Notes under the pieces: model-generated
Told to the model about the DNA's origin: nothing
Databases searched by the model: none
What the model saw: the letters and a program-made list of their open reading frames with translations, nothing else
Part shown: positions 1-64,000 of the stretch, in pieces
Position numbering within the stretch: the first letter of the stretch is position 1
Layout: every line of letters begins with the position of its first letter
Assembly: GCA_003225315.1 (NCBI GenBank)
Contig: QHZD01000035.1
Coordinates: forward strand, 1-64,000
DNA: 64,000 bases
From: Acidobacteriota bacterium
GTDB taxonomy: Bacteria > Acidobacteriota > Terriglobia > Acidiferrales > UBA7541
Direction: 5' to 3'
Translations under genes and position numbers: made by a program

Positions 1-828
1 CGTAGGCGACCGCAGCGCCGCAACTCGTCGCGCAAACTCCCGCGGCGCCAAATAGCCCAAACTACTGTGCGGCCGCTCTTCGTTGTACTCCTCCTTCCAC
101 GCTCCAATCTTGGCCCGCGCCTCGAACAAATTCCCGAACCAACTCGCGTTCAAGCATTCCTCCCGCAATCGTCCATGAAAACTCTCCACGTGCGGGTTTT
201 GCACCGGCTTGCCCGGTTCGATGTGCACCACCGCGATCCCTCGTTCTAGGTTCCAGGCCAGAAAATGACGGCTGGTAAACTCCGGCCCGTTGTCGCAGCG
301 CAACGCCAGTGGCCTTCCTCGCTCCGCTACGATCTCTTCCAGCACCCGCGTCATCCGCCGTCCCGCAAACCCAGTGTCCACTTCCAGCGCCAAACATTCT
401 CGTGTAAACACGTCGATCACACTCAGCACGCGAAACTTCCTCCCGCTTTCCGCCGCATCGTGCACAAAATCCGCCGCCCATTCCTGGTTCGCTCCCGTCA
501 CCTCAGGCCGCACCACACCCACGCGCAGCAAGCGTTTTCGCCTCTTCCGCCGCAGCGTCAACCCGGCCTCCCGGTACACCCGATACACCCGCTTGTGGTT
601 CACGTGCATGCCCTTCGCCTCCAACTTCACCTGCAAGCGCCGGTACCCCCAACGCGGCTTCTCCCGCGCCGCTTCCACCAAACGCTCGCGCAACGCCTCA
701 TCGCTCCGCCGGCTCTCGTACCGCTGACTCGACTCCGCTACACTCAACAGCTCGCAGATCCGCCGCTGGCTCACCAGAAAATGGGCGTACAGCCAGCGCA
801 CTTCCTCCCGCCGCCCTACGAGCTCCAT
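1..828 (-). CDS. IS3-family transposase OrfB, DDE integrase, C-terminus beyond the edge
   Basis: The frame opens with ATG at 828 and stays open to base 1, so the protein is at least 276 residues and lacks only its end here. It has an N-terminal HTH_21-like part (EKPRWGYRRLQ). An rve integrase core follows, with the catalytic triad visible as WAADFVHD (first Asp), DNGPEF (second Asp) and VESFHGRLREE (Glu). The C-terminal motif NEERPHSSLGYLAPREF is typical of the IS3 family. It overlaps orfA by 13 bases in the -1 frame. It is probably made as an OrfAB fusion by slippage on A AAA AAC at 831-837; the -1 frame reads open through AAA AAA CGG ATG. Function is strongly supported; activity is not testable because the left end is missing. 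Confidence 0.9.
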   Translation of the reverse strand, partial: MELVGRREEVRWLYAHFLVSQRRICELLSVAESSQRYESRRSDEALRERLVEAAREKPRWGYRRLQVKLEAKGMHVNHKRVYRVYREAGLTLRRKRRKRLLRVGVVRPEVTGANQEWAADFVHDAAESGRKFRVLSVIDVFTRECLALEVDTGFAGRRMTRVLEEIVAERGRPLALRCDNGPEFTSRHFLAWNLERGIAVVHIEPGKPVQNPHVESFHGRLREECLNASWFGNLFEARAKIGAWKEEYNEERPHSSLGYLAPREFARRVAALRSPT

Positions 829-1091
829 CCGTTTTTTTCAATCACCGCTTTCAGCATGTCCTTGTCCAGGCTCAGGTCCGCCACCAGCTTCTTCAGCCGC
901 TGGTTCTCATCCTCCAACTGCTTCAGCCGCTGCGCTTCGCCGACACTCATCCCTCCATACTTCGCCTTCCACGCGTACACGGTGTGCTTGCTCACCCCCA
1001 GTTCTCGCCCCACTTCCGCCGCACTCCGCCCCGCTTCCATCTGTTTCAATGCCCCAATCATCTCCACTTCGCTATACTTCCTCTTCGACAT
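816..1091 (-). CDS. IS3-family transposase OrfA, helix-turn-helix protein
   Basis: A 91-residue protein starting MSKRKYSEVEMIGALKQ. It has an HTH_Tnp_1 domain (residues about 5-45, with GRSAAEVGRELGVSKHTVY) and then a leucine-rich coiled coil (EDENQRLKKLVADLSLDKD) used for OrfA/OrfAB multimerisation. The ATG at 1091 is chosen over an upstream in-frame start because GGAAGGGGGAAG sits directly before it and homologues begin MSKRK or similar. The gene ends at TAG 816-818, inside the start of orfB. A slippery heptamer for -1 frameshifting (A AAA AAC, 831-837) lies just before the stop. OrfA alone normally binds the IS ends and represses transposition. Confidence 0.9.
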   Translation of the reverse strand: MSKRKYSEVEMIGALKQMEAGRSAAEVGRELGVSKHTVYAWKAKYGGMSVGEAQRLKQLEDENQRLKKLVADLSLDKDMLKAVIEKNGWSS

Positions 1092-1237
1092 GCTTCCCCC
1101 TTCCGCAAATGCGAAAATCATATATCCTCGTGCGCGGATTTTGGGGAGCAGGTCACTGGCAGGTGTTTCCCTGATTGAATTCGGGTTGGAACCACGGAAA
1201 CTTATTGAGAGACGTAGGTAAGTCACCTCCTCGACCT

Positions 1238-2390
1238 ATGGGGAAAAAAACTGCAGCCACGGGGTTCTTCGTACCGGGATATATACCTCAGTTTGATGGC
1301 CTGAGGGGCGTTGCGGTTCTCATGGTGCTCATTGGCCACTCTGGCTTCCTTGAACGATTACCACATGCAGGGATGTTGGAGTATGCGCGATTTAGTGTGG
1401 ACTCGTACTTTGTATTGTCGGGGTTTCTCATCACGGGGATACTTTTGGACTCGAAGGGATCCGAAAACTATTTTCGAAATTTCTACGCTCGACGGGCAGT
1501 GCGCATTTGGCCTTTGTATTATCTCGTTCTCTTTCTGGTATTTGTCGTAGAGACGCTATTTGTGCCTGCCATGCGACCAACAGTGGCTAGCATTTGGCCT
1601 GCTTTTGCCTTCTACGTGCAAAACCTCATCTACCATGACGCTTATCCCTTTGGTTTGGCGGCAACTTGGTCCCTGGCGGTCGAGGAGCAATTCTATATCA
1701 CCTGGCCACTCCTCATATTCCTCCTCAAAAAACGTACACTCACTATTGTTCTGTTCTCCCTTTTCGTTGTGTCCTTGTCCCTCAGGCTCGCCTTCTATTT
1801 TCGGGGCGCTGAGTCCGGATTAGTTCACCAATATACATTTTCGCGTTTAGGCGGCACTTTGGCTGCGTTCCCCGAGTTGTACCCTTGTCCGCTGGCGTAC
1901 TAGAAGTTATCAGCTCTTGTTTGTCGGCACGGCGGGCACGCTACTCGCGCGAATTGTGATGCATAGAAACAGCTCCGTCGTGGGTTATACGTTCCTGGGT
2001 CTCTTATACACGGGGTTAATCGGATTATTACTAGTCTCTGACATCCGATCTTCTCTGCTGGGGCGAAGCTTCTCTGCCCGCTGGTTACGTTACATGGGAC
2101 GGATCAGCTATGGAATTTATCTGTTGCACTACCCACTCTTCATATTCTGGGCCCGCTTCATCAACTCTGGAAAGCTTTTCCCCTCGAACCCGGTGGCGCG
2201 GAATCTGTTAGCGTTCGGGGGTCAGATTCTCATCGCGACTGTGGCGGGTTCGATTTCGTGGTACTTCTTTGAAGAACCGATCTTGCGCCTCAAGGAGCGG
2301 TTCCCATCGGGATCTGCGATGCATTCGCGGACGGAGGCAGAGGAATCGAAGCCTTGGAATCGCGCGGTGGTTACTGACTCTCGCGCGTAA
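1238..2390 (+). pseudogene. Acyltransferase-3 (OafA/YrhL-like) split by a frameshift
   Basis: The first segment from ATG 1238 carries the acyltransferase-3 hallmarks: QFDGLRGVAVLMVLIGHSG near the start, then FVLSGFLITGILL, FYARRAVRIWPLYYL and AATWSLAVEEQFYITWPLL. These belong to membrane enzymes that O-acetylate surface polysaccharides. That frame stops at 1903. The rest (SARWLRYMGRISYGIYLLHYPLFIFWA, then WYFFEEPILRLKERF) continues in another frame, open from about 1860 through 1917 to the TAA at 2388-2390. One indel near 1855-1865 (around ggcactttggctgcg) restores a single protein of about 383 residues. An upstream TTG at 1175 is possible but less likely. It may be a true pseudogene or an assembly error. 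Its place beside the polysaccharide genes suits a role in glycan acylation. Confidence 0.8.
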
Positions 2391-2483
2391 GAATTACGCT
2401 CTGATTTCGCGGGATTACTTTGGCCTCGGCGACACTTTGACTTCGAGTATTTCCTGAAGAAACGTCTGAGACACACGTTCGAG

Positions 2484-3725
2484 TCAACAGGCACTCACCT
2501 TTCCGGGCTTCCCTATGTCCCTAGTGCCAAGAGCGGCCTTAACGGCGGCATATACTTGATCCGTTGAAATCGTCCGTAGACAATAGGGCTGGTCAAAAAC
2601 GCAGTAATCCCAGCACGGACGGCAGGAGAATTCCGGCCGAATCACGACGCGGTCATGTGACCCGCGCGGACCGAACCATTCCGCCTGGGTCGGGCCGAAG
2701 ACAGCCACAACCGGCACCCTCAATAGGTTCGCTAAGTGCATTGGACCACTGTCGTTGCAAACAAGAAGGCGGCAGTAAGAAAGCACGGCGAGAAAGAGCC
2801 GAAAGCTGAGACTAACTGCATGACAGCGCCCCAACTGGGGTGATTGGCACGAATTCCCCGGCTCCGAGAACCACAGAACGTGTGCGTCGGTTTCCTTGAG
2901 GACGCGACGCGCGACCTCGGCAAAGCGCTCATTGCCCCACTGTCGCGTCGCGATCCGCGCCCCGGGGTGAACACCAATGAGAGATACACCAGGAGCAATG
3001 CCAAGCCCGGCGAGGTACGACCGAGCCCAAGCCAACTCGACATGTGTTAGATGGAAGCGGTCAACCTTCGGATCCAAAGGCAATTCCAGTGCCTCGAGTA
3101 AATGCAGCCACAATTCGGCGCGGTGCGGGCGGGACAGATCCGGCGTGACCCGGTCGGTCAAAAAGGAACCGCCGCCGCCAACACTGTACCCGATTCGTCG
3201 ACGCGCACCACTCAGCCAGAGCATAAGGTTGTCGCGAACGTCCATGCGGCCTGAAAAAGCCAAGTCGAACCGGCGCTTCCGCAGTGAGAGAATCGTGCGT
3301 GACAGTGAAATCCAGTCGAGAGAGAAGGGATTGTATTTCCGCAACCGATTGAAGTGGCGCGCCCAAGGCACCCGGACGGGTATGAATTCATCCACAAGTC
3401 CCTGATCCTCAAGAAAAGCTGTCAGCTCTGCTTTGAGGAGAAGCGAAATCCGGGCCCGTGGAAAGCTCTGCCTTAAATTGCGGAGAAAAGGCACAAGGAT
3501 GGCGAGGTCACCTAGATTCCAATATTCGATTGCAAGAATGCTCGCAGGCTGTTCTTTAGGATTTTTGAAAGGCCGCAGCGGGGGAATCAGCGGCTTCAGG
3601 AATTGCATTAAGGATTCAAATATGCGAACGAGGCGCCACCTGAGCGGGGTCATCCGGAGCAGTGTTGCACGAGCCACTGCTTCAAAGGTCTTGGAACCAC
3701 TCATGCTGGCATCATTCAAGTGCAT
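2484..3725 (-). CDS. Glycosyltransferase family 9 (heptosyltransferase-like)
   Basis: A 413-residue protein of the GT9 / ADP-heptose:LPS heptosyltransferase family. The N-terminal Rossmann half has ILAIEYWNLGDLAILVPFLRNLR, matching the usual RxxxxGDxxxxxP pattern. The C-terminal nucleotide-sugar half has LIGVHPGA, VCNDSGPMHLA and AVFGPTQAEWFGP, the family's donor-binding motifs. The late Cys-containing segment CRPCWDYCVFDQPYCLRTIS is also common in GT9 members. It probably adds a heptose or related sugar to lipopolysaccharide core or exopolysaccharide at the inner-membrane face. It runs in the same direction as the methyltransferase, O-antigen ligase-like and sugar-transferase genes. ATGs at 3725 and 3704 are both possible starts. 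The sugar specificity cannot be read from sequence. Confidence 0.9.
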   Translation of the reverse strand: MHLNDASMSGSKTFEAVARATLLRMTPLRWRLVRIFESLMQFLKPLIPPLRPFKNPKEQPASILAIEYWNLGDLAILVPFLRNLRQSFPRARISLLLKAELTAFLEDQGLVDEFIPVRVPWARHFNRLRKYNPFSLDWISLSRTILSLRKRRFDLAFSGRMDVRDNLMLWLSGARRRIGYSVGGGGSFLTDRVTPDLSRPHRAELWLHLLEALELPLDPKVDRFHLTHVELAWARSYLAGLGIAPGVSLIGVHPGARIATRQWGNERFAEVARRVLKETDAHVLWFSEPGNSCQSPQLGRCHAVSLSFRLFLAVLSYCRLLVCNDSGPMHLANLLRVPVVAVFGPTQAEWFGPRGSHDRVVIRPEFSCRPCWDYCVFDQPYCLRTISTDQVYAAVKAALGTRDIGKPGKVSAC

Positions 3726-3799
3726 CGCTGTGGAAGTGCGTCTCCAGCTCTATTCAGACTTGAGCGTTACATCGCCAGGCACAGGTCTGCGGCCGCAGA

Positions 3800-4597
3800 T
3801 TAGGAACACAAGTAACAAAGACCGTCCGAGACTCCAAACATAGTCGAAAGCTCATAGAAGTAACGCCTTGCGGCACCATGGTGTGGGTAGCGGATTTTTG
3901 GTTTCCACTCTTGCACCCTATGAAAACCTCCGCAGCGCAAGACGCGTTCGAGCGAGCCACGATCAAAGTAGTATAGGTGTGTAGGGTTGCTGTAACTCTC
4001 CCAGCGTGTGCTTTCAATCCGGGCCCTGAGGCAGCGAGTATTCATTGTAGAAACGAGGAGGCGACCCCCGGGACACAGGAACCTCCGGATTTCTTGCAGC
4101 TCAGACCACGGTTGTCGTAAGTGTTCAATAACGTTCCAGAGTATGACCAAGTCAAATTGTGGCGGCAGGTCTTGCGAGCGCAGCTCTTCAAGACTAGCGT
4201 ACACGGACATTCCGACGCTCGCCTTGCTGATACTTCTCGCAACCGGGTCGGGCTCCATCCCTGCTGGCACAAGGCCGAGCTCCAGGGCAATACGCGAAAT
4301 GGGCCCGCGTCCACAACCATAATCCAGCAACCGCAAACCCTTCAAAGAACCTAGTGACGCCTCGAGTTGCAAAAGAACCTGCCGCACCACGGAATCGTCA
4401 GTAGGCTCGTATTCAACCGGACGAGTATTGTCAGTTGATGGATAGTAGGACGCAGTGTAGATGCGTCGTAGCTCGTCGTCGCGGACCTGGGGTGAAGCAA
4501 ACTCTAGACCACAATTGCTTGCTCGACATCTCCAAGTTGTCGTGTGAGGTAATTGCAGGTGCTGAACGGCCTTACCGCGACAAAGGAGACAAATCAT
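3800..4597 (-). CDS. Class I SAM-dependent methyltransferase with N-terminal Cys cluster
   Basis: A 265-residue protein. Cysteines 3, 6, 24 and 29 form a small zinc-ribbon-like head. Next comes a Methyltransf_11/12/23 Rossmann fold with motif I LLDYGCGRGPISR (residues about 90-102), the acidic ligand in MEPDP, and FDLVILWNVIEHLRQP as motif IV. This arrangement is common in polysaccharide and glycolipid clusters, where such enzymes methylate sugars or lipid-linked intermediates. The ATG at 4595-4597 shares one base with the TAA of the upstream membrane protein (TAATG), so the two are translationally coupled. The methyl acceptor is unknown. Confidence 0.88.
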   Translation of the reverse strand: MICLLCRGKAVQHLQLPHTTTWRCRASNCGLEFASPQVRDDELRRIYTASYYPSTDNTRPVEYEPTDDSVVRQVLLQLEASLGSLKGLRLLDYGCGRGPISRIALELGLVPAGMEPDPVARSISKASVGMSVYASLEELRSQDLPPQFDLVILWNVIEHLRQPWSELQEIRRFLCPGGRLLVSTMNTRCLRARIESTRWESYSNPTHLYYFDRGSLERVLRCGGFHRVQEWKPKIRYPHHGAARRYFYELSTMFGVSDGLCYLCS

Positions 4598-6165
4598 TAT
4601 TTCGGTCCTTCCGTGGTCAGGATTGCTCCACCTGATTTTGATCTGGCAAAGCCTCGAAAGGAGCGTTCGAAGTCAAGCTTCTGCGCTAAGCGCAGACTGA
4701 TGCCCACTCCTGCCCAAAAAAGAGAGGCCAAGTAAGGGCTCTCAAGCATCAAACTAGCCCCTCCCCACACACAGAAGCAGACTTGCGCCAAGATCACTAT
4801 TTCCAAGAAAACGACGTGATTGTTAGTCTGATTGCGACGAAGGCAATGAAAACCAAGCCAAAAGAAATAGAAAAGAAAGATGAGCAATGGGAGAAAGCCC
4901 AACAGTCCCATTTTGTAAAGGACGGTCAGAAACGTATTGTGGGGACGCACATCTTCGTCCCAGATATCGAACTTAAAGGGAATTCCAAATCCTTCTCCAG
5001 CGGGAGGGTACTCCTTAAATCGGTTCCAAGCTTCTTGCCAGGCCATGAGCCGGAATTGCCAATAGGGATCGTTACTAGTATGGAGGACGCCTGAGGACAG
5101 TTCGCCTGCAACGCGTACGGCAAAGTCTCGTTCGGACCGCAGATGAAGATATAGGAGTGTGAAAGAACCTGCCAGCACTGCGGCCATGACAAGGGCTGTA
5201 ATCAAGGTAACAAGGCGACGCTTTCTCCGGAACAGTCCGGGAACTAACAATGCGAGCACGAACAGGACAACAATGGACACGAAGACGCTTCTAGAGTTGG
5301 CAAGGAACAAACCGATAGAAAAAATTCCCGCAAGAATCCAGGCTACGCGCGTCCGGATGAGTCTGTTTGCCATCATCACCAGGACGCCGACGAATGGAAC
5401 CAACACATAAATGCCACTTACGAAGCGTCTTTGTTCGGGTACGACGGCAAACTGAGCTAGTCCATTCAGAATGCTTAACGCTGCGCCAAGCGCAAACCAA
5501 ACTGCTATTCTCCTGATCACCAGCCAATTTCTGGTGAGGTGATACCCAGCCGGCAAAAACAATGAATATCCTACAATCGCGGAATCGCGTAACACGAGGA
5601 CTGAGTCGTGATGCCCCAAAAAACCACGTGCGGCCGCAAGTACGCCAGCCAGGGCAAAGAGAGCTAGGGAGATATTCAGCACTACGGGTAGGCGCGGACC
5701 GCGGCGGCGCTGGACGATATAGATCGAGGTAAGAAGAACAATCAGCACAATATCGGTAACAAAGAGTGGCACTCCGGGCAAGCGCAAGTAGGAAAAATCC
5801 TTGGTGTATGCGGCGGTGCACAATATAAACCACAGAAACACCGCCTCGGTTAAAGAGGCGTGCGCGTGTCTCGCGTATGCAAACGCGAGAGGAAGTGTGA
5901 TGCCTGCTAGGAGCAAGGCGGCACTGTAGGGGTCGTATTGCAGGGATTGTGGCAGAGGCTCCAAGTCTGAATTGGGAGGGCGTTTTAGGCCGTCGGCCAC
6001 AGCGATGATGGCGCCCACTATCCCAATGAGGATCAACCAGCTGTTGACAATGCGCGTACGAGGGTGTTTTCGGATCAATACGGAAGCGACAGCCGAGCGT
6101 TCAGCGGAGAAACCCGAACGGGTCGGGTGGCCGGCTCGCAGAGCGAGTGCCCCATTCTGATTCAT
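4597..6165 (-). CDS. O-antigen ligase / Wzy-like polymerase membrane protein
   Basis: About 522 residues from ATG 6165; an upstream TTG at 6189 has no better ribosome site. The protein is almost entirely hydrophobic, with about 11-12 predicted membrane helices. A large periplasmic loop before the last helices contains YWQFRLMAWQEAWNRFKEYPPAGEGFGIPF and RPHNTFLTVLYKMGLLGF. The R..W..A...F...P..G.G...F and H(N)xxL pattern is that of O-antigen ligase (Wzy_C/WaaL). It would polymerise or ligate undecaprenyl-linked glycans at the periplasmic face. It overlaps the downstream methyltransferase start by one base. Whether it acts as polymerase or ligase cannot be separated by sequence. Confidence 0.85.
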   Translation of the reverse strand: MNQNGALALRAGHPTRSGFSAERSAVASVLIRKHPRTRIVNSWLILIGIVGAIIAVADGLKRPPNSDLEPLPQSLQYDPYSAALLLAGITLPLAFAYARHAHASLTEAVFLWFILCTAAYTKDFSYLRLPGVPLFVTDIVLIVLLTSIYIVQRRRGPRLPVVLNISLALFALAGVLAAARGFLGHHDSVLVLRDSAIVGYSLFLPAGYHLTRNWLVIRRIAVWFALGAALSILNGLAQFAVVPEQRRFVSGIYVLVPFVGVLVMMANRLIRTRVAWILAGIFSIGLFLANSRSVFVSIVVLFVLALLVPGLFRRKRRLVTLITALVMAAVLAGSFTLLYLHLRSERDFAVRVAGELSSGVLHTSNDPYWQFRLMAWQEAWNRFKEYPPAGEGFGIPFKFDIWDEDVRPHNTFLTVLYKMGLLGFLPLLIFLFYFFWLGFHCLRRNQTNNHVVFLEIVILAQVCFCVWGGASLMLESPYLASLFWAGVGISLRLAQKLDFERSFRGFARSKSGGAILTTEGPK

Positions 6166-6242
6166 TCGATTTCCCGCAATGCTAGGCAAGAGAATTTGCC
6201 CTTCGGGGACTTCCCCAGAAAATCAAACCCACAAACTTCGCA

Positions 6243-7097
6243 TTACGATCCTTCGCCCGCCACCACTGCGGGAACGGTGCGCAGCAAAATCTTGCAATCG
6301 AGCGACAGGCTCCAGCGTTTCATGTATTCAAGATCGAGCTTCATGCACGTTTCAAACGAAGGATCGGTGCGCGCGATGACCTGCCAGAGCCCGGTTATGC
6401 CTGGTTTCACTTCCAGCCGCCGGTGATCCGCGGGCCGGTAGCGCGCACAGTCGTCTACAGGATGGGGGCGCGGGCCAACCAAGCTCATATCCCCTTTTAA
6501 GACGTTCCAGAATTGGGGCAGTTCGTCGAGGCTGTACTTGCGAAGAAAGCGGCCGAGCCGCGTGACGCGAGGGTCATCGGCGATTTTGAAGAACGGATCT
6601 CGGCGCTCGTTGAACCGGCGAAGCGAATCTTTCAGCTCGTCCGCGCCGTCGACCATGGTCCGGAATTTATAACAAGAGAACTTCTGCCCCTTTTTTCCCG
6701 CGCGTAGCGAACGATAGATGGCTGGACCACGCGATTCGAGCTTGACGGCCACGGCAATGACGAGCAAGAGCGGCCACAGGAACAAAAGAGCGATGCCGGA
6801 CAATGCAACGTCTATGATCCTCTTCACGAACGAGCCGCTAATGTGGATAGCGCGCTCACGTGGTAACGTGTTGCCTCTTCCAACTGCGCTTTCGCATCGA
6901 CCGTTCCGGTCAGCCTCGGGCAAAACAAGGTCCAAAATCTTAGCTGGGGACGCCACGGAAGACGCACGTGTCGCTAGATTCCTGAACTCGACTCTCCGCT
7001 GTCGAATCACACGTCCCGGCAATGAGTTGACTTGACCAACGACTCGTCTTTGGAGGTCGAAAGAGTCACCGTCCATGAAGCCGCCCACCTCGAGCAT
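6243..7097 (-). CDS. Undecaprenyl-phosphate sugar-1-phosphate transferase (initiating glycosyltransferase)
   Basis: 284 residues. The C-terminal two thirds is a bacterial sugar transferase (WcaJ/WbaP/PglC catalytic domain). A membrane-inserted hairpin, [37 protein letters not shown], is described here only by its ends, KRIID and GPAIY. After it come [38 protein letters not shown] and PGITGLWQV. The enzyme places the first sugar phosphate on undecaprenyl phosphate and so starts the glycan repeat unit. The N-terminal four-helix and nucleotide-binding-like region of longer WbaP-type enzymes is missing. About 95 polar residues of unknown role precede the hairpin. ATG 7097 is used; ATG 7076 (MDGDSF) is an alternative. 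It heads the minus-strand cluster. Confidence 0.9.
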
Positions 7098-7398
7098 TTG
7101 ATTTATTAGAAAGAGCGTTTTGATAGCACATTTGCGTGCTCAGAAGTTATACAGCCCAGTACTCTTGAAACGCGCATCCGCAAGAGCAAGCGTAGAGACG
7201 GAACACAAATCAGTCGATAAGGTCACGTCTCTAATCGAAACTCAGGTGAAAACCTTAGGCGAGAAGAGGCTGGTTGAATCAGGCGGCCCCAAGTTTTCCA
7301 TGGACCAGGCAAACACCGGTATTCCCCCTATCGACAACGAATGGTGGAAGTGCTACGTAATGGTGGTCAGCCCGCCCCGTCCGTCCTCGGATTGGTAG
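7098..7398. other. Divergent intergenic region (301 bp)
   Basis: This stretch separates the leftward sugar-transferase gene from the rightward FecR-like gene and must hold promoters for both. It is less GC-rich than its neighbours. No convincing reading frame, hairpin terminator or strong sigma-70 box pair stands out. Confidence 0.5.
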
Positions 7399-8193
7399 AT
7401 GCCTGTGATTTTGACTACAACACCGCTTGTTGGCGCGAAGCAGAGCCGGGATTCTTCTTCTGCCCTTGGACCGAGGCGGATCCTTGCTGTGCTGATGCTT
7501 TTGCTTTTTCCTGCCTTGAGCCGCGCCCTGGCAGTTCCACAGGAGAAAGAGAAAACAGCGCTTGGCTCGCTGACCAGCGTCGGGGAAGTTTATGTGAATG
7601 ATTCTCCTGCGCCTGCCGAAGTCACGATTTTTTCGGGCGACAGGGTGCGCGTCGGGGAGAATGGGTCGGCGACCTTTAATATGAGCGGAAAGGGCTCGCT
7701 CAAGCTCTCTCCGCGCAGCCAAGTGCTCTTTGTGGGCAAATACGAATATACGGCTGAGCTGGAGGCGGGTGCGGTAGTGATGAATTCCATCAGCGGACCA
7801 AATGGGCTGACGCTGCGGATCGGAAACGATGTGCTGGTTCCCTCGACGAAAGAGCACTTAGCTTTGGCTTCGATCGACAGGGCCCCGGATGGGTCTTACC
7901 TTGTCACGTGTTCGGATGGGGCGATTGGGGTCTTGAATCTGCAGGGGACTGCTGGCCAGTTCCTCCAGGTTGGTCAAGCAGTGAGCGTTGCGCCGAATGG
8001 CGAATTGTTCCCGGTAATGCGGCAAGACGTGACGCCAGTTAGCTCGGCTAAATCAGCTTCCGCAGCTCGAAAGTCTAGGGGCAGTTTTACAGGTTGGGGT
8101 TATCTGGGCCTGGCAGCCGGAGGAGCAGCGGGCGCTGCCGCTGCGCTAGCTCACGGCGGAGGAAAACAGTCCGTCAGCCCTGCTGGACCGTAG
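7399..8193 (+). CDS. Secreted/anchored FecR-domain-like protein
   Basis: 264 residues. A hydrophobic export segment (ILAVLMLLLFPALSRALAVP, residues about 28-47) follows a polar N-terminus. The body resembles the FecR beta-rich domain seen in acidobacterial surface clusters: LGSLTSVGEVYVNDSPAPAE, SGDRVRVGENGSATFNMSG, then LSPRSQVLF and LEAGAVVMNS. The C-terminus has a glycine/alanine-rich helix (YLGLAAGGAAGAAAALAHGG), perhaps a membrane anchor or glycine zipper. No ECF sigma factor is adjacent, so it is unlikely to be a classical FecR anti-sigma protein. A polysaccharide-related periplasmic role is more likely, by context only. The ATG at 7399 has a weak ribosome site. Confidence 0.7.
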   Translation: MPVILTTTPLVGAKQSRDSSSALGPRRILAVLMLLLFPALSRALAVPQEKEKTALGSLTSVGEVYVNDSPAPAEVTIFSGDRVRVGENGSATFNMSGKGSLKLSPRSQVLFVGKYEYTAELEAGAVVMNSISGPNGLTLRIGNDVLVPSTKEHLALASIDRAPDGSYLVTCSDGAIGVLNLQGTAGQFLQVGQAVSVAPNGELFPVMRQDVTPVSSAKSASAARKSRGSFTGWGYLGLAAGGAAGAAAALAHGGGKQSVSPAGP

Positions 8194-8219
8194 GATCTAC
8201 ATCTGCGTTCCGAGTCCAA

Positions 8220-10487
8220 TTAATTCTTCGCGACGGAAGGATTTACCAGCCGGAAGTTGACTACGATGTCTTGCTCTGTTTCTACGGGCTGCCCGGCGAG
8301 CAAGGTTTGCGCGTAATGCCATTCGCGAATCGCGCTCGTTGCTGCCTTCGCCAGCAAAGTTGGGCCACTTATAGGCTCAGCACTTTGCACGGTTCCATCC
8401 CGGTTGACAACAACGTGTAACTTTACAGTTCCTTCGACGCCTTGGCGCTTGGCTTCTTCAGGATAGACGGGTTCAACGCGCGACGTAGCGCGGCCGATCT
8501 GCAGGCTGCTGCCACGCGTTGCTTTCTGTGAACTGACGTCCGGTGGAATGCGGATCGAAGGATAAGGATCGGTGCTGACCGAGACCGACCACGTGGGAAC
8601 CACCTGGACAACCGGTTGTTTCGGAGGCGGAGGAGGTTCTTTCTCTTTCACCTCGGTCAACCCTGTTCCACTGGGAATACTAGTGGACAGGCTTGGCACC
8701 GGTATAAGGGTATTTTGCGCCTGTTGGACAGGCGAACTTGCCACGGATTGGCTTCGGGCATTCGCCGCGGCCGGGTTCGGCACCACAGCAACAGCGTGAT
8801 CAGGAAGCTTTGTGAGCTGGCTCTTCACAGGGGATAGGGAGCTCTCGGTGTGACGAGGGGTACTATTAGCAACTAACCTTGCAGCAGACCGCTCGCCTAT
8901 CCTCGCCGGCGGGGGCGCCGGTGCGAGGGCCGTTCCTGAGCCATTCCCATCACGGTTTGTTGGAGCTGGGTCGAACTCAACGGCTTGTGAGCCACGCTCC
9001 GGCTGCGGAACGGAAGCGTCTGCAATCTTGTTAGCTTTGTTTGTGGGAAGTGCTTCTTTCAGCTCAACAGGTTTATTTAAGCTCTTTGTATTCTCCGCGA
9101 TGAATCCAACCACTTCATGACGAATGCTAGGGGATGCGACAACCCACCGTATGGCCAGCCCCGCTACCGCCGCTAATACTAAAACGGCGGCAAGGCGGCG
9201 CAGCTGATCGGAGACTGCTCTTAGAGTTCCTGGACGAAATAAAGGCCTTGATTTGCGCCGGAATTCGCTTTTCTGTGAAAGCCCGCCGGACACAGATTCT
9301 GGTGCGACCTGTACAAAGTCATCAGGCAAAGAAAGGTTTGTGAGAATCGACGCCCGCCGGTCCTCTTGCGCTGCCGCACCGGAGGGTGTATCTGCTGCGG
9401 GCTTAAGAATCTTCAGCTTGGGAATCTCCGGTATTGCCGGGGGGATGGAAACAGCGTTGGGGAAGTCTACAGGCTTAGGAATCTTGAGCCTGGCAATCTT
9501 CGGTTTAGGCGCATGGATTGCGGGATCGGGAACTTTGACACTTTGCACCTGATCTTCAGCCGGCGACTGCTCCTTGGAAATCCGACCGGCAATTATCCGG
9601 CGCGCCTCTTCCGTCAGATTGACGAACCGAATCCCGGCCTCCTTCTTTGATTCGCTGATCCACGCGATCTGCCCGCTTACATTTACCTGATCTTGAGACC
9701 CCGTGAATTGAACCACTATGCTGGGAAGGTCCTTCTCGGCCAAGGCCATGGCCGACGTAACAGCCAGGCCGCTTTCACTGATATTTAGAAGAACGCCGCC
9801 ATTGTCATGACCCAGCTCGACGTAACTGAATGGCCTGATCGGGCACCGTGGATAGGCCCGGCGTTCGCCAGGCTGAGCGGAACTATCCCCGCTGACCAAG
9901 CTGTCTGGGGCAATTTGCGTTGGTTGCGGAACAGGGTGTGTGACAACTCCCACCGACTGGTCAACGAGAAGCGGGGAATCTATCGAATTGATCTGCTCAG
10001 AAGCGAGATCTTCGGCTGCGCTGGAGTCCATAGGATTCGGCAATGGGAACAGTGCAGTCTTTGCCGACCCGATCGCCGGGTGTTGTTCCAGTCTAGGGAG
10101 CTCTTCTCCTTCCGACCGAGGTTCGCTTTGCAGGTTCTCCGAGGCAAGCCAGTTCCTGATTCGCAGACGTGCCTCTTCGGACAGGCTGACGAGTTTTATG
10201 CCTACTGTTCTGCCCGATCCACTTCTCCAGGCGACTAGACCCTTAGCTTCGACCGGGTCCCTTGAGTCTGGTAAATGAATCTGCATACCCAGGAGTCCAT
10301 CGCCGCGCAGATTCATGGCAGCAGACAGGGCTAACCCTTCTTCGCTCATGTTGTAGACGAGACCGCCATTTAGACTTTCAATGTTGGCGTAGATGGGCGG
10401 TGTTACAAGCGTGCGAGTCTGGGTGCGGCGCTCGGCGATCTCGGGATCGTTTCGCGCGAAATGTAGTGTGCCCGGCATGCCTCGCAT
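8220..10487 (-). CDS. Double-PilZ, transmembrane, TonB C-terminal fusion protein
   Basis: 755 residues with an unusual domain order. PilZ domain 1 spans about residues 19-115 (RRTQTR and NMSEEG motifs). PilZ domain 2 spans about 208-304 (RRAYPR and NISESG). A proline/lysine-rich linker follows, then one membrane helix at about 431-450 (RLAAVLVLAAVAGLAIRWVV). A long proline/serine-rich stretch leads to a TonB C-terminal domain at about 661-755 (RVEPVYPEEAKRQGVEGTVK, GTVQSAEPISGP, IREWHY). PilZ domains bind c-di-GMP through RxxxR and D/NxSxxG; both copies keep these. The topology implied is PilZ in the cytoplasm and TonB domain in the periplasm. No ExbB/ExbD lies nearby. A second-messenger-controlled periplasmic contact is inferred, not shown. 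Confidence 0.85.
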   Translation of the reverse strand: MRGMPGTLHFARNDPEIAERRTQTRTLVTPPIYANIESLNGGLVYNMSEEGLALSAAMNLRGDGLLGMQIHLPDSRDPVEAKGLVAWRSGSGRTVGIKLVSLSEEARLRIRNWLASENLQSEPRSEGEELPRLEQHPAIGSAKTALFPLPNPMDSSAAEDLASEQINSIDSPLLVDQSVGVVTHPVPQPTQIAPDSLVSGDSSAQPGERRAYPRCPIRPFSYVELGHDNGGVLLNISESGLAVTSAMALAEKDLPSIVVQFTGSQDQVNVSGQIAWISESKKEAGIRFVNLTEEARRIIAGRISKEQSPAEDQVQSVKVPDPAIHAPKPKIARLKIPKPVDFPNAVSIPPAIPEIPKLKILKPAADTPSGAAAQEDRRASILTNLSLPDDFVQVAPESVSGGLSQKSEFRRKSRPLFRPGTLRAVSDQLRRLAAVLVLAAVAGLAIRWVVASPSIRHEVVGFIAENTKSLNKPVELKEALPTNKANKIADASVPQPERGSQAVEFDPAPTNRDGNGSGTALAPAPPPARIGERSAARLVANSTPRHTESSLSPVKSQLTKLPDHAVAVVPNPAAANARSQSVASSPVQQAQNTLIPVPSLSTSIPSGTGLTEVKEKEPPPPPKQPVVQVVPTWSVSVSTDPYPSIRIPPDVSSQKATRGSSLQIGRATSRVEPVYPEEAKRQGVEGTVKLHVVVNRDGTVQSAEPISGPTLLAKAATSAIREWHYAQTLLAGQPVETEQDIVVNFRLVNPSVAKN

Positions 10488-10631
10488 CCGTGGGTCAGGA
10501 ATCCTGCAAATTACCTGCCATCAATCAAATGAATCATAGGTTCACCGGAGTCCCTCTTCAATCGGGTAAACCCCTGCACTCAGTCGCGCCTTGAAGGGCA
10601 GGCACATCTTCGGAATCCGAGGCTGGACTGA

Positions 10632-11930
10632 CTAGTTCACTGGGATGAGGCTGACCTGATCAATCCAGACCGTGCCACTTATCTGGTTGTCCAGTTTCTC
10701 GCTGGGGGGGCGGGCGACCCTGACCATTAGTAAACGGGTGTTGGCCTTGGTCTTGAATTCGAGCTGTTGCGAGGACCAATCGAAAGTACCCAGCGCGTTT
10801 TCAGTCGACAGGAAAAGGTCCTGGATATTGAAAGCATCGAACACCTGAAACCTTGGTCCGCTGTCCGTGGTAATTCCGCTCACGCGCATGGCACCGGAAA
10901 ACCGATACCGAGTATTCGGCTGGACAGCTACGTATTGCAATACGTGTCCATAATCGAGGTTGCGCTTCCCATTGAATGCAATGCGGAGGGCGCGACTTCC
11001 TTCGAAAGCGCCCTGGGAATCCAAGCCAGCGACGGCCCCTTCGACAGGAACAACGCGCCAGTCCATGCCCCCATTGAGGAGGTCGTGTTCAAAACTCCCG
11101 TTTGCCACCAAATTGGGTTTGATGAGAAGCGGGCCAATTTGCTCCGGAAAGCGCTCGGCCAGGGCAGACCACGCAGCCGCCAGGCGGTCCGGCTCGCGGC
11201 GCAGGATAAGCGCGTCCAGATAAGGAAATGCCTGGCGCAGGTCAAATGACAACTTTAGCTGGAGGAGGCGGCGCCAGGCTTCCTCTGCGGCCAGCACATT
11301 GTTAGCTTCCATTTCAAAACTGAGATAATCAAAGAATACAGAAGTTTGAGGAGGAAGCACTTCCAAAATCGCGCGATCGTCGTGCGTCGCATTTGCCGCG
11401 AGACGGAACACTTCCCTGTGGGAAGGGCTGTTTCCCGCAAGGACGATCTGTAGGGCCCGCAGTGCTTCCGAAATTCTACGCGACCGAAAAGCAAAATTCG
11501 CGAATCTCCAGTTGATTTCCGGCGAATTAGGGAAAAGGCCGAGGGCTCGCCGGAATGCGCTCACTGCGTCGTTGGTTTGTCCAGCCCAATCGTAAGCTGC
11601 CCCCAGATCACTCCAATAGTGAGCGTCGTAGGGGCTCAACCGTGTGGCGCTCTCGAATAACCTTACGCTTTCGTCGAGGTTGGGGCCGACCGCGTAGAAG
11701 TGGGTGAGAGTCCCCAGTGCGTCGTAATACTGAGCATTGTCACCATCCCCCTGTATTGCGGCTTGAATCGAAGCAGGCGACGCCTGCCGGAAATACCAAT
11801 TGCCGATTCCTCGCCTTCCAGCCTGATAGATACAGAGGATCAAGCTAAGCAGCAAGCAGATTCGAATTGGAAGGTTGGAAAACTGACCGTTGATCGAGTT
11901 GAATCTTATCGCCACGTCTCGATTTTGCAT
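10632..11930 (-). CDS. Membrane-anchored TPR protein with C-terminal carbohydrate-binding-like domain
   Basis: 432 residues. One N-terminal membrane helix (LPIRICLLLSLILCIYQAG, about 20-38) precedes several TPR repeats (residues about 60-200). Examples are SVRLFESATRLSPYDAHYWS and AVSAFRRALGLFPNSPEINW. From about residue 270 a beta-sandwich domain begins with NLVANGSFEHDLLNGGMDW and continues with EGSRALRIAFNG and TRYRFSGAMRVSG. That pattern resembles CBM_4_9-type carbohydrate-binding modules. It likely sits in the periplasm and scaffolds export or assembly of the polysaccharide made by the genes to its left. The exact partner is unknown. Confidence 0.78.
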   Translation of the reverse strand: MQNRDVAIRFNSINGQFSNLPIRICLLLSLILCIYQAGRRGIGNWYFRQASPASIQAAIQGDGDNAQYYDALGTLTHFYAVGPNLDESVRLFESATRLSPYDAHYWSDLGAAYDWAGQTNDAVSAFRRALGLFPNSPEINWRFANFAFRSRRISEALRALQIVLAGNSPSHREVFRLAANATHDDRAILEVLPPQTSVFFDYLSFEMEANNVLAAEEAWRRLLQLKLSFDLRQAFPYLDALILRREPDRLAAAWSALAERFPEQIGPLLIKPNLVANGSFEHDLLNGGMDWRVVPVEGAVAGLDSQGAFEGSRALRIAFNGKRNLDYGHVLQYVAVQPNTRYRFSGAMRVSGITTDSGPRFQVFDAFNIQDLFLSTENALGTFDWSSQQLEFKTKANTRLLMVRVARPPSEKLDNQISGTVWIDQVSLIPVN

Positions 11931-12079
11931 CGAGCACGCGCCAGACGCAATTCAGATTGCGGATGTACACTCTCAGGAAGATCCTCGTCGAGATCAAAAT
12001 GGCGGACAAGTTAAGCTGGACCGCGAAGTGGCTTGATTCTCTTGGCTGTATTAGAATTGAAACCAATGTGTTCTGCGGA

Positions 12080-12154
12080 TCCCCGGTAGCTCAACGGTAG
12101 AGCATTCGGCTGTTAACCGAAGGGTTGCTAGTTCGAATCTAGCCCGGGGAGCCA
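12080..12154 (+). tRNA. tRNA-Asn (anticodon GTT), CCA encoded
   Basis: A full cloverleaf can be folded. The acceptor stem is TCCCCGG / CCGGGGA with discriminator G and encoded CCA. The D arm contains GTAGCTCAACGGTAGAGC, the anticodon stem-loop is TTCGG-CTGTTAA-CCGAA with anticodon GTT, and the T arm contains GGTTCGAATC-like GTTCGAATCTAGC. The last 50 bases, from the first base of the anticodon stem to CCA, are duplicated exactly at 21945-21994. This marks the gene as an integration site for the island to its right. Confidence 0.97.
12105..12154 (+). repeat. Attachment-site repeat, left copy (inside tRNA-Asn)
   Basis: These 50 bases match 21945-21994 exactly and begin at the 5' base of the tRNA anticodon stem (TTCGGCTGTTAACCGAA). 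The bases just outside differ: A versus T on the left, T versus G on the right. The repeat end therefore coincides with the CCA end of the tRNA. Confidence 0.9.
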
Positions 12155-12312
12155 TTCTTCCTCTTGAATCAGAATCAGTTATGCAACATGTGACAACAAC
12201 TCTCTTGTACCTCGCAGCAGTGCGTGGAAGGTTAGAGTCCTTCGCAAGTGATTGCCTCGGGTTGTAGTCGGGGCAATACAGGTCTGATACCCGATAATTT
12301 ACAACTGAGACT

Positions 12313-12603
12313 TCATCGTGAAACGAAGTCTACGATAGATGCCAAGCCCCACCAGATTGAAGTGTCTGTTAGATGAGGTCCACTCGGCGATAGAGGTCGA
12401 GTGTCCAAACGAGCGTTTCGCGTGGCGCGCACGAGTCCCGCAGCCTCCAACACCGCTCCCATGCGCTCCGGCCCTTGAACAAAGACCAGAACGGCAAAAC
12501 CCATGTCTTCCTGCTGACCAGGGGAGAACACGACAGAAGAGACGACGAGAGAGAAGACGACGAGTAAGCCAAAAGGCACTGACCTAGAGTCTTGCCTTTC
12601 CAT
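12313..12603 (-). CDS. Possible small exported protein of unknown function
   Basis: A 96-residue frame from ATG 12603. Its N-terminus looks like a signal peptide (VPFGLLVVFSLVVSSVVFSPGQ after a charged MERQDSR), followed by EDMGFAVLVFVQGPERMGAVL. I do not recognise the family. No good ribosome site is visible and the rest of the frame is not distinctive, so it may be non-coding. It lies at the tRNA-proximal end of the island, where an integrase would be expected, but it has no recombinase motifs. Confidence 0.3.
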   Translation of the reverse strand: MERQDSRSVPFGLLVVFSLVVSSVVFSPGQQEDMGFAVLVFVQGPERMGAVLEAAGLVRATRNARLDTRPLSPSGPHLTDTSIWWGLASIVDFVSR

Positions 12604-12663
12604 TCGAGCGGACGGCAAACCCCGGACACCTCTGGGCATGGTCCACGTTGTGCGTGAGCTCGG

Positions 12664-12695
12664 TACCGCCCGGCTTCGGCCGGGCGGTATTTTTT
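12664..12695 (+). terminator. Strong rho-independent terminator (plus strand)
   Basis: The stem is TACCGCCCGGC with a TTCG tetraloop and GCCGGGCGGTA, 11 perfect pairs, followed by six T. The T-run is only on the plus strand, so it stops rightward transcription. No convincing rightward gene ends just before it. It may insulate the island's leftward genes from tRNA-promoter read-through or be the tail of an unseen RNA. Confidence 0.85.
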
Positions 12696-12838
12696 GTCAC
12701 GCCGAAGCACGCTGCAATCAGCGCCATGGTGATCATGGAGTAGCTGTACACCAGAGACGGGAAGTCCAAGACTTCGGGAATGGCGCTAGATGCCCCATTT
12801 CGGTGGGCCCCATTTGAAAACCGTTATTTCATGGGGTT

Positions 12839-13438
12839 CTAACCTATTGTTTCAGGGTCGCCCGTTTCGTGTTCGCGAATCTGATAGCGAAGGAAGTCGT
12901 GAATGGCATCAAGGGCTGATGGGTCGGCCGTTTTGATTACGACACGGGCTCCAATCGGAGTTTCCACATAGGTGTACTGGATTTTTCCGCTCAGGCGCTT
13001 CATGGTGTTCGCGCCCAGTGGGAGCACGTCGTGCACCATCATGGGAATCTGGAAGTCGCCCGTGGCGAAGGCCGCAGCGATACGCTGGAAATGCTTGCGA
13101 ATTTGGTCGACGCTGACGGTGTCTTGCGGGTCGTTGGCCTGAACTTGGATGGCGCCGCCATCGACCTTGAGTAAGAAATGGTGGGTGGTCTTCGATTGCT
13201 CAAAACCCATTGCTGCGTTGCCGCGGCTTTCCAGAGTCGAGCCAGAAGCGGATTGATCCGAGTGCGCCGACGAGGCGGACTTGTTTGGCGCCACGTGCTG
13301 CTCGTGCAGCGGACAATCCTTGATTGCGTCTTCTTTTGATTTATCTTTCGGGGATTCCTGCGGGGGCAAGGGAAAGGCCGGGGCAGTGAACAGAATGGCC
13401 GCCACGAAGGCAGCCAGCACAAAAGTTACTTTTCGCAT
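12839..13438 (-). CDS. Exported protein of a heavy-metal-cluster family, function unknown
   Basis: 199 residues. A signal peptide is clear (VTFVLAAFVAAILFTAPAFP, residues about 4-23). A polar His/Ser-rich segment with CPLHEQH follows. A conserved-looking domain then carries SKTTHHFLLKVDGGAIQV, DTVSVDQIRKHFQRIAAAF, GDFQIPMMVHDVLP and HDFLRYQIREHETGD. From memory, proteins with this TTHHF...HDFLR.QI..H.TGD pattern occur beside metal-efflux genes and are often misnamed aspartate carbamoyltransferase; no such enzyme motif is present. The His and Met residues could bind metal, by inference. The ATG follows GGAGG and overlaps the merR-like stop by 13 bases, so the two are coupled. Confidence 0.8.
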   Translation of the reverse strand: MRKVTFVLAAFVAAILFTAPAFPLPPQESPKDKSKEDAIKDCPLHEQHVAPNKSASSAHSDQSASGSTLESRGNAAMGFEQSKTTHHFLLKVDGGAIQVQANDPQDTVSVDQIRKHFQRIAAAFATGDFQIPMMVHDVLPLGANTMKRLSGKIQYTYVETPIGARVVIKTADPSALDAIHDFLRYQIREHETGDPETIG

Positions 13439-13992
13439 TTGCGTTCCTCCCGTAATACTTTGGATTTCCGAAGGTTTGGAGTGAGCAAAGGAGAGCTTCG
13501 CTCCGGACTCTTCGGGTGAGCAACCACGAATGCATCGAGCAGTCCGGCCCGTTTTCCCCGGGGAGTAGCTCTAAGGCGGCGGTCCCAATCGGTGAGCGCG
13601 GTTCGCAATTCGCGCCGCCATAGGCGCAGAGTGCGCAACTGGCGTTCTACGGCGGCGAGCTTGTTGCCGGCCAGTGCGCGAACGCGGCGACATGGAGCGC
13701 GTCCGAGGTCGCGGTCCGCTAGAATGGCGCCAAGCTCGTTCACTGTAAAACCGATCGAAAGCGCGCCACGAATGAGCCTGACACGGCGGAGCGCTTCGGG
13801 CGAATAGAGACGATAGCCCGCAGCGGACCGCTCTGGGCGCGGCAGCAGCCCGCGCCGCTCGTAATGACGCAGCGTGTCGGGGCTGACGCCGGCCCGGCGA
13901 GCCAGCTCACCGGAACGAAGGGGCCGGGTGTCTGAGGCAGTCGGTGTCACGTTGAAAGTGTCAGGTCTGGAACGCGTTCCAGGGTCAAGCAT
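13426..13992 (-). CDS. MerR-family metal-responsive regulator
   Basis: 188 residues if started at ATG 13992. The winged HTH is typical of MerR proteins (LRSGELARRAGVSPDTLRHY, then ERRGLLPRPERSAAGYRLYS). The dimer helix region contains LRRVRLIRGALSIGFTVNELGAIL, then one Cys in GRAPCRRVRAL. The two-cysteine metal loop of CueR/ZntR is not obvious, so the metal cannot be assigned. A MerR-type operator and promoter lies at 13957-13988, just inside this start. GTG 13950 is therefore a serious alternative start, giving a nearly leaderless mRNA and 174 residues. It sits downstream of the CDF-like gene and probably controls part of the efflux set. Confidence 0.88.
   Translation of the reverse strand: MLDPGTRSRPDTFNVTPTASDTRPLRSGELARRAGVSPDTLRHYERRGLLPRPERSAAGYRLYSPEALRRVRLIRGALSIGFTVNELGAILADRDLGRAPCRRVRALAGNKLAAVERQLRTLRLWRRELRTALTDWDRRLRATPRGKRAGLLDAFVVAHPKSPERSSPLLTPNLRKSKVLREERKCEK
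13957..13988 (-). promoter_or_regulatory. MerR-type operator/promoter
   Basis: On the minus strand, TTGACC (13983-13988) and GACACT (13957-13962) are separated by 20 bases that contain the perfect palindrome CTGGAACGCGTTCCAG (13967-13982). Overlong 19-20-base spacing around a dyad is the hallmark of MerR-activated promoters, and the layout closely resembles the ZntR target as I recall it. Transcription would begin near 13950. Confidence 0.75.
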
Positions 13993-14039
13993 TATTTTTT
14001 GGGCTGGCGCGCGGACGACGCGGTCGTCGCGGTGAGCGC

Positions 14040-14651
14040 TCAGCAGCAGTCGCAGCCTAACTTGGACGAATGAACGGCTTCCCATCCCTCTCGCAAGATC
14101 AGTGGGACAAGAGCCAACGCGGCTGCAGGGTCGGCCCACGATTTGGCCCAAATCGTATTCACCACCAACCCTGCCAGAGCGATCACTGCCATATAGCCAC
14201 ACAGAGCAGATTCGACAGCATCCGCCCTTAGGGCGGCGCTCGACGTTACGACTGCCAACTTTCGTTTCCGGCTAGCGAGCCAAGGCATCACAACGGCTGC
14301 GGCTAACAGGATTGCGATTCCGAGCAGACTGCGCTGCGCCTCGCGATACCCGAGAAGATTCAAGATAGAAGTCAGCATAACAAGTCCCGCCAAAGCAAAA
14401 AGCAAAGTCCCGGCGATACGGGCGGCCCTTGTCTCGTCGAGGGCGAACCGAAAGCGCCAGAACACAACGGCGGCCGAGAGGAGTTCGATCAGACTATCGC
14501 CGCCAAAAGCGAACAGCGCGGGACTGTGTGAATGCCAAGCTGTGACGAGAGAAACGACTGCTTCCACACTCATCCAGATGAACGTGAAGACTTGAAGTCG
14601 GAGGACGCTCCGGGAAACATCGGAAAGCGGCGAGGATGTCGCTACGGTCAT
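14040..14651 (-). CDS. CDF-like cation efflux transporter
   Basis: 203 residues from ATG 14651, chosen because GGAAGG lies six bases upstream; longer starts at 14669 and 14714 are possible. About six membrane helices are visible. Metal-site-like motifs are GGDSLIELLSA in helix 2 and LRADAVESALCGYMA in helix 5, corresponding to the paired acidic sites of cation diffusion facilitators. The C-terminal cytoplasmic domain of full-length CDF proteins is absent; the protein ends in KLGCDCC, a possible metal-binding tail. It likely exports a divalent metal across the inner membrane. It is part of the leftward efflux gene run. Confidence 0.82.
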   Translation of the reverse strand: MTVATSSPLSDVSRSVLRLQVFTFIWMSVEAVVSLVTAWHSHSPALFAFGGDSLIELLSAAVVFWRFRFALDETRAARIAGTLLFALAGLVMLTSILNLLGYREAQRSLLGIAILLAAAVVMPWLASRKRKLAVVTSSAALRADAVESALCGYMAVIALAGLVVNTIWAKSWADPAAALALVPLILREGWEAVHSSKLGCDCC

Positions 14652-14738
14652 TGCAATCCTTCCGGTCATTCTACTCCGCAGTCGCAGCCGAACGAGCTTA
14701 CGAGCTGGCCGCACGACTTTCTAGGCCATCGCACTGAG

Positions 14739-15086
14739 CTACTTGATTGGGGATACGGATTCAACGGTCACGGTTTCACCCTTCAAAGTGCCTTTCACCG
14801 TGACTTTCTGTGCTGCGTACTTATCCAGTTCTGCTTCGTGGCCTTCGAGCGTGTAGACAGTCTTCCCGACAACGAGGGCATACTTGGTCCCCTGCTTCAC
14901 GCAATAACGAAGACATTCCGCATCGGGCTTGTCCTTCATCATATGGGTCTGGCCGCACATTGCATCACTCACGACTCCGGTTAGTGTCTTCTGGGCACCC
15001 GATGTTTGAGCAAGAATCGAAACCGTTCCGAGCAGTGCTGTTGATGCCAGAACAAGAATCGCCTTTGTTGAGAACATAGTTTTCAT
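14739..15086 (-). CDS. Small secreted protein with Cys/His/Met motif, function unknown
   Basis: 115 residues. A signal peptide (AILVLASTALLGTVSILAQ) precedes a compact beta-rich domain: LTGVVSDAMCGQTHMMKDKP, ECLRYCVKQGTKYALVVG, VYTLEGHEAELDKYAAQKVTVKG. Three cysteines and the H-M-M motif suggest metal or disulfide chemistry in the periplasm. Similar short proteins are, from memory, widespread in Acidobacteriota. The ATG is preceded by AAGGAG. It lies directly after cusA in the same direction, so a link to copper handling is inferred from position. Confidence 0.82.
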   Translation of the reverse strand: MKTMFSTKAILVLASTALLGTVSILAQTSGAQKTLTGVVSDAMCGQTHMMKDKPDAECLRYCVKQGTKYALVVGKTVYTLEGHEAELDKYAAQKVTVKGTLKGETVTVESVSPIK

Positions 15087-15125
15087 CTTTCTTTCTCCTT
15101 ATTTTGAAATGACTGCTTGAAATTC

Positions 15126-18100
15126 CTACGCACCTGCCTGGGGTTCTCTTGGCTGCAATGTTCCACGGCGAAGCGCACGCTCCTTCATCAAAGCGAAAAA
15201 CACCGGCACCAGAATCAGGACGTGAATGGTGGACGTGATCATCCCGCCGACGATAGGTGCGGCAATGGGCTTCATTACGTCGGAACCCACGCCGGATTCC
15301 CACAGAATGGGGATGAGGCTAGCGAGGACAACGCAGACCGTCATTAGTTTTGGCCTTAGGCGGTGGACAGCCCCTTCGATCACTGCTGCTTCGATGTCTT
15401 CGTGACGCAGAGGAACGCCGGACTTGAGCCGGTGATCCAGGGCTTCATGTAGATAGACAACCATGACCACGCCCGTTTCAACGGCAATGCCGAAGAGCGC
15501 GATGTAGCCGACCCACACCGCTACGCTGAAGTTGTAACCGAGCAGCTTCTGCAGGATGAGGCCGCCCGTCAACGCATAGATCGTCGGGAAAATGAGGACA
15601 GCCGCTTCGGTGATGGAATGAAACACCACGTAGAGCAACATAAAGATGACAAAAAAGACGAGCGGTAGAATGATTTGCAGCCGCTCTTTGGCCCGCAACT
15701 CGAACTCGTATTCACCCGACCATTTGTAGGTGAAACCGGGAGGCAAGTTGAGTTTTTGCTTGAGCAAATTACTCGCGTGCGTGACGAAGCCGCCGTAGTC
15801 TTTCGTGTTCAGATCGATGTAGACATAGCCCGTGAGCGCCCCGTCTTCATCGCGGATCATCGACGGTCCCCGAGAGAACGAGATTTTCGCGACTTCGGAA
15901 ACTGGAATCTGCGCGCCGGAGGGCGTGCCAATTAGGACGCGCCGCAATTCCTCGACGTTGTCCCTGAAGTCGCGGTTATACCTGACATTCACTGGATACC
16001 GCTCGCGACCCTCGACATTTTCAGCGACCATTTCGCCGCCAATTCCCGAAGTGACTGCCTGCTGCACATCAGCGATAGTCAAACCATAGCGAGCCGCTTC
16101 CGCACGGTTCACCTCGACGTTGAGATAAAAGCCTTGCGAAACGCGTTCCGCGAAAATGGAGCGCATCTCCGGAATTGCCGAGAGGATCTGCTGCACCTGC
16201 GCACCAACCTGCTGGACGCCCTCCAGATTCGGCCCCTGAATCTTCAAACCGAGAGGGGTCTTGATACCTGTTAATTCCATATCGAGGCGGTTTTCGACCG
16301 GCATGGTCCAGGTGTTGGACAACCCAGGAAACTGGAGTTTTGCGTCCATTTCCTGAATGAGCTTTTCGTAGGTCATCCCCGGCCGCCATTGACTGCGCGG
16401 CTTGAGCATGAGCGTCGTGTCATACATATCGAGGGGAGCGTTATCGGTCGCGCTGTCGGATCGCCCAATGGAACCGAAGACGGTTTCGACTTCCGGGAAT
16501 GTGCGAAGGATTCGATCCTGTTCCTGGAGCAGTTGCGACGCCTGCCCGATGGAGATCCCGGGCAAGGCTGTCGGCATGTAGAGAGCCGAACCTTCATAGA
16601 GGGGCGGCATGAATTGACTTCCAATATGGAGCGCGAGCGGAAGTGTGACGATCAGAAAAACCAAATTGAGCAGCAAGGTGGTTTTGCGGAACCGCAAGCA
16701 CAGTCTCAGAATCGGCAAATAAATAGCCTGGGTGATTCTGGAAATGGGATTCCGCGATTCCGGTATCAGTCGCCCACGTATGAATAGGATCATGAGCACT
16801 GGGACAAGCGTGATCGCCAAGATGGAGGAGAAGCCAACCGCCAGCGTCTTCGTCCACGCCAACGGGCGAAACATGCGTCCTTCCTGTGCTTCCAGTAAAA
16901 AGACAGGCAGGAAGGAGACCACAATGATTACCAACGAAAAGAAAATAGCGGCACCAACTTGTTTCGCTGAATTCAGCAGGATTTTCCGTCTCTGTGGCTC
17001 GGGGAGAGGCTCGGGTTGCGAGGATTGGTGCTCGGAAAGCTGCCGGTATCCGTTTTCGACCATAACGATGGCGGCGTCCACCAGGACGCCAATCGCCAGC
17101 GCCAAACCGCCGAGCGACATGATGTTCGAGGTGACGTGGAGGTAGTACATCGGGATGAAGGATGCGACCACGGCAATGGGCAGCGTCAGAATCGGAATCA
17201 GCGCGGAACGGAAATGGAACAAGAAGATGATGATGACTACGCTGACGATGGCGGCCTCTTCGAGCAAGTCGCGTTGCAGCGTTTCGATGGAGGCGTGAAT
17301 CAATCCAGAGCGGTCATAACCGGAGACTACCTCGACGCCTGGAGGGAATGATGGTTTGATCTCAGCGAGTTTTTTCTTAACGCCGTCAATGACGGTCAGA
17401 GCGTTCATGCCGTCGCGCATCACGACAATACCGCCAACCGTTTCCCCTTCGCCTTGCCACTCGGCAACTCCTTCGCGGATGTCTGGCCCGAACGTAACAG
17501 TCCCCAAATTTCGGACGAGGACCGGCGTGCCGTTCTTGGTTGCAACGGGCACGGTTTCCAGGTCGCTCAGCGAACGCAAATAGCCGAGGCCGCGAATCAT
17601 GTATTCGGTCCCTCCCATTTCAAGCAGGCGTCCACCCACTTCGTTCGTACTGGCTCGAACCCTTTCGATGACCGTCGAGAGAGGGACACCATAGGCTCGA
17701 AGTTTGTCAGGGTCCACGTTGACCTGATACTGGCGAACGAATCCGCCAATGGTGGCTACTTCGGCCACCCCGGGAACAGTTTCGAGCTGGTAGCGCAGAT
17801 ACCAATCTTGAAGGCTGCGCAAGTCGGCCAAACTGCGTTGATGGCTGTGGTCCACAAGCGCGTATTCATAGACCCACCCTGCGCCGGTCGCATCCGGCCC
17901 GATGACTGGATGCACGCCCGAGGGCAAACGACCCGTGATCTGTTGCATGTATTCCAAGACACGCGACCGTGCCCAGTACAAGTCTGTAGTGTCCTCAAAG
18001 ACGGCGAAAACGTAGGAGTCGCCAAACATCGTTTGTGCCCGCACGGCCTTTACGTGTGGTGCGGCGAGAAGCGTAGTGACAATGGGATAAGTGACCTGGT

Positions 18101-18287
18101 CTTCGATGAGGCTAGGAGGCTGACCCGCCCAAGGCGTGTGGATAATCACTTCCACATCGGAAATGTCTGGCAACGCATCGAGCGGAGTGTGACGCAGGGA
18201 CCAGATTCCCGTGAGCACCAGCAGGACCGTTGCCATGAAAACGAGGAAACGATTTTGCGCGCACCAATCAATCCATCGGGAGATCAC
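15126..18287 (-). CDS. cusA: CusA/CzcA-type heavy-metal RND efflux pump
   Basis: 1,053 residues from GTG 18287. That start is chosen because homologues begin (M)ISRxIDWCAxNRFLVF and GGAGGG lies eight bases upstream; an ATG at 18308 adds seven residues. It is an inner-membrane RND proton antiporter with twelve helices and two large periplasmic loops. The segment GPDATGAGWVYEYALVD followed by LRSLQDWYLRYQLETVPGVAEVATIGG matches the CusA (Cu/Ag) subgroup. The helix-4 proton-relay region VDAAIVMVENGYR is intact. With CusB and CusC it forms a tripartite pump from periplasm or inner membrane to the outside. Metal assignment to Cu(I)/Ag(I) rests on family resemblance. Confidence 0.95.
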   Translation of the reverse strand: MISRWIDWCAQNRFLVFMATVLLVLTGIWSLRHTPLDALPDISDVEVIIHTPWAGQPPSLIEDQVTYPIVTTLLAAPHVKAVRAQTMFGDSYVFAVFEDTTDLYWARSRVLEYMQQITGRLPSGVHPVIGPDATGAGWVYEYALVDHSHQRSLADLRSLQDWYLRYQLETVPGVAEVATIGGFVRQYQVNVDPDKLRAYGVPLSTVIERVRASTNEVGGRLLEMGGTEYMIRGLGYLRSLSDLETVPVATKNGTPVLVRNLGTVTFGPDIREGVAEWQGEGETVGGIVVMRDGMNALTVIDGVKKKLAEIKPSFPPGVEVVSGYDRSGLIHASIETLQRDLLEEAAIVSVVIIIFLFHFRSALIPILTLPIAVVASFIPMYYLHVTSNIMSLGGLALAIGVLVDAAIVMVENGYRQLSEHQSSQPEPLPEPQRRKILLNSAKQVGAAIFFSLVIIVVSFLPVFLLEAQEGRMFRPLAWTKTLAVGFSSILAITLVPVLMILFIRGRLIPESRNPISRITQAIYLPILRLCLRFRKTTLLLNLVFLIVTLPLALHIGSQFMPPLYEGSALYMPTALPGISIGQASQLLQEQDRILRTFPEVETVFGSIGRSDSATDNAPLDMYDTTLMLKPRSQWRPGMTYEKLIQEMDAKLQFPGLSNTWTMPVENRLDMELTGIKTPLGLKIQGPNLEGVQQVGAQVQQILSAIPEMRSIFAERVSQGFYLNVEVNRAEAARYGLTIADVQQAVTSGIGGEMVAENVEGRERYPVNVRYNRDFRDNVEELRRVLIGTPSGAQIPVSEVAKISFSRGPSMIRDEDGALTGYVYIDLNTKDYGGFVTHASNLLKQKLNLPPGFTYKWSGEYEFELRAKERLQIILPLVFFVIFMLLYVVFHSITEAAVLIFPTIYALTGGLILQKLLGYNFSVAVWVGYIALFGIAVETGVVMVVYLHEALDHRLKSGVPLRHEDIEAAVIEGAVHRLRPKLMTVCVVLASLIPILWESGVGSDVMKPIAAPIVGGMITSTIHVLILVPVFFALMKERALRRGTLQPREPQAGA

Positions 18288-18288
18288 G

Positions 18289-19854
18289 TTACATCCCTCC
18301 CGCGGCATTCACGCTCAGTTGCTTGGTCGCGATGAGTTGCCCATTCTTTTTTGCGAGAATTGTGACTTGCCAAGTTCCGCCACTATCCAGCTGTCCCGAA
18401 CCTTCATAGAGCCCGTTGCCCTTGTCGCTGAGAGTGACGGGTATACGCATCGATGCCATGCCCATCGCGGGCATGGCCGGCATGAAAAACGTCACGCTGA
18501 CTTCTGCCCCGGAAATGGGTGCTCCACTCGCATCGGTGAGTTTCACGCGGAACACGTTGCTTCCTTTCCGCGGTGTGGTCGGGTCAGAGCTTAATTCGAC
18601 ATTTCCTTGCGGGGCGTTTGAAGCTGACGCCGCGCCTGCACCAGGCGGAGGTGGAACAAACGAACCAAGCGCGGCCTGAAGCTGGCTCTCGGAGTCGATC
18701 AGGAAGTTTGCGGAGGTGACAATTTGCTCGCTCACTTTCAATCCCTTCAACACGATAAAATCGTCACCCACGCGGGAGCCCAACTGTACCTCGCGCGGCT
18801 CGATGTAACCGTCGCTGCGCTCGACAAAAGCAATCGCGCGAGTGCCGGACTGAAGGACGCCGCTTCCGGGGATAACAAGCTGGTTCCCCATCGGGACCTT
18901 CAGACTTACGTTGACGAACATGCCGGGTTTGAGTTGCAACCCAGGATTCGAAAAGACGACGCGCACTTTGGCCGTTCGCGTATCCATATCCACTTGCGGA
19001 TAGATAAAGTCCACGCGGCCTGTGAACGTCCGGCCCGGGTAGGTATTCACGGTGAGCGTTGCGGGAGCGCCGATCTTTATACGTTCGAGATCGTTCTGGA
19101 AGACGTGCGCCTGAACCCAAACGGTCGAAAGATCCGCGATGGTGTAGAGGCGCATTTCCGGTTGAACGGCAACGCTGGGCAGCGCATTGCGCTCGGTGAT
19201 GTAGCCGGAGACGGGAGAATCGACTTCCAGTTCCTGCTGCACTTGGCCGGTGGATTCGAGGCGGGCGATTTCTTTTTGCGGAACGCCCCACTGCATGAGA
19301 CGCTCCGCAGCCGCGTCGAGCAGCGATGCTGCGCTGAGGGCGACACCTTGCACCGTACTTTGCGCCACTTGCTGCTGATTCTGCTTGGCAACTAAATATT
19401 CCCGTTCGGTCGCCACTAGCTCCGGGCTGTAAACTGTGAATAGCGGCTGCCCTTTCCGGACGTATTGGTAGGTGGCATCGGCAAACACTTTCTGGATATA
19501 GCCGGAGAACCGCACCTGGACGTAGGCCAGTCGCCTTTCGTCCACAGCGACACTGCCGGTGGTGCGAATCTCGTCTGCGACTGATTTCCGTTCGACCTTG
19601 CCGGTCTTGACCCCGATACTCTGCAGGCGCTGCGGAGAGATCTGCACCGGAACCAGCGGTGCTTCTGTCGATGCGGGGGGTGTGGCCATCGAGTCGGCCA
19701 TGGAATCCTTCGCGGTGGTATTCGCCATTTTAGTTTCCGAAACTGCCATCGGCTGCACTGTGCGATAATGCAGCCACAACCCAACGAGGACGACGCCAAG
19801 CACGACATTTCCAATCAATGCCGCCAAAAATACAATGCGATTCGTTTTCATCAT
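18289..19854 (-). CDS. cusB: CusB/CzcB-type periplasmic adaptor with extra C-terminal domain
   Basis: 521 residues. An N-terminal membrane anchor (IVFLAALIGNVVLGVVLVGL) is followed by a membrane-fusion core: VAVDERRLAYVQVRFSGYI, a helical hairpin, then VDSPVSGYITERNALPSVAV and FTGRVDFIYPQVDMDTRTAKVRV. From about residue 430 a separate immunoglobulin-like domain appears (FRVKLTDASGAPISGAEVSV, then Met-rich FFMPAMPAMGMASMR and SDKGNGLYEGSGQLDSGGTW), resembling YtkA/FixH-type domains. The methionine cluster could carry Cu(I), by analogy with methionine-rich copper sites. The start ATG overlaps the cusC stop by four bases (ATGA), and cusA follows at once, so the three are one operon. Confidence 0.94.
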   Translation of the reverse strand: MMKTNRIVFLAALIGNVVLGVVLVGLWLHYRTVQPMAVSETKMANTTAKDSMADSMATPPASTEAPLVPVQISPQRLQSIGVKTGKVERKSVADEIRTTGSVAVDERRLAYVQVRFSGYIQKVFADATYQYVRKGQPLFTVYSPELVATEREYLVAKQNQQQVAQSTVQGVALSAASLLDAAAERLMQWGVPQKEIARLESTGQVQQELEVDSPVSGYITERNALPSVAVQPEMRLYTIADLSTVWVQAHVFQNDLERIKIGAPATLTVNTYPGRTFTGRVDFIYPQVDMDTRTAKVRVVFSNPGLQLKPGMFVNVSLKVPMGNQLVIPGSGVLQSGTRAIAFVERSDGYIEPREVQLGSRVGDDFIVLKGLKVSEQIVTSANFLIDSESQLQAALGSFVPPPPGAGAASASNAPQGNVELSSDPTTPRKGSNVFRVKLTDASGAPISGAEVSVTFFMPAMPAMGMASMRIPVTLSDKGNGLYEGSGQLDSGGTWQVTILAKKNGQLIATKQLSVNAAGGM

Positions 19855-21194
19855 TTCGCTCCCTCGTCATGCAATGACAGTCCAGTGAGCTGCTCGATGC
19901 GCGCGACGGCAGTCTCGTATTCGGCCATGTTCTGCCAGTAGTCCTCGTCGAGATGCAGTACATCGAGAAACGCCGTTAGCAGCGCCTGAAAATCCTGTTT
20001 GTTCGATTGGTAGCCTGCGATACCTGCTTGAAATTCCGAACGCGCCTGCGGAGACAGTCCTTCGCGGTGAATCTTGAGCAGTTCGGAGGTCTGCTGGACG
20101 ATCACATATTGCGAGCGCAAATTCCCAGCGAGTTGTTGCGATTGCGCCTGGAGATCACTTCGCGCACGAAGCTGCTCAGATTCGGCTTGGGCCAATTCAG
20201 GGCGTTGTTTGCGAGTGCGATAGATCGGGACCTTGATGCCAACGCTCAGCATGTAGTACGCGCGGAACTGGGTGGGGTCAGTGCGCTGCCACATGTACTG
20301 CACGTTGAAGTCAGGGTAAAAGTCTTTGCGGGCGAGGTTCACCTGCAATGACTGCCTTTCGATCATCTTCTGTGCGCTGGCGATTTCCGGGCTCTGTACC
20401 CGTGCCGCGGCAAGCAGTTCGGCGTACGTTTGGACAAGAGGTGTTTCGACGAGATCGGCTGTCTCGATATCCGGTGATTCCTGAGAACGGTTGAGGAGTT
20501 GTTTGATCTGGGCTTCGAGCTTTCCGACTTGGAGATGATGCATGGCGATTTCGCGAAGCAGTTTGGTTTTTTGGAGTTGCGCCTGGAGGACGTCCTGCTG
20601 CGTTCCCATCCCGGAACGGTACCGGGCGTCGGCGGCCTGTTCTACTTGCTTGAGCAACTCGCCGTCCTCTTCCAGGATCGTGAGTGTTTTGGAAAGATAC
20701 GCGAGCTGGAAATACGTGCCTTTGAGTTCAGCAAGGACGGCGCGGCGCACGGATTCGACTTGTTGCTGAGAAACATCCGCTTCGCGTTTCGCAATCTCAC
20801 CCTTCAAGCGCAACTTGCCTGGGTACGGAATGTCTTGTGAAACACCGAGGCCGAGATAGGCAAAGTCGCTGTTGGTGTAGCCGGCAAAGGGGCGGGGACT
20901 GCCCACGCTGACATGTTGCAAATTGAATTGCGGGTCGGGCAGCGTCGAGACTTGTGTTGGAACTTGCTTCGCCGCCTGCCATCCTTGCCGCGCCGCTTCA
21001 ATCTGCGGATTGTTCTTCTCCGCTTCCGCGAGCAACTCAGAGAGTGGAGTGACCGACCCCGTGTGCGATATTGGAGATTCCTGCGCAAAAGCATGTGCAG
21101 CTAAAACGACGGAAAGCAAAATCACAGAAACACTTCGACTAAGAGCTACGCACGACAAACGCGCAGCGAAATTCGTTCTCGCTATTGAAAACAT
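19851..21194 (-). CDS. cusC: CusC/CzcC-type outer-membrane channel (TolC family)
   Basis: 447 residues with a signal peptide (VSVILLSVVLAAHAFAQ) and two TolC-type OEP repeats. Typical segments are LSELLAEAEKNNPQIEAARQGWQAAKQVPTQ (listed only as its LSELLAEAEKNNPQIEAA start), LSVGIKVPIYRTRKQRPEL and LGVSQDIPYPGKLRLKGEIA. It forms the outer-membrane exit duct for the CusBA pump. ATG 21194 is preceded by AGGAGA five bases upstream. It overlaps cusB by four bases. Confidence 0.94.
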   Translation of the reverse strand: MFSIARTNFAARLSCVALSRSVSVILLSVVLAAHAFAQESPISHTGSVTPLSELLAEAEKNNPQIEAARQGWQAAKQVPTQVSTLPDPQFNLQHVSVGSPRPFAGYTNSDFAYLGLGVSQDIPYPGKLRLKGEIAKREADVSQQQVESVRRAVLAELKGTYFQLAYLSKTLTILEEDGELLKQVEQAADARYRSGMGTQQDVLQAQLQKTKLLREIAMHHLQVGKLEAQIKQLLNRSQESPDIETADLVETPLVQTYAELLAAARVQSPEIASAQKMIERQSLQVNLARKDFYPDFNVQYMWQRTDPTQFRAYYMLSVGIKVPIYRTRKQRPELAQAESEQLRARSDLQAQSQQLAGNLRSQYVIVQQTSELLKIHREGLSPQARSEFQAGIAGYQSNKQDFQALLTAFLDVLHLDEDYWQNMAEYETAVARIEQLTGLSLHDEGAK

Positions 21195-21342
21195 CTTTTT
21201 CTCCTAAGCGTGCGGATCGAAGCCGCGGACCATCGGTGAGTCACCCAAAAGGGCCTCGACCGAAACACGTCGACGGGTTAAATGGCCAGTAGAGACAGAA
21301 AAAGAGACAAGCCGGTGATTTGCAGCACCGTTGAACAGCGGA

Positions 21343-21696
21343 TCAGATCAGGAGGGAAGAGTGAAGGGTGTACAGTTCGGGAGGCGAATGCGGCGGAACC
21401 TCGAAATCCAAGCGAAAGGCTTCGGGGTACGTCATTGCCTGCGGTGAAGCAAGAATATCGCTCGAGACCATCACTGGCGCATGGAGGGTCACGTGAGCGA
21501 CGGGCAACACGCTGGGAGACTGAGACGAAACCATCGCCTTGCAGCAATCGTGGCTCTGATTGGACGGATCGCAGGGCATGGTACCGCAGCACTTCATGCT
21601 CTGCTGGTCTTGCGTCATCGCGGACATGCAGTCCGCAAATTGCAGGCCCAAAAAGGCGACCACGGCCAAAACTACGAATAGTCTCTTGCCCATCAT
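21343..21696 (-). CDS. Small exported Cys/Met-rich protein heading the cus operon
   Basis: 117 residues. Signal-peptide-like LFVVLAVVAFLGLQFADC precedes a Cys/Met-rich segment (SMKCCGTMPCDPSNQSHDCC, then KAMV) and a proline/leucine-rich tail. Cysteine pairs beside His and Met suggest a periplasmic copper-binding protein, though I do not recognise a named family. Its position 148 bases upstream of cusC, in the same direction, makes it the first gene of the efflux operon. ATGs at 21696 and 21693 are equally good starts. Confidence 0.75.
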   Translation of the reverse strand: MMGKRLFVVLAVVAFLGLQFADCMSAMTQDQQSMKCCGTMPCDPSNQSHDCCKAMVSSQSPSVLPVAHVTLHAPVMVSSDILASPQAMTYPEAFRLDFEVPPHSPPELYTLHSSLLI

Positions 21697-22202
21697 GCTA
21701 GTTCGACTCTACGTGGATTAGACGCCTTGGTCAACGAAAGGGTACATAGATCATTTGCGAGGCCGCCAACCCGAACCAACAAGCTGAAGGATCGTATCAA
21801 AGCATTCGGGTCCAACCGAAGGCGCATTTGAATCGGGATACTCTAGCTGTGCTGTTGTGCAGGTGTGGGTGCAACTAAAGAGGGAAAAATGGCTCCCAAT
21901 TTCTCGTAAGCGACACCAGATAGGGCACTTAGATTTTCAATCATTTCGGCTGTTAACCGAAGGGTTGCTAGTTCGAATCTAGCCCGGGGAGCCAGACCTT
22001 AGCTGTCCAGCCAATCGCAAAATGCATTTTCGCTTTGGCCAGCCTGACGATCATCGGGTGATAGAAGCATTCTGAAAGAAGTGCTCACCCAACCTTGCAT
22101 TTTGGGGCGATGTGAAGATGCTCCACTTGTGGAGGTGGAGTCCGACACAACGTCGTCCGCTCTATCCGCGAGCTTGCCCCACTGCGAGCGGAAGGGTTCG
22201 CC
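21697..22202. other. Noncoding region spanning the island's right junction
   Basis: It contains the presumed promoter of the leftward efflux operon (21697-21944), the right attachment repeat (21945-21994) and 208 bases of chromosomal flank. I see no recombinase fragment in any frame. One short frame near 22110-22250 (…VRHNVVRSIRELAPLRAEGF) is open but not recognisable. Confidence 0.5.
21945..21994 (+). repeat. Attachment-site repeat, right copy (orphan tRNA-Asn 3' end)
   Basis: An exact copy of 12105-12154. The sequence before it (ending TCAATCAT) bears no resemblance to a tRNA 5' half, so this copy cannot encode a tRNA. It marks the distal junction of the island. Confidence 0.9.
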
Positions 22203-24854
22203 CTAGTCCTGGCGCAGGGCAGTGACCGGATCAACGCGGCTTGCACGGAGGGCTGGCCCAGAACTGGCTAAGAGCGCGGCGAACACCAGCACGGGAATTG
22301 TAAGGATTAGAGTGGATGGCTCATTGGATTGCATTCCGTCTACCGTGTGCATCAATAAGCGCCCTGCCGCCAGAGCTGTAACAATGCCCACGGCAATACC
22401 GCCGAAAACCATTCCGAGGCTCTGCCGTAGCACAAGCCGAATGACGTCGCGAGCGGTCGCGCCAAGCGCCATGCGCACGCCGATTTCCGGCACACGCTGT
22501 CCGGTCAAGTAAGCCAGCACGCCGTAAATGCCGATGCACGCCAGCAGCAGAGCCAAGCCAGCGAAGATGCCGAAGAGCAGCGAGAGGAAGCGTTGCTCCG
22601 CGAGCGACTCACTCGCCAGCTGTTCCATTGTGCGGACTTCGTAGAGAACTTGATCGCCCGCAACACCTTTCAGTTCGCTCCGCAAAGATGCAAGAGCACT
22701 CAACGGAGGAATTTCGGTCCGCACGGCAATCGACATCAGTTCCGACCAGCGGTGCATGAAACCGTCGGGAAGCTGGGCAAAGGGATAGTAAATCTGCGCG
22801 CGGACCTTCGCTTGATCGTCACCGGCAAGCCCCCAGTGCCGGACGTGTCCCACGACGCCCACTATTTCGAATACGTTGCCGCCGTAGCCCATGTCAGGAA
22901 TCCAGAGCCGCTTTCCGACCGGATCCTGAGTACCAAACGCGTTCTGCGCCAGGACCTCATCAATCACGATAACGGGCGTGCTTTCGAGCGTGTCGTGATC
23001 ATCGAAGAATCGTCCCCGGCGCAAGGGGATTCGCATGACGTTCAGATAATCTGGAGAGACGCTCGTCAATAGAGCAAACGGCAACTTGTTCGTGGGCGGC
23101 ACATCCGCGCTGGTCCAATAGCCCTCTTCATTATCGCCCGCGCGCATGGGAAACGTATCGACCGTGGCGACCGATTGCACGCCGGGCACATTCCGGGCCC
23201 GAGCGAGCACATCCTTCCAAGCAGCACGCGTTTTTGCCGGATCCGCAAGCGTCGCGGGCGAAAGCGCCATCCGAGTGACCAGCACGTTGCGGACGTCAAC
23301 CCCAGCATCGAGAGAGGAGAGATGAAGCAGTGTTCTCCCAAGCATTCCAGCGGAAACCAAAAGGATAATCGCCAAGGCGATTTCGGAAATCACAAAGATG
23401 CCGTGGAGACGTCGCGAGCTCCCGGCGATACTGCGCGCCCCAGTGCGCAGCTTCTGTTCCAGATTGCTAAATGGCGCGCGCAGGGCCGGCGCGAGTCCAA
23501 AAAGAAGCCCGCTCAACGTGGAAACGCCAAAGGCAAACAGAAGCACGTGCCAATCGAGGCGAACTTCTTCCGCACGCGGCAGAGCACCCGGCCACACTTG
23601 TACAAACGGACGGATGCCGTCCGCCGCGATAAGCACGCCGAGCAATCCTCCAGCGAGTCCCAGCATTGCGCTTTCGGTCAGGCACTGGCGGACTAGCCGG
23701 CCGCGGCTGGCTCCGAGGGCCGCGCGCATGGCAAGCTCGCGCTCCCGCGAAACGGCACGGGCGAGTAACAGGCTGGCGACATTTACGCACGCGACCAACA
23801 GCACCAGGCCCACCGCTCCAAGCAAAAGCCACAGCTTCGATCCAACATTTCCGACATTCGGACGCAGTGACCGCACTTGAAAAGTGCGTCCGGCATTTGT
23901 GTCCGGGAATTGCTCCGCCAAATGATGGCCGAGCACCGCCAACTCGCTTTGGGCTTGCGAAAGCGTCCTGCCTGGCTGGAGTCGGCCCACGACATGCATT
24001 GGATGTGCCGCTCGATTCCGCAGATATCGGGCCGTATCTTGCCCTACCGGCGTGTATATATCCGCCTCGTCGCCGAACAACTTGAGCCCTGCCGGAGCGA
24101 TACCCACAACGGCATAGCGCTTGCCGTCAAGGATAACTGAGGAACCGACAGCGTCCCCCCCGGTGAAGTGACGCTGCCAAAAACCACTGCCCAGGATTGC
24201 TACCGGCGCTGCACCCTGGCGGTCTTCTTCGGGCAAAAAGCTGCGTCCCTGCACAATGGGCACACGCAGAACGGAAAACAAGCCCGACGAAATCTCGCGA
24301 AGATCGACATATTCGGGCTCTCCAGGCTCGCTGACTGTGCCTCCGGTATACAGCGCCGCGGCAATTGCCAGCGAACGGCTCTCGCGAGCACAGTCAATGA
24401 AATCCAGATATGCGACATTCTGTTCGCCAAAAATTTCTGCATTCCACCGGTCTGACTGTCCATTCACGGCGACAAGTTTGTCGGCGTCCAAAAAAGGCAG
24501 CGGCTTCAGCAGAACACCGTTGATCAGGGTGAACATGACGGTGGTCGCCCCGATGCCGAGAGCAAGCGTCAACAAAGCGACAACCGCAAAGCCGGGTTGT
24601 TTCTGAAGCATGCGAATGGCGTAGCGAAAGTCCTGAAGCAGGTCCTCCAGCCACCGCATGCCGCGAGCAACGCGGCAGTTTTCTTTCACCTGTTCGGGAC
24701 CGCCAAGGGCAAGCCTGGCTCGCCGCCGCGCTTCGTCCGGGGAGAGGCCTCGTGCGATCAACTCGCTCGCATGTTCGTCGAGATGGAAGCGCAATTCTTT
24801 TTCTAGCTGATCTTCCATCTTCCTGCGGCGCAACAGACGCTGCCACCAATTCAT
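22203..24854 (-). CDS. ADOP-type ABC permease (MacB-like, acidobacterial duplicated orphan permease)
   Basis: 883 residues. The N-terminus carries the short ADOP leader (WWQRLLRRRKMEDQLEKELR, then LSPDEARRRARLALGG). Next are a first membrane helix and MacB-type periplasmic core (VALLTLALGIGATTVMF, then GVLLKPLPF), three FtsX helices, a second core and FtsX block (LACIGIYGVLAYLTGQRVPE, GVRMALGATARDVIRLVL). ADOP proteins have no ATPase gene beside them; they are expanded in Acidobacteriota and probably work in export or envelope stress. The start ATG overlaps the PadR stop by four bases, so both are co-expressed. Confidence 0.93.
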   Translation of the reverse strand: MNWWQRLLRRRKMEDQLEKELRFHLDEHASELIARGLSPDEARRRARLALGGPEQVKENCRVARGMRWLEDLLQDFRYAIRMLQKQPGFAVVALLTLALGIGATTVMFTLINGVLLKPLPFLDADKLVAVNGQSDRWNAEIFGEQNVAYLDFIDCARESRSLAIAAALYTGGTVSEPGEPEYVDLREISSGLFSVLRVPIVQGRSFLPEEDRQGAAPVAILGSGFWQRHFTGGDAVGSSVILDGKRYAVVGIAPAGLKLFGDEADIYTPVGQDTARYLRNRAAHPMHVVGRLQPGRTLSQAQSELAVLGHHLAEQFPDTNAGRTFQVRSLRPNVGNVGSKLWLLLGAVGLVLLVACVNVASLLLARAVSRERELAMRAALGASRGRLVRQCLTESAMLGLAGGLLGVLIAADGIRPFVQVWPGALPRAEEVRLDWHVLLFAFGVSTLSGLLFGLAPALRAPFSNLEQKLRTGARSIAGSSRRLHGIFVISEIALAIILLVSAGMLGRTLLHLSSLDAGVDVRNVLVTRMALSPATLADPAKTRAAWKDVLARARNVPGVQSVATVDTFPMRAGDNEEGYWTSADVPPTNKLPFALLTSVSPDYLNVMRIPLRRGRFFDDHDTLESTPVIVIDEVLAQNAFGTQDPVGKRLWIPDMGYGGNVFEIVGVVGHVRHWGLAGDDQAKVRAQIYYPFAQLPDGFMHRWSELMSIAVRTEIPPLSALASLRSELKGVAGDQVLYEVRTMEQLASESLAEQRFLSLLFGIFAGLALLLACIGIYGVLAYLTGQRVPEIGVRMALGATARDVIRLVLRQSLGMVFGGIAVGIVTALAAGRLLMHTVDGMQSNEPSTLILTIPVLVFAALLASSGPALRASRVDPVTALRQD

Positions 24855-25195
24855 TCAGCACCTCCCTCGGACAGTTTCAGGACCAGCCCGACGGCGTCAA
24901 TCAAGCGCTGCCAGCTCGCAGCTTCCGTTTCCAGCTGCGTACGTCCTTTCCGCGTCAGACGATAGAATTTTGCCTCGCGCCCGCTTTCTGTCTCCTCCCA
25001 ATCGGCGGCGAGAAGGCCGCGGTTTTCGAGCCTGTGCAATGCCGGATAGAGAGACCCTTGCGGAACCTGCACCACGCCGCGCGAGACCTGTTCCAGGCGT
25101 TGCGCGATGGCGTACCCATGCACCGGGCCGAGTGCGACCACTTTCAGAATTAATAAGTCCAGTGTTCCTTGCGGGAGATCGGATTTTTCTGCCAT
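24851..25195 (-). CDS. PadR-family transcriptional regulator
   Basis: 114 residues from ATG 25195, favoured over ATG 25201 because GGAGG lies seven bases upstream of it and only one base from the other. The winged HTH is standard PadR: LPQGTLDLLILKVVALGP, VHGYAIAQRLEQVSRGVVQV, PQGSLYPALHRLENRGLL, ADWEETESGREAKFYRLT. A C-terminal helix mediates dimerisation. It probably represses its own operon with the ADOP permease; an inverted repeat lies just upstream (25211-25240). The ligand is unknown. Confidence 0.93.
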   Translation of the reverse strand: MAEKSDLPQGTLDLLILKVVALGPVHGYAIAQRLEQVSRGVVQVPQGSLYPALHRLENRGLLAADWEETESGREAKFYRLTRKGRTQLETEAASWQRLIDAVGLVLKLSEGGAE

Positions 25196-25210
25196 AAGCA
25201 TGCCTCCGAC

Positions 25211-25240
25211 TTCTACCTATGTAGCATAGGATGTGTAGAA
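25211..25240 (-). promoter_or_regulatory. Probable PadR operator
   Basis: Two nested inverted repeats lie 16-45 bases before the padR start: CCTATG-TAG-CATAGG (25216-25230) inside TTCTAC ... GTAGAA (25211-25240). On the minus strand TTGTAC and a TACAT-like -10 element overlap it, so binding would block transcription. Assignment is by position and symmetry. Confidence 0.6.
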
Positions 25241-25287
25241 GTACAAGGTATGTGTCATTACTCTGCGGCTGGTGGGCAACCGTTATT

Positions 25288-26376
25288 CTATTTCGCAAAC
25301 GGAACGGGGCGATCGTAGCCCGTCATTTCCAGATAGCCTACTCCACTCAGCGATTGCGGACCGCGCTGGCCGCTGAGAATTATGGCGCCTTCCCAATAGT
25401 TTGCAGCGAATCCCGCTTTTCCCGTCAATTCCTGCGATTCGAGGAGAGTCTTCGCTTCCAGTTCGATGTTCAATTTTGGGATGCCAACTCTCCAACGGAT
25501 TGGATAGCGCACGCCCGTAATTGGGCTTGCCCAAATTTCGCCAGCCGGCTGCAGGACGAAGTCAGCCGAACGCAAATGCGTAGTCTTTCCTTTCACGTCC
25601 ACGTACGTGCCCGCGGAATGGGGATCAATCGAACCATCCCTGCGTCGAATGCGAAAGAGCATCAACTCCGTATTGTCCGCAAGTTGCAGACTCAGCCAGT
25701 CCCAACCAGTCTGTTCAGAGTCAAGCTGGTGCGTGAAGAACTCATGATCCATCCAACTGGTGCCGCGCACCTCAAATCTCTTATTACCCAGTTCGATCGC
25801 ACCGGAGGTCCCGAGCCTTGTAAAAGAAATATAGTGCGAGGCGCAGCCCGGCCTTTCCGCTTTTTGGCTGATGCCGTTTTCACCATGAATGACAAGCGGT
25901 TTTTCCGGGTGCAGCGTCAAGTGCAGTTGAAAGTGCTCGTCGATCGCTCGTAGCTCCTGGTCGTCGCCGTGCCATTGAATCTGCCAATTGCCGTTCCAAA
26001 TGCGGCCAAGGGATTCATTCACTGCGGCTATGCCTGGGCCGGATCGATTCGTTCGTTCGGAGTGATAAAACTTCCCGCCGTCGAGATCGCTCAAAGCGAG
26101 ATGGGCGAGATAGAGGTCCCGCAGTTCCCAGGCGGCCGTCTTCGCAGGATCGCGGCTAACTCCCTGCCGGAAGAAAGTCAGCTCAAATCCAAACCGGTGG
26201 CTATCCGGCGATTTCAGATTTCCAGTGTAGTACCACCATTCGGTTTGATAGTCCGGATGATTGAAGTGATCCCGCGGGAATTCGTAGCGGTATCCCGGCA
26301 AGGCGGTTCGGTATTGAGCGGCAAGAGGCTGCAGCAGCAGAAGCGCGACTCCGATACAAGCGAGCTTACTCCTCAT
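25288..26376 (-). CDS. AttH-like lipocalin-fold exported protein (CrtC N-terminal family)
   Basis: 362 residues with a signal peptide (LACIGVALLLLQPLAAQ). The body shows the AttH/CrtC pattern: FPRDHFNHPDYQTEWWYYTG near the N-terminus, then FGFELTFFRQGV, ISFTRLGTSGAIEL and SWMDHEFFTHQL with GWDWLSLQLADNTELMLFRI. These are beta-barrel proteins found next to LolCDE/AttEFG-like transporters; some homologues are hydratases, but no catalytic role is established for the AttH type. It overlaps the upstream permease gene by 11 bases. A lipid- or lipoprotein-carrier role is inferred from the operon. Confidence 0.88.
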   Translation of the reverse strand: MRSKLACIGVALLLLQPLAAQYRTALPGYRYEFPRDHFNHPDYQTEWWYYTGNLKSPDSHRFGFELTFFRQGVSRDPAKTAAWELRDLYLAHLALSDLDGGKFYHSERTNRSGPGIAAVNESLGRIWNGNWQIQWHGDDQELRAIDEHFQLHLTLHPEKPLVIHGENGISQKAERPGCASHYISFTRLGTSGAIELGNKRFEVRGTSWMDHEFFTHQLDSEQTGWDWLSLQLADNTELMLFRIRRRDGSIDPHSAGTYVDVKGKTTHLRSADFVLQPAGEIWASPITGVRYPIRWRVGIPKLNIELEAKTLLESQELTGKAGFAANYWEGAIILSGQRGPQSLSGVGYLEMTGYDRPVPFAK

Positions 26377-28921
26377 GTACGACCTCGACGGGACTCAAAC
26401 GCACCGCGACTTGCGCTGGGTAAAGTCCTGCAAACACGGTCGCTGCATAGACCACCGTCAGTGCGCCAAGAAGAATCTCAATCGGCCAGTGAAATCGGAT
26501 CGTCCAGCCGAAGGACTGTTTGTTGATCACATAAATCAAGATGAGCGACAACGCAAAGCCCAGAGCCAAGCCGGCAAGATTGGCGAGAAGTCCGAGCAAA
26601 CCGGCTTCGACGAGAATCAGCTTGCGAACCTGCCGCGTAGCTGCGCCAAGAAATTGAAGAAGACCAAGCTCACGGCGTCGGTCAATCACCAGGGCAAGAA
26701 GTGCTCCGGCAATGCCCATCACTGCGACGATGACCGCGACCGCTTCCAAGGCGTACGTGATGGCAAACGTACGGTCGAAGATGCGAATCGCTTCCGCGCG
26801 CAAATCTCGATTCGAAAACATCAGCACTCGGTGCCCAGTGGTGGCCTTCTCGATTTCAGTTCGAACCACGTCCAGTTGCGCGCCCGGAGAAACATAAATG
26901 GCAAGATTTGAAGGCGCACGGTCGGGCAAATACCGCAGCATAGTATTGCGGTCCATAAAAATGCCGCCGCGCTCGCTGGAGTAGTCATAATAAACATCGG
27001 CAATGCGGAAGGTTGCGCGCGTTTCGCCAAGCGAAAGCGTAAGCGAGTCACCAGCCTTCAGATGGTGTTTGTAGGTAAAAGGCTCGCTGACGATCACGGC
27101 GTTCGAATCGCGAAGCTCGGCGAGGACTTGCTCCTTGGGGCGTCCGGAAAAAAAATCTGAATTGTGATAGACGCGCGGGACGTTCAGATCCGCGGAAGCA
27201 AGAGTCGCCGGCATGTTTTCAAAGTTGATCTCGTAGGCTCGCAGGCGATCAACGGCCGCCACGCCTGGCAATTTCGCAATCTCTTCCTCCAGACCGGAAG
27301 AAAGAGTTGGATGACGATCTGCGGCTGCGGAACCAGCCGGACGCAGATACAGGTCGGCGGGCAACTGATCCTCCATCCAAACCACGACAGTCTGGCGGAA
27401 GCTCCCGACCATGATGCCGACCGCGGTCATCATCGCTATGGCGGTTGAAAGCGCGCCGACGAGAACGGAAGTACGGCGCAAGGAGGCCGCTAGGCTTCGC
27501 GAGGCGAGCAGCGCTTCTATGCCGAGGAGCTTGCCTAGAAGTTTGGAAGAAACAGAAGTCAGCGCTTCAACGAATGCCGGAATGGCCAGCGCCGATGCTA
27601 CAACGAGAAGGATCGCGGCGAGATAGCCCAGCAACGGCTTGCCGGCGATCGCGGGGGCGCGAGAAGCGGCACCTGCCGCCAGACCGAGCGCCAGAGCAAT
27701 CCATAAGTCTCGCGCTTTTTGAACGTGCACGTCATATTCCCGCCGGCCTCGCGCCATTGCTTCTACGGGCGAGACCTGCGAAGCCTCATCCGCCGGTGAA
27801 TAGGCCGACGCCACCGCAACTCCCACGCCAATTGCGAACGCGAGAAAAACAGACCCCGCATTCAGCTCAATAATTCCTGGGCGGCTGCTGACGTAGAGCG
27901 ATTCCACTGTGGCGGACATCAATCGAACCGCGCCAGTGGCCATAAAGCGGCCAAGAGGAAGCCCGACCAACGCTCCTGCAATGCCGAAGCAGGCCGCTTC
28001 GCCGACGAATGCGGAGAGAATGACACGCTTGCTGGCGCCGAGGGCGCGCACGATTCCAATCTCTGGACGGCGCCGAACGACCGAAACGGAAATCGTGTTG
28101 TAGATAAGGAAAGCGCCAACAACGAGAGAAATGTAGCTCAGGAGCCGCAAGTTCCAACGGAAGGCCGCCAGCATACGGCGATTCTCATTGGTGCCCGTGC
28201 CCTGTGGACGAACTTCGACTCCAGCCGGAAGCGCGGCCTGCAAACGCTGTTGCCATTCTTCCGGGCTGGGAGTCTCCGGCACTTTCAAGAGGATGCGATC
28301 GACGCGGCCGTAGCGCGCCAGAGCATGCTGAGCGGCTGCGAGATCCATCACAATAGCGGATTCGTTGCCATTCGAATCAGGGTAGACGCCCCGCACGGTG
28401 TAACTGTGAACTTGATCGTTGATAAGCAGCTCGACTCGGTCGCCGGCTCTGTACCCCAGGCTCGAACCCACCCAAATGCTGTCGGCATCTCCCAAATACT
28501 CAAACGCATGTTCCGAAACATCCTGCGTCTGAGACGCAACAGGCTTTTGCGATTCACTTTGCGCGAAAGCGCTGCCTTCGGCGACGAGATCCAGCCCAAT
28601 GAGAGGTAGTGACTTTTTTGTATCGGCTATCACCGCGTAGTCCTCGATGCGCGGTGAGACCCGGATCGGATAAGGCAGCGTTGCCAGCGTGCCAACGACG
28701 TTTTCCGGTACGCCTCCGGAAGTGACGACTTCCAGATCGTTGTCGCCAGCCAGCGTTTCCATTGAACTGCGGAACGAGCCTGCAGCTGCGCCGCCCGCAA
28801 GATCAATAGCCAGCACAACTGAGACGCCCAATGCGATGGCCAGAATCGTCAGCGAGGTCCGGACCGGCTCCCGGAAGAGCGGTCGCACCATCAACCTGTA
28901 AAAAGGCACAAGGAGAGTCAT
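26366..28921 (-). CDS. ABC transporter permease with two FtsX domains (AttF/G, LolC/E-like)
   Basis: About 851 residues from ATG 28921, one base after the ATPase stop; a longer frame to 29059 would overlap that gene wholly and is unlikely. It has an N-terminal helix (LTILAIALGVSVVLAIDLAG), a periplasmic core, three FtsX helices (YISLVVGAFLIYNTISVSVV ... RALGASKRVILSAFVGEA), then a second core and a second FtsX block ending with ILLGALTVVYAATVFAGLYP. Fusion of two permease halves into one chain is typical of this subfamily. With the ATPase and the AttH-like protein it forms an export or lipid-extraction system in the inner membrane. Confidence 0.92.
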   Translation of the reverse strand: MTLLVPFYRLMVRPLFREPVRTSLTILAIALGVSVVLAIDLAGGAAAGSFRSSMETLAGDNDLEVVTSGGVPENVVGTLATLPYPIRVSPRIEDYAVIADTKKSLPLIGLDLVAEGSAFAQSESQKPVASQTQDVSEHAFEYLGDADSIWVGSSLGYRAGDRVELLINDQVHSYTVRGVYPDSNGNESAIVMDLAAAQHALARYGRVDRILLKVPETPSPEEWQQRLQAALPAGVEVRPQGTGTNENRRMLAAFRWNLRLLSYISLVVGAFLIYNTISVSVVRRRPEIGIVRALGASKRVILSAFVGEAACFGIAGALVGLPLGRFMATGAVRLMSATVESLYVSSRPGIIELNAGSVFLAFAIGVGVAVASAYSPADEASQVSPVEAMARGRREYDVHVQKARDLWIALALGLAAGAASRAPAIAGKPLLGYLAAILLVVASALAIPAFVEALTSVSSKLLGKLLGIEALLASRSLAASLRRTSVLVGALSTAIAMMTAVGIMVGSFRQTVVVWMEDQLPADLYLRPAGSAAADRHPTLSSGLEEEIAKLPGVAAVDRLRAYEINFENMPATLASADLNVPRVYHNSDFFSGRPKEQVLAELRDSNAVIVSEPFTYKHHLKAGDSLTLSLGETRATFRIADVYYDYSSERGGIFMDRNTMLRYLPDRAPSNLAIYVSPGAQLDVVRTEIEKATTGHRVLMFSNRDLRAEAIRIFDRTFAITYALEAVAVIVAVMGIAGALLALVIDRRRELGLLQFLGAATRQVRKLILVEAGLLGLLANLAGLALGFALSLILIYVINKQSFGWTIRFHWPIEILLGALTVVYAATVFAGLYPAQVAVRLSPVEVVHEE

Positions 28922-28922
28922 T

Positions 28923-29600
28923 TCAGCGCCGCGTGATTTCCTGAATTCTTCCGTCGCGCAACCGGACGAGCGTATTCGCAAGCGATGCAGCCTCCGGACT
29001 GTGCGTCGCCATAATGGTCGCCGTGTTTTGCTCTCGGGTGAGTCGCCGGAGCAATTCAAGAATCAAGCCACCCGTCGTGGTGTCGAGATTGCCGGTGGGC
29101 TCATCCGCCAGCAGAATGCTCGGCGAATGAATGAGCGCGCGTGCAATCGCGACCCGCTGCATCTGGCCACCGGAAAGCTGGTGAGGATAGCGATCCCCGA
29201 GACCATCGAGTTCCACCCAGGCAAGCCGTTCTCGCGCCGCTTCGCGCGGATTAGACTTTCCGGCAAGGAGCAGCGGCAGTTCGACGTTTTCGAACACCGT
29301 CAGCGTGTGAAGCAGTTGGAACGATTGAAAAATGAAACCAATTTTCTCGCGATGCAACCGTGTCAAGCCGCTGTCTTTCAACGACGACGTCGCAACTCCG
29401 TCCAAAAGCACGTTGCCGGAAGTGGGAAAATCCATCGCGCCTGCCAGATTGAGCAGCGTGGATTTTCCGCAGCCGCTGCGTCCCACCATCGCCACAAATT
29501 CGCCTCGCTCGACGTTCAGGGAAATGCTGCTGAGCGCATGCACAGGCTGGCCGTCCGTCAAATAGTCTTTTGAGACTTCTTGCAGCGAAAGAATCGGCAT
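28923..29600 (-). CDS. ABC transporter ATP-binding protein (LolD/MacB-like)
   Basis: 225 residues from ATG 29600, which gives the usual MPILSLQEVSKDY opening; GTG 29621 adds seven residues. All ATPase motifs are present: Walker A GRSGCGKST, Q-loop FIFQSFQLL, signature LSGGQMQRVAIARAL, Walker B ILLADEPTGNLD and the H-loop MATHSPEAA. The SGGQMQRVAIARAL and NLD features match the LolD/MacB/FtsE group that drives FtsX-type permeases. It is the first gene of a three-gene operon with the double-FtsX permease (one base apart) and the AttH-like protein. Confidence 0.95.
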   Translation of the reverse strand: MPILSLQEVSKDYLTDGQPVHALSSISLNVERGEFVAMVGRSGCGKSTLLNLAGAMDFPTSGNVLLDGVATSSLKDSGLTRLHREKIGFIFQSFQLLHTLTVFENVELPLLLAGKSNPREAARERLAWVELDGLGDRYPHQLSGGQMQRVAIARALIHSPSILLADEPTGNLDTTTGGLILELLRRLTREQNTATIMATHSPEAASLANTLVRLRDGRIQEITRR

Positions 29601-29621
29601 ATGGAATTGCGAGCGGGCCAC

Positions 29622-29925
29622 ACTCTCACTATTTGTCCCGGTCGTGGCTCATAGATTATACGGTGCGACTGAACGGCATCGATCGGGAATGTGCCTGCCG
29701 CTCAGACAGGCCGCGCCCAGGAAACTAGCATTGAGCCTGGGATACTCCTGTTATAGACTTCGCAGTCACCAATTTTCACACGCTTTCTTCAGGGGTCTGG
29801 CTGGCAAGAGACGGGAATAACGTTCTTATAGGGGACGGCCGTGCCCGGCTCGCAAGAGTCGTTGGAGTCTCATTGAGGCGGTACGCCGGGGCCGGTTTTG
29901 CGGCCGCGGCGCCAAGGAGGCATGG
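29622..29925. other. Divergent intergenic region (304 bp)
   Basis: It separates the leftward ABC operon from the rightward symporter gene. An AAGGAGG ribosome site ends five bases before ATG 29926. No terminator, repeat or small gene is evident. Confidence 0.5.
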
Positions 29926-31602
29926 ATGCTGCTTGCATCTTCTGTCGCGGTAACCCATCGAGCGCTCGCAACCGTCGATCTCGTGATTATCGGTGTCTAC
30001 TTTGCCATCGTCTTTGGCATTGGCATGTACTTTGCTAGGAAGGAACGCACTTCTGAGGATTACTTCCTGGCAGGCCGCGACGTTGGATGGTTCTTCATTG
30101 GCGCATCGTTGTTCGTCTCGAATATCTCCACGGAACACTTCATCGGCCTTTCCGGTACGGGCGCTTCATCGGGGCTGGCAGTCGGCCACTTCGAGTGGCT
30201 GGCATGCCTGATCCTGCTGATTCTCGGCTGGGTGTTCGTTCCCTTCTACCTGCGCAGCAACGTATTTACCATGCCCGAGTTCCTGGAACGCCGCTTCAAC
30301 CGGCAATGCGCAGTCTATTTGGCGGCAATTTCCATCATCGCTTACATCTTCACGAAGATTTCTGTGCAGCTCTACGCCGCGAGCGTGGTGCTCGAGCGAG
30401 TCGCTGGCTGGAAGCTGTGGGAGACGGCCGTCGTTTTGGTCATTGCCACCGGCATTTACACCGTCGCGGGCGGATTAGCAGCGGTCATTTACACGGACAC
30501 CGTGCAGACTCTGATCCTGATCACCGGCGCGGTCGCCCTTACAATCATTGGTCTGGGACGCGTTGGTGGCCTGGAACACCTCCGCACTATGGTCCCTCCG
30601 GACTATTTCCACATGATAAAGCCTGCGTCGGATTCAAACTTCCCATGGACAGGCATCTTTTTCGGCGCGCCAATTCTTGGCATCTGGTACTGGTGTACCG
30701 ACCAGGTGATTGTGCAGCGCGTGCTATCGGCGCGTGATGAGGGACACGCAAAAGCGGGAACGATTTTCGCGGGCTTCCTGAAAATCCTGCCCGTATTCAT
30801 GCTCGTCCTTCCCGGCATCATTGCCTTTGCGCTGTTTCCGGAACAGGTGAAAAAGCCCGACTTCGCCTACCCCACTCTCGTCCTTAACCTCCTGCCAGTC
30901 GGACTCGTTGGCTTGGTTATGGCTGCATTGCTGGCGGCAGTCATGGGCGCGATGAGTTCGGTTTTCAACTCGGCTTCCACGCTCGTCACGCTTGATTTTT
31001 ACAAGAAGCTTCGTCCGCAAGCCTCGGAGAAGCAGCTGGTCAATTTCGGCCGCGTGGCGACGGGGGTGATGGTGCTGCTGGGTTTGCTGTGGGTGCCCTT
31101 CATTCACTACATCAGCAGCCAGCTCTACATCTACCTGCAAAGCGTCCAGGCCTACATCAGCCCGCCAATCTCCGCCTGTTTCATCCTTGGAATCCTGTGG
31201 CCGCGCCTTAACGGCTCCGGGGCCATCGCTTCGCTGCTGACGGGCTTCGTTATGGGCGCTGCGCGATTCATAATGGAGCTTGCCGATCGTGCCAGCGGCG
31301 GCCGCTTTGAATCCCCGGCTGCCCGCTGGCTCATCGACATGAACTTCCTGCATTACGCAATTTTCATGTTCGTGGTCTGTGCCGTGGTCCTGATCGGGAT
31401 CAGCCTTATGACTCCAGCTCCAGATCGCAAGCGCCTCGCTGGCCTTACCTTCGCGACCGTGGACGACAAAATGGAAACTGTCGCTGTCGGCATACCCCAG
31501 CGCAAACCCGCCCAGGAGACGGCGACGGAACATGCCATCAACGTCGTTTTCAGCCTGATGTTGCTGGCCACGGTCGTGGGGCTTTGGATTTATTTCCGAT
31601 AG
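29926..31602 (+). CDS. Sodium/solute symporter (SSS family, SGLT-like)
   Basis: 558 residues with about 14 membrane helices. SSS hallmarks are SEDYFLAGRDVGWFFIGASLF, SNISTEHFIGLSGTG, VYTVAGGLAAVIYTD-like TGIYTVAGGLAAVIYTDTVQ, and FGAPILGIWYWCTDQVIVQR. These motifs resemble the Na+/glucose-galactose (vSGLT) branch more than proline or acetate carriers. It would import a sugar or polyol with sodium. The gene lies before a hypothetical gene, a GH31 glycosidase and convergent GH13 and CBM9-like genes, so alpha-glucan-derived sugars are likely substrates by context. Confidence 0.92.
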   Translation: MLLASSVAVTHRALATVDLVIIGVYFAIVFGIGMYFARKERTSEDYFLAGRDVGWFFIGASLFVSNISTEHFIGLSGTGASSGLAVGHFEWLACLILLILGWVFVPFYLRSNVFTMPEFLERRFNRQCAVYLAAISIIAYIFTKISVQLYAASVVLERVAGWKLWETAVVLVIATGIYTVAGGLAAVIYTDTVQTLILITGAVALTIIGLGRVGGLEHLRTMVPPDYFHMIKPASDSNFPWTGIFFGAPILGIWYWCTDQVIVQRVLSARDEGHAKAGTIFAGFLKILPVFMLVLPGIIAFALFPEQVKKPDFAYPTLVLNLLPVGLVGLVMAALLAAVMGAMSSVFNSASTLVTLDFYKKLRPQASEKQLVNFGRVATGVMVLLGLLWVPFIHYISSQLYIYLQSVQAYISPPISACFILGILWPRLNGSGAIASLLTGFVMGAARFIMELADRASGGRFESPAARWLIDMNFLHYAIFMFVVCAVVLIGISLMTPAPDRKRLAGLTFATVDDKMETVAVGIPQRKPAQETATEHAINVVFSLMLLATVVGLWIYFR

Positions 31603-31623
31603 TAGCGGACGGAGAACGATTCG

Positions 31624-32169
31624 ATGAGTGCAAATGCCATCCGCGCATTGAAACCGAAGGTGACACAGGAAGAGGCCGCGCGCGCCTTTTCCGGCAGCGG
31701 CGTATCCGCGCTGTATTGGCGAATGCGCAGCGGCCCTCTGCGGCGAATCGCCGGCGCCTACGTTCCCTATTTTTTGTACCGTGTGAAATGCGCGGGCGCA
31801 CCGGTGCGGCTTTTCGCCATCGATGCTGTGGACGGATCCCTCGACTTGTTCGGATTTCCGCGCATCCCCGTGGGACAGGAGTTGCTGCCATTGGAAGGAC
31901 GCAACCGGCTGCAGGCCACCCTGACCGAAGAGCGTGCTGCGGTACTGTTGCGCGACAAAGTGTTGCGCGTCATTTTTCAGCAGGGTTTTTTCAAGATTCG
32001 CGACGCTCGTCTAGAGATCACTCCCGTAGGCTGCGCGCTGCATCTGCCGTATTGGCTTGGCTTCCACGAGCGTTATGGATCGGTGCATTGTCGCGTGATG
32101 GATGCGATAAGACGCCGAATCGAAGGTTCAAAGGCCTCGGCATTTTTTGAACAGTGGCTCGCAGCTTGA
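31624..32169 (+). CDS. Conserved-looking hypothetical protein
   Basis: 181 residues, soluble, with no signal peptide. It starts MSANAIRALKPKVTQEEAAR and contains YVPYFLYRVKCAGAPVRLFA, DGSLDLFGFPRIP, and LHLPYWLGFHERYGSVHCRV near the end. I do not recognise the family. It follows the symporter by 21 bases with a purine-rich site before the ATG, so it is probably co-transcribed with it. Confidence 0.8.
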   Translation: MSANAIRALKPKVTQEEAARAFSGSGVSALYWRMRSGPLRRIAGAYVPYFLYRVKCAGAPVRLFAIDAVDGSLDLFGFPRIPVGQELLPLEGRNRLQATLTEERAAVLLRDKVLRVIFQQGFFKIRDARLEITPVGCALHLPYWLGFHERYGSVHCRVMDAIRRRIEGSKASAFFEQWLAA

Positions 32170-32257
32170 TGTGAAGGATCGGGTCCGGATAATTCTGCGC
32201 AATTAGGAAACTCACCTGATCGTTCTTCACTTTTCTTCGCTTCCCCGGAGGACTGCC

Positions 32258-34708
32258 GTGACAGGTTTTGCTCGAAGCATCGCAATTGGGCTGTTTGGCT
32301 TCACTCTCGGAAGTGGACTTGTCTTCGCGCAAGGCTGGCAGCACCTTGGTAACGTTCAACGCGTCGAAAGGCTGAAAGACGGCGTCGAGCTTACTGCCGG
32401 CACAGCGAAAGTGCGTGTCACGGCATTCCGCGACGGGGTGTTCCGAGTGCGTGTCGCTCCAAAGGGTACTTTTCCCAAGGACTTTTCCTGGGCGGTGATC
32501 CAATCACCCGAACCACCGGCAGTCAAAGTCGAGGAAAACCAAAAGGAAATCAGAATCGCGGCGGGAAATATAGTCGCCATCGTTCAGCGATCGCCTCTCC
32601 TAATCGATTTCTCTGATGCTGCCGGAACCGTCCTCCTCGCCGACGAACCGAGCCTGCCAATGGCCTGGAATGGCAGGCGAATTCACACCTGGAAGAAAAT
32701 GCCTGCAGATGAAAATTATTTTGGGTTGGGCGACAAAGCCGGACCCATGAACCGCCGGAACCGCTCCTTTACAAACTGGAACACCGATGAATTTGGCTGG
32801 CAAGAGTCCTCAGACCCTTTATATAAGACCATTCCTTTCTTCATCGGGCTGCGCAATGGCATCGCTTATGGCCTTTTCTTCGACAACACCTATCGAAGCA
32901 TTTTTGATTTTGGCAAAGAATCGCGAGATTATTTTTCCTTTGGTGCTGAGGGCGGGGAGCTGAATTACTACTTCTTTGCCGGACCCGAGCCAAAAAAAAT
33001 CATCGACGAATACACCGCCATGACGGGACGCTCTCCTCTGCCGCCTCTGTGGACGCTCGGCTATCAGCAGTGCCGCTATTCCTACTATCCGGAATCACGA
33101 GCACGGGAGATCGTCAAGACGCTTCGCGAGAAAGAAATACCAGCGGATGTCATCTACTTCGACATCGATTATCAGCAGGGCAACGCGCCCTTCACCATCA
33201 ACAGGGAATACTTCCCGACTTTCGAGAGAATGATCGGGGATTTTCGCGCTCAGGGAATGCACACCATTTTGATCACCGACCTCCACATCAAGAAAGACCC
33301 CGGCCATGGCTATGTGCCGTACGATTCGGGAATAAAGAACGATGTGTTCGTGAAGAATCCCAATGGATCGGTTTATGTAGGGACCGTTTGGCCGGGCGAA
33401 AGCGTGTTTCCGGATTTTACCTTGACACGTGCGCGGGACTGGTGGCGCGGACTCTACAAAGACTTCGTCAGCATGGGGGCGGCGGGCTTCTGGAATGACA
33501 TGAATGAACCAGCGCTGTTCCTACGCGCCGATAAAACCATGCCGCTTGACACCGTGCATCGGCTGGACGATGGAACCACACTCGACCATCGTGCCATTCA
33601 CAATGTCTACGGCATGCAGAACGTGCGTGCCACGTACGATGGGTTGCTCAAACTCCAAGCGAACGAACGGCCATTCGTGCTCACGCGCGCCGCGTATTCC
33701 GGCGCCCAGCGGTATGCCGCCACTTGGACGGGCGACAACAGCAGCACCTGGAATCATCTGAAGATGAGCACGCCGATGCTCTTGAGCATGGGGATTTCGG
33801 GTTACCCGCTCGTCGGTGACGACATTGGAGGCTTTGCCGGTTCGCCGACGGCTGATTTGCTAACTCGCTGGTTCGAGGTCGGAGCGTTGAATCCCATTTA
33901 TCGCGATCACACCGCAAAGGGTACGGCGGACCAGGAGCCGTGGGTGCATGGCCCGGAGCACGAGGCCATTCGCCGGAAATACATCGAGCTGCGTTATGTG
34001 CTGATGCCGTACCTCTATACCGGCATCGAGGAAACCTCACGCACGGGATTGCCGTTAATGCGCCCCGTGTTTCTCGAATATCCGCAGGCATCGGATTTTT
34101 ACGGGGACAATCGGGATTTCCTTTTTGGACGGGATTTCTTTGTCGCGCCGGTAACCACGGAAATGGTGGATGCCGAAGAAATCTCATTGCCTCCCGGCGA
34201 ATGGTATGACTTCTGGACAAACGCGAAGGTGCCGAGCAAGGAGAAGTTTTCGCTACATCCCCGGCTCGACGAAATGCCGCTCTACGTGCGCGCCGGAGCC
34301 ATTGTGCCAATGCAGCCTTTGGTGCAATCCACGGAGGAAAAGCCTAACGGGCCGCTTGAGCTGCGCGTCTATCTCCCCAACGGTGCATCAAACACTGATT
34401 GCAGAGGTACACTCTATCAGGACGACGGGCATACGTTTGCCTACCAGAAAGGCGAGATTCTGCGCGTCAACTATTCCTGCCGGGTTTCGATTGGCTCTGT
34501 GACCGTGACAAGCAACGTCGAACAAAATGCATATCAGCCTTGGTGGAAGAGCGCGGAAGTAAAGTTGTTCGGCGCCACCGCCCAGCCAAAAGACGTTCGC
34601 ATTGGGGAACAGATTACCAGCGAATGGCGCTATGACAGCCGCGCCCACACCGTTACGCTCACCGTGCCCGACGCCGTGAAAAATTGGAGCGTTCGCCTGG
34701 CGTTCTAG
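32258..34708 (+). CDS. Glycoside hydrolase family 31, exported alpha-glucosidase-like enzyme
   Basis: 816 residues from GTG 32258 (GGAGGA upstream). A signal peptide (SIAIGLFGFTLGSGLVFAQG) directs export. An N-terminal beta-sandwich (GH31_N) is followed by the barrel, with YFGLGDKAGPMNRR, WTLGYQQCRYSYYPE and the nucleophile motif FWNDMNEPALF. The acid/base region is TWTGDNSSTWNHL. C-terminal beta domains finish the protein. GH31 enzymes release alpha-linked glucose or xylose from chain ends; the exact linkage is not readable. Neighbouring GH13 and symporter genes point to alpha-glucan use in the periplasm. Confidence 0.94.
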   Translation: MTGFARSIAIGLFGFTLGSGLVFAQGWQHLGNVQRVERLKDGVELTAGTAKVRVTAFRDGVFRVRVAPKGTFPKDFSWAVIQSPEPPAVKVEENQKEIRIAAGNIVAIVQRSPLLIDFSDAAGTVLLADEPSLPMAWNGRRIHTWKKMPADENYFGLGDKAGPMNRRNRSFTNWNTDEFGWQESSDPLYKTIPFFIGLRNGIAYGLFFDNTYRSIFDFGKESRDYFSFGAEGGELNYYFFAGPEPKKIIDEYTAMTGRSPLPPLWTLGYQQCRYSYYPESRAREIVKTLREKEIPADVIYFDIDYQQGNAPFTINREYFPTFERMIGDFRAQGMHTILITDLHIKKDPGHGYVPYDSGIKNDVFVKNPNGSVYVGTVWPGESVFPDFTLTRARDWWRGLYKDFVSMGAAGFWNDMNEPALFLRADKTMPLDTVHRLDDGTTLDHRAIHNVYGMQNVRATYDGLLKLQANERPFVLTRAAYSGAQRYAATWTGDNSSTWNHLKMSTPMLLSMGISGYPLVGDDIGGFAGSPTADLLTRWFEVGALNPIYRDHTAKGTADQEPWVHGPEHEAIRRKYIELRYVLMPYLYTGIEETSRTGLPLMRPVFLEYPQASDFYGDNRDFLFGRDFFVAPVTTEMVDAEEISLPPGEWYDFWTNAKVPSKEKFSLHPRLDEMPLYVRAGAIVPMQPLVQSTEEKPNGPLELRVYLPNGASNTDCRGTLYQDDGHTFAYQKGEILRVNYSCRVSIGSVTVTSNVEQNAYQPWWKSAEVKLFGATAQPKDVRIGEQITSEWRYDSRAHTVTLTVPDAVKNWSVRLAF

Positions 34709-34725
34709 GCCGCGCCCATTTCCGC

Positions 34726-36738
34726 TCAATTCAGAGAAAAAATTGAAAGAGATTGTCCCGGCAAAGTAACGCGGAGCTCTTTCCCAGCCAACTCACCTTT
34801 CGCTTCGCCGAAGAGCAGTGTAATTGCCAGTGCCTTCTGCGCTGGCGTGTCCGCCAGTGGAATGTGTAGCTCCCGCTGCTGATCGGCATTGTTAAACGCG
34901 ACCACAAGGCGTTCTTCCTCTGATTCGCGGGCAAAAACGTAGGAAAATTCATCGGAAGCCAAATGCCATAACTGACCGCTGCGCAGAGCGGCATGCTCGC
35001 GCCGAAGCTTCAATAGCGCCCGCACGTAAGAGAAAATCTCCTGTTGATCGCTCGCTCGTCCCGCTTGCGTGAACGCGTCGTTCTTGTCGCCAATCCACCC
35101 GCCGGGAAAGTCGCGCCGGTTGTCCGGATCGCCGCCTCCCGGCATCCCGATTTCGTCGCCGTAGTAAACCTCTGGAATGCCCCGCAGCGTGAGCGTGAGC
35201 CCGAAAGCCAGCCTCAGCTTCGCAGGAGAACTGCCTTCGGCGCTGGCGAACCGTGGCACGTCATGATTCGAAAAAAACGGAACGAGCATTTCGGGATGCA
35301 AGTACAAAGAATCATGCCGCAGCACGTCCGCGATGCGGCCTGCCGGCGTTTTTTTCAGCAAAACGTCCCGCAGCGTGAAGAACATTGGAAAGTCGAAAAC
35401 AGTCGAGAGCCCGCTATCAATACCATCGTAGCGCCTCACTTCGCCCACAAAAAACGATGTGACACTCGGATCGGGATGAAACACTTCGCCGATGGTCGTT
35501 AGGTTTGGATACAGCCTGCGCAATCCCGCATGCCAGCTTGCCCAGAACTTCCGGCCAACGTAGGGAAACGTATCGACGCGGTACCCGTCCAGCCCGGAGA
35601 TTTCCGCCCACCAGACGCTGTTCTGCAGAAGGTATTGCTCGACCAAGGGATTCTCGGTATTCATGTCTGGCAGAATTCCGAAGAACCAGCCTTCTGTTAG
35701 ATTTCGTTTCATGCGCACCGGGGCATGAGGATCGATCAGCGATTCGAACGGATCGTTTCCATTAGTTTGACCGTCCGGCTTGCCGTAAAAACTGCCTTTC
35801 ATCGGCGAAAAGGAATTGATGTGGTGCTGCAGCGTGCCGTGAAACCAATCGGACATCGGCGGATTCGTAACCCAAGGATGTTTCGGTCCAACATGATTCG
35901 GCACGGCATCAAAAAAAATCTTCATCCCCTGTTTGTGCGCGGCCGCGACGAGTTCCTGATAATCTTTCAGCGCTCCGAGATGGGGATCGACGGCATAAAG
36001 GTCCACGGCCCCATACCCGTGATAATCCTGGGCGGCTCCGTTTGTCACTATGGGCGTGAGCCAGAGCGTGGTCACGCCGAGATCCTTCAGGTAGGCCAAG
36101 TGGTTCTGAATCCCGCGCAGGTCGCCGCCGTGGTACGCACGCGGTTTCGAGCAATCGTGCGACCCCGGCGCTTCGGCGGGCTCATCATTCGTCGAATCGC
36201 CGTTCGCGAAGCGGTCCGGCATGATCAGGTACATCACGTCGTCTTGCGATAGCCCTTGAAACCTTCCCAGGGTCGGAGCGCGAGCTACGATCGGCAGCTC
36301 AAACGACGTTGTTCCCTTCGGCGCAGTAATCCGGCAGACGGCGGTCCCCGATTTCGTGCCCGCTCCAATCTTCAGCCACACAAAAAGATAGTCCCCGCCC
36401 GCTGTAGCTTGCGTGCGCGAGACGCGAAGCGCCGGCAGATTGCAAGCAACGTGCGTCGCTTCCAGATCGTGCCCGGAAAGCAGCAGCATCACCTCGGGTG
36501 TCAGCCCCACCCACCAGTTCGGAGGTTCAACTTTTGTAACGGCAGGACCGGTTTCCTTGCCCGGTTGCTGCGGGTGCGCGACTCCGGTCGGGATGAAGTA
36601 AGAAAAAGCGACGAAAAGTATCGAGAAAAGGGTGTCGCGGCATACATTGGCCACAGAACGCCGAAAATGGAGTGGGTTCTTTTTCACGCGCAGAGCATAG
36701 AGAAAAACGAACAGGGATGCCAGTCTGAAATTCCACAA
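34726..36738 (-). CDS. GH13 alpha-amylase-family enzyme (cyclomaltodextrinase/neopullulanase-like), exported
   Basis: 670 residues in the longest form. A Cyclo-malto-dextrinase N-terminal domain (WWVGLTPEVMLLLSGHDL) precedes the barrel. GH13 regions are intact: DAVPNHVG (region I), GYRVDTFPYVG with the nucleophile Asp (II), TIGEVFHPD with the acid/base Glu (III), and FFSNHDVPRF (IV). MPDRFANGD and YHGGDLRGIQNHLAYLKDLG add support. The start is uncertain: TTG 36738 gives two hydrophobic segments, while GTG 36687 gives a cleaner signal peptide ending near GVAHPQ. Likely degrades maltodextrins or cyclodextrins in the periplasm. It converges with the GH31 gene. Confidence 0.93.
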   Translation of the reverse strand: MWNFRLASLFVFLYALRVKKNPLHFRRSVANVCRDTLFSILFVAFSYFIPTGVAHPQQPGKETGPAVTKVEPPNWWVGLTPEVMLLLSGHDLEATHVACNLPALRVSRTQATAGGDYLFVWLKIGAGTKSGTAVCRITAPKGTTSFELPIVARAPTLGRFQGLSQDDVMYLIMPDRFANGDSTNDEPAEAPGSHDCSKPRAYHGGDLRGIQNHLAYLKDLGVTTLWLTPIVTNGAAQDYHGYGAVDLYAVDPHLGALKDYQELVAAAHKQGMKIFFDAVPNHVGPKHPWVTNPPMSDWFHGTLQHHINSFSPMKGSFYGKPDGQTNGNDPFESLIDPHAPVRMKRNLTEGWFFGILPDMNTENPLVEQYLLQNSVWWAEISGLDGYRVDTFPYVGRKFWASWHAGLRRLYPNLTTIGEVFHPDPSVTSFFVGEVRRYDGIDSGLSTVFDFPMFFTLRDVLLKKTPAGRIADVLRHDSLYLHPEMLVPFFSNHDVPRFASAEGSSPAKLRLAFGLTLTLRGIPEVYYGDEIGMPGGGDPDNRRDFPGGWIGDKNDAFTQAGRASDQQEIFSYVRALLKLRREHAALRSGQLWHLASDEFSYVFARESEEERLVVAFNNADQQRELHIPLADTPAQKALAITLLFGEAKGELAGKELRVTLPGQSLSIFSLN

Positions 36739-36754
36739 CGGTGAGACAAGTCCG

Positions 36755-37510
36755 CTACCTTCGAGGCAAAGGATGCTGCGCGAACGTCAATTCTCCAAAC
36801 GCTTCCGGAACGTGGAAATTAGGGACGGGTGTTTTCGTGGGCTGCCAAGCGGAATAAAAGCGCGGCTCAATACTTCCTTCGACGCGGTAAAAATTCACTC
36901 TCCACGTAGCTCCAGCATCGAAGCGCGCAACGAGGCTTTTCATAGGTAGCGCGAGCTCCGCGACCCAGTTCTTGCCCGCGTCATTCATAATAACGCGCCT
37001 CCGCAGGCCACTCTTCAAATCATGCTTCTCGCCCGGTGCAATGTCCAAATCGATCCACATCCCATTAGGACTCACTTCGAATTCCTTATACAGCCGGAGC
37101 CGAAACGGGTCGGGCTGCAGAAAAACTTCCGCGACGTCGCGGTCCCAGAGTTGATCGCGGCGCCCGTTGGGTTTCGCATCGGGGAACACTGTGATGACTC
37201 GGTACTTCGCCTGGAATCGCACAAAGAGGGTCTCTGGAGTCCACAGTAGCCGTACTTCCGTCTCTCGTTCCGGATCAGCATTCTTGCCTTGCCAGTCCGC
37301 GTTGAAGCGCAGAGGCGCGGGAGCCTCCCAGGACGACCAAGATGGAAATCCATCCGAATCAGGCGGTTCGAGCATTCGAACGGCCACAGCGGTTCGTTCC
37401 TGGGACGTAGCGTCGAATGGAGACATACTTGCGAATTGCCCTTCCTGCTCTTCAGTACTGCCGATTTGAGGCAGCCCACAGAATAACCATAGTCCGGCGA
37501 CGCACAACAA
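36755..37510 (-). CDS. Exported carbohydrate-binding (CBM9-like) protein
   Basis: 251 residues in the uninterrupted frame. The body is CBM9-like: PLRFNADWQGKNADPERETEVRLLW (given only by PLRFNADWQGKN and VRLLWTPETLFVRFQAKY), RDVAEVFLQPDP, YKEFEVSPNGMWIDL, WVAELALPMKSL and WRVNFYRVE. The start is odd: the frame begins TTGTTG at 37510, inside a seven-A run (37509-37515, plus strand). With one more A the frame would begin at ATG 37526 as MTASFF and complete a good signal peptide (LLCVAGLWLFCGLP). So either a TTG start, slippage or a sequence error. It lies 16 bases before the GH13 gene, same direction. Confidence 0.85.
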   Translation of the reverse strand: MLCVAGLWLFCGLPQIGSTEEQEGQFASMSPFDATSQERTAVAVRMLEPPDSDGFPSWSSWEAPAPLRFNADWQGKNADPERETEVRLLWTPETLFVRFQAKYRVITVFPDAKPNGRRDQLWDRDVAEVFLQPDPFRLRLYKEFEVSPNGMWIDLDIAPGEKHDLKSGLRRRVIMNDAGKNWVAELALPMKSLVARFDAGATWRVNFYRVEGSIEPRFYSAWQPTKTPVPNFHVPEAFGELTFAQHPLPRR

Positions 37511-37717
37511 AAAAACTGGCTGTCATCGCAAAAGTCTTTTCCGTCGTCACACTTTCTGCGCTTTCTCAGCGAGCCTGTCCAACAGGCCCGCAAACTGTTT
37601 GCGCACCATACACTCACCTGATCCTGGATACCAGGGACGGCGGTGCTAACATCAATTTTGCCCTCTTTCTTTGATTTCTCAGTTCAGAATGACAACGAAA
37701 ACCTCAGGAGCACTGAA

Positions 37718-38542
37718 ATGATTGAACCAGTCGACACCCAGGACTTCACTGCGCAACCGGAACGCCGCAAACCAGAGCAATTTGAGCATGTGAAGTTCCG
37801 CATCGAGGCTGGCGTCGCGAAGATGACACTCAACCGTCCGGAGCATAACCTCCTGAACGAAGCCATGCTCCGTGAAATCGCCGGGGGAGTTTCTCATGCC
37901 GGTGAGCGCGACGACGTTAAGCTGATCGTTCTCGACTCAGCCTGCAAAGTCTTCTGCGGTGGAATCGACATCGGTGAATATACCTCACAACGCGTGTTTC
38001 AAATGCTCGACGCATTTCATGCGGCGTTCGCGGGAATGTTGGAAGTGGGCAAGCCCGTCGTGTGCGTAGTGAACGGACCCGCGATCGGCGGCGGCGCGGA
38101 GCTGGCAGCGTTCGGCGATCTCGTGATTGCCACGCCAAAGGCGCGATTTGCCCAGCCGGAAATCAGCATCGGTATTTTCCCGCCACTCGCATCTACTATT
38201 CTCCCGTTTCTCGTCGGGCCCAAAATCGCGCTCGAGCTTGTTCTGACCGGTGAGCCCGTAACCGCCGAACGCGCTCTGGAACTCGGCATGATCAATCGCC
38301 TCGTTCCGGAGGCCCAGCTCGAAAAAACAGTCGGCGATCTCGTCGGCCGGATAAACGGCCACTCCGGTCCCGTGCTGACGATGGCGAAGAAAGCAATTCT
38401 CGGCGGTATGGGATTGTCGCTGCGCGATGGTCTCAAGCATTCGATGAACATTTTCTTGAATGAACTCTACCGCCTTGAGGATTCGCAGGAAGGTCTCCGA
38501 GCCCTGGTGGAAAAGCGCAAACCCAACTGGAAAAATCGCTAA
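37718..38542 (+). CDS. Enoyl-CoA hydratase/isomerase (crotonase family)
   Basis: 274 residues from ATG 37718, preceded by AGGAG seven bases upstream. The crotonase fold is shown by KMTLNRPEHNLLNEAML, VFCGGIDIGEY, NGPAIGGGAELAAFGDLVIA (oxyanion-hole GGG) and RFAQPEISIGIFPPLAS. The second glutamate expected in hydratases near PEI is present. LNRPEHNLLN and GIFPP recall the cyclohexa-1,5-diene-1-carbonyl-CoA hydratase branch, but substrate cannot be fixed. No beta-oxidation partner is adjacent. Confidence 0.88.
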   Translation: MIEPVDTQDFTAQPERRKPEQFEHVKFRIEAGVAKMTLNRPEHNLLNEAMLREIAGGVSHAGERDDVKLIVLDSACKVFCGGIDIGEYTSQRVFQMLDAFHAAFAGMLEVGKPVVCVVNGPAIGGGAELAAFGDLVIATPKARFAQPEISIGIFPPLASTILPFLVGPKIALELVLTGEPVTAERALELGMINRLVPEAQLEKTVGDLVGRINGHSGPVLTMAKKAILGGMGLSLRDGLKHSMNIFLNELYRLEDSQEGLRALVEKRKPNWKNR

Positions 38543-38598
38543 ACGCGCGGCGTTTTCTCACTGACTTCAAACTTAATCGTGCCGTTTCCAGTCTTGCG

Positions 38599-38627
38599 TT
38601 GACACTCCCGCGGGCGCGGCTTACACT
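38599..38627 (+). promoter_or_regulatory. Sigma-70-type promoter of the btuFCD transcript
   Basis: TTGACA (38599-38604) and TACACT (38622-38627) are 17 bases apart, just upstream of the cobalamin riboswitch. Transcription would start near 38634, giving an untranslated leader of about 200 bases. Confidence 0.7.
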
Positions 38628-38639
38628 CAAAATTCAATT

Positions 38640-38760
38640 TGCAGGCAGGGGTAGCGGGGAAGGCCGTGTGAATCGGCCGCGGTCCCGCCACTGTGATCGG
38701 CTCAAGAGCCGTAAGCCAGGCCACCCTCCCGTGCCGCAGAGGGCCGCGCTCTTCGCGAGA
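38640..38760 (+). promoter_or_regulatory. Cobalamin riboswitch (upstream of btuFCD)
   Basis: The aptamer core reads GGGGAAGGCCGTGTGAAT, CGGCCGCGGTCCCGCCACTG and then a B12-box-like AAGCCAGGCCACC (38713-38725). This matches the conserved GGGAA / GTGNAAAT / CCCGCCACTGT / AGCCAGGANACC order of cobalamin riboswitches. A terminator follows at 38775-38804. Bound cobalamin should favour termination and shut off uptake. Confidence 0.92.
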
Positions 38761-38774
38761 AAGAGCGATGGCGT

Positions 38775-38804
38775 AAGCCCCAGGGTGTCTCGTGGGGCTT
38801 TTTT
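38775..38804 (+). terminator. Riboswitch-linked rho-independent terminator
   Basis: AAGCCCCA and TGGGGCTT form an 8-bp stem around a ten-base loop, running into T6 (38799-38804). It lies between the cobalamin aptamer and btuF, as expected for transcriptional attenuation. Confidence 0.85.
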
Positions 38805-38840
38805 GTTGGACAATGGAACTTTCCTCGGCGTGGGAGATTC

Positions 38841-39965
38841 GTGAGCGGCTTGGCCAAGCAACTTTTCCAAACGGTGACTTTTGCAGCAGCTACTTTGCTG
38901 CTGGGGACGGCGCCTTTCCGTGCGCAAAGCACTTCCCTTAGCTCTTCGCCTTCCCCGGTCTACCGCGAAGTCACCGATGAAACCGGACGGTCTGTCCGCA
39001 TTCCTCAACCTGTTCGTCGCATCGTCTCCCTGGCTCCGAGCCTTACTGAAACTGTCTATGCTCTCGGTTTGCAGGATCGCCTGGTCGGCGACACGGAGTT
39101 CTGCGACTATCCCCCCGATGCCCAGAAAAAAACGAAAGTCGGCGGCGCCATTAATCCAAGTCTCGAGCAAATTGCCGCTCTCCATCCGGATCTCGTCCTC
39201 GTGACCAAAGGTCTGAACCGCCTTGAAACCGTCCACGCTCTGGATAGCCTGGGAATTTCTTCCTACGCCACCGACCCTCACACCGTGAATGACATCATTG
39301 CCTCATCGAAGAAGCTCGCCAATTTGTTGGGCGTTCCGGACGCCGGCGCTTCCGTGGCTGCCGAGATGGAGCATCAGCTTGCGGCCTTGCAGCAACGCCT
39401 TGCGTCTAGTCCGGCCAAGCGTGTTCTCTTCGTTGTTTGGCACCAGCCGCTCATCTCTGTTGGCAAGCACACTTTCATCGCCGATGCTCTCCGCTACGCT
39501 GGCGCTGTCTCCATCGTGGATGCTGAGCAGGACTGGCCGCAGGTCAGTCTCGAAGAAGCCGCTCGCTTGCAACCTGACTACCTCGCCTTTGCGGCCTCGC
39601 ATTCTGAAGCGTCTCCTCCCGGTCTTGAGGCTCTTTCCACTCTTCCCGGCTGGCGCATCATGGAGGCCGTCGCCAACCGGCGTTACGCTGTGATTAGTGA
39701 CGCTGTGAACCGGCCTGCGCCTCGCATCGTCTCAGCTATTGAAGAGCTTGCGCGTCAGCTTCATCCTGAGCTCTTTGCTGAAAAACCGGGGAACCTCAAC
39801 GAGAATTCCGTCAAGGAAAAAATGGAGAAGGAAAAAACCGGAAAGGACAAGGACGAAAAGACTCCTCCGCCGCTGATTCAGCCGCCCCATTTGGCATTTT
39901 CTCTTCTTTCCGGTGCACTGCGCGGCAGCGACGCCGTTCCCGGAGGCCGCGCATGCGTCCGCTGA
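38841..39965 (+). CDS. btuF: Cobalamin ABC transporter periplasmic binding protein
   Basis: 374 residues from GTG 38841 (GGGAG four bases upstream). A signal peptide (TVTFAAATLLLGTAPFRAQS) precedes a BtuF/FhuD-type two-lobed domain: RIVSLAPSLTETVYALGLQD, LVGDTEFCDYPPDAQK, GAINPSLEQIAALHPDLVLV, and YAVISDAVNRPAP. It delivers cobalamin or cobinamide to BtuCD. The last 60 or so residues are unusual: a charged run (VKEKMEKEKTGKDKDEKT) and a Pro/Ala tail that overlaps the btuC start by 13 bases. The riboswitch upstream supports B12 as the ligand. Confidence 0.92.
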   Translation: MSGLAKQLFQTVTFAAATLLLGTAPFRAQSTSLSSSPSPVYREVTDETGRSVRIPQPVRRIVSLAPSLTETVYALGLQDRLVGDTEFCDYPPDAQKKTKVGGAINPSLEQIAALHPDLVLVTKGLNRLETVHALDSLGISSYATDPHTVNDIIASSKKLANLLGVPDAGASVAAEMEHQLAALQQRLASSPAKRVLFVVWHQPLISVGKHTFIADALRYAGAVSIVDAEQDWPQVSLEEAARLQPDYLAFAASHSEASPPGLEALSTLPGWRIMEAVANRRYAVISDAVNRPAPRIVSAIEELARQLHPELFAEKPGNLNENSVKEKMEKEKTGKDKDEKTPPPLIQPPHLAFSLLSGALRGSDAVPGGRACVR

Positions 39966-40990
39966 CGCTCCGGCGCCTCCTCCTGCAATGCTTCGCATTA
40001 CTCGTGATTTTGTTCGTCGTTGTGGTCATCGCCATCAAGTTTGGCGCCGTCCCCGTTTCCCTCTACGCCCTTGGCCGCGATCTATGGAACGTCTTATTGC
40101 ACCAGCGCACCAACATCTCCAGCGATTACGTCTTGATCATCCAAAATATCCGCCTTCCCCGCATTCTCCTTGGAATCATGGTGGGCGCTTCACTCTCCGT
40201 CGCCGGCACGAGCTTTCAGGCCCTACTTCGTAATCCTCTCGCTGATCCCTACGTCCTCGGCGTATCCAGCGGCGCAGGCCTCGGAGCCATCCTTGCGCTT
40301 ATCGTCGAACCCCACGTCACGCTTTCTCCAGTGTTCGCCGCACTGTTGACTCCTCTCGGCGCCTTTCTCGGGGCCGCCGCTACTGTCACTGTCGTCTATC
40401 TTCTCGGCCGGCGCGAAGGCCAGATTGACAGCACTACGCTCCTTCTCGGCGGTGTCATTACTGCTTCTTTCATCTCCGCCATCATCATGTTCCTCATGAG
40501 CACGCTCACTGGGAATCTCCGTGGCCTCTCCTTCTGGTTGATGGGCGATCTTTCCACTCCTCTCCAAAAGAGTGTCTATTGGTTCTTGGGCATTGGTTTC
40601 CTCGGTGCCTCCGGCGCGATATACACCACCGCTTCCGATCTGAACCTGCTCCTGGCGGGGGAAAAAGAGGCCATGCACCTTGGCGTCGACGTCCCTCGCG
40701 TCCGCCTCGTCGTCTACATCGCCGCATCCTTGCTCACCGGTTTGGCTGTCTCAGTCAGCGGCGCCATCGGCTACGTCGGCCTGATCGTGCCTCATGTCAT
40801 GCGGCTCATCTTCGGCTCGGACCATCGGACCTTGCTGCCTACAGCCGCGATTGGCGGAGCCATTGCCGTTGTATTCGCGGACACGTTGGCGCGTACCGTT
40901 GTTGCGCCTAATGAACTCGCCGTCGGCGCCGTGACCGCCGTAGTGGGCGCGCCCCTCTTTATCTACCTCCTGCGCAGGAGGCTCGCATGA
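39953..40990 (+). CDS. btuC: Cobalamin ABC transporter permease
   Basis: 345 residues with about ten helices of the FecCD/BtuC family. Typical segments are IQNIRLPRILLGIMVGASLS, GTSFQALLRNPLADPYVLGV, SSGAGLGAILAL, WLMGDLSTP, and AIGYVGLIVPHVMRLIFGSDHR (given by its GLIVPHVMRLIFGSDHR core), the last being the coupling loop to BtuD. It overlaps btuF by 13 bases and btuD by four (ATGA). It forms the inner-membrane channel for cobalamin. Confidence 0.95.
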   Translation: MRPLTLRRLLLQCFALLVILFVVVVIAIKFGAVPVSLYALGRDLWNVLLHQRTNISSDYVLIIQNIRLPRILLGIMVGASLSVAGTSFQALLRNPLADPYVLGVSSGAGLGAILALIVEPHVTLSPVFAALLTPLGAFLGAAATVTVVYLLGRREGQIDSTTLLLGGVITASFISAIIMFLMSTLTGNLRGLSFWLMGDLSTPLQKSVYWFLGIGFLGASGAIYTTASDLNLLLAGEKEAMHLGVDVPRVRLVVYIAASLLTGLAVSVSGAIGYVGLIVPHVMRLIFGSDHRTLLPTAAIGGAIAVVFADTLARTVVAPNELAVGAVTAVVGAPLFIYLLRRRLA

Positions 40991-41847
40991 GTCCCGGCTC
41001 CTCTCACGCGCGGCATCTTGCCGAGGCCGGCCGCTTGGCCAACGAGATACGCTTGAGTGTCGAACAAGTCAGTTACGCCTATTCGGCGAATCCGGCGCAG
41101 GCCCCCCTCTTTACCCTGGAAGCCACCAGCTTTCAGGCGCGGCCCGGGGAAATTGTTGCCATTCTTGGCCCCAACGCCAGCGGAAAATCCACTTTGCTCA
41201 AATTGATCGCCGGTGCACTCGCGCCACTCTCCGGCCGCATTTTGCTCAACGGCTTCGTCACGCACTCGCTCACGCCGCGCACTCGCGCGCAGCGCATCGC
41301 CGTCGTCCAGCAGGAGAGCCGTTTGCTCTTCCCCGCCCGCGCCTGGGAATTCGTCCTTCAGGGCCGCCATGCCCACGGCCGCTCGCTGCGTTTTGAATCC
41401 GAAGACGACATCATCATCGCCAAAAACGCTCTAGCCCAGGTTGGCGCCGCTGATCTCAGCGATCGCTGGATGGATCAAATCTCCGGCGGCGAAAAGCAGC
41501 GGGTCATTCTCGCCCGAGCTTTGGCTCAGCAGCCGCTGCTTCTGCTGCTTGATGAGCCCACTCTCCATCTCGATATCGCCGCGCAGATCGGTTTGCTCGA
41601 CGCTCTTCGCCGCCTCGCCGCGGCAAATCGTTACACCGTTGTCGTCGTGACGCACGAGCTGAATCTCGCCGCCGAGTATGCCGATCAAGTCGTCTTGATG
41701 CAGCGCGGACGCTGCTTGCGTGTCGGTCCGCCCATAAACATTTACCAGCGCGAATTGCTGGAACAGGTTTTCCAGACACCGCTTACCGTGGAGCTTGGCT
41801 CCTCCGGCCGGCCGCGTGTCACGGTCTTAGCTGGAACTGAAACGTAG
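40987..41847 (+). CDS. btuD: Cobalamin ABC transporter ATP-binding protein
   Basis: 286 residues. Walker A GPNASGKST, Q-loop VVQQES, signature SGGEKQRVILARAL, Walker B LLLLDEPTLHLDIAAQ and H-loop VVTHELNLAAEYAD are all intact. The family is that of FecE/BtuD/HmuV importers. It closes the btuFCD operon and is followed by a terminator hairpin at 41852-41882. Confidence 0.95.
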   Translation: MSPGSSHARHLAEAGRLANEIRLSVEQVSYAYSANPAQAPLFTLEATSFQARPGEIVAILGPNASGKSTLLKLIAGALAPLSGRILLNGFVTHSLTPRTRAQRIAVVQQESRLLFPARAWEFVLQGRHAHGRSLRFESEDDIIIAKNALAQVGAADLSDRWMDQISGGEKQRVILARALAQQPLLLLLDEPTLHLDIAAQIGLLDALRRLAAANRYTVVVVTHELNLAAEYADQVVLMQRGRCLRVGPPINIYQRELLEQVFQTPLTVELGSSGRPRVTVLAGTET

Positions 41848-41851
41848 CGTA

Positions 41852-41882
41852 GGGGCGTCCGCCACTGTGGGCGCCCCTTTCT
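41852..41882 (+). terminator. Terminator after btuD
   Basis: GGGGCG (41852-41857) pairs with CGCCCC (41872-41877), with further inner pairs, and is followed by TTTCTC. It likely ends the btuFCD transcript five bases after the stop codon. Confidence 0.7.
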
Positions 41883-41974
41883 CGTTAACCCCAACCCTGC
41901 GGCCTTGTGCTGCAGACCACAATCACCGCGAACTCCGTGCTCGGGAAGACGGGCAACCGCTTAGCGGTTGCACT

Positions 41975-42190
41975 TGAATTGTTGATTCCAGTTCCTTCGG
42001 AATCGTCAGCCAAGTAGAAAACCGTCGCCGCCGCGCGACTGTAGGGCGGATTCAGTGTATGCGCGGGCCACTGCGGGCCAGTTGCTCCATCGCTGGGCGA
42101 CACCGCGGGAAGGCCCCGCAACGGTCCTCATTCGAAAGGGCCGGAGCTACCGCCAAGCCAGGAGACCGGCGAAGTTCGCAGCCGTGCGAT
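41975..42190 (+). promoter_or_regulatory. Cobalamin riboswitch (upstream of btuB)
   Basis: Conserved pieces appear in order: CGCGCGACTGTAGGGCGG (about 42031-42049), GCCACTGC, GCGGGAAGGCCCCGC, GGAGCTACC, and a near-perfect B12 box GCCAAGCCAGGAGACCGGC (42152-42170). A 7-bp hairpin (GTGCGAT/ATCGCAC, 42184-42205) lacks a T-run and precedes the GGAGGA ribosome site at about 42239. Control may therefore be at translation, in contrast to the first riboswitch. The 5' boundary is approximate. Confidence 0.88.
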
Positions 42191-42248
42191 TCATTTTGAT
42201 CGCACAGGTCAACCTTCAACTCCCGCGCGAGAGGGAGCGGAGGATAAA

Positions 42249-44426
42249 ATGAATAAGACTCTTCTTCGAACTGCCTTTCTTCTCTTCGCAGCTTCTGTAC
42301 TCAGCTTTTCCTTGCAAGCGCAAAGCAATTCCACGGATGCCCGTCTTTCCGGCCGTGTTACCGACGCTTCCGGCTACACCATCGCGAATGTCAGAATCAC
42401 GGCGCAACCTGAAAATGCCACCTCCCCTGCGGCTTCGGCTTCCACTGCCGCGGACGGCGCCTTTTCTCTAATCTTGCCTCCCGGCCGCTATCGAATTCGT
42501 TTCGAACGCGCCGCTTTCGTCCCTCGCGAATTTTCTCTTTCCCTGGCCGCTTCAGACTCTCGTACTCTCGACGTCAAGCTCGAAATCGCGCAAGTCTCCG
42601 AAAATGTCGTCGTCACCGCCAACTCCCAGCCTCTCGAAATCAGCCAGACTCCTGCTCCCGTCGATGTCCTCACGCCCGACGAAATCCGCCAGCGTCAGCT
42701 CGTCTCGCTCGCCGATGCTCTCGGCGCTCTTCCGGGCGCCGCCATCGCTCGCACCGGCCGCGAAGGAGGTCTCACCACCTTTTTCCTCGATGGCGGCAAC
42801 TCCAATTTCACAAAATTCTTCGTTGACGGCACGCTACTCAACGAACCCGGCGGCTTCCTCAATCTTTCCAACCAAACCTTCGACAACATCGACAAGCTCG
42901 AAGTCGTCCACGGCGCCGAAAGCGCTCTCTACGGCACCGATGCCGTGTCTGGCGTCGTCCAACTCTTCAGCCATCGCGGCGCCACGCGCGTTCCCGAACT
43001 CAATCTTTTCGCCGAAGGCGGCAGCTATTCCTCCGCGCGCGGCGGTGCTCTGGTGGCCGGCCTTCTCGGCGCGTTTGACTACTCCCTTGCAGGCTCCTAT
43101 CTCCAGACTGACGGCCAAGGATCCAACGACGCTTTTCTCAATCGCAGTTTCTCCGGCAACCTCGGCTACAGCTTCAGCGACTCCAATCATTTGCGCCTCA
43201 CCGCCAGAAGCAACTCCAGTTTCGCCGGTCTTCCAGGCCCTATCCTTTTCCTCCCGCCCAGTTTCTCTCAATTCGAACGTCTCAAGCTTCTCCTCCTGCA
43301 TCTCAGCTGGGATTTCCGCAACGGCCCGCACTGGATCCATCGCTTCAGTGGCCATGAAAACCGTACGCTGGACACCAACGCCAATCCTCCATCCTTCACT
43401 TTCGTTGACCAATTCAATCGCGCCGGTCTTCAAGAGCAATCCACCTATACGTTCCGCACCGGTGCTATCGCTGCTGGCTACGAATACGAAGTCGAGAACG
43501 CTTATCCGAGCCTCATCACCGGATTCCACGCGCGCCGTAACAACCAGGCTGGCTTTCTCGACGCCCGCTGGCAACCGTTAGCGCGCCTCACCCTCAGCGC
43601 CGGAGCCCGCGCCGAGGCCAATACGACCTTCGGCACCCGCGTTGTGCCCCGGGCCGGCGTTGTCTACGCTCTTCACAATGGCCGCGGCTTCTGGGGCGAC
43701 ACGCGCGCCCGTTTTTCCTACGGTCAGGGCTTCAAGGAGCCCGCTCTTGAGCAATCTTTCGGCAGCGATCCTTGTTTCCCAGGCAATTCCTCCCTTCGCC
43801 CCGAGCGCAGCCAGACCTATGACGCCGGTCTCGACCAGTTTCTCGCCGGTCAGCGCCTTCGACTCTCCGCCACTTATTTCAACAATCGCTTCCGCGACAT
43901 CGTCAGTTTCACTTTCGATCCCACAACGACTACCGCCTGCCAACAAGGCACCGGCACGTATTTCAACACCGATCTGGCACGTGCCCGCGGCGTCAATCTT
44001 TCTGGCGAATTGCGCCTTCGCCGATGGCTCAGCCTTGATGGCAACTACTCCCATGACGACACGCGCGTCTTGAAATCCCCCAACGCCTTCGATCCCGTTC
44101 AGATGCCCGGCAATCATCTTCTTCGCCGTCCCGTCAACTCGGGAAACCTCATCCTCAATACTTCCTATCGCCAATGGAACTTGAATCTCACCGGCTATTT
44201 CTGCGGCATTCGCACCGATAGCGATTTCCTCGGCTTCGGCCTGACTCATAATCCGGGCTACGCGCGCTTCGATATCGCTACCAGCTATCTCATCGCTCGC
44301 GGCATTTCTTTCACCGGCCGCGTCACCAATCTTTTCGACAAGCAATACCAGGACGCCCTTGGCTTCCCGGCGCTTGGCCGCGATTTCCGTCTCGGCCTCA
44401 ACTATCGCTTCACTGGAAGGAACTGA
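42249..44426 (+). CDS. btuB: TonB-dependent cobalamin receptor (BtuB-like) with N-terminal CarboxypepD-reg domain
   Basis: 725 residues. A signal peptide (LLRTAFLLFAASVLSFSLQA) is followed by a carboxypeptidase-regulatory-like domain (LSGRVTDASGYTIANVRITA ... GRYRIRFERAAFVPREFSLS). The TonB box (ENVVVTA) and plug (VDVLTPDEIRQRQLVSLADAL, then HGAESALYGTDAVSGVV) come next. A 22-strand barrel ends in GLNYRFTGRN with an aromatic residue near the C-terminus. The plug matches vitamin-B12 receptors, and the riboswitch at once upstream gives the substrate. It is followed by two genes that may share its transcript. Confidence 0.93.
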   Translation: MNKTLLRTAFLLFAASVLSFSLQAQSNSTDARLSGRVTDASGYTIANVRITAQPENATSPAASASTAADGAFSLILPPGRYRIRFERAAFVPREFSLSLAASDSRTLDVKLEIAQVSENVVVTANSQPLEISQTPAPVDVLTPDEIRQRQLVSLADALGALPGAAIARTGREGGLTTFFLDGGNSNFTKFFVDGTLLNEPGGFLNLSNQTFDNIDKLEVVHGAESALYGTDAVSGVVQLFSHRGATRVPELNLFAEGGSYSSARGGALVAGLLGAFDYSLAGSYLQTDGQGSNDAFLNRSFSGNLGYSFSDSNHLRLTARSNSSFAGLPGPILFLPPSFSQFERLKLLLLHLSWDFRNGPHWIHRFSGHENRTLDTNANPPSFTFVDQFNRAGLQEQSTYTFRTGAIAAGYEYEVENAYPSLITGFHARRNNQAGFLDARWQPLARLTLSAGARAEANTTFGTRVVPRAGVVYALHNGRGFWGDTRARFSYGQGFKEPALEQSFGSDPCFPGNSSLRPERSQTYDAGLDQFLAGQRLRLSATYFNNRFRDIVSFTFDPTTTTACQQGTGTYFNTDLARARGVNLSGELRLRRWLSLDGNYSHDDTRVLKSPNAFDPVQMPGNHLLRRPVNSGNLILNTSYRQWNLNLTGYFCGIRTDSDFLGFGLTHNPGYARFDIATSYLIARGISFTGRVTNLFDKQYQDALGFPALGRDFRLGLNYRFTGRN

Positions 44427-44526
44427 TGCCCTTTACAAACCCCATTTTCACCGATCCCATCTTCTCCGTAGAGGCGCAGCATGCTGCGCTCCATCTCGGC
44501 AAAACTCATTGCTTTGGGGGATTCTC

Positions 44527-45243
44527 TTGACAGCACTCGAACCCATTCTCTTCTGCTGGAGCGGCGGCAAAGACAGCGCCATGGCCCTGCACACGCTGCT
44601 CCAACAGAAGACTTTCCACGTCGTAGCCCTGCTCACCACAGTCACCGAAGGTTACGACCGCATCGCCATGCACGGTGTTCGCCGCGAACTTCTTCAGCGC
44701 CAGGCAGAATCCATCGGTCTCCCGCTTCACCAAGTCTTCATCCCGCCGCAATGCGTAAATCCCATCTACGAAGCGCGCATGGAGGAAGCCCTGCGCATTC
44801 ACCTCGTCCAGGGCGTCCGCACGGTCGCTTTCGGCGATATCTTCCTGGAAGACCTCCGCTCCTACCGCGAAAAAAATCTCGTCCGCGTGGGCATGACCGC
44901 GCTCTTCCCCATCTGGAAGCGCGATACCCGCGAACTAATCCGCCACTTTCACGAACAGCGTTTCCGCGCCATCGCCGCTTGCATTGACAGCAAAATTCTC
45001 GCCCCCAGCTTTGCCGGCCGCGAACTCGACGAGTCTTTCTTCCGCGACCTTCCGCCCCAAGTCGACCCTTGCGGTGAAAACGGCGAATTCCACACCTTCG
45101 TCTTCGATGGCCCCATCTTTCAATCTCCCATTCCCATTCGAACGGGAGAAGTCGTCAACCGCGATGGCTTTGTCTTTTGCGATCTCTTGCCTCAACTCTG
45201 TAGCTCACCCCGGAATTTATCCCGGCCCGGTCGGGAGGGCTGA
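44527..45243 (+). CDS. Dph6-like ATP-binding (PP-loop) enzyme in the B12 regulon
   Basis: 238 residues from TTG 44527, preceded by GGGGGA; the first ATG is too late and would remove the ATP site. The PP-loop motif CWSGGKDSAMALHTLL, the segment VALLTTVTEGYDRIAMHGVR and the GDIFLEDLRSYREKN stretch are those of the diphthine-ammonia-ligase/Dph6 family (COG2102). CGENGEFHTFVFDGPIF near the C-terminus is also diagnostic. Bacteria do not make diphthamide, so the real reaction is unknown. Its position 100 bases after btuB under a cobalamin riboswitch suggests a role with corrinoids, by context only. Confidence 0.88.
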   Translation: MTALEPILFCWSGGKDSAMALHTLLQQKTFHVVALLTTVTEGYDRIAMHGVRRELLQRQAESIGLPLHQVFIPPQCVNPIYEARMEEALRIHLVQGVRTVAFGDIFLEDLRSYREKNLVRVGMTALFPIWKRDTRELIRHFHEQRFRAIAACIDSKILAPSFAGRELDESFFRDLPPQVDPCGENGEFHTFVFDGPIFQSPIPIRTGEVVNRDGFVFCDLLPQLCSSPRNLSRPGREG

Positions 45244-45306
45244 GGCTTTACTCTGTCTTCGTCTTCGTTTTTTTGAAGTATTGCCCCAAATGGAGGAAGC
45301 ACCAAA

Positions 45307-45855
45307 ATGAATACCGAACTCTCTCAAAAAGAAAACCTGCTTTATCGTACCGTGCTCGCGCTCGCACTGATTTTGCTCGCCGCTGCCTTGCGTATCGCTC
45401 CGCACCCATGGAATTTCACCCCTGTCGGCGCCATGGCCCTCTTTTCCGGTGCGCTGCTCAAGGACCGCCGCCTCGCCTTCCTATTCCCGCTCGTTGCGCT
45501 CTTTGTGGGTGACATCTTCATCGGCTTCCACAAATTACTGCCCGTCGTTTACGCCAGCTTCCTCATCAACGTTGCCATCGGCCTCTGGCTTCGCGACCGC
45601 CGCACCGTCGCCCGCATCTCTATCGCCACGGTCCTCGGCGCTATCCAGTTCTTCTTCGTCACCAACTTCTCCGTCTGGTGGCTTCTGAACTCCTATCCAA
45701 AAACCGTTTCCGGCCTCGCCGCCTGCTATCTCGCTGGCATCCCGTTCTTCTGGAACACGCTCGCTGGCGACGCCTTCTACGCCGCGCTGCTCTTCGGCGC
45801 CTATGCCCTCGCCGAGCGTCGTTTTCCGGCTCTGCAACAAGCGTCCCAACCGTAG
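45307..45855 (+). CDS. DUF6580-like integral membrane protein in the B12 regulon
   Basis: 182 residues with about five helices: LALALILLAAALRIAPHPWN, GAMALFSGALLKDRRLAFLF, PLVALFVGDIFIGFHKLLPV, and WNTLAGDAFYAALLFGAYAL. NFTPVGAMALFSGALLKDRR and the GDIFIGFH motif match what I recall of DUF6580/ECF S-component-like proteins. GGAGGAAG precedes ATG 45307. It lies 63 bases after the Dph6-like gene. A corrinoid-related transport role is inferred from the operon. Confidence 0.82.
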   Translation: MNTELSQKENLLYRTVLALALILLAAALRIAPHPWNFTPVGAMALFSGALLKDRRLAFLFPLVALFVGDIFIGFHKLLPVVYASFLINVAIGLWLRDRRTVARISIATVLGAIQFFFVTNFSVWWLLNSYPKTVSGLAACYLAGIPFFWNTLAGDAFYAALLFGAYALAERRFPALQQASQP

Positions 45856-45864
45856 GCTTTGGTG

Positions 45865-45886
45865 GCACAGCCACTCTTGGCTGTGC
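45865..45886. repeat. Short palindromic hairpin element
   Basis: GCACAGCC and GGCTGTGC form a perfect 8-bp stem around ACTCTT, ten bases after the preceding stop codon, without a T-run. From memory, near-identical GGCACAGCCACTCTTGGCTG units recur in acidobacterial intergenic DNA, so this may be a REP-like repeat that also stops or protects mRNA. Confidence 0.55.
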
Positions 45887-45923
45887 TCCGGCGATGCAGA
45901 ACCTGCGTGGCGCCCCGATCGAT

Positions 45924-45962
45924 GACGGACGGTCCGTCTCTCCGTGCGCCTGATGCTATAAT
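45924..45962 (+). promoter_or_regulatory. Promoter of gatB with overlapping palindrome
   Basis: A consensus -10 box TATAAT (45957-45962) lies 12 bases before the gatB ATG. The expected start point is only about six bases from the ATG, and no ribosome site is visible. A perfect palindrome GACGGAC-G-GTCCGTC (45924-45938) overlaps the -35 region and could be an operator. Confidence 0.6.
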
Positions 45963-45974
45963 CTTTGTTCCTTT

Positions 45975-47459
45975 ATGCCGAAATCCGCTCCAGAGGCCAC
46001 CTCCATCGCGCCCGACGTGCTCGCCAAATACGAGCCCGTCATCGGCCTCGAAGTCCACGTGCAGCTCCTCACGCGCACAAAAATCTTCTGCGGCTGCTCC
46101 ACCCGCTTCGGCGATCCGCCCAACACCAATGTCTGTTCTGTCTGCCTCGGCCTCCCAGGCACACTTCCCGTGCTCAACAAGCGCGCCGTCAAAATGGCCA
46201 TGCGCGCCGCCCTTGCCCTGAACTGCACCGTCCACGACCATTCCCGCTTCGCCCGCAAGAACTATTTCTATCCCGATCTCCCCAAGGGCTACCAAATCTC
46301 CCAATACGAATTGCCTCTCGCCACCGGTGGCTGGCTCGAAATCGAAGTCGGCGGCGCTAAAAAACGCGTTGGCATCACCCGCCTCCATCTCGAAGAAGAC
46401 GCTGCCAAAAATCTCCACGAAGGTTTCTCGCAATCCGCCACCAAGGCCTACATTGACTACAACCGCTGCGGCACTCCGCTCAGTGAAATCGTCTCAGAGC
46501 CGGACATGCGGACTCCCGAGGAGGCCTACGCCTACCTCACCGCGCTTCGCCAGATTATGCTTTATACCGGTGTCAGCGATTGCAATATGGAAGAAGGCTC
46601 GCTCCGCTGCGACGCCAACGTCAGCGTGCGCCTGCGCGGCTCAAAAGAATTCGGCACCAAGGTCGAGGTAAAAAATCTGAATTCCTTCCGCTTTCTACAA
46701 AAGGCTCTCGAGTTCGAAATCGAGCGCCACATCGGCGTCCTCGAATCCGGCGGGCGCCTTTTCCAGGAAACGCGCCTGTGGAATCAAGCCGAAGGCCACA
46801 CCGTCTCCATGCGTTCGAAGGAAAAGGCCCACGACTACCGCTATTTCCCGGAGCCGGATCTTCTCCCCGTCCACGTCAGCTCGGCCTGGCGTGAAGAAGT
46901 CCGCCGCACCCTCCCCGAGCTCCCCGAAGCCAAGCGCGCCCGCTTCGTCGCCGCCTATAGCATCACGCCCTACGACGCCGAAGTGCTCACTAGCACGCAA
47001 TCTCTTGCCGAGTATTTCGAAGCTGTCGTCAAAGTCGGCGCTCCCGGCAAAGCCGCTGCCAACTGGATGCAAACCGAACTTCTCCGCAGCTTGAAAGATT
47101 CCGCCAAGGAAATCACTGCGAGCCCCGTTTCACCTGCCGCTCTCGCCGAACTGGTGAATCTCGTCGAATCCGCCAAAATCACCGGCGCGGTGGCAAAAAA
47201 AGTGTTCGCCGCCATGTTCGAGTCCGGCCGCACTGCCGCCGAAATCGTCGCCGCCGAAGGCCTCGGTGCCCAAGTCAGCGACGCGGCCATCGAGCAAGTC
47301 GCCAGGGAAGTCATCGCCAAAAACCCAGACAACGTGGCCAAATTCAAAGCAGGCAACGAAGGCGTCTTCAAGTTTTTCGTTGGCCAGGTCATGAAAGCCA
47401 CGCGCGGCCAGGCCAACCCCCAAGCCGTAAACGACATCCTCCGCAAGCTGCTTTCGTAA
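45975..47459 (+). CDS. gatB: Aspartyl/glutamyl-tRNA amidotransferase subunit B
   Basis: 494 residues, full length. The catalytic domain begins GLEVHVQLLTRTKIFCGCST and keeps the zinc cysteines (FCGCS ... NVCSVCLG) and LPKGYQISQYELPLATGGWL. Next come RLHLEEDAAKNLHE, YNRCGTPLSEIVSEPDMRTP and the C-terminal YqeY/helical tail ending GQANPQAVNDILRKLL. With GatA and GatC it transamidates Glu-tRNA(Gln) or Asp-tRNA(Asn). gatA and gatC are not in the window. It is notable that the tRNA-Asn gene is 34 kb away, though this need not be meaningful. Confidence 0.97.
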   Translation: MPKSAPEATSIAPDVLAKYEPVIGLEVHVQLLTRTKIFCGCSTRFGDPPNTNVCSVCLGLPGTLPVLNKRAVKMAMRAALALNCTVHDHSRFARKNYFYPDLPKGYQISQYELPLATGGWLEIEVGGAKKRVGITRLHLEEDAAKNLHEGFSQSATKAYIDYNRCGTPLSEIVSEPDMRTPEEAYAYLTALRQIMLYTGVSDCNMEEGSLRCDANVSVRLRGSKEFGTKVEVKNLNSFRFLQKALEFEIERHIGVLESGGRLFQETRLWNQAEGHTVSMRSKEKAHDYRYFPEPDLLPVHVSSAWREEVRRTLPELPEAKRARFVAAYSITPYDAEVLTSTQSLAEYFEAVVKVGAPGKAAANWMQTELLRSLKDSAKEITASPVSPAALAELVNLVESAKITGAVAKKVFAAMFESGRTAAEIVAAEGLGAQVSDAAIEQVAREVIAKNPDNVAKFKAGNEGVFKFFVGQVMKATRGQANPQAVNDILRKLLS

Positions 47460-47643
47460 GCAAAATGAAATTTGTCGTTGCTTGTTTTCGTAGAACAAGT
47501 TGCATCTCGGGCTGGCGCTGTAGCTCACACCCTTAGGCCTGAGGCTTTTGCGAGCGCGACGGCTGACCGTCGCTTTTCGGGTCTTCCCAGCCCATCGCTC
47601 GGATTCCTGTTATGCTTCCAACAACTGACCCGAGGAATGTCCC

Positions 47644-48105
47644 ATGCTCAAAGTAGGCGCCAAAGCCCCCGCCTTCCGCCTGCAATCCGACGAGGGCAAA
47701 GAACTTGCCCTCAACGACTTCGCTGGCCAGCGCGTTCTCCTTTTTTTCTTTCCCAAAGCCAGCACTCCCGGTTGAACCATCGAAGCGTCCGAGTTTCGTG
47801 ACGCAAAGAGGAAATTCGACAAGCTCGGCGTGGCCATCCTCGGGATGAGCGCTGATCCCGTCAAGGCTCTTGCTTCCTTCAAGGAAAAGCACCGACTCAA
47901 TTTCCCTTTGCTCAGCGACCCAGGGCGCAAAACCATCCAGAAGTTCGGTGTCTGGCAGAGGAAAAAGCTTATGGGCCGTACTTTCATGGGCATTATCCGA
48001 AGCTCTTTCCTCATCGGCAAAACCGGAAAAATCGAGGAACTCTGGCCCCTCGTCAGAGCCAAAGGCCACGCCTCCGAAGTCCTAGGCGTCATCTCCAAAA
48101 AATAA
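47644..48105 (+). CDS. bcp: BCP-type peroxiredoxin with in-frame UGA at the peroxidatic Cys (probable selenoprotein)
   Basis: 153 residues if UGA at 47773-47775 (codon 44) is read as selenocysteine. The frame runs from ATG 47644 (GAGGAA upstream) to TAA 48105. The UGA stands exactly where BCP/PrxQ proteins have the peroxidatic Cys: FFFPKASTPG-U-TIEASEFRD. The rest of the fold is intact: VAILGMSADPVKALASFKEK, LNFPLLSDPG, KFGVWQRKKLMG, IIRSSFLIGKTGKIEELW. The deduced protein has no cysteine, and the usual resolving-Cys position is Ser, so only Sec would make it active. A candidate bSECIS hairpin follows at 47785-47804. A point mutation or sequence error is the alternative. Confidence 0.82.
47785..47804 (+). 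promoter_or_regulatory. Candidate bacterial SECIS element
   Basis: GCGTC pairs with GACGC; a bulged T and three further pairs (CGA/TCG) lead to a GTT loop at 47793-47795. The loop lies 17 bases after the UGA, within the usual range of about 16-37 for bacterial SECIS hairpins, and starts with G as SelB-bound loops usually do. The bulged T is on the 3' side, unlike E. coli fdhF. SelB recognition is not shown. Confidence 0.55.
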
Positions 48106-48603
48106 GCCCCGTAGACTTTGCGCTCAAATCCCGTTATGGAGCGAATCCCGCCAGGCTCTCAATGGCCAAAGGCTGAAGCGGAGCCCGGCCTAAGCGCGCG
48201 ATGGCCTGGGCGAACTTCACTGCCCCCAACTCTTCCTTGACTTTCCTTAACGTTCTGGTATACTACTTTGCAGGTAAAACTTCGTAACTTTTCAGGCGCA
48301 GTCAGTCGTTGTCAAGGCAGTAGGGGGGCCCTATCCCTCGCCAAGTCATTTAGAATCAACACTGGAAGAAAAAACAGAAAAGAGCGTCTCTAACTTCCTT
48401 TAAAATCAACACTTACAGAGCCCGCCCGCAAGTGTTGATTCTAAACTACTTATGGAAATGCTAAATCCTTTAGATGCAACACTTACGTGAAACCCCGGGG
48501 GAGGGGTCCTGTTATTATTGACCAGAAATCGCCACTTTTCAGTTCGCGCCCTTATTGTGTTCGTGGTTGCGGCTTTGCCCGGCCATCGGACCCCAATTGG
48601 GGA
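48106..48603. other. Intergenic region (498 bp) with repeat cluster
   Basis: This gap lies between the convergent peroxiredoxin and glycine-zipper genes. It is AT-richer than its surroundings in 48330-48490, where four copies of a 16-base motif occur (separate entry). No gene, tRNA or strong terminator is seen. Confidence 0.6.
48349..48486. repeat. Cluster of four TTTARAATCAACACTT-like repeats, one inverted
   Basis: Copies: TTTAGAATCAACACT (48349-48363), TTTAAAATCAACACTTAC (48399-48415), inverted AAGTGTTGATTCTAAA (48430-48445), and TTTAGATGCAACACTTAC (48469-48486). Spacing is irregular (starts about 50, 31 and 39 bases apart). Copies 3 and 2 form a possible long hairpin. Too irregular and too few for a CRISPR array. 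Confidence 0.8.
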
Positions 48604-49182
48604 TTAGTTGATTGTCACGGGCGCCCGCACGGTGAACGCCAGTTTCGTCTCAGCGGGAAAGTCGATGTCTTTCTTCCCTGTCGCCGCCGCGCCGGCTGTT
48701 CCAGCCCCAGCACCTGCCGCTGCTCCGATCGCCGCGCCCTTGCCGCCGCCCGCTAGCGCTCCGATGACCGCGCCGCCCGCTGCCCCGCCGCCGATGAACC
48801 CGGCATCTCGTTTGCCCTTGCCGCCCAGCGTTCTTCCCGCGGAACTCGTTGCAATCGTGTACGTTTTGCCGCCCACGGTCACTGTGCGCAGCCGCAGGTA
48901 AAGTTTTGCCGGCGTGGACAAGCGCCCCGAAGCCTGCACGCCGCTCACCGTTAGCTTGACCGGCGCTCCCTTGGGAATCACTACCTTACCGCCCGAAATT
49001 ACATCGTGCGCGACCGAGCCCGTGACTGACTGTCCCGCCTTGGCGCTCTTCGAGCTCACGGACTGGTCGGTCACCACGGTGATCTTTGTTCCCTCCGGAA
49101 CCGTGCCTGCTGCCTGGACCAGTGCGGGCAACACGAACGCCAGTGCAAGAAAGATCGAAGCAAATCGAATCTGGGATTTCAT
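48604..49182 (-). CDS. Exported glycine-zipper protein, function unknown
   Basis: 192 residues from ATG 49182 (GAGGTG six bases upstream), favoured over 49230. A signal peptide (IRFASIFLALAFVLPALVQA) precedes a beta-rich region: VPEGTKITVVTDQSVSSKSA, GKVVIPKGAPVKLTVSG, YLRLRTVTVGGKTYTIAT. A glycine-zipper follows (AGFIGGGAAGGAVIGALAGG, then GKGAAIGAAAGAGAGTAGAA). The tail FPAETKLAFTVRAPVTI resembles the N-terminal beta part. Likely inserted in or attached to the outer membrane. No named family recognised with certainty. Confidence 0.82.
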   Translation of the reverse strand: MKSQIRFASIFLALAFVLPALVQAAGTVPEGTKITVVTDQSVSSKSAKAGQSVTGSVAHDVISGGKVVIPKGAPVKLTVSGVQASGRLSTPAKLYLRLRTVTVGGKTYTIATSSAGRTLGGKGKRDAGFIGGGAAGGAVIGALAGGGKGAAIGAAAGAGAGTAGAAATGKKDIDFPAETKLAFTVRAPVTIN

Positions 49183-49269
49183 CTCCGTCACCTCAAGTAG
49201 AAATTTAGGACCGTAAGAAAAGTCTAGCAAAAAGAAGAGCGAACGCAGGAACGCCGCGCCACCAAGGCG

Positions 49270-50151
49270 CTAGAAGTGAAACACCAGTTCTTCGGAGTCC
49301 GATGATTTCGGTTCAATGTACAAATTATCGATCAACCGCGTCTTCCCGATGAAAACCGCCAGGAGCACATAGCAGGGCTTCCTCACGCGCACGACCGGCT
49401 CAAATGTTTCCGCGTCAACAACTTCCGCGTAGTCCACTCGTGCGAGGCGTTCCGAATCTAGTTTGCGCCGCAAACTGGATTGCAGTTGCAGCGCGTCGCG
49501 AACGCCAGCAGCGAGCTCGCTTCTCGCCGTCTCCAGCGTCCGATACAAAATGGTGGCCGCCTTGCGTTCGTCCGCGTTCAAGTAAACATTTCGCGAGGAA
49601 AGCGCCAGGCCGTCCGGCTCGCGCACCGGCGGGCAAACCACGATCTCCGTATCCAGGTTCAAATCGCGCGACATTTGCATGATCAGCCGCGACTGCTGTG
49701 CGTCCTTGCGCCCAAAGTACGCAAAATTTGGCTGTACGATTTGCAACAACTTCATTACGACGGTGGTCACGCCGCGAAAATGTCCTGGCCGTGAGCGCCC
49801 TTCCAGCCGGTCGCTCAATCCGTCCACGTTAACGTAGGTCGAAAATCCATTCGGGTAAATTTCAGCGGGTTCCGGCGCAAAGAGCGAATCCACGCCCGCG
49901 CGCTGAAGTTTTTCGCTGTCACTCTCGAAGGTCCGCGGATATTTTGAGAAATCTTCGTTAGGACCAAACTGTTTCGGGTTGACGAAAATCGAAGCAATTA
50001 CCGGCGAACACTCGCGTCGAGCCTTTTCGATCAGCGACAAATGTCCAGCGTGGAGCGCGCCCATCGTCGGCACAAGCGCGATGATGCGGCTCTCCGCGCG
50101 CGCTTGCCGCGCGTACTCTTTCATCCAGGCGACGGTTCGGATGGTTTCCAC
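49270..50151 (-). CDS. panC: Pantothenate synthetase
   Basis: 293 residues from GTG 50151. ATP site signatures are intact: VPTMGALHAGHLSLIEKAR (HIGH-type), FVNPKQFGPNEDFSKYPR, PGHFRGVTTVVMKLLQIVQP, YFGRKDAQQ and the KMSKS-like LALSSRNVYLN. It joins pantoate and beta-alanine with ATP to make pantothenate, in the cytoplasm. It is downstream of panB and a DinB-like gene in one run, with 21 bases to the DinB stop. A typical ribosome site is not seen before the GTG; coupling to the upstream gene may help. Confidence 0.95.
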   Translation of the reverse strand: METIRTVAWMKEYARQARAESRIIALVPTMGALHAGHLSLIEKARRECSPVIASIFVNPKQFGPNEDFSKYPRTFESDSEKLQRAGVDSLFAPEPAEIYPNGFSTYVNVDGLSDRLEGRSRPGHFRGVTTVVMKLLQIVQPNFAYFGRKDAQQSRLIMQMSRDLNLDTEIVVCPPVREPDGLALSSRNVYLNADERKAATILYRTLETARSELAAGVRDALQLQSSLRRKLDSERLARVDYAEVVDAETFEPVVRVRKPCYVLLAVFIGKTRLIDNLYIEPKSSDSEELVFHF

Positions 50152-50172
50152 GGTGGGAAGAGAAAAGTCGAA

Positions 50173-50682
50173 CTAAGCGCCCGCCGCCGTGGCGCGTTCG
50201 CGATAAAAATGCATCAGGTCCGTCAGGATCGGTTGCGCGCCGAGTTGCCGCAAAAGCGTTGTGACCTGGCCGCGATGATAGCTTCCGTGATTCACGACAT
50301 GCTGCATCGATTGCCAGAGCGGATTACTGTAAACGCCGAACTTCAGCGTCTTGTATTCCATCGTGCGGTCCAGATCCGACTGCGTCAACCCGCGCACAAA
50401 ACTGAGCAGCCGCGCCTCGTGTTCGTCCCAGCGTTCTTTCAGACTCGCGATGTCCTTAAATTGTGTTGTATCTGGAAGCGATTCTGGCGAGCGGCCCTGA
50501 AACCGTTCCAGCCAGATCCATTCGGCGCCGAAAATGTGCGCGAGCGTATCGCGCACGGATCCAAAGCTTGATCCCATCGGCTGCACGAACTGTTCCGCCG
50601 TGAGCTTCGACGCCGCCTCCAGCGCCCGATGGTTCGCCCAGGCGTTATAGTCATACAGCGCGCGCATTTCTTGTGGCGTCAT
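50173..50682 (-). CDS. DinB-family putative metal-dependent protein
   Basis: 169 residues from ATG 50682, with GGAGAGGA directly upstream; a TTG at 50700 is less likely. It is a four-helix DinB/YfiT-type fold: LYDYNAWANHRALEAASKLT, SVRDTLAHIFGAEWIWLERF, and the C-terminal SMQHVVNHGSYHRGQVTTLL. The three histidines (LAHI, VNHG, YHRG) form the usual nickel/zinc triad. DinB proteins are thiol transferases or hydrolases in some lineages; the role here is unknown. It is inserted between panB and panC. Confidence 0.9.
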   Translation of the reverse strand: MTPQEMRALYDYNAWANHRALEAASKLTAEQFVQPMGSSFGSVRDTLAHIFGAEWIWLERFQGRSPESLPDTTQFKDIASLKERWDEHEARLLSFVRGLTQSDLDRTMEYKTLKFGVYSNPLWQSMQHVVNHGSYHRGQVTTLLRQLGAQPILTDLMHFYRERATAAGA

Positions 50683-50778
50683 CTTCCTCTCCACTTGCAA
50701 AGCTAAATTTCTGTTGTCATTCCGAGCCCGCTGCGGCGGGAGGAATACGCTTTTGACTTTTACTTCGTGGTTCGCTTT

Positions 50779-51681
50779 CTACCAATCGCCGTCACTATTA
50801 ACCGGCGCCTCTTTCTGCTCCATCGCCATCCGCGCCGCATGATAGGACTCTCCATCGGAAGGAAACTCGCCCCCGCGCACATCATCGCAGTATTCGCGCA
50901 CCGCTTTGGAAATCATCTCTCCGATGTTGGCATACTGGCGCGCGAATTTCGGAGTCTGTCCAAACGTAAGCCCCAGAAGATCGTGCACCACGAGAATCTG
51001 CCCGTCGCAGTCCGGGCCGGCGCCGATGCCGATCGTCGGAATGCGCAGTTCGCGCGTAATCTGCGCCGCCAGCTCGCGCGGCACGGCTTCCAGCACCACC
51101 GCGAACGCCCCCGCTGCTTCCACCGCGCGCGCATCGCGAATCAATTGCTCCGCAGCGTCCGCCGTTTTTCCCTGTACGCGGTATCCGCCCAGCGCGTTCA
51201 CCGATTGCGGCGTCAAGCCGACGTGGCCCACCACGGGAATTTCCGCTTCCGTCAGCCGCGAAATCAATTCCAGTCGGCGCTCTCCGCCCTCCACTTTCAC
51301 GGCCTCTGCGCCTGCTTCCTTCACGAAACGCATGGCATTGTGCAACGAATCCGCCAGGTCCGTGTGATAGCTGCCGTAAGGCATGTCCGCGACGACCAGC
51401 GCGCGGCGCGTTCCGCGGCGCACGGCGCGCGTATGGTGCAGCATTTCTTCGATGGTGACGGACAGGGTGTTTTCATGCCCCAGCACCACCATGCCAAGCG
51501 AATCGCCGACAAGCATCAAGTCCACCCCGGCTTCATCAAGCAAGCGCGCGGTCGGATAGTCGTACGCCGTCAGGCAAGTGATTTTCTGAAAGTTGGAATG
51601 GGAACCCGCAGCCTGGGCCTTGCGCTGCAGGAGATCGGGCACGGTAACTTTTCCGTTCCCGGAATTAGGAACAACGCTCAT
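50779..51681 (-). CDS. panB: Ketopantoate hydroxymethyltransferase
   Basis: 300 residues from ATG 51681 with GGAGG five bases upstream. PanB motifs are clear: ITCLTAYDYPTARLLDEAGV, LMLVGDSLGMVVLGHENTLS, MPYGSY, EAVKVEGG, IPVVGHVGLTPQSVNALGGY and PTIGIGAGPDCDGQILVVHD. It transfers a hydroxymethyl group from methylene-THF to ketoisovalerate, the first pantothenate step. It lies after hpnB and before the DinB-like gene and panC. Confidence 0.96.
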   Translation of the reverse strand: MSVVPNSGNGKVTVPDLLQRKAQAAGSHSNFQKITCLTAYDYPTARLLDEAGVDLMLVGDSLGMVVLGHENTLSVTIEEMLHHTRAVRRGTRRALVVADMPYGSYHTDLADSLHNAMRFVKEAGAEAVKVEGGERRLELISRLTEAEIPVVGHVGLTPQSVNALGGYRVQGKTADAAEQLIRDARAVEAAGAFAVVLEAVPRELAAQITRELRIPTIGIGAGPDCDGQILVVHDLLGLTFGQTPKFARQYANIGEMISKAVREYCDDVRGGEFPSDGESYHAARMAMEQKEAPVNSDGDW

Positions 51682-51820
51682 GGTGGCCTCCGGTGCCGTT
51701 CCTTCCTCCTTTTAGAGGTAGCCGCTCGGCGGCTAACGGGATACAGCCCTGTACTTCACCTTTTCGCAGGATAACAAATTTCGATGCGCAAGACTACAAA
51801 TTTGGATGCCACCATCCGGA

Positions 51821-52975
51821 TTAGTTTCGGCGCGGCGCTTGCGCGCGGCCTTTCCACTGGCCGCTGCGGCCAAGCCAGTAGCGCGCTGCGGAAACACACG
51901 TTGCGTAACCGTAGAAAATTGCCGCGACCGGCAACGTCAGAACCCAGGCCGCCGACAAGTTGTAAAAGCGCACCGTCACGAGAAAGGACGCAGCCATTAG
52001 AGCAATGGCAGTGTCCACGAGGATCCAGGCTTCGCCCGGATAAGCGAAAAAAAGAACCCAGGCCAGCAGAAATGTCGCAAACAGCCCGGCCAGCGCGGCG
52101 ATCAATCTGAGCAAGGAATAACGGAGCTGCGTAAACGCCGTGCGGGCGATCATGTCGCGAATCTCCCCGAAACTGCCGTAGCTCCGCAAGCTCACGCTCG
52201 CTCGCGTCAGGCCCATCCAGATTCTTCCGTCGCGGCTCTTCACGGCGCGCGCCAGCGCACAATCGTCAATCACCTCGCCGCGAATCGAGGCAAACCCGCC
52301 GATGGGCGCGAGCACGTTCCGCCGCAGCAAAATGCAGCCTCCCGCGGCTGCGGCTGTGCTTGCATTCGGATCGGCAATCCAGCACGGAGGGTAGAGCAAC
52401 AGGAAAAAATAAAGAAATGGGGGAATCAGCAGCCGTTCAGGAAATGTCTTCGCTTGCAGAAGCACCATCAATGAGGCGAGATCAAGCGAGTCTCTTTCCG
52501 CGCGAATGACCAACCGCTTCAACGTGTCCGGCGCGTGCACCACATCCGCATCGGTGAACCAAAAGAAATCAGGCTTGCCTTCGGACGCGGCCTGCGCGCC
52601 TTCATTCAGCGCCCAGAGTTTTCCCGTCCAGCCCGGAGGAATGTCTGCCCCTGAATGAATTGCGATTCGTTCTGCGGCGCCGGATTCCGCTGCTGCCTTG
52701 CGCGCGAGGGCGGCCGTGCCGTCTTCGCTGTGATCGTCAACAACGACAATCGAGAATTCGCCGGGATAGTCCTGTCCTGCTAGAGAGCTCACGGTTCGCG
52801 CGATGGTTCCAGCTTCGTTGCGCGCGGGAACCACGGAGGCGACGCGGGGCCAGTTTAGTAAAGGCTCCTGCTGAGTTTCCTCTTCGCGCACTTGCCAGAA
52901 GTTGCCGCGCGCAAGAAAGAGATAGATCCAGATCGCCAGCGGAATGGCGGCGAGAAGAGTCGGTGATAAAGGCAC
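51821..52975 (-). CDS. hpnB: Hopanoid-associated glycosyltransferase HpnB
   Basis: 384 residues. An N-terminal helix precedes a GT2 domain: VASVVPARNEAGTIARTVSS, FSIVVVDDHSEDGTAALARK, PPGWTGKLWALNEGAQAASE and FFWFTDADVVHAPDTLKRLV (DxD-type). AAAAGGCILLRRNVLAPIGG, IDDCALARAVKSRDGRIWMG and ARTAFTQLRYSLLRL then match HpnB strongly as I recall it. Several helices close the protein. HpnB acts near the hopanoid pathway, probably on hopanoid head-group glycosylation, though its reaction is not firmly settled. No squalene-hopene cyclase is in the window. Confidence 0.9.
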   Translation of the reverse strand: MPLSPTLLAAIPLAIWIYLFLARGNFWQVREEETQQEPLLNWPRVASVVPARNEAGTIARTVSSLAGQDYPGEFSIVVVDDHSEDGTAALARKAAAESGAAERIAIHSGADIPPGWTGKLWALNEGAQAASEGKPDFFWFTDADVVHAPDTLKRLVIRAERDSLDLASLMVLLQAKTFPERLLIPPFLYFFLLLYPPCWIADPNASTAAAAGGCILLRRNVLAPIGGFASIRGEVIDDCALARAVKSRDGRIWMGLTRASVSLRSYGSFGEIRDMIARTAFTQLRYSLLRLIAALAGLFATFLLAWVLFFAYPGEAWILVDTAIALMAASFLVTVRFYNLSAAWVLTLPVAAIFYGYATCVSAARYWLGRSGQWKGRAQAPRRN

Positions 52976-53007
52976 GCGCTATTCTGCAATAACGCGCGCC
53001 GGAAACG

Positions 53008-55224
53008 CTATGCCAGATCTTCGCGCCGGATCGGGAGCCGCCGGATGCGCTTCCCGGTCGCGGCGAAAATGGCGTTGCACATGGCCGGGGTGACCACCGG
53101 CAATCCGGGCTCGCCGATGCCGGTCGGCTCTTCCTTGCTCATGATTACGTGGACTTCCGTTTTCGGAGTCTCGCTCATGAGCGGCATTTTGTAGTCGTTG
53201 AAGTTCGACTGCTCGACGCGCCCGTCCTTGATGGTGATGGCGTCGTGCAAAGCGGCGGAAAGGCCATAGATGGCGGCGCTTTCCACTTGCGCACGGACAC
53301 CCTCCGGATTAATGGGACGGCCGCAATCGACTGCGTAAACGAGCCGATGCACCTCTACGGTGCCATCCTTCACGCTGGCCTCCGCGACGGCGGCGGTGTA
53401 GGAATTGAAAGAAAAAAATGTGGCGATACCTCGGCCCATACCTTTGGGCAGAGGCTTCCCCCAGCCCGCCTTCTCGGCGGCTAGTTGCAAAACTCCCTTG
53501 AGCCGCGCCGTATCGAGCGGCGTTGCTTTCTCTTCGCCGAACCGCGGAATCTTGCGGTCCTCGCCGATGAGTTTCAGGCGAAACGCCAGCGGATCCTGGC
53601 CCGCGGCAGCGGCAAGCTCATCAATAAAACTTTCCACGACGAAGCCGCTGCTGGAGTGTTCGACGGAGCGCCACCAGGCGCGCGGCACGCTCGATTCCGC
53701 CAAGGTGTATTCGAGGCGGAGGTTCGGCGTTATGTAAGGAATGGTAGCTCCCGTGCCGAATTCACCGAGCCCCGGATCATTCGCGCCCTCCTGGCTCCAC
53801 TTGGCGGCGATAGAGGTCGAAGTTTGAAAATGTTTCCACGCCGCGAGATTTCCATTGGCGTCCAAGGCGCCCTGCATTTTGTGATAGGACGCCGGGCGGT
53901 AAAAACCGTGGTGCATGTCGTCTTCGCGGGTCCACAGAACCATGACAGGCCTGCCCGCGCTCTTTGTGGCTACTTGCGCCGCTTCCATGACGAAATCCGC
54001 CTGATAGCGGCGTCCAAAACCGCCGCCCATCAGCGTGGTGTGCACGATCACTTTTTCCGGAGGCAGCTTGGAAGCTTCGGCGATGACCCCTTGCGCCCAT
54101 TGCGGCGCTTGCGTCGGAATCCACGCTTCCGCGCCGTCAGGGCGGATCTGCACGGTGCAATTCATCGGCTCCATGCAAGCGTGAGGTGCGAATGGCAGTT
54201 CGTAAACGGCTTCGATTTTTTTCGGGCTGGAACCGAGAGCGGAGTCCGCATCGCCTTCGTTGCGGAGAACTCTTCCGGGCTTGGCGGCGTTCGCGAGAAA
54301 CTGCTTTTGAAGTTCGGCTGTTGACTCCTTCGCCGCCGGGCCTTCGTCCCATTTTACTTCGAGAACATTGCGGCCCTGGATGGCGGCCCAGGAATTGTCC
54401 GCGAGAACCGCGACTCCGCCGGTGGTCGAAGCGCCGCGTCCGCTGGTTTCAAATGGAATGATATCGCGAACACCAGGCACGGCTTTCGCTTTCGCGGCGT
54501 CAAACGAGGCGAGCTTGCCGCCAAAAACCGGGCACCGCGCGACGACGGCAAAAAGCATACCGGGAACACGCGAATCGATGCCAAACTTGGCGGAACCGGT
54601 AGCTTTGTCGCGGCCTTCAAAGCGCCGCGTGTCATGGCCAACGACGGTGAAGTCATCGGAGTTCTTGAGCGGAACGGTGTTGAGATTGGGAATCGGAAGT
54701 TTGGAAGCGGCCTCGACCAGTTCACCGTAAGACAGAGAGCGCTGGGGATGACCGTGAATCACTTGCCCGCCCTGGGCTTTGCACGTGTCGGGACCGACTT
54801 CCCATTGCTTGGCCGCCGCAGCCACGAGCATTTCACGCGCGGCTGCGCCTGCGCGGCGCAACGGCAGCCAGGAGCCGGCGACGCTGCCGCTCCCTCCGGT
54901 ACCGAGGTCATAGATTTTCGGATTGGTGGCCGCTTGCTGGACCTTCACCTGCTTCCAGTCCACGCACAGTTCTTCCGCGAGGATCATGGGAAGCGCGGTC
55001 ATGATGCCCTGGCCCATTTCCGATTTACCGAGAATGAGGGTGACGCGATTGTCCGGAGTGATGCGGACCCAGGCATCGAAGGGATTGGGAGTCTTCTTTT
55101 CCTGGTCCTGGGCTTGATCGGCGAAAGCGGCCGGAGAAAGATGGAAACCGATGACGAGCGCGACGCCTCCGGCGGCACCGGTCTTGAGAAAATCACGGCG
55201 ATTTACGACTGCTGCGATTGCCAT
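53008..55224 (-). CDS. Molybdenum hydroxylase large subunit (IorB-like), Tat-exported
   Basis: 738 residues of the xanthine dehydrogenase family. A Tat signal opens it (VNRRDFLKTGAAGGVALVIG). Molybdopterin-binding stretches include [40 protein letters not shown] and PRAWWRSVEHSSSGFVVESF. VDCGRPINPEGVRAQVES and GIGEPGLPVVTPAMCNAIFA close it. This two-part large subunit pairs with a small 2Fe-2S protein as in isoquinoline 1-oxidoreductase or aldehyde oxidoreductases. No FAD subunit is present, so electrons probably go to a cytochrome. Substrate unknown. It follows the small subunit by 45 bases. Confidence 0.92.
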   Translation of the reverse strand: MAIAAVVNRRDFLKTGAAGGVALVIGFHLSPAAFADQAQDQEKKTPNPFDAWVRITPDNRVTLILGKSEMGQGIMTALPMILAEELCVDWKQVKVQQAATNPKIYDLGTGGSGSVAGSWLPLRRAGAAAREMLVAAAAKQWEVGPDTCKAQGGQVIHGHPQRSLSYGELVEAASKLPIPNLNTVPLKNSDDFTVVGHDTRRFEGRDKATGSAKFGIDSRVPGMLFAVVARCPVFGGKLASFDAAKAKAVPGVRDIIPFETSGRGASTTGGVAVLADNSWAAIQGRNVLEVKWDEGPAAKESTAELQKQFLANAAKPGRVLRNEGDADSALGSSPKKIEAVYELPFAPHACMEPMNCTVQIRPDGAEAWIPTQAPQWAQGVIAEASKLPPEKVIVHTTLMGGGFGRRYQADFVMEAAQVATKSAGRPVMVLWTREDDMHHGFYRPASYHKMQGALDANGNLAAWKHFQTSTSIAAKWSQEGANDPGLGEFGTGATIPYITPNLRLEYTLAESSVPRAWWRSVEHSSSGFVVESFIDELAAAAGQDPLAFRLKLIGEDRKIPRFGEEKATPLDTARLKGVLQLAAEKAGWGKPLPKGMGRGIATFFSFNSYTAAVAEASVKDGTVEVHRLVYAVDCGRPINPEGVRAQVESAAIYGLSAALHDAITIKDGRVEQSNFNDYKMPLMSETPKTEVHVIMSKEEPTGIGEPGLPVVTPAMCNAIFAATGKRIRRLPIRREDLA

Positions 55225-55269
55225 GGGACACCTCTAAAATTTGTAATGACAACTGCGATTGAATATGGG

Positions 55270-55749
55270 CTAAGCGGCGGAGTTGGCCTTCGCCGTGTGC
55301 ATGGACGCAGCGCGGTGAATGGCTTTGCGAATACGCTGGTACGTGCCGCAGCGGCAAATGTTGCCGCTCATGGCATCGTCGATGTCGGTGTCGGTGGGGT
55401 TGGGCTTCTTGGAAAGCAGGGCGACGGCGGACATGATCTGTCCGGATTGGCAGTAGCCGCACTGCGGAACGTCTTCTTCCATCCAAGCTTGCTGCACCGG
55501 ATGGCTGCCATCCGCAGAGAGGCCCTCGATCGTGGTGACTTTCTTGCCCGCGACGCTGGAGATCGCGGTGACGCAGGAACGTGTGGCTTCGCCGTTGATG
55601 TGTACGGTACAGGCTCCGCAGAGCGCCATGCCGCAACCGAACTTCGTGCCGGTCATGTTCAGGGTGTCACGGAGCACCCAGAGCAGGGGCATGTCCGGGC
55701 TGACATCGACGGATTGAGGTTTGCCGTTCAAGGTAAAACTGATGGCCAT
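55270..55749 (-). CDS. 2Fe-2S subunit of molybdenum hydroxylase (IorA-like)
   Basis: 159 residues. The plant-type 2Fe-2S cluster is bound by [20 protein letters not shown] with the fourth Cys in RSCVT. The helical second cluster is in [17 protein letters not shown] and [16 protein letters not shown]. It shuttles electrons from the molybdenum centre of the large subunit. No signal peptide of its own is seen, so it would be co-exported with a Tat-signal large subunit. It lies between the two large-subunit genes. Confidence 0.94.
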
Positions 55750-55818
55750 GGAGTCCTCCCAACTTGCAGACCGATATCCTACAACAACACCGGGGTGGTT
55801 GAAAATCCGTAGAATTCC

Positions 55819-58074
55819 CTACCGGGCGGGCGCCGGTCGGCGGCCCAGATCGGCCGCACGGATCGGCAGCCGCCGGATGCGCTTTCCCGTCGCGGCAAAA
55901 ATGGCGTTGGCAACCGCAGGGGCGGCCGGAGGAACTCCGGGTTCGCCGCAACCGCCCGGCGGCTCGGCGCTGGGCACAATATGGACATCGATGACGGGCG
56001 GAGCGTCGCTCATGCGCAGAACTTCGTAATCGTGGAAGTTACTTTGCTCCACTCGGCCGCCCGAAACGGTGATGGCGCTCTTCAGTGTTTGCGCTAAGCC
56101 GAAATTGATGGCCCCTTCCATCTGCGCCTTCACGCCTAGAGGATTCACGGCGGTGCCGCAATCGATGGCGCAGACCACGCGATCCACGCGAAGCGTGCCT
56201 TTGTCCGCGTCGCAAGTGACTTCGGCAACCTGCGCGACGTAGCTGCCCCAGCCAAACGCGGCGGCGATGCCGCGGCCACGGCCCGAAGGCATCGGCCTAC
56301 CCCAGCCAGATTCTTGCGCGGCCAGTTCGATGACGTTCCGACGCCTGCCCACGTCGAGCGTCTCCCCGCTCCCGACAGGAATCTTTCGCGCGGGCCCGAA
56401 CGCAGCGAGAAGAAATTCGAGCGGATCACGGCCGGCGGCATGCGCGGCTTCGTCAAAAAAGCTGGAAATAACAAACTGGTTGCCGGAGGCGTCGACGGAA
56501 CGCCAATAGCCAAGGGGCATGCCGGATTCGGCGACGGTGAACTCGAGGCGAAAATTGGGCACGAAGAGCGCGGGAAAGTCCAGCGAATCCACCTGCGCGG
56601 CGGCACGAGGAGAAATGCCGGTGCCGTTAAAAAAGGTTTCGATGGAGGGCGAAGAGCCGCGGTGCCGCCACGAGATTAGTTGTCCTTGCGCATCCAGGCC
56701 GGCCTGCAAAACGTGGCAGGCGGCCGGGCGGTAGAAATCGTGGCGGATGTCGTCCTCGCGAGACCAGACGACCTGCACGGGCGCGCCCGCATCTCGGGAG
56801 ATGAGGGCGGCTTCGACGGCATAATCCTGAATGAGGCGGCGGCCAAATCCACCGCCGATGAATGTGACGTGGACTTTGACGCGCTCGCGCGGAATGCCGA
56901 GTGCACTGGCTATCGAATCCGCAGCTGCCCCCGGGATCTGTGTAGGGGCCCAGAGTTCGCAGGAATCACTGCGAACGTGGGCAGTGCAATTTACAGGTTC
57001 CATCGTGGCGTGGGCGAGAAAAGGCACTTCGTAAACCGCATCGATTTTTTTCGCCGCACTTGCATGTGCTTTCTCGAAGTCGCCGTCGTTGCGAATGATA
57101 GTGCCGGGCTCAGAGGCGAAGCGCAGCATTTTTTCACGCAGGCTGGCGGTAGTCTCGAAAGCGGACGGAGGCTCATTCCATTCGACCTTAAGAAGCTTTC
57201 GCGCTTGCACGGCAGCCCAGGTCGAATCGGCGACAACGGCTACGCCCGCGCAGGAGTAATTGCGGCTGCCGGGTCCGGAGGTTTCGCCGAATTGATGCGT
57301 GAGATGGGCGGACTTCACTTCAAACACGGCTCGGACATGCGGGGCGGACTTCACTTCGTCAGCGTTGAAGCGCCGCGGCGTGCCGCCGTAAACCGGACTG
57401 CGTTCCACGGAGGCAATGAGCATTCCGGAAAGCCGAGTGTCCAGGCCGAATTTGGCGGCGCCAGTTACCTTGGCCAACGAATCAGTGCGGCGAGTTGACT
57501 TGCCGATAAGCTTGAAGTCCGAAGGATTTTTCAGCGGCGGATCAGCCGAAGGTGAAATCCCGGCCGCAAGCGCGACAAGTTGAGCGTAAGGCAATCGTTT
57601 CTGCGTGGACAAATGGATGACCGAGCCATTTTCCGCGCGGCATGTGGAGCGCTCCACATACCATTCCCTGGCGGCTGCGGAAATCAGCATTTCGCGAGCG
57701 GCCGCTCCAGCTTTGCGCAGATTGTCGTAGGAAGTGCGGACGCTCAGGCTTCCACCGGTAAGCTGATCGCCATACTGCACTACGTTGACGCTGGCCCAGT
57801 CGCAGCCTAACTCTTCTGCGACGATCATGGGGAGCGATGTACGGACGCCCTGTCCCATCTCGGATTTGCCGCACCAGATCTTTACGTCGCCGCCTGAAGA
57901 AAGTTCGAGCCAGGCGTTTGGCGAAAAAGAGCCGGAAGTATTGGATGTAGAGGAGCCAGAGGCCTTGTGAGCTCGCGGATTGCCGGAGAGATGGAAGGGG
58001 ACAAGCAAGGCGGTCCCGGCGACGGCAGAGGATTTTAGAAAGACGCGACGAGGAACGACGACGGACATGCGCAC
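55819..58074 (-). CDS. Second molybdenum hydroxylase large subunit, Tat-exported
   Basis: 751 residues. The Tat-like signal is [20 protein letters not shown]. Motifs parallel the other large subunit: [80 protein letters not shown] and [20 protein letters not shown]. The two chains are clearly paralogues but well diverged, and the two share the small subunit gene that lies between them. Substrate unknown. It is followed by 69 bases before the small subunit. Confidence 0.92.
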
Positions 58075-58119
58075 AGCCCCCAGGAGTCTGACGCACCGGC
58101 AGCCGTGGTGTGAGCAGGC

Positions 58120-61100
58120 TCAATTGCCTTCGACGGGGGCGGTGGCAGGCTTGGGCGAAGCTTTGGAAGTTCTCGGCGCTTCCGGCTCGACGCCGCGCCA
58201 GCCTACGGGACGGCCGCTGACGGCTTCCTTCACGGAGCGGAAGAGCACCACGTACATCAACTGGCGATAGTAAAAGCGCTGCAGCAAGACGGGAATGAGC
58301 AGGGTCCAGTCTTCCTTGCGTTCCAGCACGAACGCCACCATGCACGTCAGTATGTCAATGAGCAAGAATCCAAGAAAGAAGAGCACGGATTTTTCGACGT
58401 CCGCGGCGGTCCAGAGTTGCGGCAGCCGCGTGACGCGGAATTGCGCGAGTGCCCAAAGCAACAGCGAGCCAAAGAACATCAGGTCGATAACCGGCGAAAT
58501 CAGCGGCAGGACAAGCTGGAATAAAAAGATGTTGGGCAGCGCGATCCAGCCGAGCGTTCCGTATTTTGGGCGCAGCAGCGTGTCGCCGTGCTTCCAGAAC
58601 GATTGCAGCGTGCCAAACGTCCAGCGGAAACGCTGGCGGATCAGTTGGCCGGCCGTTTCCGGAGCTTCGGTCCAGGCAATGGCCTCTTCGTCGTAGCTGA
58701 TGCGCCAGCCGAGGCGGCGGATGGCGATGGTCAAATCGGCGTCTTCCGCGACAGTGTCCGCCGTAATGCCTCCCGCAGTTTCGATGGCCTTCTTGCGCCA
58801 GGCGCCGAGCGCGCCCGGCACGACGGTGATGCAATTCAGCAGGTCGAAAGCGCGCTTCTCCATGTTCTGGCTGGTGATGTACTCGAGCGCTTGCCAGCGC
58901 GTGAGCCAGCGCGAGCGGTTGCCGACCTTGACGTTGCCGGCGACGGCGCCAACCTTGGGATCGGAAAAATGGCGAACGAGTTTGCTAATGGCGTCCGGTT
59001 CGATTTCCGTGTCGGCGTCGATGGTCACCACAATATCGGTGTCCGCCAACGACATGGCAAGATTCAGCGCCGCCGCTTTTCCGCGATTCACCTGATGGAT
59101 AATGCGAACGCGCGACTCGCGCGAGAAATTCTCGTCCAGCAGCTCGCGCGTTCGATCCGTCGAGCCGTCATTCACGACGATGATGCGCAACTCCTTCAGA
59201 TCGGACAGAAGGACGGACTCGACGGTTTGCACGATTACGCTCTGCTCATTATGCGCGGGGATCAGCACGGTGACGCTCGGAGGCGGATTCGACATCACGG
59301 CATGGTCCGGCCGAAGTTTTTCGATCAATGCGAGCAATCCGATAATCACGGCGCGCCCGCTGACCATCACAATGCCGAGAAAGAAGATAATGCCGATGAA
59401 GAACCGCGACCATTGAAACAGGGTGAAGATGAATCCGTCGGCACGAGCCTCGAAGCGCTCTTCCGGGGAAAGCAGGGGCATCACTTCGGCGCGCGTTTTT
59501 CCAATGAGGTCTGAAACGGAAACAAGGTGGTCGCCCTTCTTGCGTAATGCGTCGATGATTTGCGGAAGAGCCGCAACCGTCTGGGTGCGATCGCCGCCGC
59601 CGTCGTGGAGCAGGATGATATTGCCGTTGGCGGCCTGCCTGAGCACGCTGTCGACAATCTCTTGCGCTGGGATGGGCTTGCCGTTGCGCAGGCTCCAGTC
59701 GTCCGGATCGATCCGCTGGCCCACGATTAAATAGCCCATCTCCTGAGCAACGGGAAGTTGCGCCACTTCCTCCGAATACTCCGGCTGATGATCGATGCCG
59801 TAGGGAGGACGGAACAGAATCGTTTTGACGTCGAGGGTGCTTTCGATCAGCCGCTGCGTCAGGTTCAATTCCCAGCGGAGCTGGGTGTGCGAGATCTCGT
59901 CGAATTTCGGATGAGTGAATGTGTGATTGCCGATCTCGTGGCCCTCGGCGAATTCTCGCTTTAGGATATCCGGCCTCTTATTTGCCTGGTCGCCGATGAT
60001 AAAGAAAACTCCAGGCGCTTTCCTTTCCTTCAGGATGTCGAGAATCTTGGGCGTCCACTGCGGGTCGGGACCATCGTCGAAGGAGATGGCAATTTTCTTA
60101 TTCGCTCCGCCGAGGCGATCGATGTTGTAGGAAAGCGGGATGGCGTCGTAGGACTCTTCGGTGAAAAGATCGCTGCCCGCGTCGTACTCGAAGGAGCGCT
60201 TGCCGTGCTTCGGTATATCGGTAAAGTGCCAGATGTCGCCATCGCCTTCGAGGATCAAGTCCGGACCCGGCGGCAGATCGGCAAGTTTTTGCCGGGCGGC
60301 ATCGTCGGCGTGAGTCGCATCCCAGATTGGCCACATGGAAGTGTCTGAAGAACCCAGCCGCCACAGCGCCGTGCCTTGCACGCCCAATCGCTCGCTCGTC
60401 CGAAGCTCGTTGTAAGCGGTGACGGCGTCCAGCATCCACACCTGGTGCAGGTGGTTGTGCTCGTCATAGTAGGAATAGTGCGGATTCAGCGAATCGCTAT
60501 CGAATTCAACGTCGGTATCCGATTCCTCGACGTGCAGTAATGCTTCCTGGATGCTGTATTCTGCCGCGGCCTCGTGGTTCTTTTTGGGAGCAAGGGACCA
60601 ATCGTAAGCATAGTTCGCAATTCCCACGATGATCTTTTGCGGAGGAACGACGTCGAATACCTGGCGCAAGTTTTCGACAAACCAGTCCTGGGCGGCGATG
60701 GGACCGGGCGGAGAAGTCAGCCAGTGCTGGTCGTAGTTCATCAGCACGATCGCGTCGCATTCCTTGCCGAAGAATTCGTAATCATACGCGTCGTCGCGCG
60801 CCGGCAGAGCGATCATGAGTTTCAATCCGGCAGAGTGGAGCGCGGGCGCGAGCGTGGCGATGAATTCGCGGAAGTGCTCCTGGCTGGCGTCGGGAACTTC
60901 TTCAAAATCGACGACAATGCCTGCCTCGTGCGAATCAACGGCATACGCGGTGATGTCCCGCGCGAGATTCTGCCGCGCGGAAGGATTCGCAAGCATCTGC
61001 GCCATTTCCTTGATGCGCCACTCGACGCCGTCGTAGTTGTTGACGAGGCCCATCATCGGCAACTCGACCGGAGGATTCAGCGACTTCATCCACTGGTGCA

Positions 61101-61575
61101 GCTTGTCTTCTTTCAAAATCGAAATAGCCTCGGCCGGTGTGGCTTTCGCGGTGTATTGGCCGCGCTCGTAATCCACAATGGTCAGCGCGCCATCGGCAGA
61201 CACGGCGTGGAGCTGCTCGGGAATCAGCAAGTCGATGTCTTTGTAATGCTTCTTGAGAGAAGCCAGGCTGTTGGGATCCCAGCTCACCAAAAATGCAGCC
61301 CGAACGGGATCATAGCTTGCCGGGAGCTTTCCGATGTTCGCGACGCGGCGGCGGCGCCCTTCGCGTGTAAGTAGCTTCTTTTTCGATTTGACGGCGTGAT
61401 ACCCGGGCTTGGTGTCCGGCAGTAGACCTGCGGGCAGTTCCACGCTGACGGCGATGGTCACGAAAAAATAGGCGAGCAAAAGGGTCAGCAGGACGCCGGT
61501 GATTTCCATTACGCGCCGCGTGCGGCGCCAGCGCACACGCTCCGCGTCATAAAATATGGGACCGCGTTCCTTCAT
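58120..61575 (-). CDS. GH18-like / polysaccharide deacetylase / GT2 tri-domain membrane protein
   Basis: 1,151 residues from ATG 61575 (AAAGGTG upstream); TTG 61587 adds four. One N-terminal helix (ITGVLLTLLLAYFFVTIAVS) is followed by a GH18-like domain to about residue 450 (HEAGIVVDFEEVPDASQEHF keeps the D-x-E core). A NodB/CE4 domain follows (KIAISFDDGPDPQWTP, GNHTFTHPKF, ILFRPPYGID). Then a helix and a processive GT2 domain (SVTVLIPAHNEQSVIVQTVE, VVTIDADTEIEPDAI, VAEDADLTIAIRRLGW, RQRFRWTFGTLQSF) and terminal helices. It probably synthesises and deacetylates or trims an N-acetylglucosamine polymer, like PgaB/PgaC in one chain. Confidence 0.9.
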   Translation of the reverse strand: MKERGPIFYDAERVRWRRTRRVMEITGVLLTLLLAYFFVTIAVSVELPAGLLPDTKPGYHAVKSKKKLLTREGRRRRVANIGKLPASYDPVRAAFLVSWDPNSLASLKKHYKDIDLLIPEQLHAVSADGALTIVDYERGQYTAKATPAEAISILKEDKLHQWMKSLNPPVELPMMGLVNNYDGVEWRIKEMAQMLANPSARQNLARDITAYAVDSHEAGIVVDFEEVPDASQEHFREFIATLAPALHSAGLKLMIALPARDDAYDYEFFGKECDAIVLMNYDQHWLTSPPGPIAAQDWFVENLRQVFDVVPPQKIIVGIANYAYDWSLAPKKNHEAAAEYSIQEALLHVEESDTDVEFDSDSLNPHYSYYDEHNHLHQVWMLDAVTAYNELRTSERLGVQGTALWRLGSSDTSMWPIWDATHADDAARQKLADLPPGPDLILEGDGDIWHFTDIPKHGKRSFEYDAGSDLFTEESYDAIPLSYNIDRLGGANKKIAISFDDGPDPQWTPKILDILKERKAPGVFFIIGDQANKRPDILKREFAEGHEIGNHTFTHPKFDEISHTQLRWELNLTQRLIESTLDVKTILFRPPYGIDHQPEYSEEVAQLPVAQEMGYLIVGQRIDPDDWSLRNGKPIPAQEIVDSVLRQAANGNIILLHDGGGDRTQTVAALPQIIDALRKKGDHLVSVSDLIGKTRAEVMPLLSPEERFEARADGFIFTLFQWSRFFIGIIFFLGIVMVSGRAVIIGLLALIEKLRPDHAVMSNPPPSVTVLIPAHNEQSVIVQTVESVLLSDLKELRIIVVNDGSTDRTRELLDENFSRESRVRIIHQVNRGKAAALNLAMSLADTDIVVTIDADTEIEPDAISKLVRHFSDPKVGAVAGNVKVGNRSRWLTRWQALEYITSQNMEKRAFDLLNCITVVPGALGAWRKKAIETAGGITADTVAEDADLTIAIRRLGWRISYDEEAIAWTEAPETAGQLIRQRFRWTFGTLQSFWKHGDTLLRPKYGTLGWIALPNIFLFQLVLPLISPVIDLMFFGSLLLWALAQFRVTRLPQLWTAADVEKSVLFFLGFLLIDILTCMVAFVLERKEDWTLLIPVLLQRFYYRQLMYVVLFRSVKEAVSGRPVGWRGVEPEAPRTSKASPKPATAPVEGN

Positions 61576-61676
61576 GTCACCTTTCAAACGGCTGCGCGGC
61601 AGGCAAATCTACATCAGGCCAGGGCTGAGTCCGTCTGCGCGATTCCGTCTCCTCTATTGTAAGATGCGTGGCATTG

Positions 61677-63131
61677 ATGAAGCGAGTTTTCTCGAATTCC
61701 TTTGTGGCGTTAATTGCAGGTCTTTGCCTGCGGCTCTATTTCGTGCTGAAGTTCCCCGCCAATTCCAGCGACACGGTTCTTTACGAGCAAATCGCCACCA
61801 ACTGGCTAAAACACCACGTCTACGCCATGACCGTTAGCGGGGCGATCACGCCCGTTGATCTGCGCATGCCGGGTTATCCGGCGTTTCTTGCCATCCTCTA
61901 CGCGCTCACGGGCCGCACGAGTGAGGCCGCCCGCCTCTGGGTCATGTTGGCACAGGTCGGAGTGGATTTGCTTGCCTGCCTGGCGATTGCCAGGCTGGCG
62001 GCGCTTTTAGCCTGCGCCTCGGAAGATCCAGCGCCGAACAAGCGTGTGTTTTCTATCGCGCTGTGGCTCGCCGCGTTGTGTCCCTTTACCGCTAACTACA
62101 CCGCCGTGCCCCTGACCGAAGTGTTTGCAACTTTCTGGACCGCCCTGGCCTGCAATGCTTTCCTGGTAGCGTTGAGAAGAGTGCGGAAGCCGGATTTTCT
62201 ATTGAAGAGTACCCATCTTCGCCTGGGAAAAAGCGTCGAATACTCTGCGCTGGGTGGAGGATTGGTTGTCGGGCTGGGAACGCTTTTCCGCCCTGAAACA
62301 CCGCTGTTGCTCGTTGCAGTTGCCGTCAGTTTTGGCGGATTGTTTTTCCCGCGTGAAAATTTCCGCCGCTGGTTCTGGGTTTGCCTGGCCATGGCGCTCG
62401 GCTGCCTGATGATTCTTTCCCCGTGGGCGATTCGGAACATGATAACGCTGGGCGAACCGCAATTCCTCGCTCCAAAAAACTCGAATCTGCCGGGCGAGCT
62501 TGTGCCCTACGGCTTCATGGCCTGGGAAAAGACCTGGCTCTATCGCGTCCGGGATTGCTACCTGGTACCGTGGAAGCTGAACGAAGAAGCCATCAACGTC
62601 GAAGAAATTTCCGCCCGCGCCTTTGATACGCCGGAAGAAAAGCAGCGCGTCGCCGCCATTCTCGAACAATACAACAATGACTTGACGCTGACGCCGGAAG
62701 AAGACGCGGCGTTCGCGCAATTGGCGCGCGAGCGGACGGCGCGCCATCCTTTGCGAACGTATCTCAGGTTGCCCGCCGCGCGTGCCGCCGTCATCTGGTT
62801 TACGCCGCGCATTGAACTGCTGCCCGTTTCAGGGCACGTTTTTCCGCTGGCGCAAATGCGTGAGGATGATCCCGTCGATCAGGAAGTCACCATCCTGTTT
62901 TTTGTGTTGAATTTATTTTATGTGGGGCTGGGGGTGTGGGGCGCGGCGCGGCTTTGGTGCCTCAATCCTTCGATCCGGCCTGCGGTTGCTTTTCTGGCTC
63001 TATTCACAGTGATTCGCACCGCCTTTCTGACCACGCTTGAAACGCCCGAGCCGCGCTATGTTCTCGTTTGTTTTCCTGCGCTGATCGCGATGGGTGCGCA
63101 AGTTTTCGTTCGCCCTTCCGAGGAGCAATAG
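61677..63131 (+). CDS. GT39/ArnT-like membrane glycosyltransferase
   Basis: 484 residues from ATG 61677 (GTG 61668 adds three). About ten to eleven helices; the first loop has FVLKFPANSSDTVLYEQIATNW (given by its KFPANSSDTVLYEQIATNW part) and LRMPGYPAFLAILYALTG. This Asp/Glu-containing loop and Pro-Gly-Tyr motif are typical of PMT/ArnT-type enzymes that use polyprenyl-phosphate sugars. It is divergent from the fusion protein gene, with a roughly 100-base promoter region between. The acceptor is unknown. Confidence 0.8.
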   Translation: MKRVFSNSFVALIAGLCLRLYFVLKFPANSSDTVLYEQIATNWLKHHVYAMTVSGAITPVDLRMPGYPAFLAILYALTGRTSEAARLWVMLAQVGVDLLACLAIARLAALLACASEDPAPNKRVFSIALWLAALCPFTANYTAVPLTEVFATFWTALACNAFLVALRRVRKPDFLLKSTHLRLGKSVEYSALGGGLVVGLGTLFRPETPLLLVAVAVSFGGLFFPRENFRRWFWVCLAMALGCLMILSPWAIRNMITLGEPQFLAPKNSNLPGELVPYGFMAWEKTWLYRVRDCYLVPWKLNEEAINVEEISARAFDTPEEKQRVAAILEQYNNDLTLTPEEDAAFAQLARERTARHPLRTYLRLPAARAAVIWFTPRIELLPVSGHVFPLAQMREDDPVDQEVTILFFVLNLFYVGLGVWGAARLWCLNPSIRPAVAFLALFTVIRTAFLTTLETPEPRYVLVCFPALIAMGAQVFVRPSEEQ

Positions 63132-63153
63132 GACAGCATGCAACCCTGTGCCG

Positions 63154-64000
63154 TTATTTTTCCTCGAATGGTTCCGGATGAATGGTGACGCGGTAAATCT
63201 GCGGAAACCTTTCCTTCACGCGGTCTTCCAGCGCCGCGGTCACATCGTGGATTTGCGTGATGGGCAACTCGCTCCGCATCGTGCAATGGCACGAAACCAG
63301 GATGTGGTGCTCCACCTGGCGCACGCGCACGTCGTGGCAATTCACGAGCTCGCCGAATTCCAGCGGCAGCTTGTTCAAAAACTCCTCGATCGCCCGGGAA
63401 AGCTGCTTCATCTCTCCACCGCCGGTGTCCGGCGTGGCAATGTGCGTGCCCAGCGGCTCGATGTGGATATTGACTTCCACTTGCCCGTCTCGCAGCTCGC
63501 GAATTTTTTCTTCCAGTTCGGTAGCCTGGCGGTGCGCATCGCCCAGGCTCAAATGCTCGTCCACTTCCAGGTGCAGTTCGATAAAAAGTTGACCGTCCTG
63601 TTGCACCGCGGTCAGGTCATGAACGGCAAGGCCCATCTTCTGCGCTGCCGCACGAATCGCTTCAAAAAGATGTTCGCCCTGTGGAGCACGCGGCTCCGCG
63701 TGCACCATCACGTCCGAAGGAACGATTTCGCCGATGCGCTTTTCGATGGCGTCGCTTAAAGCATGCACTTGTTCGAGGCTCGCCGTCCTCGCAACGCTCA
63801 CCGTCGCATCCACGAAGTGGCGGTTGCCGGCGCGCCGCACGCGCACGCGATCGACGTCCAGCACCCCTTCCATGCGCGCGACAGCCTTGGCGATTTCCTG
63901 CTGCAAGCCCTGCGGCGCCGCGTCCAGCAAAGCATCCAGCGTGCGTCTGCCTAGTTGCGCGCCCACCCACAAAATTACGGCTGCCACTGTCAATCCCGCA
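63154..64000 (-). CDS. Cation diffusion facilitator, C-terminal cytoplasmic part (cut by edge)
   Basis: At least 282 residues are visible; the N-terminal membrane part lies beyond base 64000. The first visible segment (VILWVGAQLGRRTLDALLDA) is the end of helix 6 of a CDF protein. The rest is cytoplasmic metal-binding beta-alpha units in tandem: GVLDVDRVRVRRAGNRHFVD ... VHAEP, EVNIHIEPLGTH, and SCHCTMRSELPITQIHDVTA. Two or three such ZT-dimer-like repeats make a longer tail than usual. It likely exports Zn, Fe or Mn. It converges with the GT39-like gene, 22 bases apart. Confidence 0.88.
   Translation of the reverse strand, partial: AGLTVAAVILWVGAQLGRRTLDALLDAAPQGLQQEIAKAVARMEGVLDVDRVRVRRAGNRHFVDATVSVARTASLEQVHALSDAIEKRIGEIVPSDVMVHAEPRAPQGEHLFEAIRAAAQKMGLAVHDLTAVQQDGQLFIELHLEVDEHLSLGDAHRQATELEEKIRELRDGQVEVNIHIEPLGTHIATPDTGGGEMKQLSRAIEEFLNKLPLEFGELVNCHDVRVRQVEHHILVSCHCTMRSELPITQIHDVTAALEDRVKERFPQIYRVTIHPEPFEEK

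Follow-up and report, generated by a model that had tools for sequence, protein, structure and literature searches.

An acidobacterial Bcp/PrxQ-type peroxiredoxin gene with UGA at the peroxidatic cysteine codon is very probably a selenoprotein gene

We analysed a window of 64,000 nucleotides (the whole stretch from position 1 to 64,000 of contig QHZD01000035.1, GenBank assembly GCA_003225315.1) from an Acidobacteriota bacterium. A sequence-only reading of this window, made without database searches, had proposed that it contains a peroxiredoxin gene with UGA in place of the peroxidatic cysteine codon. The gene, here called prxU, and the features around it are listed in Table 1. We found that its frame is open on both sides of a single internal TGA, as had been claimed, and that this TGA is codon 44, in the context PKASTPG-U-TIEASEFRD. 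Translation through the TGA gives a protein without any cysteine, resolving cysteine included, which bears out a further claim of that reading; position 49 (+5 from residue 44) is serine. Past the UGA, the longest ordinary open reading frame in the same frame begins with a GTG at 47830 and encodes 91 residues. An Rfam scan of 47400-48300 gave no match. The intergenic stretch that separates the peroxiredoxin from the next gene contains, at 48220-48500, short repeats like TTTAGAATCAACACT / AGTGTTGATTCTAAA.

Table 1. Features of the prxU locus, in window positions
Feature	Position	Strand	Description and basis
gatB, upstream neighbour	45975..47459	+	Kept beside both Sec and Cys orthologues
Probable ribosome-binding site GAGGA	47632..47636	+	7 bases before ATG; inferred from reading the sequence
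prxU, candidate Sec-containing Bcp/PrxQ-type peroxiredoxin, 153 aa	47644..48105	+	ATG to TAA; domain matches, AlphaFold2 model, PDB matches
In-frame UGA (Sec-44), at the peroxidatic Cys of PxxxTxxC	47773..47775	+	TGA in 97 and TGC/TGT in 52 orthologues, same column
Putative SECIS hairpin GCGUC-CGA-GUU-UCG-U-GACGC	47785..47804	+	8 bp; bulged U 47799; apical loop GUU 47793-47795

The deduced protein matched the Pfam AhpC-TSA domain with 124.9 bits (cut-off 26) and the NCBIfam model NF006960, 'thioredoxin-dependent thiol peroxidase', with 167.3 bits (cut-off 140). A sequence search of the PDB identified Bcp/PrxQ proteins as its closest solved relatives, and their cysteine aligns with the UGA, which therefore falls exactly where the sequence-only reading had put it, at the peroxidatic cysteine of the TPGxT motif. 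An AlphaFold2 model built with 24 sequences had a mean pLDDT of 96.5, and the best PDB folds for it were again Bcp/PrxQ, with TM scores of 0.91-0.96 and 35-41% identity for the best matches. Residue 44 lies close to the N-terminus of helix 42-53 in this model, and P37, T41 and R119 are invariant in 24 of 24 aligned proteins. The protein thus shares its fold and active-site residues with the atypical 2-Cys Bcp/PrxQ enzymes (E. coli Bcp; Xanthomonas campestris PrxQ, 3gkn/5iiz; Burkholderia, 5enu), but it has UGA for the peroxidatic cysteine and serine at +5. Nor is there a cysteine at the place expected from Cys84 of Xanthomonas PrxQ, so that neither resolving cysteine of the atypical 2-Cys PrxQ/Bcp type is present. 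In having a single catalytic chalcogen residue and no resolving cysteine, the protein resembles the 1-Cys enzyme AhpE of Mycobacterium tuberculosis, which has a similar fold (TM 0.81) but is more distant (29-30% identity) and uses cysteine where prxU would use selenocysteine.

Selenocysteine-containing peroxiredoxins have precedent in other bacteria, as had been pointed out. The Sec-Prx family of COG1225 (Bcp), with the motif TxxU, accounted for 43 genes in the Sargasso Sea selenoproteome (PMC1088965), stands ahead of the block headed 'Predicted' in a review (PMC9312934) and had been found in 78 organisms by 2016 (PMC5029168). With its Bcp-type AhpC-TSA domain and PKASTPGU motif, prxU belongs to this selenoprotein family, catalogued since 2005. 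It shares with the family the domain, the Sec position in PxxxTxxU and the order of UGA followed by a bacterial SECIS, and in both cases Cys homologues are widespread (PMC1088965, PMC9312934, PMC13188914). We found no defining difference, although prxU differs in lineage and locus, and most of the sampled acidobacterial Sec forms differ in lacking the resolving cysteine at +5. PrxU of Eubacterium acidaminophilum also has Sec at the peroxidatic position (PMC13188914), but the prxU protein scores 42.5 bits against the corresponding model (NCBIfam NF040737, peroxi_PrxU; cut-off 270) and by score falls in a different subfamily. For selenoproteins of Acidobacteria, our literature search found only a 2006 table entry of 3 selenoprotein families and 4 selenoproteins (PMC1794560) and one organism given with 3 selenoprotein genes (PMC12013277).

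We next consider the source genome, a 4.98-Mb draft in 57 contigs that is 97.6% complete. All of the genes that the sequence-only reading had asked for were found: SelA (468 bits), SelB (364 bits), SelD (349 bits), whose own frame has an in-frame TGA (KAAGUAAK), and a tRNA-Sec (selC) with anticodon tca (UCA). The full set expected of a genome with a bacterial selenoprotein gene is therefore present. Its tRNA-Trp is ordinary, with anticodon cca. Among relatives, SelB over the cut-off was not found in two UGA-bearing genomes, G027 and G079, whose completeness is just 77% and 79%. The five genomes of one genus in the family (G088-G092) all carry the Cys form, and in four of these five SelB over the cut-off was absent, two of the four being 94% and 97% complete; this is as expected from loss of the Sec trait. 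The source genome also encodes two more peroxiredoxins whose FTGG-U-TK motif includes an in-frame UGA (L178, G000:C10, UGA at 543; L179, G000:C1, UGA at 575). Both have an N-terminal hydrophobic stretch and are probably exported, and they are related to L110 and L112-L116 from relatives. Together with SelD and prxU, they bring the probable selenoproteins of this genome to at least four. Separately, L111 (G034:C54, minus strand) is long and peroxiredoxin-like, has the motif WUPFC (UxxC) and resembles known Prx-like thiol:disulfide oxidoreductase selenoproteins.

The codon itself was compared across 149 distinct orthologues drawn from the order and the class, with a few genomes from outside; nearly all belong to the same acidobacterial class. 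Codon 44 was TGA in 97, TGC in 44 and TGT in 8, and no orthologue had another disabling change, an outcome that agrees with what a selenoprotein had been predicted to show. As in other bacterial selenoprotein genes, the in-frame UGA aligns with a conserved redox cysteine of homologues. The nearest named relatives are Acidobacteria metagenome assemblies. The nearest separately assembled relative encodes a protein 97% identical and has TGA at the same codon; both this TGA and the hairpin recur in relatives whose genomes were assembled separately, with protein identities of 97%, 90%, 79% and 77%. The part of the gene 3' of the UGA had dN/dS values of 0.11-0.31 against ten relatives, the pattern of a sequence under purifying selection. 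Sec and Cys orthologues share the gatB-prx-panC locus (for example, the Cys forms L034 and L038), which indicates that they are the same gene rather than paralogues and that the residue was swapped in place. Parsimony places 16 Sec-Cys exchanges on the tree, but these are poorly supported, and strongly supported branches force only 2.

Several further observations concern the alignment. The tally of the class search, 'stops inside: 1 TGA', was not used as it stood. G221, G366, G348 and G126 were rejected as UGA forms because position 44 is cysteine; the TGA of G221 lies at the C-terminal end, in column 151, and is apparently an ordinary stop. At L091 (G075:C20:55432-57060), a single genome has two adjacent copies of this peroxiredoxin, one of the Cys and one of the Sec form. 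Immediately 5' of the UGA, at the end of codon 43 (47770-47772), T stands in 78 of 97 Sec forms versus 7 of 52 Cys forms, and A directly follows the UGA in 94 of 97 Sec forms. These biases raise the possibility of a context effect on UGA decoding.

The hairpin that had been noticed 17 bases after the UGA, with a loop starting in G, proved to have the features of a bacterial SECIS. The published model specifies a loop of 3-9 nt with G in its first two positions, an upper stem of 4-16 bp, a UGA-to-loop distance of 16-37 nt and a minimum free energy of at most -7.5 kcal/mol (PMC13188914). The prxU hairpin agrees with it throughout, with a 3-nt GUU loop, 8 bp with one bulge, a spacing of 17 nt and a folding energy of -10.3 to -12.9 kcal/mol. 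The value of -12.9 kcal/mol (z = -3.3) was obtained for the 40 bases 3' of the UGA, but in longer windows the stability is not significant (z of -0.5 and -0.9), so that the case for a SECIS rests on conservation and not on energy alone. In 60 UGA orthologues, synonymous diversity at codons 47-53 was 0.136, compared with a mean of 0.465 (SD 0.083) for the gene, whose lowest windows are concentrated around these codons; in 27 Cys orthologues (one of them misaligned in this region) the value for codons 48-54 was 0.49. Within the block, only one synonymous site varies freely, namely the third base of codon 52, and this base forms the bulge. The GUU loop was present in 62 of 64 distinct UGA sequences versus 20 of 52 Cys sequences, and a mean of 7.23 of the 8 hairpin pairs was kept in UGA forms versus 4.92 in Cys forms. 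Folding energy was also lower in UGA than in Cys forms (Mann-Whitney p = 1.4e-10, relatedness making such p-values overstate the difference). Among UGA variants, either the bulge is shifted or hairpin position 10 is re-paired with 20, with A-U, G-C and C-G all seen; the helix is kept only in part in one class family with AGGCGAACCAGUUCCGUGACGCC and in L051, L053 and L107. A whole-genome search with the hairpin element, allowing 3 mismatches, returned a single site, at prxU. At its synonymous sites, the hairpin shows the pattern of variation that marks a functional RNA element.

These data bear on other explanations of the UGA. In the standard code it is a stop, and the 91-residue frame beyond it has a start of its own, as one would expect if prxU were a decaying pseudogene or if its 3' part were a short independent gene from the GTG at 47830. 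Such a product would lack the peroxidatic loop, however, and a true stop accounts neither for purifying selection on both sides of the UGA nor for synonymous constraint on the hairpin. The presence of UGA at this one codon in 97 orthologues from many genera, free of other disabling changes, refutes this explanation in practice, and we regard it as very improbable. With a draft genome of 57 contigs, a sequencing or assembly error that turned TGC or TGT into TGA could also be imagined, but it is refuted by the independent assemblies that repeat both TGA and hairpin at protein identities from 97% down to 77%, and its probability is negligible.

Readthrough of UGA does exist in bacteria, and the codon might be read by near-cognate Trp or Cys insertion or have been reassigned, in either case without Sec machinery. 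Against this, table 11 leaves the other genes of the window open, the genome has a complete Sec system beside its ordinary tRNA-Trp (anticodon cca), and the UGA alternates with Cys rather than Trp codons and is followed by a SECIS-type hairpin; decoding of this kind is highly unlikely. Long open reading frames are also found on the minus strand, at 47533-48069 (178 aa) and 47610-48098 (162 aa), but conservation acts at the amino-acid level of the sense strand, with low dN/dS, and the sense frame, the one searched, matches Pfam and NCBIfam peroxiredoxins above their cut-offs. That the real coding region is antisense is vanishingly unlikely. The sel genes, the conserved UGA and the SECIS signature instead support the original suggestion of a probable selenoprotein, and these genomic comparisons indicate that prxU is almost certainly a real selenoprotein gene whose UGA is decoded as Sec.

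In the mechanism that we propose, SelB bound to the hairpin just past the UGA would deliver Sec-tRNA(UCA), and the ribosome would insert selenocysteine as residue 44 of a Bcp/PrxQ-type peroxiredoxin. The selenolate would lie in the N-terminal part of helix alpha-2, beside Pro37, Thr41 and Arg119. Sec44 would then serve as the peroxidatic residue, reducing H2O2 or alkyl hydroperoxides and being converted to a selenenic acid. In ordinary PrxQ, the sulfenic acid is resolved by a second cysteine, often five residues on. As the prxU protein has no second cysteine, its cycle is most likely a one-Sec rather than a two-Cys cycle, and its composition fits a 1-Cys/1-Sec peroxiredoxin. The selenenic acid would probably be resolved directly by an external thiol, which may be thioredoxin, a low-molecular-weight thiol or a partner protein.

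Cysteine at position 49 was found in 2 of 97 Sec forms versus 27 of 52 Cys forms (Fisher p = 3.5e-13, a value that ignores relatedness); on the tree, the association comprises only 2 independent pairs on supported branches, which makes it suggestive only. The lack of a resolving cysteine in most Sec forms suggests a one-selenocysteine mechanism. Two Sec forms, L051 (Myxococcales) and L174 (same class), keep the +5 cysteine (U44 + C49) and would be useful as natural two-residue controls. We also considered Cys68 as an alternative resolving cysteine. It is equally common in Sec (29 of 97) and Cys forms (16 of 52), seems to be lineage-bound and is missing from the prxU protein itself.

Five Cys forms (L118, L120, L122, L135 and L143) are nested among the Sec forms of one class family and lack C49. 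They look like Sec-to-Cys reversions, and in L120 and L135 the hairpin sequence is nearly that of their Sec relatives. Across the class, Sec may have replaced the two-Cys chemistry of Bcp/PrxQ, the resolving cysteine being given up as the enzyme became glutathione-peroxidase-like, with one Sec that an external thiol reduces directly; later reversions would then have stayed one-Cys, and the hairpins of L120 and L135 would be fossil SECIS elements. We consider the chances of this scenario to be evenly balanced.

The results widen the range of an already catalogued selenoprotein family across a class of bacteria abundant in soil, where the Sec-containing peroxiredoxin is likely to be cut short by gene callers. 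For acidobacterial SelB, they also define a clear consensus SECIS with the loop GUU. Sec and Cys versions at one locus in close relatives form a natural series in which to ask what a peroxiredoxin gains from selenium, and whether selenium allows it to do without the resolving cysteine.
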